Part shown: positions 1 through 42,279 of the stretch, piece after piece
Layout of the letters: the number at the start of each line of letters is the position of its first letter
Numbering within the stretch: position 1 is the first letter of the stretch
DNA from: Clostridia bacterium
GTDB taxonomy: Bacteria; Bacillota; Clostridia; RGIG7378
Assembly: GCA_017501105.1 (NCBI GenBank)
Contig: JAFVXO010000023.1
Coordinates: 1 to 42,279, forward strand
Direction: 5' to 3'
Length of the DNA stretch: 42,279 bases
The notes under the pieces: model-generated
What the model was told of the DNA's origin: nothing
The model's input: only the letters and a program-made list of their open reading frames with translations
Database searches by the model: none
Position numbers and translations under genes: made by a program

Positions 1-128
1 ACGCAGGTCGCATCATCTTCGATGTCAGCGGCGAGGAAAAGAAAAAGCTCACCGTGGAGATGCTGCTAGAGCAGTTCTCCAAGGCCAGTGGCACAGAGTT
101 CACCAGCGACAGAGCACTTCTTGGTTAA
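1..128 (+). CDS. ABC transporter ATP-binding protein, C-terminal end (partial)
   Basis: Only the last 41 residues are present; the reading frame begins at base 3 and ends with TAA at 126-128. The tail contains FDVSGEEKKKLTVEMLLEQF followed by a segment with an A-S-G-T-E-F element and the ending RALLG. From memory, this closely matches the C-terminus of the COG1101 group of ABC ATPases that accompany tryptophan/tyrosine-type (TrpX-like) substrate-binding proteins in Firmicutes. The ATPase core motifs lie outside the window, so the assignment rests on the tail alone. A hairpin with a T-rich tail follows immediately, which suggests this is the last gene of its operon. Confidence 0.7.
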   Translation, partial: AGRIIFDVSGEEKKKLTVEMLLEQFSKASGTEFTSDRALLG

Positions 129-144
129 TTAAGTTAAAAATATT

Positions 145-176
145 AAGGCAGACCGTAATGGCCTGCCTTGTTTATT
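145..176 (+). terminator. Rho-independent terminator after the ABC ATPase gene
   Basis: AAGGCAG (145-151) pairs with CTGCCTT (163-169), with partial inner pairing ACC/GG, and is followed by TGTTTATTT. It sits 17 bp past the stop codon. It also lies just beyond the 3' end of the converging gene at 188-598, so it may serve both strands. Confidence 0.75.
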
Positions 177-187
177 TGGATTAAATT

Positions 188-598
188 TTAATAGAAGCAA
201 TACATCTTCTGTCGATTAGAGTTAAAGCTCGTTACATCGTAATACGGTTCTTCACCATCCCAAACTTGATGGAACCTTACAATCATTGAATCCCCAAGCT
301 TTAGAGAGACATACACTACAAACTTCTTATCAGGACAAGTAAGCTGCAACTTGTTAAATACAACTTCTCCCACTGCCTTTGCACTTGATCCTAATTTATC
401 GAATTCTTTCCTCTTAATATCCTTCAGTATGTGAATATGATTCTCTACTGCCTCAAAAGCAGTCCTATCCTCTATTCCCTCTATTGGGTCAGATAGCTTA
501 TTCTCAGCAAACAGGACATACTCATTGCCCTGACTATCTTTTATTGTCTTAAACTGCAATAATCTAGACAGCATTTCAAACACTTCTGTTCTTCTCAT
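188..598 (-). CDS. Hypothetical protein, 136 aa
   Basis: I do not recognise this protein. It has no signal peptide or membrane segment. The N-terminus (MRRTEVFEMLSRLLQF) looks helical; the C-terminal half alternates short beta-like stretches such as KKFVVYVSL and DSMIVRFHQVW and ends YCFY. The start ATG at 598 is preceded by AGGTGG at a usable spacing. It lies 16 bp downstream of the metallophosphoesterase gene on the same strand, so the two are probably co-transcribed. The codons are visibly more A/T-rich than in the core genes further along, which fits recent acquisition. Confidence 0.6.
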   Translation of the reverse strand: MRRTEVFEMLSRLLQFKTIKDSQGNEYVLFAENKLSDPIEGIEDRTAFEAVENHIHILKDIKRKEFDKLGSSAKAVGEVVFNKLQLTCPDKKFVVYVSLKLGDSMIVRFHQVWDGEEPYYDVTSFNSNRQKMYCFY

Positions 599-614
599 AC
601 ATCCACCTACTTAG

Positions 615-1451
615 TTAATCCTCAGTTTTCAACACTACCAAAACCACCTCGGGACGATTGTTAAATCGAATTGGAACTATACTGTTTCCAATGCCCCTAC
701 TTACTATCATGGTGGTATTCCTATCTATATACTCACCACTATCGTATTGAGGAAAATATCCTTGGTCGGGAGCAACTAATCCTCCAACAAAGGGTAATCT
801 AAACTGCCCACCATGAGCATGTCCTGCTAAAACTAAATCTATACAATAATCACTGTAAGTATTAAAAAGCTCTGGTCTATGGGATAATAAAACAGTGTAC
901 TTTTCGTCTTCTGCTATCTCTTGTAATGCCTTTGTCATTACTGTCTCATTATTTCCTGCCTTAAAAGATGGATCTTCTGTTCCTAAAAGTGCAATATAAT
1001 CTCCAGAAAATTCAACCATTACTTTTTTATTTTCCAGCACTACTACACCTAATTCAATAAGACCATCCTTAAGTTTTTTGTACTCATCTATTCGAGCTTC
1101 ATGATTACCCGTTACGTAATAGCAAGGTGCTATCTGCATGGCCTGTTCAGCAAACCTAAGAGCAACTTCAATTTTAGTATTTTTTGAGTCTATAAGATCT
1201 CCTGTAATAACAATTATGTCTGGATTTGAGTTTTTAATTAATTTTATAAGCCTTTTATTCTCTTTTCCAAACTCATCGTTATGCAAATCAGAAACATGCG
1301 CTATTCTGTAATCATCAAAGCCTTCTGGTACTTTGCTACTTGAAACTACATATGTATTAACCTGTAAAGCTTTATTGCCCCAAATTACCCATGCCACAAA
1401 TATCACCAGGAGAATAGATACAACAATAATTACTTTCTTTTTCTTTGTCAT
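615..1451 (-). CDS. Membrane-anchored metallophosphoesterase (YkuE-like)
   Basis: This 278-residue protein has an N-terminal membrane anchor (residues 7-24) and then a calcineurin-like metallophosphoesterase domain facing outward. The metal-binding motifs appear in order: DLHND (55-59), GDLID (about 84-88), GNHE (about 115-118), SHRPE (about 190) and GHAHGGQ (about 210-216). This order is that of the YkuE/YaeI-type phosphohydrolases, some of which act on lipid-linked or envelope phosphoesters; the substrate here is unknown. AGGAGGG sits just upstream of the ATG at 1451. A possible promoter lies at 1474-1502. The gene is AT-rich compared with the core genes and is paired with an unknown small gene downstream. 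Confidence 0.85.
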   Translation of the reverse strand: MTKKKKVIIVVSILLVIFVAWVIWGNKALQVNTYVVSSSKVPEGFDDYRIAHVSDLHNDEFGKENKRLIKLIKNSNPDIIVITGDLIDSKNTKIEVALRFAEQAMQIAPCYYVTGNHEARIDEYKKLKDGLIELGVVVLENKKVMVEFSGDYIALLGTEDPSFKAGNNETVMTKALQEIAEDEKYTVLLSHRPELFNTYSDYCIDLVLAGHAHGGQFRLPFVGGLVAPDQGYFPQYDSGEYIDRNTTMIVSRGIGNSIVPIRFNNRPEVVLVVLKTED

Positions 1452-1473
1452 AACACCCTCCTCGCTTTTCCTA

Positions 1474-1502
1474 CATTATATACCCAACCACAGCACTTAA
1501 TA
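1474..1502 (-). promoter_or_regulatory. Probable sigma-A promoter for the metallophosphoesterase gene
   Basis: On the minus strand a perfect TATAAT is preceded, 17 bp upstream, by TTATTA (3 of 6 against TTGACA). The -10 is convincing and the -35 weak. It lies about 25 bp upstream of the start codon. Confidence 0.45.
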
Positions 1503-1526
1503 AAGGCACACCCGTAGGTATGCCTT
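1503..1526. terminator. Hairpin, probable terminator
   Basis: AAGGCA (1503-1508) pairs with TGCCTT (1521-1526), with inner ACC/GGT around a CGTA loop. A T-rich run follows on the plus strand (TTGTTGTTT), and a shorter one is seen on the minus strand. It has the same plan as the hairpin at 145-169, so the AT-rich two-gene unit is bracketed by related hairpins. Confidence 0.45.
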
Positions 1527-1585
1527 GTTGTTTCAAAAGTTGTTTACTTGTTTGGTTCTAATTCCAGACCCAATTAGGCTGCGCC

Positions 1586-1642
1586 GTGAAATGTGCTGGT
1601 TCACGTGAGATGTGCTCCGCATGTAAACTCTTTACATTTCAC
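1586..1642. repeat. Palindromic repeat cluster of the TTTCAC type
   Basis: GTGAAATGT (1586-1594) is an exact inverted repeat of ACATTTCAC (1634-1642). Inside it, ATGTAAA (1621-1627) and TTTACAT (1631-1637) form a 7-bp hairpin with a 3-nt loop, and ATGTG/CGTGAGATGTG elements recur. I recall similar clusters of TTTCAC-type units between genes in gut Clostridia. No reading frame is supported here. Confidence 0.55.
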
Positions 1643-1698
1643 TCCTATCTATCCCACTTTATTCACTTTTCACTCTTAGTTCTTAACTAGTGAGGCAT

Positions 1699-1770
1699 GG
1701 GTTCTTAGGGCAACGCCCTAAGCCGTGCCCCCGGCGCTTGCGGGAGTAGCCGGCGACCTTTGGTTACTTT
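1699..1770 (+). repeat. Dispersed palindromic repeat, copy A
   Basis: Bases 1699-1731 are identical to 1830-1862 (33 bp). The shared part contains a hairpin, CTTAGGGC (1704-1711) with GCCCTAAG (1715-1722). A second hairpin follows, CCGGC (1731-1735) with GCCGG (1749-1753). The tail (CTTTGGTTACTTTGG) is a degenerate form of the third hairpin seen in copy B. Confidence 0.75.
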
Positions 1771-1829
1771 GGAGCGTTTTCCAATAGCAACTTCCTCCCG
1801 CCACTATTTCCATGCCCATTCTTCCTCTT

Positions 1830-1918
1830 GGGTTCTTAGGGCAACGCCCTAAGCCGTGCCCCGCGCTTCCGGGAGTAGCGGCGCATTTTGTGGTACTTTT
1901 GTGCGGTCAAAAGTACCA
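1830..1918 (+). repeat. Dispersed palindromic repeat, copy B
   Basis: This copy has three hairpins in a row: CTTAGGGC/GCCCTAAG (1835-1853), CCGC/GCGG (1861-1864 with 1878-1881), and a perfect 10-bp stem GGTACTTTTG (1892-1901) with CAAAAGTACC (1908-1917). It ends 5 bp before the stop codon of the 86-residue gene. The stretch from 1452 to 1922 holds only these repeats, the hairpin at 1503 and the TTTCAC cluster; I see no gene in it. Confidence 0.75.
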
Positions 1919-1922
1919 AACA

Positions 1923-2183
1923 TTATGCTGCATGTACGTAATTCCTTATCTGATCAATGTTCTCGAATCTGAATCCGTTTGCTACGGGTGCAGTTCCGAA
2001 CTGTGATACGTATTCGATAATTCCAGCCTCTGCCAATTCGTTCAAAAACCCCTTGATCTTGAGCCTGTCATAAGTGGAACCGTTAATATACATCCTAACA
2101 ATTGTACCACTGAGAGGCTCCTTACGCTCTGTGCGCTGGTAAACTTCTTTGATGAAATCATATGCACCTTGTGAAATAATCAT
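1923..2183 (-). CDS. Hypothetical protein, 86 aa
   Basis: I do not recognise this protein. The predicted fold is mostly helical with a short beta pair, plausibly a winged-helix-like unit: AYDFIKEVYQRT, then GTIVRMYI, LKIKGFLNELAEAGII and FRFENIDQIRNYV. That would suit a small DNA-binding regulator, but there is no decisive motif. I place the start at the ATG at 2183, because AAGGAGGT lies 7 nt upstream of it; the GTG at 2192 abuts that site and is too close. The gene is monocistronic, with a good sigma-A promoter at 2274-2302 and an 80-90 nt leader containing a palindrome. Repeat copy B lies directly past its stop codon. Confidence 0.65.
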   Translation of the reverse strand: MIISQGAYDFIKEVYQRTERKEPLSGTIVRMYINGSTYDRLKIKGFLNELAEAGIIEYVSQFGTAPVANGFRFENIDQIRNYVHAA

Positions 2184-2224
2184 AGCGTGCACCTCCTTAA
2201 TAATATTTAAAATTCCCGCTCTAT

Positions 2225-2257
2225 GCTTTAGTGTTTTTGCCTTTAGCGTGCTAAAGC
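2225..2257. promoter_or_regulatory. Palindromic operator-like site in the leader of the 86-aa gene
   Basis: CTTTAGC (2241-2247) and GCTAAAG (2250-2256) form a perfect 7-bp inverted repeat with a 2-nt spacer. A third half-site, GCTTTAG, lies at 2225-2231, 15 bp away in direct orientation. The palindrome begins about 17 bp downstream of the -10 box, a position suited to a repressor roadblock. Confidence 0.5.
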
Positions 2258-2273
2258 GTTTCTTTCACGCAGT

Positions 2274-2302
2274 ATTATACGGCCACCTTACCCTGCTTTC
2301 AA
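2274..2302 (-). promoter_or_regulatory. Sigma-A promoter for the 86-aa gene
   Basis: On the minus strand: TTGAAA (2297-2302), a 17-bp spacer, then TATAAT (2274-2279). Expected transcription start is near 2267. Confidence 0.75.
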
Positions 2303-2444
2303 GCCGCAAGTTTGACGAAGTTGCACAATTTATTAATGCGTATTTGTGGATTATGCACTAATAGTATTTGTATTTGCCCCCATCCCGGCTTTGTGGTAAA
2401 CTTTTCAGGCATCATAGGCCAAACACAATTCCTTTGGAGGACAT

Positions 2445-3050
2445 ATGAACGTAAACAAGGTCAAATTTTTACTATCAGCAGTCAAGTTGGCAGACTTTCC
2501 TGCCGATGACCGGCCTCATATCGTCTTTTCAGGCAGGTCCAATGTTGGTAAATCCTCAGTAATTAACCGCCTGCTCAATCGCAAGAACTTTGCCAGAGTA
2601 GGAGCTACCCCAGGCAAGACACAGCACATCAACTTCTTTGATGTGGACAATAGTGTGTATTTTGTAGATTTGCCCGGATACGGCTATGCCAGCGTCTCCA
2701 AGCAGGAGCGCCAGCGCTGGGCCAACGTTATCGACACCTATCTGGAATTTGCCAAGGAAAGGGGTATTTGTGTGCAGATTGTAGACATCCGGCACAAGCC
2801 TACTGTAGACGATTGCGCCATGGTCAATTGGATGATTTCCAAGGGTATGCCCTTCGTTATCCTGGCTAACAAGGCGGACAAGCTATCTGCCCGCCAGCAG
2901 TCCGAGAGTATCAAAGTCATCAGGGAAACCCTGGGTCTGGAGAGTGCCGAGGGCATCCTCCCATTCTCCGCTCTTAAAGGCACCGGATGCAAGGATCTCA
3001 TGGAGCTCATAGAGAACTTTGCAGCCTACCGCTCCGATGAAACCTTGTAA
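2445..3050 (+). CDS. engB: Ribosome biogenesis GTP-binding protein EngB (YsxC/YihA)
   Basis: This 201-residue single-domain GTPase takes part in assembly of the large ribosomal subunit. The G-motifs are visible: G1 GRSNVGKS (30-37), G3 DLPG (75-78), G4 NKAD (142-145) and a G5-like SALKG near 175. The length is normal for the family. GGAGG lies 5 nt upstream of the ATG at 2445. Many Firmicutes keep engB after lonA, but here it stands alone. It converges with spoIIR with only 5 bp between the stop codons and no evident terminator. I did not find a convincing promoter in the 260 bp upstream. Confidence 0.95.
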   Translation: MNVNKVKFLLSAVKLADFPADDRPHIVFSGRSNVGKSSVINRLLNRKNFARVGATPGKTQHINFFDVDNSVYFVDLPGYGYASVSKQERQRWANVIDTYLEFAKERGICVQIVDIRHKPTVDDCAMVNWMISKGMPFVILANKADKLSARQQSESIKVIRETLGLESAEGILPFSALKGTGCKDLMELIENFAAYRSDETL

Positions 3051-3055
3051 TACTA

Positions 3056-3739
3056 CTATTTTCTAAAGGCTTGCTTAATACCCTGTATAATTTCAACTAT
3101 CTTGAACCTGACCTCTACACGGGCAGGTTTTTCTTCTGCATTGACGGTGATCATGTCATAGGCATCAGTAGACAGGTTTTCCGACAGATATTCCCTGCCA
3201 TCCTGATCTACTGTCCCCATTATGCCATCTGTGAAACAGAGGCGAGGGAACAGCACGCACCACCAGTTTCTGCCCACGGCTTCACCTATGGTTACATACA
3301 GGCAGTCGTAGTCCCAGGCAGGCAGAGTTATGTCCTCGTACTCCTTGGTGGGGAACGGTCTGCAACACACCACGGCGTCTACCTGGTAGTCGTAGCCGGC
3401 ATCTGAGACCACCTGCTGTCCTACGGAGACCAACCTGTCCATGTTATCCTCTACTGTCTCTATGGCCTGCTCTCTGGTTAGGGCGTTGTTTTCCTCCAGC
3501 ATGAGTTTCATTTCCTCTCCAATGGCATCACGTACCTGGAGTTTCAGATCCTGGTCCTCCTCCGAATCGCTGTTGGCAACTATGTGTAGTCGAAACACCG
3601 TCGACGACACCTCCTGTACCTGCTTCACCGCACTGCCGGCTTCGTACGTCACAACCCCCAAGAAAAGAAATGTCAACGCCAGCATCGCAAAACAAATTGC
3701 AGTCCTGACGGAGCCTACTGTCCCGTTTTTTTTACTCAT
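3056..3739 (-). CDS. spoIIR: Stage II sporulation protein R
   Basis: SpoIIR is the forespore-made secreted signal that triggers SpoIIGA to process pro-sigma-E in the mother cell. The 227-residue protein has one N-terminal membrane segment (about 13-32), then the family signature FRLHIVANSDSEEDQDLKLQ and, further on, GRNWWCVLFPRLCF. The start ATG at 3739 is preceded by GGGAGGT at good spacing. A near-perfect sigma-F promoter lies 35-63 bp upstream, in the gap after ksgA, matching the known control of spoIIR in Bacillus subtilis. It therefore has its own forespore promoter at the end of the metG-ksgA operon. Confidence 0.95.
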   Translation of the reverse strand: MSKKNGTVGSVRTAICFAMLALTFLFLGVVTYEAGSAVKQVQEVSSTVFRLHIVANSDSEEDQDLKLQVRDAIGEEMKLMLEENNALTREQAIETVEDNMDRLVSVGQQVVSDAGYDYQVDAVVCCRPFPTKEYEDITLPAWDYDCLYVTIGEAVGRNWWCVLFPRLCFTDGIMGTVDQDGREYLSENLSTDAYDMITVNAEEKPARVEVRFKIVEIIQGIKQAFRK

Positions 3740-3773
3740 GTGGAATTACCTCCCTCAACTATCATGTAAAGGA

Positions 3774-3802
3774 AGTATTTCCAACAAAACTTCTGTTTAT
3801 TC
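3774..3802 (-). promoter_or_regulatory. Probable sigma-F promoter for spoIIR
   Basis: On the minus strand: GAATA (3798-3802), 15-bp spacer, GGAAATACT (3774-3782). The sigma-F consensus is GYATA, about 15 bp, GGnnAnAnT: one mismatch in the -35 and none in the -10. Confidence 0.65.
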
Positions 3803-3813
3803 AGTTTTCCGTG

Positions 3814-4647
3814 TTATTTGCGGAATTGTTCCGCCAGATCTGCCAGTTGCTGGAGAGACAGTTTTTCAGCTCGTGCCGAGGGCTCTACTCCTGCCCTAAC
3901 AATTGCCGCCTCTATCTGTGATTTGTCTCCTCCAAAGTATCCTGCAGCAGCCAGAGAATTCATCAGCGTCTTGCGCCTCAGCAGAAGTGCATCCTTGATA
4001 AATCTGAACATGTTTTCCTCGTCCGACGTGATTGCAGCGGGCTTGTCCAACATGCGAATATGCAGCACCGTAGACCTGACTGGTGCCGGGGGAAAGAAGT
4101 TGCTGCCGTCAACATCCGTCACCACCTCTGTCTCCCCATAAAAGGATGCCATGATGGACATTAGACCATATCCTGACTGACCCGGACGGGCCGTTACCTT
4201 GGCAGCCACCTCTGTCTGCATCATAACGGTAATATCCTTGATATAGCTATGGTATGTAAACAGCCTCTTCATTATTTCAGTAGTTATGTAGTAGGGCAGA
4301 TTGCCCACCACCTTGATGCCCTGTCCAAAGGTGCTGAAATCCGTCTCCAGCACGTCCTGATTGAGTATCCGGTGGTTGGGGTACTGCTGCAGTCGGGACT
4401 CCAGTACCGGCAATACCCTCTTGTCCAACTCTATGCCGATCAACTCTCCAGCCTGGGGACAGAGTTCTGCCGTCAGTGCGCCTATGCCACAGCCAATCTC
4501 CACCACTGTGTCCTCGGGGCCTGCCGCCACCGCATCCACAATATCCTCTATAACCTGCTGGCTGCACAAAAAGTTCTGTCCCAGATTCTTGTCGGGATGG
4601 ATGCCCCCTGACCGGAGCAGCTGGCAGCAGATGTTCTTGTTCATCAT
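3814..4647 (-). CDS. ksgA: 16S rRNA (A1518/A1519-N6)-dimethyltransferase KsgA (RsmA)
   Basis: KsgA dimethylates two adjacent adenines near the 3' end of 16S rRNA late in small-subunit assembly. The 277-residue protein shows the SAM-binding motif VEIGCGIGALT (about 48-58), the catalytic NLPYYITTEI motif (about 115-124) and the C-terminal helical domain ending in LQQLADLAEQFRK. The leading K-N-L-G-Q-N-F motif is present near residue 20. ATG at 4647 or 4644 may be used; AAGGTGA lies just upstream. It starts 9 bp after the yabE-like gene, so they are co-transcribed. The rnmV gene usually found between yabE and ksgA in Bacilli is absent. Confidence 0.95.
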   Translation of the reverse strand: MMNKNICCQLLRSGGIHPDKNLGQNFLCSQQVIEDIVDAVAAGPEDTVVEIGCGIGALTAELCPQAGELIGIELDKRVLPVLESRLQQYPNHRILNQDVLETDFSTFGQGIKVVGNLPYYITTEIMKRLFTYHSYIKDITVMMQTEVAAKVTARPGQSGYGLMSIMASFYGETEVVTDVDGSNFFPPAPVRSTVLHIRMLDKPAAITSDEENMFRFIKDALLLRRKTLMNSLAAAGYFGGDKSQIEAAIVRAGVEPSARAEKLSLQQLADLAEQFRK

Positions 4648-4656
4648 AATGTCACC

Positions 4657-5739
4657 TTAGAATGGATATCCTGTCTGATTGTACAGCACGTAGGCGTATC
4701 CGTATTTGACGCCAAAACCGTCGGACTCGGCCTGAGTATTTACATATAAGTCGAGATGGTTTCCTTTAACTCCGCCTCCGATATCGCCGGTCCAGCAAAA
4801 TCCGTAGTCCTTCTGACCATCAATAGTTACATACAAGTTGGTGTTCAGAGGAATATATTTGGGATCACAGGCAACAATTCCAATCCTGGCCTTATATCCG
4901 GAATATGTGATTCCGAACTCAGGATGGTCAGGATGTTTGCCCGTATCCTTGTAGCTGGCTGTATAGCAGGTCAACTTAACGCGGATTTTCTTGGAATAGC
5001 GAACCTTGGTTCCGTTGGATGCATAAAACACAGGCACTGTTCCTACATCCACTATTGCATTGGTGGGATAACTGACAACCTGGGAAGAAACCTTCTCCGT
5101 AGAGACTACCTCTCCGTTTTCCCGGACCACCTTGTAGGTCTCAATGGTCTTACCGTTGGATCCCTGCTGTACCACCTTGGTAGTGCCCTTGTCCATGGTG
5201 TTGTTGTCTCTATATGTGGTTGTATAGGCTACGGTAACTTCTTTCTGTATATACTCGCTATCTACTCTGACCACGTTAATTACCATGCCGTCCTCCAGAG
5301 AACTCTCCGGAGTCAGCACTTCCTCTGGAGCAGTACTCCAGGAGTATGCCATTTTCTCTAAACGGTCTGTAGCATCTATGTTGACGCCGGCCAGACCAAA
5401 GAGTTCTCCAACGGTGTCCTCCATGCAGTAAACCTTGGCCGTAATGCCGTCTGCGATGTATGTGATTAGCTTGGCCTGAGTTTCTTCCTCTTTGGGGTTC
5501 TCCTCCACAGCAATAAACATCTCCGGCCGAGCAATAAGTTCCCGGGATTCCATATATCTTCTGACTGCCTCAGTCTCCTCTACCACCTCAGTAACAATCT
5601 CCGTTCGTCCTGTATGGGGGGCCAGAATTGTGTTGTTCACTGTGGATGAAATACAAAAACCCAAAGCGATGGCCAAAACCACCGCTATGCTGGCTGTCAA
5701 AATCTCATGTGTCTTAAGGTAACTAATAATCTTGTTCAT
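4657..5739 (-). CDS. yabE: YabE-like cell-wall protein with DUF348, G5 and 3D domains
   Basis: This 360-residue envelope protein resembles the resuscitation-promoting/stationary-phase survival group. Order: N-terminal membrane anchor (about 15-37), DUF348-like segment with TYIADGITAKVYCMEDTV (about 92-150), G5 domain around residues 165-235, then a C-terminal 3D (MltA-like) domain with IGIVACDPKYIPLNT, WTGDIGGGVKGNHLDLYV and its conserved aspartates, the catalytic core of putative lytic transglycosylases. The ATG at 5739 is chosen over a TTG one codon upstream; AGAGAG precedes it. It lies between tatD and ksgA, as yabE does in Bacillus subtilis. Confidence 0.9.
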   Translation of the reverse strand: MNKIISYLKTHEILTASIAVVLAIALGFCISSTVNNTILAPHTGRTEIVTEVVEETEAVRRYMESRELIARPEMFIAVEENPKEEETQAKLITYIADGITAKVYCMEDTVGELFGLAGVNIDATDRLEKMAYSWSTAPEEVLTPESSLEDGMVINVVRVDSEYIQKEVTVAYTTTYRDNNTMDKGTTKVVQQGSNGKTIETYKVVRENGEVVSTEKVSSQVVSYPTNAIVDVGTVPVFYASNGTKVRYSKKIRVKLTCYTASYKDTGKHPDHPEFGITYSGYKARIGIVACDPKYIPLNTNLYVTIDGQKDYGFCWTGDIGGGVKGNHLDLYVNTQAESDGFGVKYGYAYVLYNQTGYPF

Positions 5740-5767
5740 CAAAATCTCTCTGTTCAGTTATTGACTC

Positions 5768-6535
5768 CTATATTCTCAGGAGCCTGCATCCGTTATCATA
5801 GGTTATATTCTCCGCGGATTCTGGAGAAATATTCCATATACATGCAATTTGTTCCAGAACATATGATATGTAGTCAGATCTGTTGCGATGTCCTCTGTGG
5901 GGAACAGCAGTCAAATAGGGCGCATCAGTCTCCACCAACAGCCTATCCTGAGGCACTGTCTCCACCACCTGACGAACCTTAACTGCGTTCTTAAAGGTAA
6001 GCACTCCGCCTACGCCGATATACATACCTAAGTCCAGAACCTGGGGGAGCATTTCGCTGCTGCCGCTGTAACAGTGCATGACTCCGCCTACCTCCCATGC
6101 CCGCTCCTGCCTGAGGATGGTCATGGTGTCCAGATGGGCCTCTCTGTCGTGAATCACCAGAGGCAATCCCAGCTCCCGGGCAATGCCGATTTGACGGACA
6201 AACAGCCTCTGTTGTTCGGTCTTGTCACCGCCATTGACATAGTCCAGTCCCACCTCTCCGATGGCCTTGACCTTGTGGTTGTGGGCCGCCAGTTTGGCGA
6301 TGGTGTCCAGATTTTCTTCAGTAAAGTCCTCCAGCCGCTCCGGATGAATGCCCATTGCACCATACACAAAATCATAGCGCTCACATAGTTCCAGAGTTCT
6401 ATGACATGAGGCAATGCCGTCTGCACAATTGAGGATAAGGCCCACGTTGCCGGATGCGTGCATTTCCTCCAGCAGGGCATCTCTGTCCTGATCGTATGCA
6501 TCACAGTCGTAGTGGGCATGGGTGTCAAATATCAT
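5768..6535 (-). CDS. tatD: TatD family metal-dependent deoxyribonuclease
   Basis: TatD-family enzymes are TIM-barrel hydrolases with 3'-5' exonuclease activity. The 255-residue protein shows the metal-binding THAHYD (5-10), GIHPE, IGEVGLDY, VIHDREA, HCYSGS and LLVETDAPYL motifs in order, so it should be active. Its ATG overlaps the metG stop codon by 1 nt (TAATG), showing translational coupling. This is the metS-yabD order of Bacillus subtilis. Confidence 0.95.
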   Translation of the reverse strand: MIFDTHAHYDCDAYDQDRDALLEEMHASGNVGLILNCADGIASCHRTLELCERYDFVYGAMGIHPERLEDFTEENLDTIAKLAAHNHKVKAIGEVGLDYVNGGDKTEQQRLFVRQIGIARELGLPLVIHDREAHLDTMTILRQERAWEVGGVMHCYSGSSEMLPQVLDLGMYIGVGGVLTFKNAVKVRQVVETVPQDRLLVETDAPYLTAVPHRGHRNRSDYISYVLEQIACIWNISPESAENITYDNGCRLLRI

Positions 6536-8466
6536 TAGCTGACCTCAGCTCCAAGGGGGATATCCTTCTCAGGAGTTACGATGCACAGCTTGTCTCCCTC
6601 GGATGCGCACAGCACCATACCTGCAGACTCTACGCCGCAGAGCTTGACGGGCTTGAGGTTAGTAACTACCACTACTCTCTTACCCACCATTTCTTCGGGG
6701 GTATAGTACTGGGCAATACCAGAGACAATCTGCCTGGTCTCGTAGCCCAGATCAATCTGGCTGCAGAGGAGCTTTTTGCTCTTCTCCACACGCCTGCACT
6801 CCTTAATCTGTCCAACTCTCAGCTCCAGCTTAGTAAATGTCTCATAGTCGATTAATTCCTTGCCCTCGGGCTTGGCCGGTGCTGCAGGGGCAGCTGCTGC
6901 TGACAACAGCTCGTCTACCTGCTGGTTCACCACTGCAGGGTCCAGTCTTGCAAACAGGATCTCCGGCTTGTCCGTAACCTTTTCACCGTTATACAGTCCA
7001 AATGTGCTCAGGCTCTCCAATGTACGTGCAGGGCTGTTGAGCATCTGGAGAATCTTGGCAGATGTGTCAGGCATAAAGGACTCCAGAAGAGATGCGCCAA
7101 TAGTCAGACTCTCTACCAGATTGTACAGAACTGTCTGCAGTCTGGCAGCCTTGTCAGGATCCTTGGCCAAAATCCAGGGTTCTGTCTCGTCGATATACTT
7201 GTTGCAGCGCTTGAACAGGTTGAATATCTCTGTAATAGCGTCTGCAACACGGAGCTCCTCCATCTTGGCTACAACCTTGTCTGCGCAGGATGTGGCAACA
7301 GCCTTGAGGTCTGCATCTACTGCCTCGGCAACGCCGCCATCTGTAACCTGACCTCCAAAATACTTGTTGCTCATGGCAATGGTGCGGTTCACCAGATTGC
7401 CCATGGTGTTTGCCAGGTCGGAGTTGACTCTCTCAACCATCAGGTCCCATGTAATAGAGCCGTCACTCTCAAAGGGCATCTCGTGGAGAACAAAGTATCT
7501 GACTGCATCCACACCGAAGAGCTTTACCAAATCATCTGCATAGATCAGGTTGCCACGGGATTTGGACATCTTGTCGCCATTTTGCAACAGCCAGGGGTGT
7601 CCAAATACCTGCTTGGGCAGAGGCAGATCCAATGCCATGAGGAATATGGGCCAGTAAATAGTGTGGAAACGGATAATGTCCTTGCCAATCAGGTGGAGAT
7701 CAGCAGGCCACAGCTCATTGAACTGCTCTGTGCTATCTCCGCAGGGGTTATATCCGATACCGGTAATATAGTTGGTAAGTGCGTCCAACCATACGTAAAT
7801 AACATGTCTCTCGTCGAAGGGAACTGGGATGCCCCACTTAAAGGAACTCCTGGAAACACACAGGTCCTGGAGACCGGGCTTAAGGAAGTTGTTCATCATC
7901 TCGTTCTTGCGGGCGACGGGCTGAATAAACTCGGGGTGAGCCTCGATATGGTCGATAAGGCGCTGAGCGTACTTGCTCATGCGGAAGAAGTAGGCCTCCT
8001 CCTTGGCAGGCTTGCACTCGCGGCCACAGTCAGGGCACTTGCCGTCTACCAGCTGAGACTCTGTCCAGAAGGACTCGCAGGGAGTACAGTACATACCCTC
8101 ATAGGCACCCTTGTAAATATCGCCCTGCTCATAGAGCCTGCGGAATATCTCCTGAACGCACTTCTCATGGTCCTCGTCCGTTGTTCTGATGAATTTATCG
8201 TAGGAGGTGTTGAGCATATCCCACAGTCCACGGATAACACCGGCTACGTTGTCTACGTATTCCTTAGGTGTGATGCCTGCTGCGGCTGCCTTCTCCTCAA
8301 TCTTCTGTCCATGCTCGTCTGTGCCGGTCTGGTAGAACACGTTGTATCCCTGACTTCTCTTGAATCTGGCAATACAGTCTGCCAAAACTGCCTCGTAGCA
8401 GTTGCCTATATGAGGCTTGCCGGATGTGTAAGCGATTGCTGTTGTAATGTAGTAATTCTTAGCCAT
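6535..8466 (-). CDS. metG: Methionyl-tRNA synthetase
   Basis: MetG charges tRNA-Met with methionine. The 643-residue protein has the class I signature PHIGN (18-22), a zinc-binding insertion with CTPC and CPDC-REC cysteines (about 125-150), KMSKS (near residue 300), an anticodon-binding helical domain, an Ala/Pro linker, and a C-terminal EMAP-like tRNA-binding domain (about 535-643). I choose the ATG at 8466 (MAKNYYITT), which matches the family's N-terminus. Longer in-frame starts up to 8562 run through the promoter and can be excluded. The ribosome binding site is weak. It heads the operon metG-tatD-yabE-ksgA. Confidence 0.97.
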   Translation of the reverse strand: MAKNYYITTAIAYTSGKPHIGNCYEAVLADCIARFKRSQGYNVFYQTGTDEHGQKIEEKAAAAGITPKEYVDNVAGVIRGLWDMLNTSYDKFIRTTDEDHEKCVQEIFRRLYEQGDIYKGAYEGMYCTPCESFWTESQLVDGKCPDCGRECKPAKEEAYFFRMSKYAQRLIDHIEAHPEFIQPVARKNEMMNNFLKPGLQDLCVSRSSFKWGIPVPFDERHVIYVWLDALTNYITGIGYNPCGDSTEQFNELWPADLHLIGKDIIRFHTIYWPIFLMALDLPLPKQVFGHPWLLQNGDKMSKSRGNLIYADDLVKLFGVDAVRYFVLHEMPFESDGSITWDLMVERVNSDLANTMGNLVNRTIAMSNKYFGGQVTDGGVAEAVDADLKAVATSCADKVVAKMEELRVADAITEIFNLFKRCNKYIDETEPWILAKDPDKAARLQTVLYNLVESLTIGASLLESFMPDTSAKILQMLNSPARTLESLSTFGLYNGEKVTDKPEILFARLDPAVVNQQVDELLSAAAAPAAPAKPEGKELIDYETFTKLELRVGQIKECRRVEKSKKLLCSQIDLGYETRQIVSGIAQYYTPEEMVGKRVVVVTNLKPVKLCGVESAGMVLCASEGDKLCIVTPEKDIPLGAEVS

Positions 8467-8533
8467 TTTCGATGCTGCGACAAATGTGCCGCTTCCCTTT
8501 CTGGTTATGCTATGTCTGTACATAGATAAAGTA

Positions 8534-8562
8534 ATTATATGACAAGTAGCCAGCGGGCGCAA
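8534..8562 (-). promoter_or_regulatory. Sigma-A promoter for the metG operon
   Basis: On the minus strand: TTGCGC (8557-8562), 17-bp spacer, TATAAT (8534-8539). Expected start near 8527 gives a leader of about 60 nt, too short for a T-box riboswitch. Confidence 0.7.
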
Positions 8563-8617
8563 GAATTAGTGAACCGATGCGCTGACAGGGAAGCTCTACC
8601 AATTCTGGCTATTTTCC

Positions 8618-8646
8618 TTGCCTATTCGTTACGAATAGGGCATAAT
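8618..8646 (+). promoter_or_regulatory. Promoter of the AbrB/HipA-like module
   Basis: TTGCCT (8618-8623), 17-bp spacer, CATAAT (8641-8646), divergent from the metG promoter. The spacer is almost entirely filled by a palindrome, annotated separately, so a bound repressor would directly exclude RNA polymerase. Confidence 0.65.
8621..8639. promoter_or_regulatory. Palindromic operator within the promoter spacer
   Basis: CCTATTCG (8621-8628) and CGAATAGG (8632-8639) are perfect 8-bp inverted repeats around TTA. The site lies between the -35 and -10 boxes, the classic place for an autorepressor; the AbrB-domain protein encoded just downstream is the natural candidate. Confidence 0.65.
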
Positions 8647-8663
8647 ATTTTCAGGAGGTGCAT

Positions 8664-9221
8664 ATGGAACAACGCATGGCAAACATTACTGTGAATCAGG
8701 CTGGCGGCACTGCCTCTGCTGGATCTGTCTCATACAAATTATCCCTGCCCACCAGTTGGATTAATCAGCTAGGCCTATCCCCGGATAACCGCCAGGTTCT
8801 CCTTTCCTTTGATGGAACTAGCATTACTATTACCTGTTCTCCCACTTTTGACCAGTTTTTAGACAGGGCGTGTGACTCAGGCCATGACCTTGTTCTCCTC
8901 TACTATTATAAGAACGATACTCTCTGCTCGCGAATTATTGCAGACTACACTAACCAATCTGTCTTTGTAGAAAATCTGGTATCTCACTACCTGTTCACTG
9001 CGTTCGGCAACAACATTTCTCCTTCCTGGGCAGACTATCTTTCCTTTTTGGATAGCCGCTGCATACCTGCATCCAGAGATGGCATTCGTGAGTATTTAGA
9101 TTTTCTGGGAATAGGCGAGTACGATGCTCTGGAAATTATTCGAGAGACAAAGGGCCGCATGGCAGAAGACCAACATTGGCTGGAAATCCAAGAATTCCGC
9201 GGAGGTAAGCCATGTCAATAA
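8664..9221 (+). CDS. AbrB-domain protein, putative antitoxin of a HipA-like kinase
   Basis: The 185-residue protein begins with an AbrB/SpoVT/MazE-type swapped-hairpin DNA-binding domain (about 7-58: QAGGTASAGSVSYKLSLPTSW, then LGLSPDNRQVLLSFDGTSITI). A second domain (about 62-175) contains LLYYYKNDTLCSRIIADYT and a conserved-looking tail with SRCIPASRDGIREYL and TKGRMAEDQHWLEI; from memory this tail recurs in Firmicute proteins encoded next to HipA-like kinases, but I know no described function. The ATG at 8664 follows AGGAGG by 5 nt; a GTG at 8658 lies inside that site. It overlaps the kinase gene by 10 nt, so they are translationally coupled. Likely role (inferred): DNA-binding autorepressor and partner or neutraliser of the kinase. 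Confidence 0.7.
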   Translation: MEQRMANITVNQAGGTASAGSVSYKLSLPTSWINQLGLSPDNRQVLLSFDGTSITITCSPTFDQFLDRACDSGHDLVLLYYYKNDTLCSRIIADYTNQSVFVENLVSHYLFTAFGNNISPSWADYLSFLDSRCIPASRDGIREYLDFLGIGEYDALEIIRETKGRMAEDQHWLEIQEFRGGKPCQ

Positions 9222-10027
9222 CCCTCATCTCTAACGAAAAAATTGCAGAGACCTCCTCCAGGGGCAACCAGGAAAAGTGGTTGGACAACGGCAAATGGTA
9301 CAAGGTAGACCAATTTGGATATGAGGCATTGGCAGAGGTTTTTACAAGCCTACTCTTAGAACACAGCAACATCGAGAAGGATACTCCCTTTACATTTGTC
9401 AGGTACAACATGGAACAGGTCGTGGTCCACGGTCGCCAGAGGACTGCCTGCAGTAGCCCTAATTTTCTGCCGCAAAACACATCTATTATCACCATCAGCC
9501 AGTTGTTCAAGCAACATCTTGGCAGTTCCTTGTCCAGCAAACTAACCAGCCTCTCCAGCGACAAACAGAGGATGCTCTATTTAGCAGAGGCCACAGCAGA
9601 TATCACGGGACTAAACTTATTTCCCCAATACCTTACCCTGCTTTTCGAAGTGGATAGCCTGGTTGTAAACGACGATCGCCACCTAAACAATATTGCTGTA
9701 CTGGCCCACGATACAAGCTTTGACTATTGCCCCATCTTCGACCAGGGGGCTGCTTTGCTTTCTAATACAAGATATTGCCCTATGGAAATAGAACCACGCT
9801 CCCTTATCAACAGCCAGATAGCAAGGCCTTTTAATACAACCTTCAATCGGCAAGTCATTACAATGAGGACCCAGTTTGGCAAGCAGCTCTGTTTGCCAAC
9901 TTTTACCAAAAAGTATTTGCAGGAATTGGTGGAGCCTCTCCTTGCCTACTATCCTGCCAGAGACAGGTCCTACATTATGGATAGGGTGGTAGCTACTATC
10001 TGCCTAAGACAGCCTCATTTGCATTAA
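9212..10027 (+). CDS. HipA-like serine/threonine kinase, putative toxin
   Basis: The 271-residue protein keeps the catalytic core of HipA-type kinases: an N-terminal loop SSRGNQEKW (15-23), WYKVD with a candidate ATP-binding lysine (K31), the catalytic loop NDDRHLNNI (153-161; D155, N160) and the metal-binding aspartate in PIFDQG (D177). It lacks the HipA N-subdomain 1 and is much shorter than the roughly 440 residues of E. coli HipA, resembling HipT of HipBST or CtkA. The paired serines at 15-16 could be autophosphorylation sites. GGAGG lies 6 nt before the ATG. HipA-family toxins commonly phosphorylate aminoacyl-tRNA synthetases; the target here is unknown. No terminator separates it from spmA. 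Confidence 0.75.
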   Translation: MSITLISNEKIAETSSRGNQEKWLDNGKWYKVDQFGYEALAEVFTSLLLEHSNIEKDTPFTFVRYNMEQVVVHGRQRTACSSPNFLPQNTSIITISQLFKQHLGSSLSSKLTSLSSDKQRMLYLAEATADITGLNLFPQYLTLLFEVDSLVVNDDRHLNNIAVLAHDTSFDYCPIFDQGAALLSNTRYCPMEIEPRSLINSQIARPFNTTFNRQVITMRTQFGKQLCLPTFTKKYLQELVEPLLAYYPARDRSYIMDRVVATICLRQPHLH

Positions 10028-10049
10028 TCCGCCTACAATCTCATACACT
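10021..10049 (+). promoter_or_regulatory. Possible sigma-E promoter for spmAB
   Basis: CATACACT (10042-10049) matches the sigma-E -10 consensus CATACAnT exactly. GCATT (10021-10025) lies at the right distance (16 bp after its ATT) but has ATT instead of ATA. spmAB is in the sigma-E regulon of Bacillus subtilis. Confidence 0.5.
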
Positions 10050-10077
10050 TTCCCATAGACACAACTGGAGGAATATA

Positions 10078-10716
10078 TTGATAGACTTTGTGTGGTTGTT
10101 CCTGTTGCTGTCAGGAGCCATATTTGGCATGGCAACGGGCCAGGGCGGAGCCGTCTCTGAGGCTATCATCAGCGGAGCAGGAGATGGTGTCCAGATAACA
10201 CTGGGGCTGGCCGGTATGTTTTGCCTCTGGAGCGGACTGGTAGAGGTTGCCTCCCAGGCCGGCATTATGAAATGGCTCAGCAAGCTGATGTGGCCCATAA
10301 TTCGCCTGTTGATGCCCAACCTTCCCAAGGACTGCGATGCAGTACAGGCTATGTCTATGAACATAGTTGCCAACCTGCTGGGTGTGGGAAATGCGGCCAC
10401 CCCCTTGGGGATTCGAGCCATCAAGGAGCTACAAATACAGGAGCGCACCGGTGATGCCGCCTCCCACAACATGATAATGTTCCTCCTGCTCAACGTGGCT
10501 GGGCTACAACTGGTGCCCACCATGGTTCTATCCATCCGTCAAGGTGCCGGTGCTGCTGTGGCATCCTCCGTACTGCCTCAAATATGGTTCGCCCAGGTTG
10601 TTTCCCTGACTGCAGGCATTGTCACCTGTGTTATTTGCAGGAACATTAGCAGATGGCCTGTCTGGCACAAAAAGCAAACACCTGCCCCTACATTTTCTAG
10701 GAGCATCACCACATGA
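10078..10716 (+). CDS. spmA: Spore maturation protein A
   Basis: SpmA and SpmB are membrane proteins needed for full dehydration of the spore core. This 212-residue protein is strongly hydrophobic, with the nucleoside-recognition (Gate) domain signature: FGMATGQGGAVSEAIISGA, LAGMFCLWSGLVEVA, then NIVANLLGVGNAATPLGI. The start is TTG at 10078, 6 nt after GGAGG. The gene overlaps spmB by 4 nt (ATGA). It follows the HipA-like kinase by 50 bp without a terminator, so it may receive both read-through and its own sigma-E transcript. Confidence 0.93.
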   Translation: MIDFVWLFLLLSGAIFGMATGQGGAVSEAIISGAGDGVQITLGLAGMFCLWSGLVEVASQAGIMKWLSKLMWPIIRLLMPNLPKDCDAVQAMSMNIVANLLGVGNAATPLGIRAIKELQIQERTGDAASHNMIMFLLLNVAGLQLVPTMVLSIRQGAGAAVASSVLPQIWFAQVVSLTAGIVTCVICRNISRWPVWHKKQTPAPTFSRSITT

Positions 10717-11219
10717 TGGGCATTACCGAAACCATTGGCGCCTATGCCCTGCCGGTTATCGTGCTGATAATCCTGGTGGTGGCATATTTCCGTGGGGTAA
10801 ACGTGTTCGACGCCTTTGTGGATGGTGTGCGCCAGGGCCTACCCTCTCTGCTGCGACTGCTTCCGGTTATGATCGGATTAGTCACTGCTGTAACTGTCTT
10901 TCGAGCAGGCGGTGCGGCCCAATGGATCAGCGATGCCTTGACACCTTTAGCCAAGTTTCTGGGGCTCTCTCCGGACCTGATTCCGCTGGCCGTCATTAAG
11001 CCCATTTCCGGTTCTGCATCTGCCACCCTGGCAGCAGATATTATGAAGCGAGTTGGCCCCGATTCGATGGTTGGAATACAGACCGCCATCCTGCTGGGCT
11101 GCGGAGATACCGTCATGTACGTCATATCAGTATACCTGGGATCTGCGGGCATAAAAAAACTGCGCTATGCCATGATTCCCATCATAGTCTCCAGCGCAGT
11201 TGTGCTTTTGATGTTGTAA
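10713..11219 (+). CDS. spmB: Spore maturation protein B
   Basis: Partner of SpmA, 168 residues, hydrophobic with several membrane helices and the Gate-domain motif VIKPISGSASATLAADIMKRVGPDS, followed by QTAILLGCGDTVMYVISVYLGS. AGGAG lies upstream within the end of spmA; ATG at 10713 or 10716 is used. The stop codon abuts the stop of the converging YwaF-like gene at 11220, with no terminator visible between them. Confidence 0.93.
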   Translation: MMGITETIGAYALPVIVLIILVVAYFRGVNVFDAFVDGVRQGLPSLLRLLPVMIGLVTAVTVFRAGGAAQWISDALTPLAKFLGLSPDLIPLAVIKPISGSASATLAADIMKRVGPDSMVGIQTAILLGCGDTVMYVISVYLGSAGIKKLRYAMIPIIVSSAVVLLML

Positions 11220-12002
11220 TTACTTGTTTCTCCTGTTGGCCTTGGAGTACTTTATAAAAATCGGCAGGTAGAACAGGGCTATAATAGATATGGCCATGCC
11301 TGCAATGACCGAGAAATAGATGTACCAGTGGCCAATCTCCGTCAGAGGGATGTCGATGGGCGGGGTGTATGTAAAGTAGAAGTTGGTTGCATAATCCACG
11401 CTAACAAGCTGTCCGTCCACATATGTTGGGGTGGCAAACATGGAGTTAAAGTAGAGGGAAATGAAGGCCAGCGCACTCAGAAAACCAATTGTGGTCAAAT
11501 AATGCCTGGGCTTTAGCTCAAACTCTCCCGAGAAGGGGATATACATTCCCACTAAAATAAGCATAACATGGTACAAAAAGTACTGGTATGCCAATGGGTG
11601 CGTGAATGCCTGAGTCACATCTATGGTTGCTCCGAAAATGATGGGAATAAACAGGGCAAAGGCCGCTCCAACTCCGCAGGTGGGGTACATGAATGCCAGC
11701 AGATTCTCACGGAAACGACTGTCCTTGGCATATCTTGCAAAGAAAATAAACAGGATTTGCATGGAGCACAGGTGCAGGGGCAGCTGGGTCAGTTCCAGGT
11801 ATGGATACATCAGGCTGCCATCTGACGAAGGCATCATCTTGATAACGCTGAACACCTTGATTACCTCTGATGCAATGCATATGTAGCATGCAATATTCAG
11901 CACCTGACGCAATGGCGGCCTTTTCTTGAGCAAATAATACAGGCCTGCGCCAATCAGAGCAAAACAAATGATTAGCCAAATTATATGATTGGTCGAAAAC
12001 AT
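11220..12002 (-). CDS. YwaF-family integral membrane protein (TIGR02206-like)
   Basis: This 260-residue protein has six or seven membrane helices. It carries the family motif QLPLHLCSMQ (about residues 73-82) and a later FLYHVMLILVGMY, followed by a PPIDIPL element between the last helices. The fold is that of the YwaF/TMEM164 group. Human TMEM164 has been reported to be a cysteine-dependent acyltransferase; the Cys in HLCS and the later His here could be the equivalent pair, but that is inference. It lies between spmB (convergent) and rsmI, in the segment inserted into the otherwise conserved order, and has no visible link to its neighbours. Confidence 0.75.
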   Translation of the reverse strand: MFSTNHIIWLIICFALIGAGLYYLLKKRPPLRQVLNIACYICIASEVIKVFSVIKMMPSSDGSLMYPYLELTQLPLHLCSMQILFIFFARYAKDSRFRENLLAFMYPTCGVGAAFALFIPIIFGATIDVTQAFTHPLAYQYFLYHVMLILVGMYIPFSGEFELKPRHYLTTIGFLSALAFISLYFNSMFATPTYVDGQLVSVDYATNFYFTYTPPIDIPLTEIGHWYIYFSVIAGMAISIIALFYLPIFIKYSKANRRNK

Positions 12003-12037
12003 TTTGAAACCTCCTTTTTAGTGAAGAGTTAATAATC

Positions 12038-12140
12038 CTTCTTCCGCGAAGCTCTGCTTCTCTTTCTCGCGACAGCGTGCCGTGCCTCCGGCGCTTCGGA
12101 AGAAGCCGGTAATCTTTGGATGTTTTGGGTCATTCCAAAG
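12038..12140. repeat. Dispersed palindromic repeat, copy C
   Basis: A third relative of the copies at 1699 and 1830. It shares GCCGTGCC (12079-12086) and the hairpin CCGGC (12088-12092) with GCCGG (12105-12109), and ends in CTTTGG (12114-12119) pairing with CCAAAG (12135-12140). A further 9-bp inverted repeat, CTTCTTCCG (12038-12046) with CGGAAGAAG (12097-12105), encloses it. The right end runs into the last codons of rsmI. Confidence 0.6.
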
Positions 12141-12981
12141 TATCAATATACATCTGATACGCATCCCTTGCCGGTATGCCCAACTCCTTAGCTGCCTCCT
12201 TGGAGGCCTCCTTGAGTCGCATTCCACCGTCTATGTGCCGCTGAATAGCATCTACTATTGTCTCGGAAGTGAGCTCTGTAGGTTCGGATATCTCCTCTCC
12301 TCCTGCAACCACCAACACATACTCACCCTTAGGCGGCTGCTGGGCATACATATCCAATGCCTCCCCTATAGTGGTCCGGATTATTTCCTCGTGCAGCTTA
12401 GTCATCTCTCGACAAAGGGCTATTCTCCTATCCTCGCCCCAAGTCTTGACCATATCCTCCAGGGTGTTCACCAGCTTGTGGGGAGCCTCGTAAAACACCA
12501 TAGTCCGTGTCTCGCCCTCCAACTGTTGCAGTCTGTTGCGCCTGTTCTTCTTGTTCATGGGCAGGAATCCCTCAAATGCAAATCGATCCGTAGGCAGGCC
12601 CGACAGTACCAGAGCCTGTATGCAGGCTGCAGGTCCGGGAGTCATAGTCACCGGGTAGCCCGCCTCCGTTGCGGCCTGAACAAGCACCTGTCCCGGGTCG
12701 CTGATGCCCGGCGTACCTGCGTCAGATACCAGGGCAATGTTCTGGCCTTGCTCCAGCAGAGACAGCATATAGTCCACTCTGGCCTCCTCGTTGTGCCTAT
12801 AGTAGCTGATGAGGTTGTTCTTTATCCCTAGGTGATTGAGCAGCTGCAATGTCCTGCGGGTATCCTCGGCCGCAATGGTATCGGCCTGAGCCAGAGCCTC
12901 TACTGCCCTGGGAGTAATGTCTCCCAAATTGCCTATTGGGGTTGCCACTATTGTAAGTGTGCCCGGTCTTTGGTTGTCCAT
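12130..12981 (-). CDS. rsmI: 16S rRNA (C1402-2'-O)-methyltransferase RsmI
   Basis: RsmI methylates the ribose of C1402 in the decoding centre. The 283-residue protein has the tetrapyrrole-methylase-like fold: LTIVATPIGNLGDIT (9-23), AEDTRRT, ISYYRHNE, LVSDAGTPGISDPG and TPGPAA motifs, all intact. It follows trmN6 by 15 bp, as yabC follows yabB/yazA in Bacillus subtilis; the yazA (GIY-YIG) gene is not here. GGAGGAACAG precedes the ATG at 12981. Its final codons overlap a dispersed palindromic repeat. Confidence 0.96.
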   Translation of the reverse strand: MDNQRPGTLTIVATPIGNLGDITPRAVEALAQADTIAAEDTRRTLQLLNHLGIKNNLISYYRHNEEARVDYMLSLLEQGQNIALVSDAGTPGISDPGQVLVQAATEAGYPVTMTPGPAACIQALVLSGLPTDRFAFEGFLPMNKKNRRNRLQQLEGETRTMVFYEAPHKLVNTLEDMVKTWGEDRRIALCREMTKLHEEIIRTTIGEALDMYAQQPPKGEYVLVVAGGEEISEPTELTSETIVDAIQRHIDGGMRLKEASKEAAKELGIPARDAYQMYIDTLE

Positions 12982-12996
12982 CTGTTCCTCCCTAAG

Positions 12997-13743
12997 CTAC
13001 TGCTTGTTGTATATGGTTAGTAATTCCTGTGTGTATGTTCCGTCGGCGTTGTACACTACCAACTCCGGCAGAATGGTCAGATTGCCTGGGCGACCTCCGC
13101 AGACTCCCTTGACCAACAATATGTTGGGAGCCTTTCCTGCAGATGGAGTAACCATCCTGAGCACCTTAGGCTCTATCTTAAATTGCCTCATGGCTGCAAT
13201 CAGGTCTGTAAGCCTGTCCGGCCTGTAGACCATGTACAGACTGCCTCCCTGTTTGAGCAGCATGGCCGCTGTGTGCACAAAGTCCTCCAGCCCGCCGCAG
13301 ACCTCGTGTCTGGCCATCTCCACAGAGGGGTTAGCGTTAGACAGTCCTGCCCCAGCCTTCATGTAGGGCGGGTTGGCAGTGACAATATCCTGAGTCTGAT
13401 TCAGATCTCGCAGATCTCGCAGATCCCGGCACACAATGCGTATCCTGTGGCTGAGGCCGTTGAGTTCTACGCTACGGCTGGCCATATCCGCCATATCCGG
13501 CTGTATTTCTACGCCAGTAATGTTGGAGCAATCAGTCTTGCCTGCCAACAACAGGGGTATAATGCCTGTGCCCGTGCCCAGGTCGCAGATGGCCTTAGCT
13601 GACAGACTACAGTATTCGCTATCGATGCGGCCACCTCTAGCAGCAAAATCCGACAGCAGAACCGCATCCATGCCAAACTTAAATCCCTGGCTGGATTGGA
13701 TAATCCTCAGTTCCTTCAGTTGTAGGTCGTCAATATACTCCAT
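12997..13743 (-). CDS. trmN6: tRNA1(Val) (adenine37-N6)-methyltransferase-like protein (YabB/TrmN6)
   Basis: This SAM-dependent methyltransferase has the class I motif CDLGTGTGIIPLLL and the N6-adenine catalytic motif ANPPY, followed by a conserved MVYRPDRLTDLI segment, which places it in the TrmN6/YfiC group. I choose the ATG at 13743 (MEYIDD, 248 aa), with AGAGGG 9 nt upstream; starts at 13752 and TTG 13770 are possible, but the last would fall inside a probable promoter. The gene leads into rsmI. A strong terminator for the upstream ferredoxin lies 84 bp above it, so it must start its own transcript. Confidence 0.9.
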   Translation of the reverse strand: MEYIDDLQLKELRIIQSSQGFKFGMDAVLLSDFAARGGRIDSEYCSLSAKAICDLGTGTGIIPLLLAGKTDCSNITGVEIQPDMADMASRSVELNGLSHRIRIVCRDLRDLRDLNQTQDIVTANPPYMKAGAGLSNANPSVEMARHEVCGGLEDFVHTAAMLLKQGGSLYMVYRPDRLTDLIAAMRQFKIEPKVLRMVTPSAGKAPNILLVKGVCGGRPGNLTILPELVVYNADGTYTQELLTIYNKQ

Positions 13744-13769
13744 AACCTGCATCCCTCTGTAATAATCCA

Positions 13770-13800
13770 ATTATAACGGACAGAGCAGATTTTTGCACAA
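13770..13800 (-). promoter_or_regulatory. Probable promoter for trmN6-rsmI
   Basis: TATAAT on the minus strand at 13770-13775. The -35 is less clear: GTGCAA at 17 bp or TTGTGC at 19 bp. Its place between the ferredoxin terminator and trmN6 is what one expects. Confidence 0.45.
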
Positions 13801-13826
13801 AATAAATCCTCTTTCCGCTATAGCCA

Positions 13827-13856
13827 TAAAAAAAGGCCGGGCTATCAGCCCGGCCT
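13827..13856 (-). terminator. Rho-independent terminator after the ferredoxin gene
   Basis: A perfect 9-bp GC-rich stem, AGGCCGGGC (13834-13842) with GCCCGGCCT (13848-13856), loop TATCA, followed on the minus strand by a run of seven Ts. Confidence 0.92.
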
Positions 13857-13871
13857 CAAGTCTGTGTGGAA

Positions 13872-14039
13872 TTAAGCCTCTACAGGTGCTCCAACAGGGC
13901 ATGCATCTGCGCAGGAACCGCAATCAATGCAAGCGTCTGCGTCAATAGCATAAATGTCGCCCTCTGCAATAGCGTTAACAGGGCACTCGCCTGCGCATGC
14001 GCCACATGCGATGCAAGCATCAGTAATCTTGTATGCCAT
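13872..14039 (-). CDS. 2[4Fe-4S] ferredoxin, 55 aa
   Basis: A small bacterial-type ferredoxin for low-potential electron transfer. It starts MAYKITDACIACG and contains two complete cluster motifs: CIACGACAGECP and CIDCGSCADACP (C-x2-C-x2-C-x3-CP twice). The length is typical of clostridial ferredoxins. GGAGGT lies 8 nt upstream of the ATG. It has its own promoter and its own strong terminator, so it is a monocistronic insert between ricT and trmN6. In Bacillus subtilis yabA occupies this position. RicT belongs to an iron-sulfur-containing complex, so the adjacency may be meaningful or chance. Confidence 0.95.
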   Translation of the reverse strand: MAYKITDACIACGACAGECPVNAIAEGDIYAIDADACIDCGSCADACPVGAPVEA

Positions 14040-14074
14040 ATTTATGTACCTCCGAAAATCTATGTAGTTATTAA

Positions 14075-14103
14075 ATAATACTCCAATTGTATAGTTTTGT
14101 CCA
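14075..14103 (-). promoter_or_regulatory. Sigma-A promoter for the ferredoxin gene
   Basis: On the minus strand: TGGACA (14098-14103), 17-bp spacer, TATTAT (14075-14080), each one base from consensus. It lies directly past the ricT stop codon. Confidence 0.75.
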
Positions 14104-14120
14104 TATGTAGGGGAACTGGG

Positions 14121-14990
14121 CTAATCTTCCAGTCCTTTGAGAGCTGCGGCATCGGCGGGGCGTTCCTCCTTGGATGAGCCACGCTTAATAACCTTTACCT
14201 CATCGGCCTTAAACACAATCTGGTCCCCGTCCGGCCTACCGTCAATTCGCACCTTCACCTGCTCCTTGAGCAAGTTGTTCTCGGTAACTACGCCGCGACC
14301 GCAATCTGTATCCACCAGAGATCCTACCTTGGGCACCCGGGCCAGCAGGTCCTCATAGGCCTCGGACTCGTACTTGAGGCAGCACATCAGTCTACCGCAT
14401 GTGCCGGATATCTTGGTGGGATTCAGGGACAAATCCTGCTCCTTGGCCATCTTGATGGAAACGGGATGAAAGTCATTCATATAGGAATGGCAACATACTT
14501 GTCTGCCGCAAATGCCCAATCCGCCCATCATCTTGGCCTCGTCTCTGACGCCGACCTGACGCAACTCGATGCGTGTCTTGAACACCGTGGCCAGGTCCTT
14601 GACCAGGTCCCTAAAGTCCACACGGCCGTCAGCTGTAAAGTAGAACAGTATCTTGCTGCTATCTAATGTATACTCTACATCGATTAGCTTCATCTCAATG
14701 CCACGGGAGATAATTTTCTCCTTGCAGATTCGGAAAGCCTCCTGCTCCTTAACTCTGTTAGCCTGGTAGTTGTCCATATCCTCCTGGGTGGCCTTGCGGA
14801 TAACCTGCCTCAGAGGCTGGGTAATACGGCTGTCGTCCATCTCAGTGGGGCCAAAAGTTATCTTGCCACACTCCATGCCGCGGGCAGTCTCAACCACACA
14901 GCTATCTCCTACCCTCAGCTCCAGCTGGCCAGGGTCAAAATAATAGGACTTGCCTGAATTTCTAAATCTAACTCCTACTACCGTTGTCAA
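14121..14990 (-). CDS. ricT: RicT (YaaT), PSP1-domain regulator of RNA processing
   Basis: RicT is one subunit of the Ric (Y) complex, which works with RNase Y in mRNA maturation and influences sporulation and competence in Bacillus subtilis. The 289-residue protein has the PSP1 C-terminal domain and the iron-sulfur-related cysteine motifs GICGRQVCCH (about 158-167) and GTCGRLMCC (about 195-203). The start is TTG at 14990, 7 nt after GAGAGGT, and it follows a good promoter. It sits after gatD and upstream of the ferredoxin. Other Ric subunits are not in the window, but RNase Y is encoded at 40136. Confidence 0.95.
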   Translation of the reverse strand: MTTVVGVRFRNSGKSYYFDPGQLELRVGDSCVVETARGMECGKITFGPTEMDDSRITQPLRQVIRKATQEDMDNYQANRVKEQEAFRICKEKIISRGIEMKLIDVEYTLDSSKILFYFTADGRVDFRDLVKDLATVFKTRIELRQVGVRDEAKMMGGLGICGRQVCCHSYMNDFHPVSIKMAKEQDLSLNPTKISGTCGRLMCCLKYESEAYEDLLARVPKVGSLVDTDCGRGVVTENNLLKEQVKVRIDGRPDGDQIVFKADEVKVIKRGSSKEERPADAAALKGLED

Positions 14991-15018
14991 TGTAAATACC
15001 TCTCGATTTGATTCAATA

Positions 15019-15047
15019 ATTATAGCCTATCTTGATTCCTTGTGCAA
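15019..15047 (-). promoter_or_regulatory. Sigma-A promoter for ricT
   Basis: On the minus strand: TTGCAC (15042-15047), 17-bp spacer, TATAAT (15019-15024). It overlaps the last codons of gatD. Confidence 0.7.
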
Positions 15048-15800
15048 AATGCGGTTAATGCAGGACAAGCGGGCGATCTCCTCCGCAGTGGAATCCGGCA
15101 GCACTGCTATGGCTGCCTGGGCTGCGTCGTTTCCGTACTTGCGCTGTAGGGCACGGAGAATAAGCAGATCTGTAAGTCTGTAGTTCTTGGGCAACAAGCT
15201 GCCATGGAGATATGAGCCGAATATATTGCCATAGCACACTCCCTCGGTACCGTCCTGACCGTTGTTTCCCTGTCCCTGTATTACCTTGGCCAGTGGAGAC
15301 ACCCCGTTCCCCAGGAAGGTTTTACCCGAATGGCTCTCAAATCCCACAATATACGAATCTGTTGGCTCTGCTCCTTGGAGAGGAATGCAGTCACACACCA
15401 CGTTTCCAGGAATTCGGTCTGTACCGGCCTCTGTGCGCATGTCCAGAATTGACAATCCTGCCAGGGAATTGCCCTTGACGTCGGGATAGTACTCTCCCAA
15501 CATCTGATAACCGCTTGAAATCCCCAGAATTACGTTGCCCTCATTAGCAGCTGTCCGCAGGCCCTCTGCCTTGACCTGCATCATATCCTCATAGATGCTC
15601 TCGGTGTCCTGTCCTGCTCCCAGGAAGATAATGTCGTACTTGTCAGGTTCCAGAATATCCTGTCTGGACAGGTTGGTTACCTGGCAGGAAATATCCCTCC
15701 ACTGACACCTTCGCTCCAGGGCTATAACGTTGCCCTTGTCTCCATAGGTGTTCATCAGGTCGGGGTAGAGATGGCATATATTAAGAGTCATTGCACACAT
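15027..15800 (-). CDS. gatD: GatD-like glutamine amidotransferase lacking the catalytic cysteine
   Basis: GatD supplies ammonia to MurT for amidation of the D-glutamate of lipid II. The 257-residue protein keeps the family N-terminus (LNICHLYPDLMNTYGDKGN), the FLGAGQD motif (59-65) and the catalytic histidine in YLHG (H199). The nucleophile elbow reads GISSGYQ (93-99), where GatD proteins have an I-C-G-G-Y-Q elbow: serine 95 (codon at 15516-15518) replaces cysteine and serine 96 replaces glycine. Glutaminase activity is therefore doubtful. The rest of the frame is intact, arguing against decay. It starts right after murT (ATG at 15800; 15791 also possible). Confidence 0.88.
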   Translation of the reverse strand: MCAMTLNICHLYPDLMNTYGDKGNVIALERRCQWRDISCQVTNLSRQDILEPDKYDIIFLGAGQDTESIYEDMMQVKAEGLRTAANEGNVILGISSGYQMLGEYYPDVKGNSLAGLSILDMRTEAGTDRIPGNVVCDCIPLQGAEPTDSYIVGFESHSGKTFLGNGVSPLAKVIQGQGNNGQDGTEGVCYGNIFGSYLHGSLLPKNYRLTDLLILRALQRKYGNDAAQAAIAVLPDSTAEEIARLSCINRILHKESR

Positions 15801-15801
15801 G

Positions 15802-17196
15802 TTAATTCCAGAACTCCTTCATGTCGATTTTCTCCTGCAGAAAGCTGCGAACTGCCAACATGGCCGAGTAGGATGGCAGCACAACCAGTGTGCCTCCCTC
15901 CTCCATCTGCTCCAGAGCCCGCTGAACCACGATGGGAATGGAGCCTTCTCCATCCAGGGAATTGTCGTATACCACATCTGTGTCCAGTCCGGCATATTTA
16001 AGGCGTACCGCCATATCAGCGCCCCTGATGCCACAGGTGTATATAGCAGATAGGTTGTCCTTGATGGAGGACAAACATTCCAAATTAACATCCCACAACC
16101 AGGAAATGTCCTCTCCGTCGGAGATGTGATCGTTGACTGCAAAGCACAGTGTCATGGACTGATTAACGGAAATCAGGTAGTTAATTACCTGGTTAAGTCC
16201 CATGGAATTTTTTACCAAAATGGTACGGATAGCCTTGTTCCCAAAATGAACCGTTTCCATTCTGCCAAATCCGGGCTGGCTCTTGGACAATGCATGGTTG
16301 ATGTGATCTGGAGCTGCTCCTATGGCAAGCCCCATTCCGATAGCTCCCATGGCGTTGTAGATATTGAACAGACCGGACATATTGATGCTGCAGTTGTAGT
16401 TCTCCTGATCTACTCTGTAGCTGAAGGTGGCAGACTCCATAGTCAAGCTATATTCTGTCATTTCCACCTGAGGTGTGGGACGGCTGTATCCACACTGATT
16501 ACAGGCATAGCTGCCCAGGTGTCCGTAAGTGTTGTATGCGTAGTCCATTTTGGAATGGCAGTAGAGACAGTAACCTGCCTCATTCTCGCTATGGCTGGAA
16601 TCCACAATGTTACCATTGGAGTTGTCCATGCCGTAATAGATTGCGTTGTTTGGCAAATCCCTACCGATAGAGGCGCACAGCGGATCGTCGGCATTGAGCA
16701 CAAGTGTGGCGTTAACAGCCTTGGCCGCGCCGGTTTTGACCAGATTGAGTGTGGCAGTAACCTGACCGTATCTGTCCAGCTGGTCCTTAAAGAAGTTGGT
16801 GACCACCACCACTGCGGGATTGAGCTTGCCTGCCACCTTGGCAAAGGCTGCCTCGTCGCATTCGATAACTGCGTGGGTTGCTCCCTTGGATCGTCCCGAG
16901 ACCTTGACCCCCTCTGCAAAGCAGGCAACAATGCCTCGCTCCAGATTGGATCCCGACTTGTTGCTGATATATCTGACTCCCTGCTGCTCCAGTATGGATG
17001 ACATGAGCAGTCCCGTGGTGGTCTTGCCATTGGTGCCTGTGACCACATAGACCGTAAACTGGGATGCCAGCCTGGCCAAAATGTCAGGGCAAACCGACAG
17101 AGCCAGCTTGCCCGGAAGGGCTGTGGCTCCCCTGTGCATGGCTCGCAGCAGCCATGTTGTGACCTTACATATCCATAGGGCTAATAAGTATCTCAT
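15802..17196 (-). CDS. murT: Lipid II isoglutaminyl synthase subunit MurT
   Basis: MurT is the Mur-ligase-like subunit that amidates D-Glu in lipid II together with GatD. The 464-residue protein has an N-terminal hydrophobic start, the ATP-binding GTNGKTT (54-60), the NFFKDQLDRYG and NADDP motifs of Mur ligases, the MurT-specific four-cysteine zinc ribbon (CLYC and CNQC, about 209-233), and the C-terminal DUF1727 domain with SDGEDISWLWDVNLE, which carries the residues of the MurT active site. It is intact and normal in length. A sigma-A promoter lies upstream, divergent from the SpoVB-like gene. Confidence 0.95.
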   Translation of the reverse strand: MRYLLALWICKVTTWLLRAMHRGATALPGKLALSVCPDILARLASQFTVYVVTGTNGKTTTGLLMSSILEQQGVRYISNKSGSNLERGIVACFAEGVKVSGRSKGATHAVIECDEAAFAKVAGKLNPAVVVVTNFFKDQLDRYGQVTATLNLVKTGAAKAVNATLVLNADDPLCASIGRDLPNNAIYYGMDNSNGNIVDSSHSENEAGYCLYCHSKMDYAYNTYGHLGSYACNQCGYSRPTPQVEMTEYSLTMESATFSYRVDQENYNCSINMSGLFNIYNAMGAIGMGLAIGAAPDHINHALSKSQPGFGRMETVHFGNKAIRTILVKNSMGLNQVINYLISVNQSMTLCFAVNDHISDGEDISWLWDVNLECLSSIKDNLSAIYTCGIRGADMAVRLKYAGLDTDVVYDNSLDGEGSIPIVVQRALEQMEEGGTLVVLPSYSAMLAVRSFLQEKIDMKEFWN

Positions 17197-17237
17197 GTCG
17201 TCTCCGTTCCTGCGCTGTCAGGCGCATGTATCAACCG

Positions 17238-17267
17238 GAATATTATATACTTCGTCCGGCATAAAGT
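17238..17267 (+). promoter_or_regulatory. Probable sigma-E promoter for the SpoVB-like gene
   Basis: GAATATT (17238-17244), 15-bp spacer, CATAAAGT (17260-17267). Sigma-E sites have ATA about 16-18 bp before CATAnnnT; here the distance is 17. The expected start near 17274 leaves a short leader with GGGAG and then the TTG start. spoVB is sigma-E dependent in Bacillus subtilis. Confidence 0.55.
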
Positions 17268-17270
17268 AAA
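17242..17270 (-). promoter_or_regulatory. Sigma-A promoter for murT-gatD
   Basis: On the minus strand: TTTACT (17265-17270), 17-bp spacer, TATAAT (17242-17247). It overlaps the divergent sigma-E-type promoter, so the two probably compete. Confidence 0.65.
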
Positions 17271-17276
17271 CGAAGT
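17249..17276. promoter_or_regulatory. Inverted repeat in the murT/spoVB-like divergent promoter region
   Basis: ACTTCGT (17249-17255) and ACGAAGT (17270-17276) are exact inverted repeats 14 bp apart. They span the -35 and spacer of the murT promoter and the -10 of the opposite promoter, which would suit a shared regulator. Confidence 0.4.
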
Positions 17277-17297
17277 AACTCGGGAGCCTTTCGTCAT

Positions 17298-18911
17298 TTG
17301 TCAGTGAATTTTATTAAAAACTTCTCCGGATTTCGCAGGGAATCCGTGGCCTACGGTGCAGGCATACTGCTGTCCTCCTCACTGATACTGAACCTGCTGG
17401 GCATCTGCTACCGCATTGTGTTGGCCAGGTTAGTTGGGGCAGAGGGGTTGGCTATTTATCAGTTGACTATATCGCTGTATTCCATACTGTCCGGAATAGC
17501 TCTGGCCGGAGCCACTGCCGCTGTTTCCCAGGGAGCTGCTGCGCTGGCGGGAATGGGGCGTAACAGGGAGATTCCATCCCTGCTGTACCGGGCAATTTTT
17601 ACTTTCTTTGTGCTCTATACCCTATTGTTGACAGTGATTTTGCCCCTAAGTCCCTCCATTGCAGAACTGTGGCTGGAGGATGCTTCACGAGCTCCTCTTA
17701 TTGCACTGCTGTTCCCCTATATGCTACTGACGGGCGTCGAAAATATATACAAGGCACTGTTTCTTGGATTGGGAAAACCCCTGGTTCCCGGAGTGTCCGA
17801 GGTATTGGAACAACTGTTGAGAATCCTGCTGTTGCCGCCGGTGCTCAAGCTTACCGGAGCAATGCTCCCTGATGCCAAGGCCGCCTGCCTGTTAGTGGCA
17901 ATGTTTCTCGGGGAGATTTTCGCCTCTACGTTTATGATAATAGGCTACCTACGGAATCGACGCTCCATTTTGTCAGTCAATTCCACCCCTGTCTCCCATG
18001 GCAAATCCACAGTCCCGGTAGGGAAAATGATGTTGTCTATTGGACTGCCCATAACATTTACTGGCCTTGGCATACGGATTATTTCCTCTGCCTGTTCGGT
18101 GCTAATGCCCTATTGCCTCGTCCTATCGGGACTGACCCAGACCGAGGCGAATCAGCTATATGGAACCTTTACCGGAATGACCATGCCCTTGATGCTGATG
18201 TGCACTGCCCTGACCGGGCCTCTGTTCACGGCTGTTATGCCCCGCATTGCCAAAGCCGTTGCCAAAGGCGATATGCTGGTCTGCAGGCGCAAATGCGGCA
18301 AGGTTATTCACATTACCGGCCTGGTGGGCATGCCCTTTATGGCCATGCTGCTGGTGTGCGCTGAGGACTTATCCCTGCTGATGTACGGAGACAGTGCCGC
18401 CGGCTCATTGTGCGCCATGTTTGTTCCCTGCATAACTCTGTCCATGTACAGCAATGCCGCCATGTTCCTGTTGGGCGCCATGAGCGAAAACGCCAAATCC
18501 GGCGGCCTGGCCGTCCTCAGCGGTCTGTTGCAGATGCTGAACCTGTGGCTGGGACCGGTGGTCCTGTCAGGCGGCTTGGCCGGATACGCCCTGCTGGAAA
18601 CCTTCAACGATCTGCTGGTGGCAGGGCTGGGCATTGGCCTGGTATGTCGCCGCTCCGGCCTACGAATCATGTGGCGCAACTGGTTTGTGTCGCCACTGCT
18701 GTCGTCCTGTGCAGCCGGGCTCTGCAGCTACGGGCTGCATCGGCTGATGGGCACCACCGGCTCTCCCATGTGGGTAACCACACTGCTGTGCTGTGGCCTG
18801 CTGTTGGCTGTATATTTTCTCTTACTTATGTGCCGTGGCCTGCGGCCCAAGCAATACATCCGCTCCATGTTGGACCTGCCCCAGACCAAAAAAAGAGCAC
18901 CTGTATGCTGA
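17298..18911 (+). CDS. spoVB: SpoVB-like polysaccharide/lipid flippase (MATE/MVF superfamily)
   Basis: This 537-residue membrane protein with about 14 helices belongs to the MOP-exporter group that includes SpoVB (spore cortex) and other lipid-linked oligosaccharide flippases. Family-like features: YGAGILLSSSLILNLLGICYRIVLARLVGAEGLAIYQL at the N-terminus (residues 19-56) and a repeated AVMPRIAKA element in the middle. The start is TTG at 17298, 11 nt after GGGAG. The sigma-E-type promoter supports a sporulation role; paralogues with vegetative roles are common, so the symbol is provisional. Its stop codon lies in the loop of the terminator of the converging gene. Confidence 0.8.
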   Translation: MSVNFIKNFSGFRRESVAYGAGILLSSSLILNLLGICYRIVLARLVGAEGLAIYQLTISLYSILSGIALAGATAAVSQGAAALAGMGRNREIPSLLYRAIFTFFVLYTLLLTVILPLSPSIAELWLEDASRAPLIALLFPYMLLTGVENIYKALFLGLGKPLVPGVSEVLEQLLRILLLPPVLKLTGAMLPDAKAACLLVAMFLGEIFASTFMIIGYLRNRRSILSVNSTPVSHGKSTVPVGKMMLSIGLPITFTGLGIRIISSACSVLMPYCLVLSGLTQTEANQLYGTFTGMTMPLMLMCTALTGPLFTAVMPRIAKAVAKGDMLVCRRKCGKVIHITGLVGMPFMAMLLVCAEDLSLLMYGDSAAGSLCAMFVPCITLSMYSNAAMFLLGAMSENAKSGGLAVLSGLLQMLNLWLGPVVLSGGLAGYALLETFNDLLVAGLGIGLVCRRSGLRIMWRNWFVSPLLSSCAAGLCSYGLHRLMGTTGSPMWVTTLLCCGLLLAVYFLLLMCRGLRPKQYIRSMLDLPQTKKRAPVC

Positions 18912-18921
18912 ATACAGGTGC
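18889..18921 (-). terminator. Rho-independent terminator after the PC4-like gene
   Basis: A perfect 10-bp stem, GCACCTGTAT (18897-18906) with ATACAGGTGC (18912-18921), loop GCTGA, followed on the minus strand by CTCTTTTTTT. The left arm and loop encode the last codons and the TGA stop (18909-18911) of the opposing flippase gene. Confidence 0.9.
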
Positions 18922-18928
18922 TGCAGTA

Positions 18929-19267
18929 TCAGATGGTATCTGACTCCGGCGCATGGGGGGTGTCCTCGCCACGGAACTGATCTAAGCTGCGTCCGTTCTG
19001 TCCGGTGGCCACCTCACAGGGAAGCTGCTCCAGGTTGATGCATGACAGCAGGTCTCTGAGGTTCCTGATCTCTTCTCTGGTAAAGGTCATCCCCTTGCCT
19101 GCCTTGTCACCATTCCACTCCCTGATGTCAAACTTGGCCGGGTTGTCGTTCCAGCTGACAAGTTTGAGGCTTCTGGCCCATCCCTGCCTGACATTGGCAG
19201 AAATCTGCCCGTACTCTGCGATAACGTGACTAGTTACCTTGCGCTCCGAATTAGTTTGCTCTGACAT
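18929..19267 (-). CDS. PC4/YdbC-family single-stranded-DNA-binding-like protein
   Basis: This 112-residue protein carries the YdbC/PC4 (transcriptional coactivator p15) core: LKLVSWNDNPAKFDIREWN, then KGMTFTREEIRNLRDLL. YdbC-type proteins bind single-stranded DNA; their cellular job in Firmicutes is not well settled. The ATG at 19267 is preceded by GGAGG and lies about 36 nt inside the transcript from the promoter at 19310-19338, which excludes a longer start at 19309. The gene is monocistronic, with its own promoter and terminator. Confidence 0.88.
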   Translation of the reverse strand: MSEQTNSERKVTSHVIAEYGQISANVRQGWARSLKLVSWNDNPAKFDIREWNGDKAGKGMTFTREEIRNLRDLLSCINLEQLPCEVATGQNGRSLDQFRGEDTPHAPESDTI

Positions 19268-19309
19268 GTGTAAATACCTCCAAAAATAATGGAGATTACC
19301 GCATATCAA

Positions 19310-19338
19310 ATTATAAGCTCCCCCTCAGACCTGAACAA
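19310..19338 (-). promoter_or_regulatory. Sigma-A promoter for the PC4-like gene
   Basis: On the minus strand: TTGTTC (19333-19338), 17-bp spacer, TATAAT (19310-19315). Confidence 0.7.
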
Positions 19339-19360
19339 CCAAAAATTCCGACAACATTCG

Positions 19361-20743
19361 TCATTCCGCAGACTCAAGGGCTGAAATTGCCTCTACAATA
19401 GGCGCTAATGTGGTTCTGTAGAAGAGTAGTCCCGTATTGAATCCATCGTCGTAGAGCAGATATTGTGCCCCCTGTTCGTCGATGCTCTTAAAGCTCAGTT
19501 CCCTCTGGGTGCCGTCCTTGTGTTTATACGTGATAGTCAAGTAATCCCTTGACTCAACGGACAGCAGGTAAATCTCGTCTGCCTCTACCCACACGCCGCT
19601 GGTATACAGGTCCACAATCTGTGCGTACTCCACGGGCTGGCCATTTAGGGCATACTGATATTCTCCCTCCACAGCAGTGATGGTTATAATGTAGTTCTTG
19701 TCTCCCAGTTTGTATTCGAAGCTGTCCAGTTCCACCAATGGTGCGAAATACGCCACTGTAGCCACCAGTTCGAATGTGCTGATATCCAAAAATCCAAGGT
19801 CGTATTGGCCGACGGTGAACACATCATCCTCACCCTTGTAACAACCGAACAAATACCCTGTACCGGAGACCTCTCCCTGAGCCAACAGCAGTATCTGTGG
19901 CTCCTGTCCGTACCCCTGCACATAGAGCTCGTACTTGGGCTTGTCCAAGCCATATTTGGTCAAGTCTTCGCAGTCCGTCTCAATCACAGTTGTATACTGC
20001 AAGTTGACCAGATCGATCAGCAATTTGTCCTCGATGGTGGTCTGTTCTGCCTGAGCAGTAACAGGAGCAATCATAATCCAGCTCTTTTCTCCTCGGTTCT
20101 CCCTCCTGAGATGCCAGATTAGTTCGCCTTCTCTGACAAATGCTGCCTCCTGCACCAGGGCCTTCTGGTTTACAAACAAATAGTCCGAAGCCAGTTCCTC
20201 CACGGAGAACATCTCGATATCCTCCATAATGCCTGCATCCACAATGTACACGTGCTGGCCATTATCTGCAGTAGCATAGTATCCACTGCCTGTAGGTGTG
20301 CTGTCCCCAAGCAAAAACTCTACCACACCCTCTGCTGTGCCGTATTTAATCCGGGCTGTGGGGGAGTCAAATCCATATACAGATATATCGCTGTCAGGAT
20401 TCTCCATTATAGATGTGCCCTGAATCTTGAGGATAGCATTGCAGTACTTGTATGCGTAGAAGGGATACGCCTCAAAATCCGTGGGATGCTCCATCTCCCA
20501 TCTAAAATCCAGAGTAGCATCCTGGGAATACGTAAAAACGTAGGTGTTTGAGCTGTTGATTATTGTAATCTGAGCCAGATCCTCCTCACCGTAGGAGACA
20601 ATAGTCAGGTCGACTACATCCTGCGTACCATCCGGAGTCTCATCGCTATATATATCGAAGACGTGGAACAGCAAAAAGTAGGTGCCCACCAACGCTGCTG
20701 CCACCATCAATGTAATTAACAGAATAATATTGGATCTCTTCAT
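19361..20743 (-). CDS. DUF4340-domain protein, membrane-anchored
   Basis: This 460-residue protein has one N-terminal membrane segment (about 7-28) and a large extracytoplasmic part rich in beta strands. Two DUF4340-like repeats are recognisable, each with the pattern of a YGLDxP or YGFDSP turn followed by a short strand, then GDSTPTGSGYYA and GEVSGTGYLFGC (two matching G-TGYxxG elements). DUF4340 proteins often accompany GldF/GldG-type ABC transporters; no such genes are adjacent here. It follows the glycan-uptake operon but is separated from it by a terminator at 20842 and a possible promoter, so it is probably a separate unit. Confidence 0.8.
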   Translation of the reverse strand: MKRSNIILLITLMVAAALVGTYFLLFHVFDIYSDETPDGTQDVVDLTIVSYGEEDLAQITIINSSNTYVFTYSQDATLDFRWEMEHPTDFEAYPFYAYKYCNAILKIQGTSIMENPDSDISVYGFDSPTARIKYGTAEGVVEFLLGDSTPTGSGYYATADNGQHVYIVDAGIMEDIEMFSVEELASDYLFVNQKALVQEAAFVREGELIWHLRRENRGEKSWIMIAPVTAQAEQTTIEDKLLIDLVNLQYTTVIETDCEDLTKYGLDKPKYELYVQGYGQEPQILLLAQGEVSGTGYLFGCYKGEDDVFTVGQYDLGFLDISTFELVATVAYFAPLVELDSFEYKLGDKNYIITITAVEGEYQYALNGQPVEYAQIVDLYTSGVWVEADEIYLLSVESRDYLTITYKHKDGTQRELSFKSIDEQGAQYLLYDDGFNTGLLFYRTTLAPIVEAISALESAE

Positions 20744-20778
20744 CTTGGTCTAAATCCATCCTCTATAGAGCTGACTGT

Positions 20779-20806
20779 ATTCTACCACACAAGAGCACAT
20801 ACACAA
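20779..20806 (-). promoter_or_regulatory. Possible promoter for the DUF4340 gene
   Basis: On the minus strand TAGAAT (20779-20784) is preceded 16 bp upstream by TTGTGT (20801-20806). It lies between the operon terminator and the gene. Confidence 0.4.
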
Positions 20807-20841
20807 ATGATAAATTTGTTAGTTTTGGTTTCCTCAGTCAA

Positions 20842-20875
20842 AGAAAAAGACACCGCGCTCAAAAGCAACGGTGTC
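20842..20875 (-). terminator. Rho-independent terminator of the glycan-uptake operon
   Basis: GACACCG (20849-20855) pairs with CGGTGTC (20869-20875); on the minus strand it is followed by TTTTTCTTT. It is 48 bp past the last permease gene. Confidence 0.85.
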
Positions 20876-20922
20876 TAATCTTACAAGTAATTGGCTTGGC
20901 CTGGGGCCATATTCCATCTGAC

Positions 20923-21963
20923 TTAGCCAACAATACCGGATCTCTCAACAGATTCTACGAAGAACCTCTGAGTGAATGTATACAGTATAAACAGAGGTGC
21001 AATTACCAAAATACTGCCGATGTTGTTGATCTGGGAAGCAAGAGCGTTTGGAATGTTGCTCTGCTCCAGCGCAGACTTAAATGCCATCCAGTATGACTGA
21101 GCCAGTGAGTTCAGCACCTTGGACATAACCTTGATGTTCTCAAGGAATACTCCGGAGTAGTATGTATCAGTCCACTGCCAAACGAATGCGAACAGGAAGA
21201 TTGATACCAGAATGGATGTTGCGGAGGGCAACATAACCTGTACGAAGGTTCTGAGGCTTCCTGCGCCATCTACGTATGCAGCCTCTTCCAACTCCTTGGG
21301 GAGGTTACGGAAGTTCTGTCTGATCATGTAGACGTACAATCCGTTCTTGTAGCCCTGAGCTGTAAGACCAATCAGTGCAAAGGGAATTGCGCTGTCCAAC
21401 AGGTTAACTCTGGTGCGGAACAAATAGTTGACAATTCCGAAGAAGTCGAAGTTCTGCATGTGCAGAGAGTAGGTCAGCTGAATGGTCTGAGGCGGTACAA
21501 CCAGGCAAAGGATAACCAATCCAAACACCAGGTTCTTGCCGGGGAACTTGAACCTTGCAAATCCGTATCCAACCAGGGTACATGCAACGGTCTGGGTAAC
21601 GGCTGCCAGCAGAGATGTCCATACTGTGTTGATAATGATGTTGTTATCCATAGTCATTACCTGATCCTTAAGTACCAGGTCCCATATACTCTTCAATGTT
21701 TCCAAAGAGAAGTGTCTGGGGATATAAATAACTGTTGTGTCATAAAGGTCTGCCTGTGATCTGATTGCAACAGAGAACTTTACAAACAGAGGGTACAGGA
21801 TGATGAAGCAGATACCGAATACGATAACAAAGAATACAATGTTAAATCCGACCTTACCCAGCTTCTTCTTCATCTTGGCCTTCTGGCGTATCCTATATTC
21901 CGTAGGAGTAAGGACTTCGTGAGTTACAGGATCAATGTACTTGCTTTTTACTTCTGTAGACAT
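20923..21963 (-). CDS. Carbohydrate ABC transporter permease (MalG/UgpE type), second pair
   Basis: This 346-residue inner-membrane permease has six predicted helices after a cytoplasmic N-terminus of about 40 residues. The cytoplasmic EAA loop that docks the ATPase is present: EEAAYVDGAGSLRTFVQVMLP (about 226-246). It follows the 492-residue permease by 17 bp and closes the operon. With that partner it should form one translocation channel; the partner-specific binding protein and ATPase are not adjacent. Confidence 0.9.
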   Translation of the reverse strand: MSTEVKSKYIDPVTHEVLTPTEYRIRQKAKMKKKLGKVGFNIVFFVIVFGICFIILYPLFVKFSVAIRSQADLYDTTVIYIPRHFSLETLKSIWDLVLKDQVMTMDNNIIINTVWTSLLAAVTQTVACTLVGYGFARFKFPGKNLVFGLVILCLVVPPQTIQLTYSLHMQNFDFFGIVNYLFRTRVNLLDSAIPFALIGLTAQGYKNGLYVYMIRQNFRNLPKELEEAAYVDGAGSLRTFVQVMLPSATSILVSIFLFAFVWQWTDTYYSGVFLENIKVMSKVLNSLAQSYWMAFKSALEQSNIPNALASQINNIGSILVIAPLFILYTFTQRFFVESVERSGIVG

Positions 21964-21980
21964 AATCTCTTCTCCTTTCC

Positions 21981-23459
21981 TTATCTCTCATCGTAGTAGA
22001 ATACGAACCTGTTAACAATAGCAACAACTACAGCCATAATCAGTGCAATGCACAGGAAGTATATCCAGGACATGGCTGAACCCAATCCGTAGTCCATCTG
22101 AACGAAGCTGACGTCGTAGATGTAATCCAGAATTGAGCTGTAGGAGCTGTACTGATCTCCAATCTTAGCAGCGGATGTAAAGCAGTCTACAACGGTGTAT
22201 ACAATGTTAACAACGAAGTAGGGGCTGACCATGGGAAGTGTAATCTTCCAGAAATCCTCCCAACCTGTGGCACCCTCAATACTGGAGGCCTCATACAGGG
22301 ATCTGGGTACTGACTGCAGAGCTGCCAGGAATACCAGAATCTGTACGCCCGATGCAGAAATGATGGCATACAGGTTGTTAACAACGGACATAACTGCAGT
22401 TACGATCTTCTCCGGAATGTTCAGAGCCGTGAGCATAGTCTGCAGCTCAAAGGCCTGCATTCCTGTGGATCCACTGGAGCTGACCTGACTCTGGAAACTA
22501 GCCTGCATTGTGGACATCAGAACGTCGGATGTCTCAATTGCCAGAATAACACCGGAGGTCAAAATAACCGGCATGAAGAATACGGCACGTACAAAGCCTC
22601 TGCCCTTGAAGGCTCTGTTGAGCAGTACTGCAGCAAAGAAGCTGAAGATAACTACCAGAGGCAGGGTAGTGCACAGGTTTCCGATAGATGTCAACAGGTA
22701 TGTGGGGTAGTCTACGTTAACAAGCAGTGCTCTATAGTAGTTAGCGGGGACAAAGATAGTGCCTGTTGCGCTCTCGTACCATCCTGCGGGGTTAACAGTG
22801 TAACCGCCAGTTCCGTGAACATCTACCAAGCTGAAGCTGAATACCAGGGACTTAATAGCAGGTGTCAGGAAGAACAACAGGAATCCTACGATGAAAGGCA
22901 TCAGGAACATATATCCTGTAATGGCTCTCTTCTGCAGCAGCGTGGTCTGAACCTCGTTGATGGGGCTGAAGATGTTTGCCAGAACAGTAATTGCAAACTG
23001 CAATACCAAAACGCCCAACATTGTAAACAATACTGCTGTGTAGCTGAACTCAGGCCATGATGTGAAGCTGTACTGAGAGTCAGCTGCAATAGCTGCAATT
23101 CTCATTGCTAGGCCGTTGTTCATCTCTACTATAAACAGTCCGGTTGCCAAGGCGCCAAGACCTGAAGCAATAGCGCCAATTCTGAGTCCGTACTTGTTCT
23201 TAACGGACAATGCAACTGCAGAGATAATCATGCATGCCACAACCAAAAGCATAATGTCCATAGTCGCGGTCTGCTGTGTCTCTGCGAGAACATCAAGTGA
23301 TGCTGAGAAATCAATGCCGGAAATCAAATTCCAACCATTGTACTTTGTGAATACTTGGCCACCGTTTGAAACAACCACCAGTGGGAAGAACATGCACACA
23401 AATGCAACGATCGAGCAGATTTTGACCAGTAAAGAATACGGTAATTTTTTAAAGTTCAT
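21981..23459 (-). CDS. Carbohydrate ABC transporter permease (MalF/UgpA type) with N-terminal membrane extension
   Basis: The 492-residue protein is longer than a usual MalF/UgpA-like permease (about 300). Residues 1-165 form an extra four-helix membrane domain, followed by the permease domain (about 175-490) with MFLMPFIVGFLLFFLTPAI and the EAA loop EASSIEGATGWEDFWKITLPM (about 394-414). A serine/glutamine-rich insertion (MQASFQSQVSSSGSTGMQ, near residue 320) lies in a loop. It sits between the DUF5696 gene and its MalG-type partner. Confidence 0.88.
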   Translation of the reverse strand: MNFKKLPYSLLVKICSIVAFVCMFFPLVVVSNGGQVFTKYNGWNLISGIDFSASLDVLAETQQTATMDIMLLVVACMIISAVALSVKNKYGLRIGAIASGLGALATGLFIVEMNNGLAMRIAAIAADSQYSFTSWPEFSYTAVLFTMLGVLVLQFAITVLANIFSPINEVQTTLLQKRAITGYMFLMPFIVGFLLFFLTPAIKSLVFSFSLVDVHGTGGYTVNPAGWYESATGTIFVPANYYRALLVNVDYPTYLLTSIGNLCTTLPLVVIFSFFAAVLLNRAFKGRGFVRAVFFMPVILTSGVILAIETSDVLMSTMQASFQSQVSSSGSTGMQAFELQTMLTALNIPEKIVTAVMSVVNNLYAIISASGVQILVFLAALQSVPRSLYEASSIEGATGWEDFWKITLPMVSPYFVVNIVYTVVDCFTSAAKIGDQYSSYSSILDYIYDVSFVQMDYGLGSAMSWIYFLCIALIMAVVVAIVNRFVFYYDER

Positions 23460-23478
23460 AATTCACCTCTCCCACTGT

Positions 23479-26064
23479 TTACTTGATCACAAGATAGTCC
23501 TGAGCTCCAACTGTGTATGCTCCGTACTGGAATGCATCCTTGTTGTAGTTAACGACAATCTTGGTTCCGTTTTCGTAAGTTGTACAGAAAACATTGTCTG
23601 CGAGAATCTCGTGGTTGCTAATGGTTACTGTCTGCAGATCCTTGAGAACGCTGTTGATCTCTGCGTACTCCTCGGCAATCTTGCTTACCCATCCCTCGTA
23701 GTTTACGGAGTACAGGAAGTTGAAGTCTGTCTTGGAAACGATGGAGTTCTCAACATAGATCAAGGTTGTGCTCAGTGAAGCACCGGTCTCGATAGTCTTG
23801 AGAATGTTTCTGGTGTAGTTTGCGGACAGGTTAATGTCAGCGCCAGTGTAGTCAACATATCCATGGACAACAATCTGGTAGAAGGGTACGGATACGTCTG
23901 TGCTGTTGAACTCATTGCTTGTCAGTGAGGAGTTAAGAATAACGTCTGCACTGCCAAGGGTGTACTCATTACCTGTTAAGGTCATAACCTTGTAGTTCTC
24001 AGCCATCTTGGCAAACAACTGGGTGTAGAGGTCTACGGACATTGTCCTGTCGTAGGTCTTCTTAATGTTGAAGTCGGAGTTAACATCCTTGCCCAATGTT
24101 CTGGCGCTGATGCCTCCGATGTTTCCATAACCATCGAGAATTGAAACGTATTTGTTTACGTACTTCTCGACGGATGTGGGCTTGACAATGAACTTCTTGA
24201 ACAGCTTATTGTGCTGGAATGTTGCGATATCCAGGTCATAAGCCGGCTTAGTTGTTCTGTCAAGGAATCTGATGCTATCTCTATATGTAGAGTATCCATC
24301 AAACAGTCTGTCCTTGTATGCATACTCAAAGGATGCATCCAGGAACAGGGTTGCATTTACTGTGTTGAGATAATCTGCAAATGCCATCAGGTCCTTCTTG
24401 CCGCCCAGAGTCTTCTCAACCTTAATGTTGTTGGTTACATAGTGGTTGTAACCGCCGTTCATCCAGCCGATGTAGCGGACGTCCAGGTTGAGGATACCGT
24501 CGTCAAGGAGCTTATCTGTGATGATCTCTGCCTGCTCGAAGGTGGTCAGAGGCTCGCGAACTGTTACGGGCAGTCCGAATACAGTCTTTACCCTGTCAAT
24601 TGCGCCTACGTAGGTAACGTAGAGCTCGATGTTCTCATCATAGTCTGTCTTGTTAAGCATGTTGTTGTCCAACAGGTAGTTCCTGTAGGTCTTAGCCATG
24701 CCTGCGTAGGTTGCATCGTCGCCGGACAGGAAGCTGAAGTTCAGCTTGCAGTTTGTCTGAGCGATTGTCTCCTGATATACGTTTCTGGAACTGTTTCCAT
24801 CCAAGCTGGACAAGTTCAGTGCATTATACTGCAACAGATAGAATGTGGAGTATACGGAGTTGTAGCTATATCTGTAGCTGGCAACCTCAGCAGTAATCTT
24901 GGCCAATGCTGCGCCCTCCTCGATAATAGAGAGGAATGCCTTGTCGCCTTCCTTAATGCCGTATACAGGCATTGTAATCTGGTCGTAGGACTGGAATGTC
25001 TCCTTGATGTTTGTGGACTTATCAAGACCATAAACATTGTTCATGTATGTAGGAGCAACCATATTGCCATTGTTCAGGTAAATGAGTGCGCCGGATGCAT
25101 CCGGAACAAACATGTAGCCATCCTCCTCAGTCTCTGCATATGCAGCTCCGAAGAAAGGAGCAAGAGACAGGGAGTAGATGGGGAAGTTCTCATTGTACTG
25201 AATGTCCTTGGCCTTGCAGTCGATGATAAAGTTGTCGCCATCGATGATGTAGTCCACTGTAACAATGAAGTAGGGAGTCTTGCTCTCTGTATCGCCTGTA
25301 ATGGTTACATCAAGCTGGTTATCCAGAGCCTTCTGCTCCTCTGTATACTCCAGGTAGGAGAAGATTACCTCTACCTCGTCCTTGATGTAGTCCTGCAGGT
25401 TGTTACGCAGGATGTACAAATTCTGCTCGGCCAGTGTGGGGAACTGTGCCAGATCCTCTTCTGTGGCGGTGTCTGTGGTAGCAGAACGATATCGCCTCTT
25501 AAGAGTCTTTACAGCCTCACTGTAGTCCTCGCCCATTTCCTCCAGACGACTGATATAGTTGTTGAAATCAGTCTCTGTCATAACAGAGGGCATGAGCCAC
25601 TCCTTCTGGAATGTACCGAGTGTATAAACAGCTCTGATACCGTTCTCGATGGAGTAGAACTTAGTAGCCTCGTTGTACTCACAGGAGTACATGGTCTTGG
25701 ATGTTGCGCTATCGAAGTAAACCACCAACAAGGGGGACTTCTGTGTAGCTCTGTTAATGTAGGACTTGGCGGTTACTGCATCTGTATCCAATGTTGCAGG
25801 GAACAGATAGTAGTAATTTCCTGTTGCCTTGTCCAGCACTGCCATATTGGAATCGTCCTGTTTAACGAACAATGCCAAATTGCTGTTCTCAGATACTCCC
25901 TCAAATCCGTCGAGAGTTGTGGACAGCTGGGTAGCGACAAATTCGTCGAGTTCAACCTCTGCATCGTTGCCTTCTGGAGCTGCACTAGCAAATACAGTCG
26001 CATAGGAGGACAACAACATTCCGACAACAAGCAGTAAGCTGATTAAAGATTTGAATAATTTCAT
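23479..26064 (-). CDS. Secreted DUF5696 protein, possible glycosidase
   Basis: The 861-residue protein has a signal peptide ending near VFASAAP (about residue 28). Residues 30-500 are a large beta-rich region. Residues about 500-800 look like a glycoside-hydrolase TIM barrel: LDVRYIGWMNGGYNH, LGGKKDLMAFADYL, NATLFLDASFEYAY and later PFYQIVVHGYVDYTGADINLS, where barrel glycosidases have comparable strand-end motifs. The last 60 residues form a small beta domain (NGTKIVVNYNKDAF). Family membership is from memory (DUF5696 genes accompany such permeases in Clostridia and Paenibacillus); the glycosidase idea is my inference. AAAGGA precedes the ATG. Confidence 0.75.
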   Translation of the reverse strand: MKLFKSLISLLLVVGMLLSSYATVFASAAPEGNDAEVELDEFVATQLSTTLDGFEGVSENSNLALFVKQDDSNMAVLDKATGNYYYLFPATLDTDAVTAKSYINRATQKSPLLVVYFDSATSKTMYSCEYNEATKFYSIENGIRAVYTLGTFQKEWLMPSVMTETDFNNYISRLEEMGEDYSEAVKTLKRRYRSATTDTATEEDLAQFPTLAEQNLYILRNNLQDYIKDEVEVIFSYLEYTEEQKALDNQLDVTITGDTESKTPYFIVTVDYIIDGDNFIIDCKAKDIQYNENFPIYSLSLAPFFGAAYAETEEDGYMFVPDASGALIYLNNGNMVAPTYMNNVYGLDKSTNIKETFQSYDQITMPVYGIKEGDKAFLSIIEEGAALAKITAEVASYRYSYNSVYSTFYLLQYNALNLSSLDGNSSRNVYQETIAQTNCKLNFSFLSGDDATYAGMAKTYRNYLLDNNMLNKTDYDENIELYVTYVGAIDRVKTVFGLPVTVREPLTTFEQAEIITDKLLDDGILNLDVRYIGWMNGGYNHYVTNNIKVEKTLGGKKDLMAFADYLNTVNATLFLDASFEYAYKDRLFDGYSTYRDSIRFLDRTTKPAYDLDIATFQHNKLFKKFIVKPTSVEKYVNKYVSILDGYGNIGGISARTLGKDVNSDFNIKKTYDRTMSVDLYTQLFAKMAENYKVMTLTGNEYTLGSADVILNSSLTSNEFNSTDVSVPFYQIVVHGYVDYTGADINLSANYTRNILKTIETGASLSTTLIYVENSIVSKTDFNFLYSVNYEGWVSKIAEEYAEINSVLKDLQTVTISNHEILADNVFCTTYENGTKIVVNYNKDAFQYGAYTVGAQDYLVIK

Positions 26065-26094
26065 GTTTTCTTTCCTTTCTCAAAACCGCTTGTA

Positions 26095-28521
26095 TTACCT
26101 AAATGAAAGCTCACGATAGATAACGTATGCGAAGCCCCATACCTGCTGCAAAATACTGAAGAACAGTACGCCGATAAATACGATAAGTACTACGGCAAAC
26201 AGAATTACCAGGATGACCAGCATCGTCTTACCAAATGAGTACTGGTGAGTAATCATTGTACCAACAACAATCAGCAAGCCAGCCCATACGAGACCGAATA
26301 CCACGAAGAATGTGTGCATTGCGCCCTCTTCCAGGGTCAGACAGTAGCTGAGGAGTACGTTGGGAATGTACAGTACGGGGATGGGCAACAAGGAGTAGCA
26401 TGATGCCATGAATATCTGCTTCATGTTTCCTTCGCCGTCCAACAGTGTAGTTGTACACCAGTTAGCTATTACCCACAGGGCCAAGGGGCCCAAAACTGCC
26501 AGGAACTCAATCCATACGTTAACCTTAGTTACATCGTGGGGATTGAATGTGAATGCAGTAAGCTGCTTCTTGAGAATCAGTGAGAAGATCGTAAGAGCAA
26601 CAATTGAAATTGCAATCCAAGGATTTCCTCTGTTCTCCAACTTAAGCTCGTTGAATCCCTTGACGGGGTTGAGCATGTTGCGGAAAGCGAACTTGATCTT
26701 TTCGCTCAGGCACTGAGGATCCTTGGGAGGCTTGCCCTCCGGTCCATATTTCTTGAGAATCATTCTCTTGCGAATAGCCTTGAGAACAATCAGAGCAACT
26801 GCAAGGACGATAAGGCATGTCATAACTGTGCCGAATGCATCATCGATCAGCTCGCTTCTCCTCTGCTTCCATGCGTTGGAGTAGTTGGTCTTCTTGTCGC
26901 CGAGTTTGAAGTACTTCATGGCCTCGTCGTAGTTCTTGTTCATGTATTCAACACGACCTACGCCGATGTAAGCAAGCTGGAAGTTAGCATTGTGATAGTC
27001 GATAATCTCCTGCCACAGCTTGGCTGCATCTTCCCATTTTCCTTCGTCCTGCAGGGCGAGAGCCTCAAGGATATATCCACCATAAGTTGTAATCTGGAAC
27101 ATTGAAACATAACCGGTGGTCTGGTCCAGAACCATCATGTCAGTGCCAATGTACTCGATAGCAACAGGCTTCTTAAATGTTCCTGCTCTGGATCCAATAC
27201 CGCCGAAGATATACAGCAGGTTGCCGTCAGCATCGTATGTGAAAACACGGCCTCTGGTGGAGTCCAGAATGGAATAGATACCCTGATTTACGCCATTTTC
27301 CAGCAGGGCTACGTCAACGATCTTGGATACGCCCTTCTGTTCTGTGGCATAGTAATCAATTGTTACGTCTCCACCAGGTGCATACCAGGATGTTCTGTAG
27401 AGAACGTCGTTACCCAAGGGATTCAGTCTCTTAACAGAGGCATAACGATCGTCGTCTGTACCCTGCTGAATGTGAGCCTGGAACTCATACTCGGAAACGG
27501 ATGAAGATGTAACATAAATGAATGACTTGTCGTCAATTGCAATGGAACTGTACTCAGAGGGTGTGAATGTAGCCTGTCTGGCTCTCTGCTCTCTGGTCAT
27601 GAACCATCTCTTAACCACCTCGAACCAAGCAACGCGAACCTTGGCTCTGCCGAAGAATGCAGTGAAGTTGCCCTCAGAGTCAAACTTAAGCAAACCGGAG
27701 GTTACGTTCTTGGCTGCAACGTAGAGTCTGCCGCCCTCGTCAACAACCAGTGTCAAGGGGTAGTAGACGAAGCCCGCATCGAATAGGTCGGATTCGGGAG
27801 CGCCCAACAATCTCTTGACTTCGTAGGTCTCTGAGTCAAACTGGACGATTCTGCTGTTGTTTGTGTCGCAGACGTAGAATGTTCCGTCATTGTCAACATA
27901 GAGTCCCTGGGGCTCGCAGAACTTGTATGTAACGCCCTCGTATGTGTACTCGGTAATAGACTTTTCGAGTTTCCATGCATCGGGGTTGTGGGGCTGGTAG
28001 GAGAAGATCAACAGACGACCCTTAGGGGCTGTGTCGATAACGTCCTCTGTACCAACATCTGTTGTAACGTCTGTGGTGACATCGGTTGTAACGTCACCGG
28101 TTACCTCGCCGGTAACTTCCTCTGTGGTCTCACCGGCAGCTCCCTCAGTCTCTTCAACAGTAGCAACGCCCTCATCACCTGTGGAAACATCCTCAGTTAC
28201 ATCTGTAGTAGGCTCGCCAGTAACTTCCTCTGTGGACTCAGAGGGAGCAACCCACTTGGAGTCCAGATAGTAAATCAGGTTGTTCTCCTGGTCGCAGAAG
28301 ATAGCAACGGGATATACCGGTGCTGATCCTACATTCTCTATCTTGGAGATATCGATAACCGATGAAATCTCGTAGGAAGGAGGAGCGTTCAGGATAGTCT
28401 TAGTAGAACTATAGGTGTAGTTAGCGAAGGAGGGTGTCTCTGCAAATGCTGTGTAGCAGTTGCTAGCCAACATTACCACAAGCAGGAGTAATGCCGCTAT
28501 TTTAGTAAGCTTGTTCTTCAT
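26095..28521 (-). CDS. NHL-repeat/TPR/YIP1-domain membrane protein
   Basis: The 808-residue protein has a signal peptide (1-27), a low-complexity Thr/Val/Asp/Glu linker (about 92-165), an extracellular NHL-type beta-propeller (about 180-490) with EPQGLYVDNDGTFYVCDTNNSRIVQFD and similar blades, a TPR-like helical stretch (about 490-550), a membrane helix near 563, and a C-terminal YIP1 domain of five or so helices (about 620-800). It therefore joins an outside propeller to a membrane module. Its place between the two permease pairs suggests a scaffold or sensor for the uptake system; no biochemical role is known to me. Confidence 0.8.
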   Translation of the reverse strand: MKNKLTKIAALLLLVVMLASNCYTAFAETPSFANYTYSSTKTILNAPPSYEISSVIDISKIENVGSAPVYPVAIFCDQENNLIYYLDSKWVAPSESTEEVTGEPTTDVTEDVSTGDEGVATVEETEGAAGETTEEVTGEVTGDVTTDVTTDVTTDVGTEDVIDTAPKGRLLIFSYQPHNPDAWKLEKSITEYTYEGVTYKFCEPQGLYVDNDGTFYVCDTNNSRIVQFDSETYEVKRLLGAPESDLFDAGFVYYPLTLVVDEGGRLYVAAKNVTSGLLKFDSEGNFTAFFGRAKVRVAWFEVVKRWFMTREQRARQATFTPSEYSSIAIDDKSFIYVTSSSVSEYEFQAHIQQGTDDDRYASVKRLNPLGNDVLYRTSWYAPGGDVTIDYYATEQKGVSKIVDVALLENGVNQGIYSILDSTRGRVFTYDADGNLLYIFGGIGSRAGTFKKPVAIEYIGTDMMVLDQTTGYVSMFQITTYGGYILEALALQDEGKWEDAAKLWQEIIDYHNANFQLAYIGVGRVEYMNKNYDEAMKYFKLGDKKTNYSNAWKQRRSELIDDAFGTVMTCLIVLAVALIVLKAIRKRMILKKYGPEGKPPKDPQCLSEKIKFAFRNMLNPVKGFNELKLENRGNPWIAISIVALTIFSLILKKQLTAFTFNPHDVTKVNVWIEFLAVLGPLALWVIANWCTTTLLDGEGNMKQIFMASCYSLLPIPVLYIPNVLLSYCLTLEEGAMHTFFVVFGLVWAGLLIVVGTMITHQYSFGKTMLVILVILFAVVLIVFIGVLFFSILQQVWGFAYVIYRELSFR
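28031..28250 (-). repeat. Low-complexity coding repeat in the YIP1 protein gene
   Basis: Short in-frame units encoding TTDV (three in tandem) and EEVTGE/EVTGD recur here, giving 12-nt near-repeats at the DNA level. The product is an acidic, threonine-rich linker between the N-terminal strand region and the propeller. Repeat number is likely to vary between strains. Confidence 0.7.
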
Positions 28522-28532
28522 GCACTACCTCC

Positions 28533-29444
28533 TTACTTAATACCTGAAGAGGCCATTGTCTCAACGACGTTGCTCTCTGTCAGCATGAACATAACAATAG
28601 GAACGATCATGATGAATACGGCAACAGCGGAACCGGCACCCTGTCTGGCTACACCACCGGCCAGAATCTGGTTCAGGGCGTAGGGCAGAGTCTTGAGCTG
28701 CTCACTGAATACGTAAACACCACCTGTTGTATTCCAGAGAGACTGGAAGGAGAAAATGATCAGCGTCAGCCAAGCAGGCTTAACGTTGGGCATTGCGATG
28801 CTCCAGTAAACTCTGAATTCGTTTGCTCCGTCAATACGTGCAGATTCGCAAAGAGCTGTTGGAAGACCTTCCATGAACTGCTTCATAAGGAAGAGGCCCA
28901 TGGTGCTTGCGAATGCAGGTACAATCAAAGCAAGATATGTGTCCAACCAGCCGAGACCTGACAAAATCAGGTAGTTGGGAATGTATGTAACCGTTGCAGG
29001 GAACATCAGAGCCCAAATAACAGCTGTGAACAGGAAGTTCTTACCGGGGAACTCGTGCTTGGCCAAGGCAAATGCTGCCATAGATGCCAACAGCAGGTGA
29101 CCCAGTGTACCGCATGCTGTGATGAATGCGGTGTTGAAAATGTATCTCGAGAAGGGTACCCAGGACTCGGACATAATGATGAACAAGTCAGAGAAGTTGT
29201 CCAAAGTAGGGTTACGTGCAAAGAATCTCGGAGGGAATGCGAACAGCTCATCCATGGGCTTTACGGAGTTGCTGATAGCATATACAAAGGGCAGTAACAT
29301 GAAGATACCAACTACAATCAGCATTACGATAATGGCTACGTCGCCACCTACTGATCTGTTTGGCTTTCTCCTATGTACGAATTTGCCTCCGATCTTTGTT
29401 ACTTTCTCTTCTTTAATTTTAGGTTCTTTAGCTTTTCTTGCCAT
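28533..29444 (-). CDS. Carbohydrate ABC transporter permease (MalG/UgpE type), first pair
   Basis: A 303-residue permease with six predicted helices after a basic N-terminus, and the EAA loop ESARIDGANEFRVYWSIAMP (about 199-218). The ATG at 29444 is chosen over a TTG two codons upstream; it follows the stop of the preceding permease by 2 nt, so the two are coupled. It pairs with the permease at 29447-30394. Confidence 0.92.
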   Translation of the reverse strand: MARKAKEPKIKEEKVTKIGGKFVHRRKPNRSVGGDVAIIVMLIVVGIFMLLPFVYAISNSVKPMDELFAFPPRFFARNPTLDNFSDLFIIMSESWVPFSRYIFNTAFITACGTLGHLLLASMAAFALAKHEFPGKNFLFTAVIWALMFPATVTYIPNYLILSGLGWLDTYLALIVPAFASTMGLFLMKQFMEGLPTALCESARIDGANEFRVYWSIAMPNVKPAWLTLIIFSFQSLWNTTGGVYVFSEQLKTLPYALNQILAGGVARQGAGSAVAVFIMIVPIVMFMLTESNVVETMASSGIK

Positions 29445-29446
29445 TA

Positions 29447-30394
29447 TCAAGTACCTACTTTCTTCAGAAGATTTTGTATCAGTCTGTTAAGACCGAGACA
29501 TACGGCGAATAGGAGAACTGCGATTGCCGAAGCGTAGCCCATTTCGAATCGGACATCGCCGTAGTCCTGAAGGTGGTTAACGATAGTATGAACTGCGTAG
29601 TCAGTGCTGGGGAATCCGCACATAGCTGTCATGATGTCAGCAGCTCCAAAGGAGGATGTGATAGACATAACAGCTGCGAACAGCAACTGAGGCTTCATGG
29701 AGGGCAGTGTGATATACCACAGCTCCTGCCATCTGTTGCTGATTCCGTCAACATAACCTGCCTCGTAGAGTTCCTTGTCGATACCCTGCAAACCTGCTAC
29801 GTGAGACAGGAAGCCGGCGCCAAGAGAGCTCCACAGAGCAACTACGATACATACAAACATCATGTACTTTGTATCCGTTGTCCACTGGATAGCGGTATTG
29901 GTAATGCCCCAGTTCATCAATACACCGTTAATCCATCCGTAGGAGTCGCCGGAGAACATAATGCTCCAGACCATGTAAACCTGACCGGAAATTGTAGGTG
30001 CATAGAATATCAAAATCATGATGGCACGAATCTTGGGAGGAAGCTCGTTAATGAACCATGCAAAAACGAATGCTGCCAGGTAGCCCAAGGGGCCAGTGAT
30101 AATAGCAAAAATGAATGTATTCTGAATTGCGAGGATGAATACGTCATCGTGCAGGAACAGGTTGAGGTAGTTGTCCCAACCTATAAACTGCGGGGCCTCC
30201 AAGATATTATAGTAGGTGAAACTATAATATACGGAGATAATAACGGGTACGATTGTGAACATCACAAACAGGACGTAATAGGGCAACAGGAACAGGTATG
30301 ATGCCTTGTTGTCCTTAATACGACCCCAGAGAGTCCATTTCTTCTCGTAATCCTTGAGTTCACGCTTTTTCTTTTCTACAACTGCTGTACTCAT
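29447..30394 (-). CDS. Carbohydrate ABC transporter permease (MalF/UgpA type), first pair
   Basis: A 315-residue permease: charged N-terminus, first helix YLFLLPYYVLFVMFTIVPVI (33-52), the family motif GWDNYLNLF, and the EAA loop YEAGYVDGISNRWQELWYIT (about 205-224). It follows the solute-binding protein gene by 27 bp and is the usual partner order for the CUT1 class of sugar importers. Confidence 0.92.
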   Translation of the reverse strand: MSTAVVEKKKRELKDYEKKWTLWGRIKDNKASYLFLLPYYVLFVMFTIVPVIISVYYSFTYYNILEAPQFIGWDNYLNLFLHDDVFILAIQNTFIFAIITGPLGYLAAFVFAWFINELPPKIRAIMILIFYAPTISGQVYMVWSIMFSGDSYGWINGVLMNWGITNTAIQWTTDTKYMMFVCIVVALWSSLGAGFLSHVAGLQGIDKELYEAGYVDGISNRWQELWYITLPSMKPQLLFAAVMSITSSFGAADIMTAMCGFPSTDYAVHTIVNHLQDYGDVRFEMGYASAIAVLLFAVCLGLNRLIQNLLKKVGT

Positions 30395-30421
30395 TGTTTA
30401 CTCCTTTCTGAAATGTCTCTC

Positions 30422-33400
30422 TTAGTTTCCGACCTTACCTGCTGCAATGTCATCTGCAGTAGGAAGACCGAACTCTTGTCTCTTGTTTGTAATCTCGTCG
30501 TTGATAGTACGCAGGTACTCAATCAATGTCTCACGAGGATCAACCTTGTTGTAAACGCACTTTCTGAATGCATTGGACAGGTGGCGGCTGGTGAAGTAGC
30601 TGCCGGGAAGCTGAGGAATACCCTTAGCCCAGCTCCACTGCTCAAGAATCATAGCGTGGTCCTTGGTTGTCCAGGAAATCTGCTCGAAGGCCTCCAGGTT
30701 AGCTGTAGCGTATCTGGCAGCAGATCCCATAACGGACTCCAGGTTCTTGCCGAAGCTGACCTGTGTAGCTGCAGATGTCCACCACTTCATGAACTCCCAA
30801 GATGCATCGGGGTCCTCTGTTGCAGACAACATCATACATGCATTACCTGTAGCTGCGACACTTCTATCGATGTAGGTGTTGCCGCTGGCATCAACGCGCT
30901 CGGTGCCGGGAACCAGTGCCCAACTCCACTTACCCCTGATTTCGGGAGCGAAAACAGACAGTGTGTTGTACAAGCTGTAATCGGAAATACCGATAGGCAT
31001 CTCGCCGATTCTGAAACGGTTGAGGAAGTCGTAGGTTACCTCGCAGCCGTAGTCTGTATAGAACAGACACAGCAGCTCAAATGCCTCAATAGCCTCATCT
31101 CTATCCATAGCTGTTGCTGTTCCGTCATCAGTGTACAGCTGTCCGCCGTGCTGATACAGGAACATAGAGTAGATTGACAATGTGGTAGCAACGTCAGCCA
31201 TTGATGCAAGACCAAAGGCCATGTTGTGCTCAGCCAGGTCAGGCAGGATGGTAATAACATCGTCCCATGTCTCGGGAACCTGCAGTCCAAGCTCATCCAT
31301 AACGTCTGTTCTGTAGAACAGCATGGGGAATGTCTCTGTCTCAGGTAAGCCGTATACGCCTACAGCGCCGTTGGCACCCTCAAACTTGAGAGCCTCAAGA
31401 GCACTTGCGTTGAATCTCTTGGCGATCTCGTCGTAGTCCTCAAACTGAGTCAAATCATATGCTGCGCTACGGATAGCATAGTTAACAGGCTCTGTGCACC
31501 ATACCTGAACAACTACGTCAGGTCCGATACCTGCAACAACGGCGGGAAGCAAGTTACCACCGGTAACCAACTGCAGGTTAACGTAGATAGGTGCTCCAGC
31601 TGCCTCTGTAGCAGGAACAAATGTGTCATCAATCAGTGCCTTGAGGATGTTGGACTGGTCACGACCTGTTGTAATCCATACAGTAATGTTGGAAGAGCCA
31701 GATTCCTCGTCGTATACGTTACCAATGGAGCTATAGTCATTGAAGAATGAGTTAAGGAAAGAGCTGAACTCATGCCAAATACTCTGCCATATGGTATCGT
31801 TTGCACGAGGGATCTCGGTCAGCTGATCCTGAGATGTTACATAGAAGCAATCCATCTCCAGAGGAGTAGCGCTCATGTTGATCATCCATGTGGACAGTGA
31901 ACCGATGTTGGTCTTGAGCTGGTCCAGAGACTTGGGAATATTCTCAGGCTTTGCAACCAGCTTGCGCAACTGCTTGGACAGAGTCTCCAGAGTACCGACC
32001 TTGTCTCCCTTAGCTCCTGTAAGAGCCAACAGATCCTCGATCATCTTGTCCAACTCGTTTGCTGTATTCTCGAAAATGAGGATAACGCCGGGCAATCTCT
32101 GATCCAACTGGTAGTCTGCATATGTATCAGGAGTAGTACCTGTGATCATAAGGATCTTACGGTAGCAGACGTTGAGCAGGTTAACCAGCTCGTCAGCCGT
32201 GGTAATCAGGTCTGTCATGTCTCCAATGGAGGCCTCCAGTCTGATAGTATGGGTACCTGCTGTCAGATAGAAATAGTAGGGGTTGCCCTGTCCGTCGCCG
32301 ATGGTCTTGTTGACCCAGCCGTTCTCGTAGGGGAAGTGGAGATTCTCGCACTCCGCAAAGGGAACCTCTCCGTCAATCTTGAGAATACGTGTGGAATAAA
32401 TACCTCTGGCTACGTTCTGCCTGTACTTGAGGGTAAGGCAATACATACCGTCTGCAGGAACCTCAATCTCGTACTCAATCCACTGACCGGAGGTGTTCCA
32501 TGTCTCACCACCGACGGTGTTGTACTTGATCTCCTTTACGCTGTAGGGGGTAACTGTAGCAGAAGATCTATTGTTCTGTGCAATCAATGTAGTAGAGGAT
32601 GTGTGAGTGGTAAGCTCAGCCTCGTACTTCTTGAAATAGCTGTCTATAACGTTGATGTTGGCATACTTGCTCAGATAATCCTGATAAGGCTGAACAGCAA
32701 CCTTGTTTGCAACGGTAATAACACCAATAACCAGGGGCTCCTTAGTAGCCTCAAGGGTAATTGTGTTCTCTCCCGCCTCAAGATAGAAGCTGTAGGGCTC
32801 TACATAGTAACCGTTGGGGTCACTGATGTATGTGCCGTTCCACAGCGGATCCTCTATGAGTCCGGGACGGATATCGTTGTTTCTGTTGTCAACAGCAAAT
32901 CCTGTGTCGGGGTTACGGTTAGGAGATGTAACCTCCTTGTTCTGCCATGTGCGGACGAACAAAGCCGTACCTGCATCAAAGAAAGGCAGTTCACCGTTAA
33001 TCAAGAACCTGCGTTCTGCATCGGATCCCTTGCCTTCAGTAGGACAGAACTCGACAAATACCTGGTAAAGTCCAGATGTTGGGACATTGAAGCTGTATGT
33101 AACACTGCTGCTCTCCTCGGTCTTGACTGCCTGGCCGCCCTTGTAGCCGTTGTAACCGTCTACAATGGTGTATCCGCTAGACAATTCAGTAACCAAGTTG
33201 GAGGGTGTTACCTTAATGACATCAGTAGGCCTAAAGTCGTCCTTAACGTGCTCGATGTAGTATGCGTATGAATCCATATCTATATATGCAGGATCCTGCA
33301 GTATAGAATCGATGGACATACCCGAACCGCTAAAGTCGTCAGAGCCTACGTCTTCTGTGACAACTTCATCGCCCGCTGACTCATCTGCATTGTCCTCACC

Positions 33401-33487
33401 GTCTGCTGCAAAAGTAATAGCTACTACAGCAACGGCCACAACGGCCAATGTCAGAAGAACAGCAATGAATTTGGTCCATTTTGACAT
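30422..33487 (-). CDS. Extracellular solute-binding protein with two carbohydrate-binding-like modules
   Basis: At 1021 residues this is more than twice the size of a usual sugar-binding protein. It has an N-terminal membrane helix (about 5-27) with no lipobox cysteine, then an acidic linker. Two related beta-sandwich modules follow (about 100-262 and 325-425), sharing SYTF/EIEVP-x2-GxYxxxxxF, a short INGELPF/IDGEVPF turn and YSFYLEAGENTITLEA/YYFYLTAGTHTIRLEA strands. A helical spacer (about 430-560) leads to a family-1 solute-binding domain (about 590-990: LLPAVVAGIGPDVVV, GVYGLPETETFPMLFYRTD, WEFMKWWTS). First gene of the operon, behind a sigma-A promoter. No ATPase gene is nearby; a shared MsmX-like ATPase elsewhere is likely. 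Confidence 0.88.
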   Translation of the reverse strand: MSKWTKFIAVLLTLAVVAVAVVAITFAADGEDNADESAGDEVVTEDVGSDDFSGSGMSIDSILQDPAYIDMDSYAYYIEHVKDDFRPTDVIKVTPSNLVTELSSGYTIVDGYNGYKGGQAVKTEESSSVTYSFNVPTSGLYQVFVEFCPTEGKGSDAERRFLINGELPFFDAGTALFVRTWQNKEVTSPNRNPDTGFAVDNRNNDIRPGLIEDPLWNGTYISDPNGYYVEPYSFYLEAGENTITLEATKEPLVIGVITVANKVAVQPYQDYLSKYANINVIDSYFKKYEAELTTHTSSTTLIAQNNRSSATVTPYSVKEIKYNTVGGETWNTSGQWIEYEIEVPADGMYCLTLKYRQNVARGIYSTRILKIDGEVPFAECENLHFPYENGWVNKTIGDGQGNPYYFYLTAGTHTIRLEASIGDMTDLITTADELVNLLNVCYRKILMITGTTPDTYADYQLDQRLPGVILIFENTANELDKMIEDLLALTGAKGDKVGTLETLSKQLRKLVAKPENIPKSLDQLKTNIGSLSTWMINMSATPLEMDCFYVTSQDQLTEIPRANDTIWQSIWHEFSSFLNSFFNDYSSIGNVYDEESGSSNITVWITTGRDQSNILKALIDDTFVPATEAAGAPIYVNLQLVTGGNLLPAVVAGIGPDVVVQVWCTEPVNYAIRSAAYDLTQFEDYDEIAKRFNASALEALKFEGANGAVGVYGLPETETFPMLFYRTDVMDELGLQVPETWDDVITILPDLAEHNMAFGLASMADVATTLSIYSMFLYQHGGQLYTDDGTATAMDRDEAIEAFELLCLFYTDYGCEVTYDFLNRFRIGEMPIGISDYSLYNTLSVFAPEIRGKWSWALVPGTERVDASGNTYIDRSVAATGNACMMLSATEDPDASWEFMKWWTSAATQVSFGKNLESVMGSAARYATANLEAFEQISWTTKDHAMILEQWSWAKGIPQLPGSYFTSRHLSNAFRKCVYNKVDPRETLIEYLRTINDEITNKRQEFGLPTADDIAAGKVGN

Positions 33488-33560
33488 TTCTCTTCCTCGC
33501 TTTTGTTACTAAATCTAAAGTTCGTCTTTGTTTTGTGAATAAACAAAGAAAACCCCGTTC

Positions 33561-33589
33561 ATTCTAACATGGGTTTTGGTCAAAGTCAA
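33561..33589 (-). promoter_or_regulatory. Sigma-A promoter of the glycan-uptake operon
   Basis: On the minus strand: TTGACT (33584-33589), 17-bp spacer, TAGAAT (33561-33566). The expected start near 33554 gives a leader of about 67 nt. Confidence 0.8.
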
Positions 33590-33618
33590 CAATGGAATGG
33601 GGGAAGATACATCAATTA

Positions 33619-33633
33619 TGACCAAACCGGTCA
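33619..33633. promoter_or_regulatory. Operator-like palindrome between divergent promoters
   Basis: TGACC (33619-33623) and GGTCA (33629-33633) are inverted repeats around AAACC, 30 bp upstream of the operon's -35 box. The rest of 33590-33750 is AT-rich and I see no gene in it. Confidence 0.35.
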
Positions 33634-33753
33634 CAATTTAATGCAAATGAAATGTATTAAAATATACAACCAAATAATACACCGCCCCATTATACAATGT
33701 CAATAAACCAACCTCCCGTTTTTGCCGTTTTTTTGAGCAAAAAGTCAACAATT

Positions 33754-33782
33754 TTGACAGTAATATTTACCACATATATAAT
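33754..33782 (+). promoter_or_regulatory. Consensus sigma-A promoter for the M23 peptidase gene
   Basis: TTGACA (33754-33759), exactly 17 bp, TATAAT (33777-33782): a perfect match to consensus in both boxes and spacing. Confidence 0.9.
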
Positions 33783-33801
33783 GCTGTCTTGGGAGGATTT
33801 T

Positions 33802-34653
33802 ATGCCAATGAAAAAGCATCTCAGGATATATGCCATTTTAGGCATTGTTATTGTTGGGCTCATGGTAGCCTTGATTTGTATGGGTGTACATTTTAACAAA
33901 TATTGCCGGGAATTGGAGAGTTCCATAGCCGCCCTGGAGGGAGATAAGCAGCAGACTGCCCAGCAGGTAGACCTGTTGAACCGGGAACTGGCTAACTTCA
34001 GGGATTCTATGGATAGGTTTGAGCTGGACATGGCCCTGCTTAACGAGGATTCATCTATTTACAGCTATTCCCAGGTGGCGCTTTCCAACGGTCTGACCGG
34101 ATCCGAGAACACAACGGACGCCTCCGACATTTCTACAGTTTGGGCAGCCCTCAATGTTATCAAATGGGCATATTCCGACAACTCCCTCACCAACCGATTT
34201 GTGGCACAGAGCGATTTGAATTCGGTTATCAACGGAGTCAACAACATCGTCAGCGCCCTGGAGCGTTATCCCGACCTGTGGCCCACCGACGGCGGATGGG
34301 TTACATCCTATTTTGGTTACCGCTCTGATCCCTTCACCTCCGAGGTAAAGTACCACAGTGGTGTGGACATCGCAGTAAACTACGGCACCAACGTATACGC
34401 CTCCGGTGCAGGCACAGTATATGCCACAGGCTACGACGAGGCCGGTTACGGCTACTACGTGATGGTAGACCACGGCAATGGCTATGTGTCCCTATACGGA
34501 CACCTGTCCAAGATAAACGTGTCCACAGGGCAGAAGGTCTCCAAGGGTCAAGTCATTGCCCTGTCCGGAAACAGTGGCCGCAGCACAGGACCCCATCTCC
34601 ACGCAGAGTTGCGACAGAACGGAGTGAGAGTGTCTCCCAAGTTCGACTACTAA
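33802..34653 (+). CDS. M23-family (LytM-like) peptidoglycan endopeptidase, membrane-anchored
   Basis: The 283-residue protein has an N-terminal membrane helix (about 9-29), a coiled-coil stretch (about 33-75), a helical spacer and a C-terminal LytM/M23 domain (about 155-283). The zinc ligands are present: HSGVD (about 184-188) and HLH in TGPHLHAEL (about 262-270), with VMVDHGNGYVSLYGHL between. Active enzymes of this type cut peptide cross-bridges. I choose the ATG at 33802, 5 nt after GGGAGG; the frame is open further upstream, to 33697, but that segment contains the promoter. Alternative ATG at 33808. A terminator follows. Confidence 0.92.
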   Translation: MPMKKHLRIYAILGIVIVGLMVALICMGVHFNKYCRELESSIAALEGDKQQTAQQVDLLNRELANFRDSMDRFELDMALLNEDSSIYSYSQVALSNGLTGSENTTDASDISTVWAALNVIKWAYSDNSLTNRFVAQSDLNSVINGVNNIVSALERYPDLWPTDGGWVTSYFGYRSDPFTSEVKYHSGVDIAVNYGTNVYASGAGTVYATGYDEAGYGYYVMVDHGNGYVSLYGHLSKINVSTGQKVSKGQVIALSGNSGRSTGPHLHAELRQNGVRVSPKFDY

Positions 34654-34672
34654 ATACATAATGTATAATATA

Positions 34673-34705
34673 AGAGTTCGGGAATCGCCCCGGACTCTTT
34701 TTGTT
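34673..34705 (+). terminator. Rho-independent terminator after the M23 peptidase gene
   Basis: AGAGTTCGGG (34673-34682) pairs with CCCGGACTCT (34689-34698) with one G-T pair, followed by TTTTTGTTT. Confidence 0.88.
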
Positions 34706-34726
34706 TGCCCTCTGCGCAAACTAAAT

Positions 34727-34754
34727 GAGGCACACCCACTACAGGATATGCCTC
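34727..34754 (-). terminator. Hairpin after pncB, possible terminator
   Basis: GAGGCA (34727-34732) pairs with TGCCTC (34749-34754), with inner ACCC/GG pairing. Only a weak T-run follows on the minus strand. It resembles the hairpins at 145 and 1503. Confidence 0.4.
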
Positions 34755-34778
34755 TGATATTCGCTATGTACCTATTAA

Positions 34779-36233
34779 TCAGTGCTGGTCCGGTTTTGCC
34801 TGTGACCCGGCACGCAGCAGGTTCCACTTGAGATCCCACAGGTTCTGGGACAAGTCCACATAGTACTTGTGAGGGTTCTCAAAACGGAGGACAGAGTCCC
34901 ACATGGTGTCTACCTGCTCCTTGCAGTATGCCTGCAGTTCCTGTACGCTCTTGCGCTGATATACCAGCTGGCCGCCCTTGAACAACTCTACCCTCAAGCG
35001 CCTGGCTGTAAAGTCGTAGACTGTCTTGCGCTTCCATGTGTTCTCAGGATCGAATATCTCGTAGTCCTCACTATCATCGATAACCTCGTCAGCTAATGTG
35101 ATAACATCGGCCAGGGCCTTGCCTGTCTGGTTGTCATACAGTCTCCACAGCTCCTTGATGCCTGGGTTGTTGATCTTGCCGATGTTCTCGCTGAGCTTGA
35201 TCTTGGGCTCAATGGTTCCGTCGGGATGTTCCACTGCGCACATCTTGTATACGCCGCCGAAAATAGGCTCTGACTGGGAGGTAATCAGCCTCTCTCCCAC
35301 GCCGAAACTGTCGATAGGGGCACCGTTGCGCAGAAGTTCGCGGATAACGTACTCATCCAGGGAGTTGGACACACAGATTTTGCAATCCGGATATCCTGCC
35401 TCGTCCAGTTTCTTACGCACCTCTCCGGACAGCCAACCCAGATCGCCACTGTCGATACGGACACCGGCAGGTCTGCATCCCATGGGCTTAAGCACCTCGT
35501 CAAAGCAACGAATTGCGTTTGGCACACCGGACTTGAGCACGTTGTATGTGTCAATCAGCAGTGTGCAGGAGTTGGGGTATGTTCTGGCGTATGCGCAGAA
35601 AGCCTCGTACTCTGAATCAAATGTCTGAATCCAGCTGTGGGCCATGGTTCCCAGGGCGGGAATGCCGTATTCCCTGTCAGACAGGGTACATGCTGTACCA
35701 GTGCAACCGCCGATATAGGCAGCTCTGGCGCCCAGTATTGCAGACAATGCGCTCTGTGCCCTCCTGGAGCCGAATTCCATAACAGGCTTGCCCTCAGCAG
35801 CTCTGCAGATACGGTTGGCCTTGGTGCAGATAAGACTCTGGTGGTTGATTACCAGCAGCACCATAGTCTCAATAAACTGTGCCTGCATAATGGGGCCCCT
35901 GACGGTCAGAATGGGCTCCCCGGGGAAAATAGGTGTACCCTCGGGAACGCACCATACGTCGCACTCGAACTTAAATGTGCGCAGGTACTCCAGGAATTCG
36001 GGGGCAAAAATCTTCTTGCTCGCCAGATATTCAATGTCTTCGTCTGTAAACTTAAGTTCCTGCAGGTACTCGATGAGCTGGTCAACGCCACACATAATGG
36101 CCATGCCTCCTCCGTCGGGGATCCTGCGGAAGAACATATCAAAGTATGCAATCTTGTCTGCCTGGCCCTGTTTCAAATAGCCGTTGGCCATGGTCAGCTC
36201 ATAAAAATCTGTCAATAGTGTAAGGTTCATCAT
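34779..36233 (-). CDS. pncB: Nicotinate phosphoribosyltransferase
   Basis: PncB makes nicotinate mononucleotide from nicotinate and PRPP in NAD salvage. The 484-residue protein has the family landmarks LLTDFYELTMANGYL (6-20), EFGSRRAQS, GTMAHSWIQ, VRIDSGDLGWLS and the phosphate-binding region FGVGERLITSQSEPIFGGVYK. It starts with ATGATG overlapping nothing but lying 1 nt after the mreB-like stop; GAGGG upstream serves as binding site. Last gene of the lspA-rluD-dut-mreB-pncB operon. Confidence 0.96.
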   Translation of the reverse strand: MMNLTLLTDFYELTMANGYLKQGQADKIAYFDMFFRRIPDGGGMAIMCGVDQLIEYLQELKFTDEDIEYLASKKIFAPEFLEYLRTFKFECDVWCVPEGTPIFPGEPILTVRGPIMQAQFIETMVLLVINHQSLICTKANRICRAAEGKPVMEFGSRRAQSALSAILGARAAYIGGCTGTACTLSDREYGIPALGTMAHSWIQTFDSEYEAFCAYARTYPNSCTLLIDTYNVLKSGVPNAIRCFDEVLKPMGCRPAGVRIDSGDLGWLSGEVRKKLDEAGYPDCKICVSNSLDEYVIRELLRNGAPIDSFGVGERLITSQSEPIFGGVYKMCAVEHPDGTIEPKIKLSENIGKINNPGIKELWRLYDNQTGKALADVITLADEVIDDSEDYEIFDPENTWKRKTVYDFTARRLRVELFKGGQLVYQRKSVQELQAYCKEQVDTMWDSVLRFENPHKYYVDLSQNLWDLKWNLLRAGSQAKPDQH

Positions 36234-36234
36234 A

Positions 36235-37254
36235 CTATTCTGCCCTCTTTCCCAATTCTGCCAAATTATCCATTGCTACGCCGGTGCCCTTGGCTACGCA
36301 CAATTCCGGCTCATCTGCTACGATAACCCTGATACCTGTTCGGTTCTGCAGGTACTTGTCCAGTCCTCTCAGCCTGGCTGCACCACCGGTCAATATAATA
36401 CCACGTTCGCTGATATCCGCCGATAGCTCCGGGGGAATCTTTTCCAAAACAACGCACACCGTGTCGGTAATGATGTCTGCAACCTCGTTGAGGGGCTCGT
36501 ACAATTCCTCGGCAGTTACCCTGACCGACATAGGCAACCCTGTTGCAGTGTTGCGTCCTCGAACATCCATGGAGTCCTCCTTGGAGGGCGAAGACAGAGT
36601 GCCCAGGCGAACCTTGATGTTCTCTGCAGTGCGGTCTCCAATCAGAATGTTGAATCTCCTGCGCAGGAAACGGACAATAGCCTCGTCGAACTTGTCTCCT
36701 GCAATCTTAACGGAACTGCTCTCTACGATACCTCCCATGGAAATAACCGCTACGTCTGTGGTACCGCCGCCTATATCCACAATCATAGAGCCGCAGGGCT
36801 TGGATATATCCAGTCCCGCTCCCAGCGCAGCTGCCACAGGCTCCTCCAGGATGTAGGTCTTCTTGGCACCGCAGTATTCGGCTGCCAGAACTACCGCTCT
36901 CTTCTCTACCTCAGTAATGCCGCAGGGCACGCATATTACAACGCTGGGCCTGAACAAAACCCTGCGGATGCTGCCCGGACCGATTACCCTATCTACAAAA
37001 GTCTTGAGCATCTTCTTGGTAATCTCGTAGTCGGAAATAACTCCGTCCTTAAGTGGCTTGATCGCAACAACGTTACCTGTGGTGCGGCCCAAAAGTCCGT
37101 ATGCAGCCTCGCCAACTGACAGAATCTGGTCATCGTCCTTGTTAATAGCCACAATGGACATGTCGTTGAGAACTACGCCTCTATTCTTATTGTAAATCAA
37201 AACGGTGGAGGTACCCAGGTCGATACCCAGGTTAATTCCAAAATCAAATTTCAT
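36235..37254 (-). CDS. mreB: MreB/Mbl-family actin-like rod-shape protein
   Basis: This bacterial actin guides lateral cell-wall synthesis. The 339-residue protein has phosphate-1 NLGIDLGTSTVLIY (8-21), phosphate-2 VDIGGGTTDVAVIS (about 166-179) and the adenosine motif ILTGGAARLRG (about 290-300). It is not beside mreC/mreD, so it may be a second copy of the Mbl/MreBH kind rather than MreB proper. GGAGG precedes the ATG at 37254. It lies 16 bp after dut. Confidence 0.93.
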   Translation of the reverse strand: MKFDFGINLGIDLGTSTVLIYNKNRGVVLNDMSIVAINKDDDQILSVGEAAYGLLGRTTGNVVAIKPLKDGVISDYEITKKMLKTFVDRVIGPGSIRRVLFRPSVVICVPCGITEVEKRAVVLAAEYCGAKKTYILEEPVAAALGAGLDISKPCGSMIVDIGGGTTDVAVISMGGIVESSSVKIAGDKFDEAIVRFLRRRFNILIGDRTAENIKVRLGTLSSPSKEDSMDVRGRNTATGLPMSVRVTAEELYEPLNEVADIITDTVCVVLEKIPPELSADISERGIILTGGAARLRGLDKYLQNRTGIRVIVADEPELCVAKGTGVAMDNLAELGKRAE

Positions 37255-37270
37255 CTATATGCCTCCGCTA

Positions 37271-37750
37271 TTACTTTACTCCTGTGCTTCCAAAGCCGCC
37301 GCCGCGATCTGATCCGATGACCGAAACGTCGTCACAGGGAATAACGCAAATCTGTTCGTATTTGTTGAGCACCAGCTGTGCTATTCTGTCGCCCTTCTTA
37401 ATCATGTATGTGCCTGGGCCCTTGTCCGACAAGTTACGGCGTCTGAGTCCGTAAATAGCCGGAGAAGTGTTGTGGATAATAATACCCACCTCTCCCCTGT
37501 AGCCGCTGTCCACTGTGCCTACTCCGTTGGCTACTCTCAGTGGCGTCTTGAGGGAAACTCCGCTCCTGGCCCTGACCTGCAGTTCATATCCCTCCGGAAC
37601 AGCTACCTTGAGGCCTGTGGGAACTATGCATGTCTGTCCCGGCCGGATTACAATGTCGGCACAGGATGTAACGTCCATACCTGCATCTCCCGGGTGCTTG
37701 TACTGTGGGATAGATGCGTCGGGATTGATTTTTTCGAAATAAACGTCCAT
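37271..37750 (-). CDS. dut: dUTP diphosphatase (trimeric dUTPase)
   Basis: dUTPase hydrolyses dUTP, keeping uracil out of DNA and supplying dUMP for thymidylate. The 159-residue protein has the five trimeric-dUTPase motifs: HPGDAGMD (19-26), RARSGVSLK, NGVGTVDSGYRGEV, GDRIAQLVL and the C-terminal RGGGFGSTG. The start overlaps the rluD stop by 1 nt, showing coupling. Confidence 0.97.
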   Translation of the reverse strand: MDVYFEKINPDASIPQYKHPGDAGMDVTSCADIVIRPGQTCIVPTGLKVAVPEGYELQVRARSGVSLKTPLRVANGVGTVDSGYRGEVGIIIHNTSPAIYGLRRRNLSDKGPGTYMIKKGDRIAQLVLNKYEQICVIPCDDVSVIGSDRGGGFGSTGVK

Positions 37751-38664
37751 TATAATCCCCTCTCTCTGAGCATGTTCAGCGCCTCAGTCATATAGTTCGG
37801 AACCCCTGCGTCTATAGCCAAAGGTTCGCCGGTAATGGGATGAGCAAGTTCTATGTGCTTGGCATGGAGCAACTGCCCTCCTGCCTTGGCAAACAGCTTG
37901 TCCCCCTTGCCATACAACGGATCTCCCGCAACGGGATGACCTATGTGGCTCATGTGAACCCTGATCTGATGGGTGCGGCCCGTCAGTATTTCCACGTCCA
38001 ACAGAGTATATCTGTTGAACCTCTCAACTACAGTATACACAGTAATAGCCGACCTGCCATCGGGAAACACGCCGTATTTGAGGCGGTTCTTGGGGTCTCT
38101 GCCAATAGGAAGTTCAATCCTGCCACTGTCCTCGGTCCTGCCACACACCAGGGCAAGGTAGTGTTTGTGTACTTCCCGGGCTGCAAACATATCCGACAGA
38201 GCCTCGTGGGTGGGATTGTCCTTGGCTGACAGAATAACACCCGATGTGTCCTTGTCCAGACGGTGCACTATGCCGGGCCTGACTACTCCTCGTATGTCGG
38301 AAAGCTGTCCCTCACAGTGGTGCAACAGGGCATTGACCAATGTGCCGTCGTGGTTGCCAGCTCCAGGATGAACCACCATGCCTCTGGGCTTGTTCACCGC
38401 CACCAGATACTTGTCCTCATACAATATATCCAGCGGAATGCTCTCGGGCTCGGCCTTGTCGGGAATCGGGTCCGGCACCACCACATCTACCTCCAGCCCT
38501 ATCTCTGTGCGAAGGCTGGGCTTAACAGGTTTACCACCTGCTGTGACCATGCCCTCTTTGATAAGCTGGGCCACGTAGGACCTGGAGTAGCCCTCCATCT
38601 GAGTGGTCAGCCAGGCGTCGATACGCTCCCCCTCTGTTGTGCTGATAAATCGGCGTTGTTCCAT
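37750..38664 (-). CDS. rluD: RluD-family 23S rRNA pseudouridine synthase
   Basis: The 304-residue enzyme has an N-terminal S4 RNA-binding domain (about 10-75, GERIDAWLTTQMEGYSRSYV) and the RluA/RluD catalytic domain with VHRLDKDTSG (catalytic aspartate), followed by HKHYLALV and LTGRTHQIRVHM. Such enzymes modify the helix-69 loop of 23S rRNA or related sites. I choose the ATG at 38664, overlapping the lspA stop (TGATG); the frame is open above it but runs through lspA. The lspA-rluD order is standard in Firmicutes. Confidence 0.96.
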   Translation of the reverse strand: MEQRRFISTTEGERIDAWLTTQMEGYSRSYVAQLIKEGMVTAGGKPVKPSLRTEIGLEVDVVVPDPIPDKAEPESIPLDILYEDKYLVAVNKPRGMVVHPGAGNHDGTLVNALLHHCEGQLSDIRGVVRPGIVHRLDKDTSGVILSAKDNPTHEALSDMFAAREVHKHYLALVCGRTEDSGRIELPIGRDPKNRLKYGVFPDGRSAITVYTVVERFNRYTLLDVEILTGRTHQIRVHMSHIGHPVAGDPLYGKGDKLFAKAGGQLLHAKHIELAHPITGEPLAIDAGVPNYMTEALNMLRERGL

Positions 38665-39203
38665 CAGCTCTCCGGCTCCTCCTGCAGGGACTCGGTCTGT
38701 ATAACCTCGACATCCTCTGCAGCCTTTACGGCCTCTGTTGCCTGGTCCAGTTTGGCCTGAACTGCATCGTAAAATCCTATCACGTACACTATCAGCAGAC
38801 CTGTACCGCATACCACCAGTATGTCGGCCAGGTTAAATACAGGGAAATCGTATCCGAATATAATAAAGTCCAGAAAATCCACCACCGCCCCGGCAAAAAC
38901 TCTGTCGATCATATTGCCAATAGCGCCGCCCACAATCAGACTGATGCCCAGTCGCATACAAGCATGCCTGGTCCTGGTCATATAAAATATCAGTCCGGCT
39001 ACCATCAGCACTGAAATCAAGGTCAGTAGCCATGTGTGGCCAGATAGCATAGACCAGGCTCCACCGGTATTGGTGACGTAGTGGATGTCAAAAAAACCAT
39101 CAATAACCGGGATGGACTGGTACAAATCCATGAAGTGGGTGATCAGATGCTTGGATACCTGATCCAAAATAATCCCTATGACGATAATAATTGCCCAAAT
39201 CAA
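38664..39203 (-). CDS. lspA: Lipoprotein signal peptidase (signal peptidase II)
   Basis: LspA removes signal peptides from prolipoproteins. The 179-residue protein has four helices and both catalytic aspartates: GNMIDRV (near 98) and FNLADI (near 122). The conserved NTGAA motif reads NTGGAW here, a small change. A hydrophilic tail of about 30 acidic residues follows the last helix. The start is TTG at 39203, 8 nt after GGGAGG. It is the first gene of a five-gene operon. Confidence 0.96.
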   Translation of the reverse strand: MIWAIIIVIGIILDQVSKHLITHFMDLYQSIPVIDGFFDIHYVTNTGGAWSMLSGHTWLLTLISVLMVAGLIFYMTRTRHACMRLGISLIVGGAIGNMIDRVFAGAVVDFLDFIIFGYDFPVFNLADILVVCGTGLLIVYVIGFYDAVQAKLDQATEAVKAAEDVEVIQTESLQEEPES

Positions 39204-39235
39204 AGGCCCGTCCTCCCAAGGTGTAAATCATAATA

Positions 39236-39264
39236 ATTTTATCAAATGCCTACATGAGTTGCAA
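39236..39264 (-). promoter_or_regulatory. Promoter of the lspA operon
   Basis: On the minus strand: TTGCAA (39259-39264), 17-bp spacer, TAAAAT (39236-39241), in the gap after ymdB. Confidence 0.6.
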
Positions 39265-39268
39265 CGAC

Positions 39269-40060
39269 TCACATCTCCACCATACGGTTAATGCGAATTA
39301 TATCCCGGCATACGCCTCTCTGGGGATCCAGATCCACAACTACTGCATTTACGTGGCCTCTGCCGGTGGCTGGCTTGTATCTGCACATCATGCCGGTAGT
39401 CAATTTGTATATGGACAGCTCGGGTTCCACTCCCAAAATGCTGTCGTAGGGGCCGGTCATGCCCACATCCGTCAGAAATCCTGTGCCTCTGGGCAGTATT
39501 TTCTCGTCAGCTGTCTGAACGTGGGTGTGAGTACCAACTACCGCGCCTACCCGTCCATCCAGATACCATGCCAGGGCTCCCTTTTCCGATGTGGCCTCTG
39601 CGTGGAAGTCCACAAATACCATGTTGGTCTGCTGCTTGGCCTCTGCCACCAGCTCATCTGCGCAGGCAAAGGGGTCGGATTGGTTTAGTTCTCCACAGTT
39701 ATGTCTGCCAATCAGGTTGATAACTGCGACCTTTTCTCCCGAGGGCAGGTTAACTATAGCCAAACCGCTGCCTGGTGCCCCCTGAGGCAGGTTGCCCGGC
39801 CGAATCAGTCGCCTGTTGTTGCCCAACAGGTCGTAGGTGTCGTCCTTGGACCACACGTGATTGCCCAGAGTAACAACATCTACTCCCGCATCGAAAATCT
39901 CCCTCATGGACTGGGCGTTGATCCCCAAACCTCCTGCGGAGTTTTCTCCGTTTGCAACCACCATGTCAACTTCGAACTCCCTCTTGAGTCCCGGCAACGT
40001 GGCCCTCAATATATCCTTGCCGGATTTGGCCACCAAATCTCCGAAAAACAACAGCCTCAT
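39269..40060 (-). CDS. ymdB: YmdB-family metallophosphoesterase (2',3'-cyclic nucleotide phosphodiesterase)
   Basis: YmdB hydrolyses 2',3'-cyclic nucleotides and affects the switch between motility and biofilm in Bacillus subtilis. The 263-residue protein has the family motifs RLLFFGDLVAKSGK (2-15), ANGENSAGGLG, LGNHVWSK, FHAEATSEK and VGTHTHVQTAD. AAGGGAG precedes the ATG at 40060. It lies after rny, the conserved order in Firmicutes, with a weak hairpin in between. Confidence 0.95.
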   Translation of the reverse strand: MRLLFFGDLVAKSGKDILRATLPGLKREFEVDMVVANGENSAGGLGINAQSMREIFDAGVDVVTLGNHVWSKDDTYDLLGNNRRLIRPGNLPQGAPGSGLAIVNLPSGEKVAVINLIGRHNCGELNQSDPFACADELVAEAKQQTNMVFVDFHAEATSEKGALAWYLDGRVGAVVGTHTHVQTADEKILPRGTGFLTDVGMTGPYDSILGVEPELSIYKLTTGMMCRYKPATGRGHVNAVVVDLDPQRGVCRDIIRINRMVEM

Positions 40061-40081
40061 ATTTTCTCCCTTCTACGGACA

Positions 40082-40107
40082 GAAAAGGGCGTGATTATCC
40101 ACGCCCT
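40082..40107 (-). terminator. Hairpin between rny and ymdB, partial terminator
   Basis: AGGGCGTG (40086-40093) pairs exactly with CACGCCCT (40100-40107); on the minus strand only TTTTCTGT follows. Some read-through into ymdB is likely. Confidence 0.6.
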
Positions 40108-40135
40108 GTATCCTGCATCTAATTGTAAATAATAC

Positions 40136-41725
40136 CTACTTGGCATAGCCTGTGGCCCTGGTCTCTCTGACAACAGTAACCTTGATCTGGCCGGGATACT
40201 CCATCTCTTCCTCGATCTTCTTGACGATGTCTCGTGCCTTGAGCACCATCTCGTCGTCGTTGACAACCTCGGGCTTAACCATGATACGAATCTCACGGCC
40301 TGCCTGGATGGCATAGCACTTGTCAATACCGTCAAAGGACATTGCAATGCTCTCCAGCTTCTCCAGACGCTTGATGTAGTTCTCCAAACTCTCTCTGCGG
40401 GCGCCGGGTCTGGCACTGGAAATGGCATCTGCTGCCTGTACCAGAACTGCAATTACAGATGTGGGCTCTACGTCGCCATGGTGAGCCATGATTGCATTGA
40501 CAACAATATCGCTCTCCTTGTACTTGCGGGCCAGGTCTGCGCCGATCATAATGTGAGTTCCCTCAATCTCGTGGTCAATGGCCTTGCCAATATCGTGGAG
40601 CAAACCTGCTCTCTTGGCAATGACTGAGTCGACGCCCAGCTCGTCCGCCATGATACCTGCCAGAATAGCAACCTCAACGGAATGTCTGAGGACGTTCTGT
40701 CCATAACTTGTCCTGTACTTGAGCTTGCCCAGAGTCTTGATAATCTCGGGGTGAAGTCCGTTAACACCTGTCTCAAAGGCTGCGTCCTCGCCGGCCTTCT
40801 TAATAGCGGCATCAACCTCTCGACGAGCCTTCTCCACCATCTCCTCGATCCTGGTGGGATGAATACGTCCGTCCAGAACCAGCTTCTCCAGGGCAATCCT
40901 GGCAACCTCTCTCCTGACGGGATCAAATCCGGACAGGATAACTGCCTCAGGTGTGTCATCTATAATCAGGTCGACACCGGTCATTGTCTCAATGGTGCGG
41001 ATGTTGCGGCCCTCACGTCCGATAATGCGGCCCTTCATCTCATCGCTGGGAAGTGCTACGACAGAAACTGTAACCTCAGAGGCCTGATCTGCAGCGCATC
41101 TCTGGATGGCCGTGGTAATAATCTCACGGGCTCTTGCCTCGCCCTCCTCCTTGGCCTTGGCCTCGATGTCGCGGATGATGGTTGCTGCCTCGCGCTTGAT
41201 ATCATTTTCTACATTTTTAAGCAAGTACTGCTTGGCGTCCTCTACGGACAGGCCTGCGATTTTCTCCAGCTCTACCAACTGCTGCTGGTGAATCTCCTGG
41301 GTCTTGGCCTCCAGCTCCTGGATCTTGACCATGCGCTCAGCAATGGCCTCCTCCTTGCGCTCCTGCTGCTCCAACTTGCGGTCCAGAGTCTCCTCGCGCT
41401 GGTTGAGGCGGTTCTCCGTGCGCTGCATATCCGCCTTGCGCTCGCGAATCTCGTTCTCCAACTCTGTGCGTGAGCGGTGAATCTCCTCCTTAGCCTCCAA
41501 GAGCAGCTCGCGCTTGCGGGCCTCGCCGTTCTTCTCTCCCTCGGCGACGATGCGGCGGGCCTCCTCCTCGGCACTGCCGATAGCCTGCTCTGCAACCTGT
41601 CTCCTGTACTCCACGCCCTTGTCAAAGGACTTCTTAGAATTGATCTTGAGTAAAATTAAACCTATAACAAGGCCGACGACTAGTCCTCCGACTGCACCGA
41701 CGGCCGCATAAATCCAACTGTCCAA
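40136..41725 (-). CDS. rny: Ribonuclease Y
   Basis: RNase Y is the membrane-bound endoribonuclease that starts mRNA decay in many Firmicutes. The 529-residue protein has an N-terminal membrane helix (about 5-27), a long charged coiled coil (about 30-200), a KH domain (about 215-285, [19 protein letters not shown]) and an HD domain (about 335-430) with [10 protein letters not shown]. The start is TTG at 41725, about 9 nt after AAGGGG; there is no better ATG. RicT, its partner factor, is encoded at 14121. The 230 bp upstream contain two palindromes but no promoter that I trust. Confidence 0.96.
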
Positions 41726-41824
41726 AGTCTATGTCCCCTTTCGGTAAATTGTCACATAGTTTAATGGCTCAGTAAATATCCAAGTTGTAACGATATATTT
41801 GCCGCAAGCTACAGGCCCAAACTT

Positions 41825-41836
41825 CCCCTATAGGGG
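41825..41836. promoter_or_regulatory. CCCCTATAGGGG palindrome in the rny leader
   Basis: A perfect 12-bp palindrome about 100 bp upstream of rny. The core with flanking TA recalls CsoR-type metal-repressor sites, but no copper or metal gene is next to it, so the function is open. Confidence 0.35.
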
Positions 41837-41900
41837 TATACGCGCCTGATGCGACCATGATTAACTAAAAATGTATATATCTAACACCTGTTGGTGAGTC

Positions 41901-41917
41901 TAGTTTCCATGAAACTA
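41901..41917. promoter_or_regulatory. TAGTTTC/GAAACTA inverted repeat upstream of rny
   Basis: TAGTTTC (41901-41907) and GAAACTA (41911-41917) are exact inverted repeats around CAT, about 180 bp upstream of rny. A protein-binding site or a small RNA hairpin is possible. Confidence 0.35.
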
Positions 41918-41959
41918 TGTAATCTATCTTATATTAGAATGATATTGTCCATTTGTCAA

Positions 41960-41993
41960 TAAAAAACAGGCCCTTGCAACGTCAAGGGCCTGT
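41960..41993 (-). terminator. Rho-independent terminator after ftsK
   Basis: A perfect 11-bp stem, ACAGGCCCTTG (41966-41976) with CAAGGGCCTGT (41983-41993), followed by a T-run on the minus strand. Confidence 0.93.
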
Positions 41994-42002
41994 CCATACA
42001 TG

Positions 42003-42279
42003 CTACATTTTAGCCTTCATTTCCATCCACTCGGAGGCGGAAATCCTGACCTGTCGAGGCTTGCTACCCTCTGCAGGGCCGATAATACCTCTGTCCTCCA
42101 TCTGGTCTATAATGCGGCCTGCTCTGGAGTGTCCCACCTTGAGCCTGCGCTGCAGGTAGGATACGGATATCTGCTGTGCCTCCACCGCGATGTCTATGGC
42201 CTTCTCCAGGAACTCGTCGGTGTCGTCGTCATAGTCGTCCCCGTCTCCGGACCCGCCGGCAGAACCGTTGCGGTCTATC
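42003..42279 (-). CDS. ftsK: FtsK/SpoIIIE DNA translocase, C-terminal end (partial)
   Basis: The last 91 residues are present; the rest lies beyond the window. After an acidic, glycine-rich linker comes the gamma domain, a winged helix that reads KOPS/SRS orientation sequences: FLEKAIDIAVEAQQISVSYL, QRRLKVGHSRAGRIIDQMED, RGIIGPAEGSKPRQV. The family ends this way. The gene stops at 42003 and is followed by a strong terminator. Whether this is the vegetative FtsK or SpoIIIE copy cannot be told from the tail. Confidence 0.93.
   Translation of the reverse strand, partial: IDRNGSAGGSGDGDDYDDDTDEFLEKAIDIAVEAQQISVSYLQRRLKVGHSRAGRIIDQMEDRGIIGPAEGSKPRQVRISASEWMEMKAKM

Follow-up and report, generated by a model that had tools for sequence, protein, structure and literature searches.

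A pair of overlapping genes in a Clostridia bacterium genome raises the question of whether a short Hip-type kinase can be controlled by a single partner protein that both binds DNA and inhibits the kinase. The genes lie on the forward strand of a 42,279-nucleotide stretch of contig JAFVXO010000023.1 (the whole stretch is called the window below) and encode a candidate antitoxin and repressor of 185 amino acids (the partner, 8664–9221) and a short Hip-type Ser/Thr kinase of 271 amino acids as candidate toxin (9212–10027), with an overlap of 10 nt that a preliminary description of the locus had already reported. The reading we consider probable is a two-gene, type II-like Hip kinase toxin–antitoxin module in which the functions of HipB and HipS are fused in one protein. 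Judged from sequence, the module looks like a real, previously undescribed toxin–antitoxin variant with the kinase as its putative toxin. In organization it is a type II cassette: two adjacent, overlapping and co-conserved genes that are present or absent at a fixed site.

The partner gene most likely starts at the ATG at 8664, which follows a ribosome-binding site, AGGAGG (8653–8658). An alternative GTG at 8658 was ruled out because it overlaps this site, and the start at 8618 given in the preliminary description falls on the −35 element of the promoter instead. For the kinase gene, a GGAGG at 9201–9205 lies within the 3′ end of the partner gene, an arrangement that fits translational coupling of the two genes. 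A single copy of the kinase is present in the source genome (1.49 Mb, 126 contigs), and a search of this genome with the Pfam HipA_C model gave no significant match.

By its motifs and predicted fold, the kinase is a member of the Hip kinase superfamily (HipA_C), with a Gly-rich loop, catalytic Asp and Asn and a metal-binding Asp. The three motifs previously proposed were all found: the Gly-rich loop SSRGNQEKW (9254–9280), the catalytic loop NDDRHLNN (9668–9691) and the metal-binding FDQG (9737–9748). Conservation is strict, with S15, S16, G18, N19, Q20, K22, W23 and K31 as well as N153, D155, R156, H157, N160, D177 and G179 identical in 37/37 relatives. The invariant S15 and S16 correspond to the region of HipA Ser150 and HipT Ser57–Ser59 and, by analogy with HipA and HipT, may be autophosphorylation sites. 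N-subdomain 1 is missing, as had been suggested, since the Gly-rich loop already occupies residues 15–23 and the structural model aligns with HipT and CtkA. When the two window proteins were searched alone, NCBIfam gave no match and Pfam almost none; HipA_C reached an E-value of 0.025 for the kinase (14.7 bits, cut-off 30.5) and matched 34 of 37 kinase homologues. A profile of the kinase family searched against the PDB retrieved CtkA (3e-4) and HipT of Legionella (0.14). The AlphaFold2 model (mean pLDDT 89.6, pTM 0.89) has a Hip-type fold, matching CtkA (1.3e-6), Legionella HipT (2.2e-4), HipA of Shewanella (2.6e-4) and HipT of Escherichia coli (3.5e-3) in Foldseek. In three kinase pairs dN was ~0.04–0.15 against a dS of ~0.4–1.9, and the kinase gene is therefore under purifying selection. 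The same holds for the partner in two pairs (dN 0.14 versus dS 2.1, and dN 0.036 versus dS 0.28), dS being saturated in the third.

The partner (model mean pLDDT 86.1) consists of two domains. Residues 1–58 (8664–8837) form a predicted AbrB/MazE-like DNA-binding head, in line with the preliminary description. The Pfam model MazE_antitoxin (PF04014) matches 21/25 close partner homologues (best 5.1e-5), although it does not match the window protein itself and in the single homologue scored in full it stays below the curated cut-off (19.6 versus 24.7 bits). AbrB entries (9a4b, 1yfb and 2k1n) appear among the Foldseek matches of the partner with weak E-values. In two loci of the AbrB-type clade the head seems to be absent or damaged (L028, 1714–2166; L010, 4627–5001).

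Residues 76–179 (8889–9200) form a second domain in which three strands are followed by three helices and one more strand. HipS is reported to have a similar order, with four strands, three helices and a fifth strand (PMC10627512). The best Foldseek match of the partner was HipA of Shewanella (4pu4, E 0.16, prob 0.75), and a chain of the HipBST complex, 7ab3_E, was also found (both at E 0.16–2); this chain is presumably HipS, since 7ab3 has two Couple_hipA-protein chains of similar length. In profile–profile comparisons the tail scored 97.6% against partners of kinase-first operons, 96.7% against the N-terminal domain of fused kinases and 93.4% against a group of three proteins (L084–L086) that exceed the Pfam cut-off of Couple_hipA (PF13657) and match the tail profile. 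One of the three, L086, is encoded directly downstream of a kinase found with the window kinase profile (L053) and is extended by another C-terminal region, matching the described arrangement of HipN. Compared directly with classical HipS alone, the tail profile gave 0.17%, and the connection succeeded only through these HipN-type intermediates. Through them, the tail appears to be homologous to HipS and to N-subdomain 1 of HipA (Couple_hipA), which agrees with the earlier proposal that the C-terminal domain is the counterpart of HipS. HipS inserts Trp65 beside the Gly-rich loop of the kinase, and some true HipS proteins also do without this residue (PMC10627512). Trp65 is not conserved in the partner, which instead has an invariant Arg138 (41/41) in a P135-x-x-R138 loop (9066–9077); judging by the position of the motif rather than by superposition, this loop probably corresponds to the Trp65 loop.

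Relatives and their neighborhoods were surveyed next. A search through 84,980 species genomes yielded 35 loci and, together with others, 43 close-family kinases for the tree. The pair is conserved, closely spaced or overlapping, in ~40 Firmicutes loci with differing flanking genes; the partner lies directly upstream of the kinase in nearly all close-family loci, and any other flanking gene is common to at most five. A full-length kinase was found in nine of 391 genomes of the class, all nine of which have the partner. Only one strong partner match in these genomes (G294, locus L054) lacks an intact kinase, and it adjoins a broken kinase gene. This locus (1276–2299) encodes what reads as a resolvase-like HTH followed by an intact HipS-like tail, with the kinase gene cut to its first ~45 residues, and is a candidate antitoxin without a toxin. 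Partner fragments with stops were seen in four further places (G145, G317, G194 and contig C11 of G061) and a kinase fragment in G306, which suggests frequent gain and decay of the module.

While the kinase and HipS-like tail are constant in the close family, the head is not. Partners in Oscillospirales have the AbrB-like head, whereas those in Lachnospiraceae and in a few Bacillales and Acholeplasmatales metagenome-assembled genomes have an XRE-type HTH at the same position (HTH_3 or MqsA in 8/8; nearest solved structures HigA-2 and MqsA). The replacement of an HTH by an AbrB head, as the preliminary description had envisaged, thus has a natural counterpart in a sister clade with the same HipS-like domain and kinase. 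A tree of the short tail domain that included remote outgroups gave no resolution and the kinase tree was used instead; in it, AbrB-type and HTH-type kinases form two clades with 100/100 support, so one head exchange is enough to explain both. Chromosomal members come mostly from gut and rumen Oscillospirales and Lachnospiraceae.

The promoter changes together with the head. In the window, a −35 element TTGCCT (8618–8623) and a −10 element CATAAT (8641–8646) are separated by a 17-bp spacer, which is filled by a putative operator, the palindrome CCTATTCGT-T-ACGAATAGG (8621–8639). A layout of TTGA, 17 bp and TATAAT with a palindrome in the spacer recurs upstream of relatives. Counted over the same loci from which the motifs were derived, some of them near-copies and hence not independent trials, ATTCG-N3-CGAAT lies upstream of the partner in 21/27 AbrB-type loci (0.03 expected from shuffles) and TTGG-N3-CCAA in the remaining 6/27, all of one clade, with neither motif in any of the 12 HTH-type loci; CATYAAAATRATG (at most one mismatch) is found in 10/12 HTH-type loci (0.03 expected) and 0/27 AbrB-type loci (0.13 expected). 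Two loci added subsequently from a different collection (L105 and L106, the latter close to Oscillibacter members) carry the expected motif. This match between palindrome and head type, seen in natural sequences, points to probable autoregulation by the domain that was exchanged. The 15-bp operator form TATTCGNNNCGAATA occurs exactly once in the whole source genome, and the partner therefore looks like a dedicated autoregulator.

Outside the close family, the HipS-like domain is found in other arrangements. In some remote relatives it lies downstream of the kinase (L062, L065, L070 and, by length, L071), either alone or with HTH_17 and with a recognizable DUF2442 in two; in others it is fused to the kinase N-terminus, which is the HipA layout (L004–L006, L061 and L067), or follows HTH_7 and precedes the kinase (L052). 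The partners in the kinase-first operons, which combine the HipS-like domain with DUF2442, the excisionase-like HTH_17 or both, suggest what the PADLOC family PDC-M03B may be. Bacillales plasmids encode the kinase first and then a stand-alone HipS-like protein, while on a Streptococcus salivarius plasmid a weakly matched HipS-like gene lies upstream of the kinase; all of these plasmid-borne kinases are annotated as 'hypothetical protein'. In five loci (L017, 7312–8358; L025, L029, L031 and L033), the AbrB-type pair has a second Hip kinase, fused to a HipS-like domain, at a distance of a few kb, and L067 has two fused kinases in tandem. A viral origin was also considered. A scan of IMG/VR found no relatives; four short, unverified fecal scaffolds labeled 'Bacteriophage sp.' carry the kinase, with the pair in the two that were checked, and these unannotated scaffolds are no proof about phages.

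The genomic site provides a further comparison. The genus has one other sampled member, a sister species, in which metG (91% identical) and spmA (74%) adjoin each other without the module, and the gap between them holds an array of TAGTGARCCG...CGCT repeats with periods of 84 and 122 bp (L099, 620–975; contig 28 of G001). The window has a single copy of this repeat at 8567–8583, just upstream of the module. Absence of the module from the metG–spmA site of the sister species fits the gain or loss of a cassette.

According to the proposed mechanism, the partner would unite two jobs that are split between two proteins in HipBST. Its AbrB-like head would dimerize and bind the palindrome between the −35 and −10 elements, repressing the operon, and its HipS-like tail would dock on the kinase N-lobe beside the Gly-rich loop and hold the kinase inactive, with the Arg138 loop sitting where HipS presents Trp65. 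If the partner were lost or displaced, the freed kinase would phosphorylate a cellular target and growth would stop. A more specific proposal, which we put somewhat short of an even chance, is that these loci represent an unnamed, distinct Firmicutes family of Hip kinases, with a one-polypeptide antitoxin made of a HipS-like inhibitor and an exchangeable DNA-binding head (AbrB, XRE HTH or resolvase-like HTH, with DUF2442 and HTH_17 in remote kin), operators that switched together with the head, inhibition through an Arg loop in place of a Trp loop, and a target that is not one of the known synthetases.

The same biochemistry could serve a different biological role, namely abortive infection, in which phage infection would be the trigger, with the partner as its sensor, and the infected cell would be shut down by the kinase. 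This reading competes over role and not over mechanism, and we regard it as possible, if rather doubtful. Against PDC-M03A, a PADLOC candidate defense family, the kinase scores 2.9e-8, while PDC-M03B gives a weak match to the partner (0.016) and weakly shares its HipS-like domain; a HipA-like kinase with a DUF3037 protein (PDC-M66) is described as a stand-alone phage defense system (PMC12548924), and the relatives of the window pair are patchily distributed, some on plasmids. However, PDC status itself denotes a candidate only, and the presumed members of PDC-M03 differ from the window pair in being kinase-first operons with other DNA-binding domains, some with DUF2442 and HTH_17 tails. A literature search for PDC-M03 gave no result.

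The partner could also be a transcription factor that is phosphorylated by, or recruits, a non-toxic signaling kinase and controls other genes besides its operon. Its two-domain build with a likely DNA-binding head would suit that role, and the HipS-like domain could provide a platform for docking instead of inhibiting, but no regulon is visible, given the single occurrence of the operator in the genome. Presence or absence at a fixed site, the lack of conserved neighbors and the decayed kinase gene next to an intact partner gene (L054) all fit a toxin–antitoxin cassette better, and we think the signaling explanation improbable. As for the target, methionyl-tRNA synthetase is encoded next door, and Hip kinases often target aminoacyl-tRNA synthetases such as GltX, TrpS and LysS (PMC8262856), which is why the preliminary description took metG as a clue. 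Yet the neighborhood survey found metG beside the pair in no relative, and the sister species has metG next to spmA without the module. The adjacency is not conserved and says nothing about the target, and we give methionyl-tRNA synthetase very little credence in that role.

The favored fused-antitoxin module resembles several known systems in part. HipBST of E. coli O127 and Legionella likewise has a short kinase without N-subdomain 1, a Gly-rich-loop Ser, a HipS-like inhibitor encoded upstream and a DNA-binding component, but it has three genes with separate hipS and hipB, whereas the window pair joins the HipS-like domain and an AbrB-like DNA-binding domain in one protein, and it presents Trp65 where the partner probably has Arg138. 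In HipBA, the kinase includes N-subdomain 1 and the partner is an HTH-type HipB, unlike the 271-residue window kinase and its AbrB-like partner; HTH heads occur only in the sister clade. HipIN, HipJS and HipL share short kinases with HipS-like antitoxins, and HipN further combines the HipS-like domain with a second domain of DNA-binding type; there, however, the antitoxin is encoded downstream of the kinase and HIRAN stands in place of an AbrB-like domain (PMC8262856). HipRF and HipRG pair a Hip kinase with a two-domain, HTH-containing putative antitoxin (PMC8262856), as the HTH-type sister clade does. Compared by description, this clade may overlap HipRG, although those antitoxins are described as Stl-like whereas the HTH-type partners match HTH only, in addition to the HipS-like tail. 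CtkA of Helicobacter pylori, the nearest solved kinase by both sequence and fold, is 12% identical. AbrB/MazE-type antitoxins, with a similar head and presumed role as operon repressor, were paired with PIN, MazF, Fic/Doc and RelE toxins in an earlier survey, and HipA with Xre (Makarova et al. 2009; PMC2701414). Among the antitoxin domains in the ten Hip gene organizations of Gerdes et al. (2021) are HTH, HipS, HIRAN, Stl-like and resolvase-like types, and that paper never uses the word AbrB (PMC8262856); nor was an AbrB–Hip kinase pair found in a search of openly accessible journal papers.

These comparisons of natural sequences show that a Hip kinase antitoxin can be divided into an inhibitor module and a DNA-binding module. 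One kind of kinase and HipS-like tail is combined with at least two unrelated DNA-binding folds, with a corresponding difference in the promoter operator, such that the division of labor in HipBST between repression and inhibition becomes testable by domain swaps. At the same time, a family whose plasmid-borne kinases are all annotated as 'hypothetical protein' gains a hypothesis for its function.

Follow-up and report, generated by a model that had tools for sequence, protein, structure and literature searches.

Known MurT/GatD systems and an ammonia-dependent precedent

MurT/GatD is essential in Streptococcus pneumoniae and is an antibiotic target, and the glutaminase half is generally taken as part of how the complex works. 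For the pair from Staphylococcus aureus, a C94S mutation in GatD abolished glutamine-dependent amidation (PMC6113224). The C94G mutation left NH3-dependent lipid II amidation unaffected at pH 8.5, with GatD still needed, and this use of ammonia was seen at pH 8.5 only, not at pH 7.5 (PMC3266927). Human CPS1 has Ser294 in place of the cysteine and uses free ammonia as its donor (PMC4655335). In the open-access literature, we found no description of a natural GatD lacking the cysteine (Cys-less GatD) or of a bacterial Cys-less CarA; subscription journals may differ.

Identity of the murT-gatD locus

The stretch of DNA analyzed here (the window, 42,279 nucleotides of a Clostridia genome) carries murT one base upstream of gatD (Table 1). 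Pfam, a PDB sequence search, and the predicted fold all place the gatD product unambiguously in the GatD family. Its best PDB matches were the GatD proteins of S. pneumoniae, Streptococcus pyogenes, and S. aureus (E 3e-44), and its AlphaFold2 model (pLDDT 92) matched the MurT/GatD structures 9sq9, 6fqb, and 6gs2 with Z of about 30 to 33, compared to Z of 19 or less for other GATases. Against NCBIfam NF045636, it scored 189 bits, which is under the curated cut-off of 400 bits. Cys-less proteins from two other surveyed loci (L148 and L224) scored 155 and 222 bits, and the cut-off seems to have been chosen with near relatives of that family's named members in mind. The best PDB match of the neighboring ligase was MurT (E 8e-73). 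Elsewhere in the window, the product of positions 11220-12002 (minus strand) matched Pfam TMEM164 (78 bits), a family named from animal proteins.

Table 1. Features of the murT-gatD locus in the window and loci of the divergent clan
Feature	Position	Strand	Description
gatD	15027..15800	-	257-aa GatD-like subunit, predicted pseudo-glutaminase; Pfam GATase_3, 116 bits
Ser95-Ser96 (TCA AGC)	15513..15518	-	Stands at the catalytic-cysteine and oxyanion-glycine positions (C94-G95 of S. aureus)
Ala62	15615..15617	-	Oxyanion-loop glycine position (S. aureus G60)
Ser156	15333..15335	-	Asn position of FENHSG
Arg129	15414..15416	-	Glutamine-binding Arg128 of S. aureus; kept; Lys in congener
His199	15204..15206	-	Catalytic His189 of S. 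aureus; kept
murT	15802..17196	-	464-aa Mur-ligase-like synthetase subunit; Pfam MurT_C and Mur_ligase_M
MurT Asp363 (GEDISW)	16108..16110	-	Counterpart of D349 in S. aureus (third residue of the GatD triad); kept
MurT zinc-ribbon cysteines (CLYC...CNQC)	16492..16569	-	Intact
MurT ATP-binding motif (GTNGKT)	17020..17037	-	Intact
PSP1/YaaT-like gene (presumed name)	14121..14990	-	Downstream of gatD; 89% identical to that of the congener
Divergent clan loci	L032, L161, L163-L169, L171, L252-L254, L256-L260		GatD-like proteins with MurT-like neighbors

The glutaminase site of GatD

The initial annotation had read the nucleophile elbow as I-S-S-G-Y-Q, with serines in place of the catalytic cysteine and the following glycine. 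We confirmed both codons (TCA at 15518-15516 and AGC at 15515-15513 of the minus strand) within an uninterrupted open reading frame, and Ser95 and Ser96 aligned with S. aureus Cys94 and Gly95. Cysteine occupies the nucleophile position in 203 of 236 distinct GatD-like sequences. The annotation had further described the histidine of YLHG and the remainder of the protein as intact. This was borne out for His199, Arg129, and the lid residue Tyr19 (S. aureus Tyr17), and the port and interface residues Asn17-Thr18-Tyr19 and HGSLLPKN are also kept, but two other pocket positions have changed. Position 62, whose S. aureus counterpart G60 has a role in the oxyanion loop (PMC5871853), is glycine in all 203 Cys-bearing GatDs and in 8 of the 33 Cys-less ones; it is alanine in the window protein. 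Asn156, again found in 203/203 Cys-bearing GatDs, is serine here. Judged from these residues, the pocket is losing its glutaminase constraints together. No second intact GatD was found elsewhere in the genome, where HisH was the only other GATase_3 match.

Compared with the pairs of S. aureus, S. pneumoniae, and S. pyogenes, the window pair has the same adjacent genes and fold, the same GatD histidine, glutamine-binding arginine, and lid tyrosine, and the same MurT ligase motifs, zinc ribbon, and third-triad aspartate. Unlike those GatDs, the window protein is without the catalytic cysteine, has both oxyanion glycines and Asn156 replaced, and is predicted not to hydrolyze glutamine.

We considered whether Ser95 could act as an alternative nucleophile in a Ser-His-Asp triad with His199 and MurT Asp363, so that glutamine or another amide would still be hydrolyzed. 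Such a triad would fit the retention of His199, Asp363, and Arg129 and the conservation of serine at this exact site in the genus. However, the C94S mutant of S. aureus has no activity, both oxyanion glycines are replaced in the window protein, most Cys-less lineages other than the window genus have glycine or alanine rather than serine at this position, and CarA of the same genome has lost both its cysteine and its histidine. That Gly62, Asn156, and the cysteine site changed together also argues against a swapped-in serine nucleophile. Thus, the different nucleophile proposed in the initial annotation is disfavored, and we regard it as quite improbable.

Conservation of the Ser-Ser elbow in a congener

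The sole same-genus genome compared was that of the Clostridia MAG RGIG7378 from water buffalo cecum (the congener). Its GatD carries the same I-S-S-G elbow with identical codons (TCA AGC), has serine at position 156, and retains Gly62. Since these codons are shared at 56% protein identity with synonymous sites saturated, error and chance are excluded, and we rejected a sequencing or assembly error as the source of Ser95-Ser96. HisH of the window genome retains GICLG, so its assembly is not generally at fault. The Ser-Ser pair is therefore conserved in this relative; C-G at these codons occurs in other genera but not inside the genus (one congener compared).

The order murT-gatD-PSP1 is common to both genomes; the name of the third gene is one we presume from general knowledge. 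GatD is less conserved between the two species than MurT (67% identity) or the PSP1 gene (89%), as would be expected of a decaying pair in which the glutaminase was lost first and amidation had become dispensable. Against such decay, neither frame is interrupted in either species, gatD has a dN/dS of roughly 0.15 (dS saturated), and the catalytic motifs of MurT are complete, which together make this a most improbable explanation.

The MurT partner and a divergent clan

MurT retains the GTNGKT P-loop, the four zinc cysteines, the DQLDRYG loop, and the third-triad Asp363. The initial annotation had noted that it looks fully functional, which the intact ligase motifs support.

A divergent clan in Clostridia resembles the window pair in combining a Cys-less GatD-like protein with a MurT-like ligase. 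The elbow of these GatD-like proteins is mostly TGN[AS], and their catalytic histidine is lost. The MurT-like motifs are mostly GSNGKT/ESDER/DQMTRNG/TSETSW, without the canonical aspartate context, and CarA is intact in 5 of 5 clan genomes. Given the different MurT motifs and the intact CarAs, we rejected the clan as an instance of the same phenomenon. Its motifs suggest a separate branch within the MurT/GatD family, one for which we found no description in the literature searched.

The clan does show how far the pair can depart from its canonical form. This would be in keeping with a changed substrate or role for the window pair, e.g., amidation of another cell-wall carboxyl or a ligase that does not amidate and is regulated by GatD. 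However, the window MurT lies outside the clan, carries canonical motifs, and scored 249 bits to S. pyogenes MurT. A changed role is for these reasons unlikely.

A putative ammonia-driven MurT

The S. aureus C94S protein is dead with glutamine, while MurT with C94G GatD amidates with ammonia. A natural Cys-less GatD beside a MurT with intact motifs would thus most likely be the structural subunit of a ligase driven by ammonia. Our preferred reading, which we hold to be likely though by no means assured, is that the window GatD is a pseudo-glutaminase serving as the structural partner and ammonia port of an ammonia-driven MurT acting on lipid II, and that it is part of a partial shift from glutamine to ammonia shared with CarA. 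GatD without glutaminase activity would still fold and pair with MurT. MurT would use ATP to phosphorylate the alpha-carboxylate of the lipid II D-Glu, and would accept free ammonia from the cytoplasm, with GatD as an obligatory structural partner and ammonia port. Among the three options of the initial annotation (ammonia, another nucleophile, or a changed role), free ammonia is the best, being supported by conservation in the congener, the MurT motifs, the mutant biochemistry, and the parallel loss in CarA.

The S. aureus C94G mutant is like the window GatD in being Cys-less and, in vitro, still allows MurT to amidate lipid II with NH3. That mutant is artificial, whereas the loss described here is natural and common to two species of a genus. 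In vertebrate CPS1, as here, a class I GATase has serine in place of the cysteine and a change in the next residue (human Ser294-Thr295). The window pair has the sequence and fold features that would be expected of a CPS1-like pseudo-GATase: the cysteine nucleophile is lost, the fold is conserved, and the motifs of the synthetase partner are intact. CPS1 differs in being eukaryotic, with another synthetase, another product, and an allosteric activator, of which we saw no sign here.

The ammonia could instead come from a separate glutaminase or a transporter-linked protein that feeds the port of the pseudo-GatD, rather than from the bulk cytoplasm. The retained port and interface residues would suit such a supplier, but no candidate partner lies beside murT-gatD in the neighborhoods of the window or the congener, and we find this source very doubtful.

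CarA and other glutaminases of the genome

The CarA of the window genome (L261:931-2049, on contig G000:C109) has GIGMG and RPEGAPG at the positions of GICLG and HPE in relatives, and it adjoins a full-length CarB of 1059 aa. CarA of the congener (L280/L298) has AIGMG and RPEG and has also lost both cysteine and histidine. MurT/GatD and carbamoyl-phosphate synthase probably both run on free ammonia, like CPS1, the mammalian enzyme of the urea cycle. The organism would then have partly replaced glutamine by free ammonia as its nitrogen donor, with the CarA lacking cysteine and histidine as part of the same shift. PurF and HisH retain their cysteines in both genomes, so glutamine is still used elsewhere and the shift would be partial; on the same grounds, we rejected the idea that the genome has lost every glutaminase.

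The PF00117 class I glutaminases of the window genome were CarA and HisH, plus a below-cut-off match inside an NAD-kinase-like frame. In the congener, the GMP synthetase (GuaA; L265:1495-2475) is 326 aa long and lacks the N-terminal GATase domain; besides CarA and HisH, PF00117 found no free-standing protein there that could be its GATase partner. CTP synthase (PF06418) was not found in either of the two genomes, whose completeness is rated at 100% and 96%. The sole class II GATase matching PF13522 was PurF, so GlmS was not seen in either. For a MAG as fragmented as this (126 contigs), the missing PyrG, GlmS, and GuaA are weaker evidence than a residue change, and our preferred reading does not lean on them.

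Cys-less GatD and CarA across Clostridia

We surveyed GatD in up to 391 Clostridia genomes and read CarA in 96 loci. Outside the divergent clan, Cys-less GatD was found in the window genome and its congener (ISSG), G015 (IGGG), G102 and G172 (IGSG/VGTG), G118, G197, G032, and family f44. A GatD tree made without the motif columns required at least 7 changes between Cys and Cys-less labels, and well-supported branches force 5 of these. On this tree, Cys-less GatD arose several times in Clostridia, and a single Cys-less clade was rejected.

With the clan excluded, only Cys-less CarA was present in all nine genomes with Cys-less GatD (9/9) versus 7/63 with Cys-bearing GatD (Fisher p 1.3e-7). By family, the counts were 4/4 versus 4/30 (Fisher p 0.0015). 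Phylogenetically independent pairs numbered 3 on well-supported branches, with an average of 2.7 changing the same way and 0 the opposite way (sign-test p 0.25). The association between the two genes is strong but, with so few independent pairs, not yet proven free of shared ancestry. It is also one-sided, given the 7 genomes with Cys-less CarA and Cys-bearing GatD. In total, 22 surveyed Clostridia genomes have a Cys-less CarA, 5 of which also have a second, intact CarA.

It is possible, although we are somewhat more doubtful than confident, that several Clostridia lineages moved, each on its own, from glutamine to free ammonia in part of their amide-nitrogen chemistry and lost the glutaminase sites of GatD and CarA in the same genomes (the GuaA GATase part is missing in the congener). 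If so, cell-wall amidation and carbamoyl phosphate synthesis would depend directly on ambient ammonia. The link with Cys-less CarA makes such a nitrogen-donor shift testable across genomes. In natural pseudo-GatDs, the glutaminase would be seen to be separable from the MurT/GatD complex. Such proteins would also serve as enzymes for testing roles of GatD beyond ammonia production and would suggest that gut anaerobes have a cell wall coupled to ammonia.

Individual loci of the survey varied in context. In G015, the IGGG GatD lies with a full MurT on a 248-kb contig, and a second, Cys-bearing pair lies on a 15-kb contig. The Cys-less GatD of VGGG type at L030 (G032:C186) is interrupted by a TAA in frame shortly before the lid region and is either a pseudogene or a MAG error. 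At L224 and L246 (G102 and G172), the Cys-less GatD adjoins purD, with no murT adjacent. The MurT beside the IGGG GatD of G015 (L384:10696-12420) carries a repeat-rich insertion of T-V-K-D-K-T-G-E-like units before the zinc ribbon.

Follow-up and report, generated by a model that had tools for sequence, protein, structure and literature searches.

CUT1 importers served by a multitask ATPase, such as AraNPQ and GanSPQ of Bacillus subtilis, combine a solute-binding protein (SBP) with a MalF/MalG-like permease pair and leave the ATPase gene unlinked, and four signature residues have been proposed for ATPases of this kind (available portion of PMC7658222). In Caldicellulosiruptor bescii, one MsmK is common to many CUT1 systems, and growth on di-, oligo- and polysaccharides suffers when it is deleted (available portion of PMC8579813). 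The locus analyzed here resembles these importers in having an SBP, MalF/MalG-like permeases and an unlinked ATPase.

The window, a 42,279-nucleotide stretch of a Clostridia genome, carries on its minus strand a block of seven genes (20923-33487) separated by gaps of −4 to 30 nt. A preliminary description had proposed seven genes in one direction, of the families listed below, and no ATPase gene among them; open reading frame coordinates and domain matches agree with it for all seven genes, and no ATPase gene lies inside the block.

33674..33703, minus strand: TTGACA-N18-TATTAT, a promoter-like site (11/12 matches) ahead of the block, conserved in the nearest relative, L004
33614..33638, minus strand: palindrome and operator candidate AATTGTGACCGGTTTGGTCATAATT, lying between the promoter-like site and the first gene
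30422..33487, minus strand: giant SBP, 1021 aa, with signal/anchor, CBM35-like jelly rolls, helical stretch and SBP_bac_1 domain (residues 633-909)
29447..30394, minus strand: PA1, the MalF-type member of permease pair 1, with EAA loop EAGYVDG
28533..29450, minus strand: PB1, the MalG-type member of permease pair 1, with EAA loop ESARIDG; the true start is probably the ATG at 29444
26095..28521, minus strand: NHL beta-propeller/TPR protein of 808 aa that also has a Yip1 membrane domain
23479..26064, minus strand: DUF5696 protein, 861 aa, distantly related to GH129 and GH129-like glycosidases and lacking any invariant acidic residue
21981..23459, minus strand: PA2, the MalF-type member of permease pair 2, with EAA loop EASSIEG and additional membrane segments at its N terminus
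20923..21963, minus strand: PB2, the MalG-type member of permease pair 2, with EAA loop EAAYVDG
20848..20876, minus strand: intrinsic terminator closing the seven-gene unit, hairpin −18.9 kcal/mol, z −4.6

The seven genes are predicted to be co-transcribed. Promoter-like sites in the region do not exceed chance (22 observed, 22.8 expected), so the evidence for the listed promoter is its position and conservation; a second match, TTGACT-N17-TAGAAT, lies closer to the first gene (33589-33561). L004 keeps the palindrome as AATTGTGAC...GTCACAATT, and a genome-wide regulon search allowing up to 3 mismatches returned the window copy alone. A terminator of different sequence occupies the same place in L004 (−20.3, z −6.8). 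The expected arrangement of one promoter region and one terminator bounding the seven genes is confirmed, and both are conserved. A DUF4340 gene follows the last block gene after 179 nt; as the terminator lies between them, this gene falls outside the unit, and we rejected it as an eighth member, found at the block only in L004 and L071. Rfam gave no match within the window.

The block is more than a peculiarity of this genome, because all seven genes keep their order in 34 of the 40 distinct loci retrieved (35/41 before redundant loci are merged) and its large proteins travel together. Among 391 class genomes searched, 80 have the giant SBP or full-length DUF5696, and 77 of these have both, so that about a fifth of the sampled class (77/391) carries the two. 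The exceptions are two genomes with DUF5696 and without the giant SBP, and one with the giant SBP alone (L130), in which DUF5696 was found at a contig end. One relative was recovered in a scan of genome contigs and none in a scan of viral contigs.

BPD_transp_1 domains occur in four block proteins, and all four keep the EAA loop of CUT1 permeases, which is conserved across 36 to 38 sequences of each permease. In a tree of 147 permease sequences, built with no outgroup, the four sets are each monophyletic, and on this ground we rejected a recent tandem duplication of one pair. The conserved order, the loops and the separate tree groups support the view that two distinct permease pairs belong to one unit. 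Of the eight BPD_transp_1 places in the genome, the four in the window alone are CUT1-like; a further permease pair, on contig C19, adjoins a gene that we take to be PotD-like. Since the 1.49 Mb genome yielded no CUT1-like permeases other than those of the block, complex sugars may enter the cell mainly through it.

The 1021-aa protein matches SBP_bac_1 (E = 4e-15), identifying it as a family 1 SBP of CUT1 systems. Profile matches show its front half to be CBM35-like; a Foldseek search with an AlphaFold2 model of that half (mean pLDDT 39.0) returned CBM35 entries, e.g. 2w47 (TM 0.77 by target length), and was kept only as support for the profile matches. It had been suggested that this protein serves both channels, and within the window operon it is indeed the only binding protein; nor was it ever met without the DUF5696/pair 2 half in the genomes searched. 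However, a second, small SBP adjoins the block in 27 of 41 loci, two unlinked genes of the same family are present in this genome (contigs C9 and C45; 248 and 90 bits), and genomes G063 and G041 have pair 2 with a small SBP and no giant SBP nearby. A single binding protein for both channels is therefore doubtful, and we regard it as decidedly unlikely that one capture protein feeds the two channels as alternatives.

The second half of the block can stand by itself. In the DNA around the locus of four genomes (G063, G041, G136 and G166), the NHL/Yip1, DUF5696, PA2 and PB2 genes occur without pair 1 or the giant SBP, usually accompanied by a small binding protein. The preliminary description had held that separate pairs with different binding proteins in relatives would speak against a joint unit, and for the pair 2 half this separation is partly what we find; nothing thus obliges the two importers to form a single machine. 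Some operons contain several importers, and the block could simply be two ordinary importers side by side. We consider this rather improbable, as it sits poorly with a gene order shared across a phylum, the near-perfect co-occurrence of the large proteins and the constant company of the giant SBP with DUF5696. Distances of module 1 and module 2 are correlated (r = 0.91 over 33 loci, without control for the species tree).

Between the permease pairs lie the two other large proteins. The 808-aa protein has an NHL match, a TPR match below the cut-off and a multi-span Yip1 domain (E = 9.5e-15) supported by membrane segments. The 861-aa protein matches DUF5696 (E = 1.9e-178), whose profile is related over the barrel to GH129 and GH129-like glycosidases: it matches the GH129-like alpha-1,3-(3,6-anhydro)-D-galactosidase (5opq, 8rzg; E = 6e-15 to 7e-15) and NagBb (5wzn; 2.4e-5), with a probability of 99.1 in profile-profile comparison with GH129 proteins. 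As far as PMC5698469 describes NagBb and DagB of Zobellia, the latter GH129-like, the alignment of DUF5696 to them covers the N-terminal beta-sandwich, the early part of the TIM barrel and the C-terminal domain. These matches would favor an active glycosidase that trims captured glycan ahead of import. Against this, no acidic column is invariant in 40 DUF5696 members (highest 90 to 91%), and the GH129-invariant D517 and E561 (L111 numbering) are acidic in just 20% and 30% of them, so that conserved catalytic carboxylates of the GH129 type were not found in this set. The alignment is weak around the catalytic strands, which leaves room for unusual catalytic residues; an AlphaFold2 model from the window and L004 sequences (mean pLDDT 28.7) was left unused. 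Judged from these residues, binding or scaffolding is a likelier role for DUF5696 than enzymatic activity. The suggestion that it processes glycan is accordingly weakened, and we give the trimming role a low probability.

The genome search proposed earlier for an unlinked MsmX-type ATPase succeeded. The sole MalK-type ATPase of the genome lies apart from the block on contig C55, has the OB domain of the MalK/MsmX type expected of a CUT1 ATPase, and carries all four residues proposed for multitask ATPases (D77, R104, E110 and K154). All 39 block-bearing genomes have a MalK-type ATPase (exactly one in 35), and in only 2 of the 39 does it lie within 6 kb of the block.

The surroundings of the block bear on its substrate. 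Among the neighbor genes scanned in the window, no glycoside hydrolase (GH) or regulator is linked to the block, which here lacks the linked glycan-degrading genes of a polysaccharide utilization locus. Flanks scanned at five loci contain SecA, a transglutaminase-like protein (two loci), ribonucleotide reductase or Omp85. Given such neighbors, sugar uptake is a predicted function. The window neighbors are housekeeping and envelope genes, including MurT/GatD, a flippase-like protein, an M23 peptidase and MreB, and several loci have no evident glycan-degrading gene, as might be expected if the block served salvage or maintenance of the cell's own envelope glycan. This we think unlikely, since GH3, GH9, GH26, GH35, GH106 or GH130 genes lie near the block at at least eight loci, and LacI or AraC regulators and more GH families occur in the flanks of relatives' blocks. 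The block recurs next to unrelated gene sets.

Our preferred reading, given about even confidence, is that the block encodes two CUT1-type ABC importers, conserved together and equipped with an extracellular platform for glycan capture. The first, importer 1, would consist of the giant CBM-fused SBP with PA1/PB1. Importer 2 would be PA2/PB2, most likely fed by the small SBP whose gene adjoins the block in most relatives but lies elsewhere in this genome, and accompanied by the NHL/TPR/Yip1 protein, probably a membrane-anchored scaffold, and by DUF5696, probably a non-catalytic, glycosidase-derived glycan-binding protein. Together these two proteins may keep long chains close to both channels, which the one unlinked MsmX-type ATPase would power. 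A bolder and more tentative proposal is a Bacillota surface machine in which the scaffold and a dead glycosidase retain captured polysaccharide and pass it to two different channels powered by one common ATPase, with the giant SBP and pair 1 as a scaffold-dependent add-on, because in the genomes searched the giant SBP was never met without the scaffold half, which can occur alone. The larger surface machine suggested at the outset gains from the conserved order, the EAA loops, the separate permease sets and the unlinked ATPase; glycan processing by DUF5696, as one part of it, is weakened. Such a machine would explain the delivery of long glycans to the membrane in many Gram-positive fiber degraders, give DUF5696 and bacterial Yip1 proteins a role, and be an example of two different importer cores run by one common motor.

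In the open-licence PMC text searched, we recognized no description of the block, and the name DUF5696 is absent from all 5.39 million papers covered. The main text of PMC8579813 contains neither 'Yip1' nor 'NHL', and its C. bescii CUT1 set, so far as described there, includes no double-pair block with Yip1 or DUF5696. Unlike NagBb and DagB as presented in PMC5698469, DUF5696 lacks an invariant acid and belongs to a transport locus linked to the membrane, with no carrageenan or mucin genes seen beside it. In at least eight relatives GH genes lie close to the ABC transporter of the block, as in the Gram-positive polysaccharide utilization loci treated in PMC5320581; unlike such loci, the window copy has no linked GH or regulator, and the block turns up beside unrelated gene sets. 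Compared with AraNPQ and GanSPQ as described in PMC7658222, it adds a second ancient permease pair, a CBM-fused SBP of 1021 aa and the NHL/TPR/Yip1 and DUF5696 proteins. If the surface machine is real, it would be a Gram-positive functional counterpart of the surface glycan-uptake complexes of Bacteroidota.

The predicted block is a real and widely conserved double CUT1-type import block. Pfam searches identify a 1021-aa solute-binding protein (the giant SBP), four BPD_transp_1 permeases, an NHL/TPR/Yip1 protein (YIP), whose TPR match falls under its cut-off, and a DUF5696 protein (E 1.9e-178), in the order giant SBP, PA1, PB1 (pair 1), YIP, DUF5696, PA2, PB2 (pair 2).

20923-33487, minus strand: seven-gene block, intergenic gaps of -4 to 30 nt.
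33614-33638: 25-nt palindrome AATTGTGACCGGTTTGGTCATAATT in the promoter-to-first-gene interval, near-perfect in L004, the sole genome copy at ≤3 mismatches.

A TTGACA-N18-TATTAT site upstream of the block is kept in L004, the nearest relative, a Clostridia MAG from water-buffalo caecum whose DUF5696 is 77% identical to that of the window. Downstream, a hairpin and T run (the predicted terminator) end the unit; the L004 terminator has the same position and a different sequence. The preliminary description had claimed seven same-direction genes with one promoter and one terminator, and genes, upstream site and hairpin are all found. Because the upstream sites are conserved and a hairpin closes the block in both genomes, the predicted seven-gene unit is well supported. 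Immediately beyond the terminator lies a DUF4340 gene (19361-20743, minus strand), found at the block only in the genus relative (L004/L071). An M23 peptidase gene (33697-34653, plus strand) diverges from the block; a 12/12 sigma-70 match at 33754-33782 falls within its annotated ORF, so the real start may be further downstream.

DUF5696 scores above the family cut-off in 39/398 genomes of a phylum search and 95/391 of a class search. Forty neighbourhoods were picked non-randomly from these matches, L004 was added (the same locus as L071), and loci were scored with profiles of all seven proteins. This survey, suggested earlier, found all seven genes in the window's order in 35 of 41 loci (34 of 40 distinct). 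PB1 is relocated to the end in L082; the halves (giant SBP-PA1-PB1 and YIP-DUF5696-PA2-PB2) are swapped in L100, L105 and L103, the last with an extra SBP; the SBP is absent from L088, at a contig end; and L097 has the second half only. Roughly half of the loci encode the Yip1 part in a gene of its own, apart from the NHL/TPR part. Fifteen further stretches, fetched partly in search of exceptions, comprise four full blocks (L131, L132, L133, L139), five second halves alone with visible flanks (L125, L127, L134, L135, L136; the L135 contig ends soon past PB2), one flank (L126) and five interrupted by contig ends (L128, L129, L130, L137, L138). Separation of the pairs in relatives, with different binding proteins, had been named as counting against a single block: with L097 included, the second half does occur without the first within fetched DNA of G063 (three loci), G041, G136 and G166.

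Of the 391 class genomes already searched for DUF5696, 78 carry the giant SBP and 79 strong DUF5696 (each at E up to 1e-60), and 77 carry both. Two of the three exceptions are MAGs at 73-75% completeness (G448, G460); in the third (G489) the block meets a contig end and DUF5696 is partly present (L130). Across 33 loci, the distances for one half correlate with those for the other (r 0.91, reached by 0/2000 permutations); because the correlation lacks species-tree control, it shows joint inheritance of these sequences, not contact. Both channels and an accessory scaffold may form one surface assembly, with YIP and DUF5696 passing glycan to two channels with one ATPase. Searches of open-licence PMC text yielded no description of the accessory proteins.

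In a 147-sequence tree with no outgroup, the four permease types separate into one group each (support 0.91 to 1.0), so the pairs are, by phylogeny, old and distinct from each other. EAA loops are present in all four permeases. The window genome has eight BPD_transp_1 places: the window's four, two on contig C19 adjoining an ATPase and a protein we take to be PotD-like, and one each on C67 and C79. The proposed search for an unlinked MsmX-type ATPase returned the genome's one MalK-type ATPase, on contig C55, with all four signature residues proposed for multitask ATPases (excerpt of PMC7658222). The OB_MalK family occurs in 39/39 block-bearing genomes, in exactly one copy in 35, and lies <6 kb from the block in two of the 39.

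The idea of one binding protein serving two channels is doubtful, as a small SBP family adjoins the block in 27/41 loci and has unlinked members in the window genome, on contigs C9 (248 bits) and C45 (90 bits), against 25 bits for the PotD-like control. Since the genome has no other CUT1-like permeases, these SBPs and one on C116 likely use the window's channels. The lipoprotein-like C9 gene (L123:3127-4551) adjoins polysaccharide deacetylase and histidine kinase genes, near two that are presumably glgC/glgD. The C116 gene (L122:3590-5449) encodes an SBP_bac_8 protein, in a 619-aa frame whose N-terminal part is long and charged; the 9 kb fetched with it contained no recognised permease. Six consecutive open frames downstream of PB2 in L096 match the small family. 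For the giant SBP's front half, profile searching finds CBM35-bearing cycloisomaltooligosaccharide glucanotransferases; among 27 members Pfam finds CBM_35 in 4, Golvesin_C in 9, GH115_C in 3 and CBM_6 in 1, and a low-confidence predicted model matches CBM35 structures.

Glycoside hydrolase genes lie near the block in at least eight loci (GH3 in L076, L090 and L100; GH9 in L077; GH26 and GH130 in L079; GH26 in L098; GH35 in L099; GH106 in L097), and two counts, of 53 and 26 selected genes from the flanks and not split by locus, also include GH10, GH18, GH30, fucosidase and pectate lyase. Other loci adjoin SecA, transglutaminase-like, ribonucleotide reductase or Omp85 genes. Such varied neighbours indicate that the block is not tied to one sugar. 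The window's own block adjoins MurT/GatD, flippase-like and MreB genes; an envelope role for the block is possible, if unlikely.

DUF5696 also occurs at ~960-1010 aa with an insertion splitting the profile match (G464, G533, G576, G597, G723, G511, G618, G636). A shorter subfamily (~565-610 aa) matches profile positions 185-612 only, in class genomes such as G443, G559, G564 and G709, in which the giant SBP was not found; it is possibly a separate, perhaps catalytic, branch. The DUF5696 profile matches GH129-like DagB (5opq, 8rzg, 8rzk; E 6e-15 to 7e-15) and NagBb (5wzn; E 2.4e-5), and aligns to four GH129 proteins from the class with probability 99.1. The suggestion that DUF5696 processes glycan keeps this relationship in its favour; against it, no acidic column is invariant among 40 members (top columns 90 to 91%), and at the columns matching GH129 D517 and E561, 20% and 30% of members have an acidic residue. 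DagB requires four acidic residues (excerpt of PMC5698469), and their region lies outside the confident DUF5696 alignment, so that, compared with DagB, a different active site in DUF5696 is possible.
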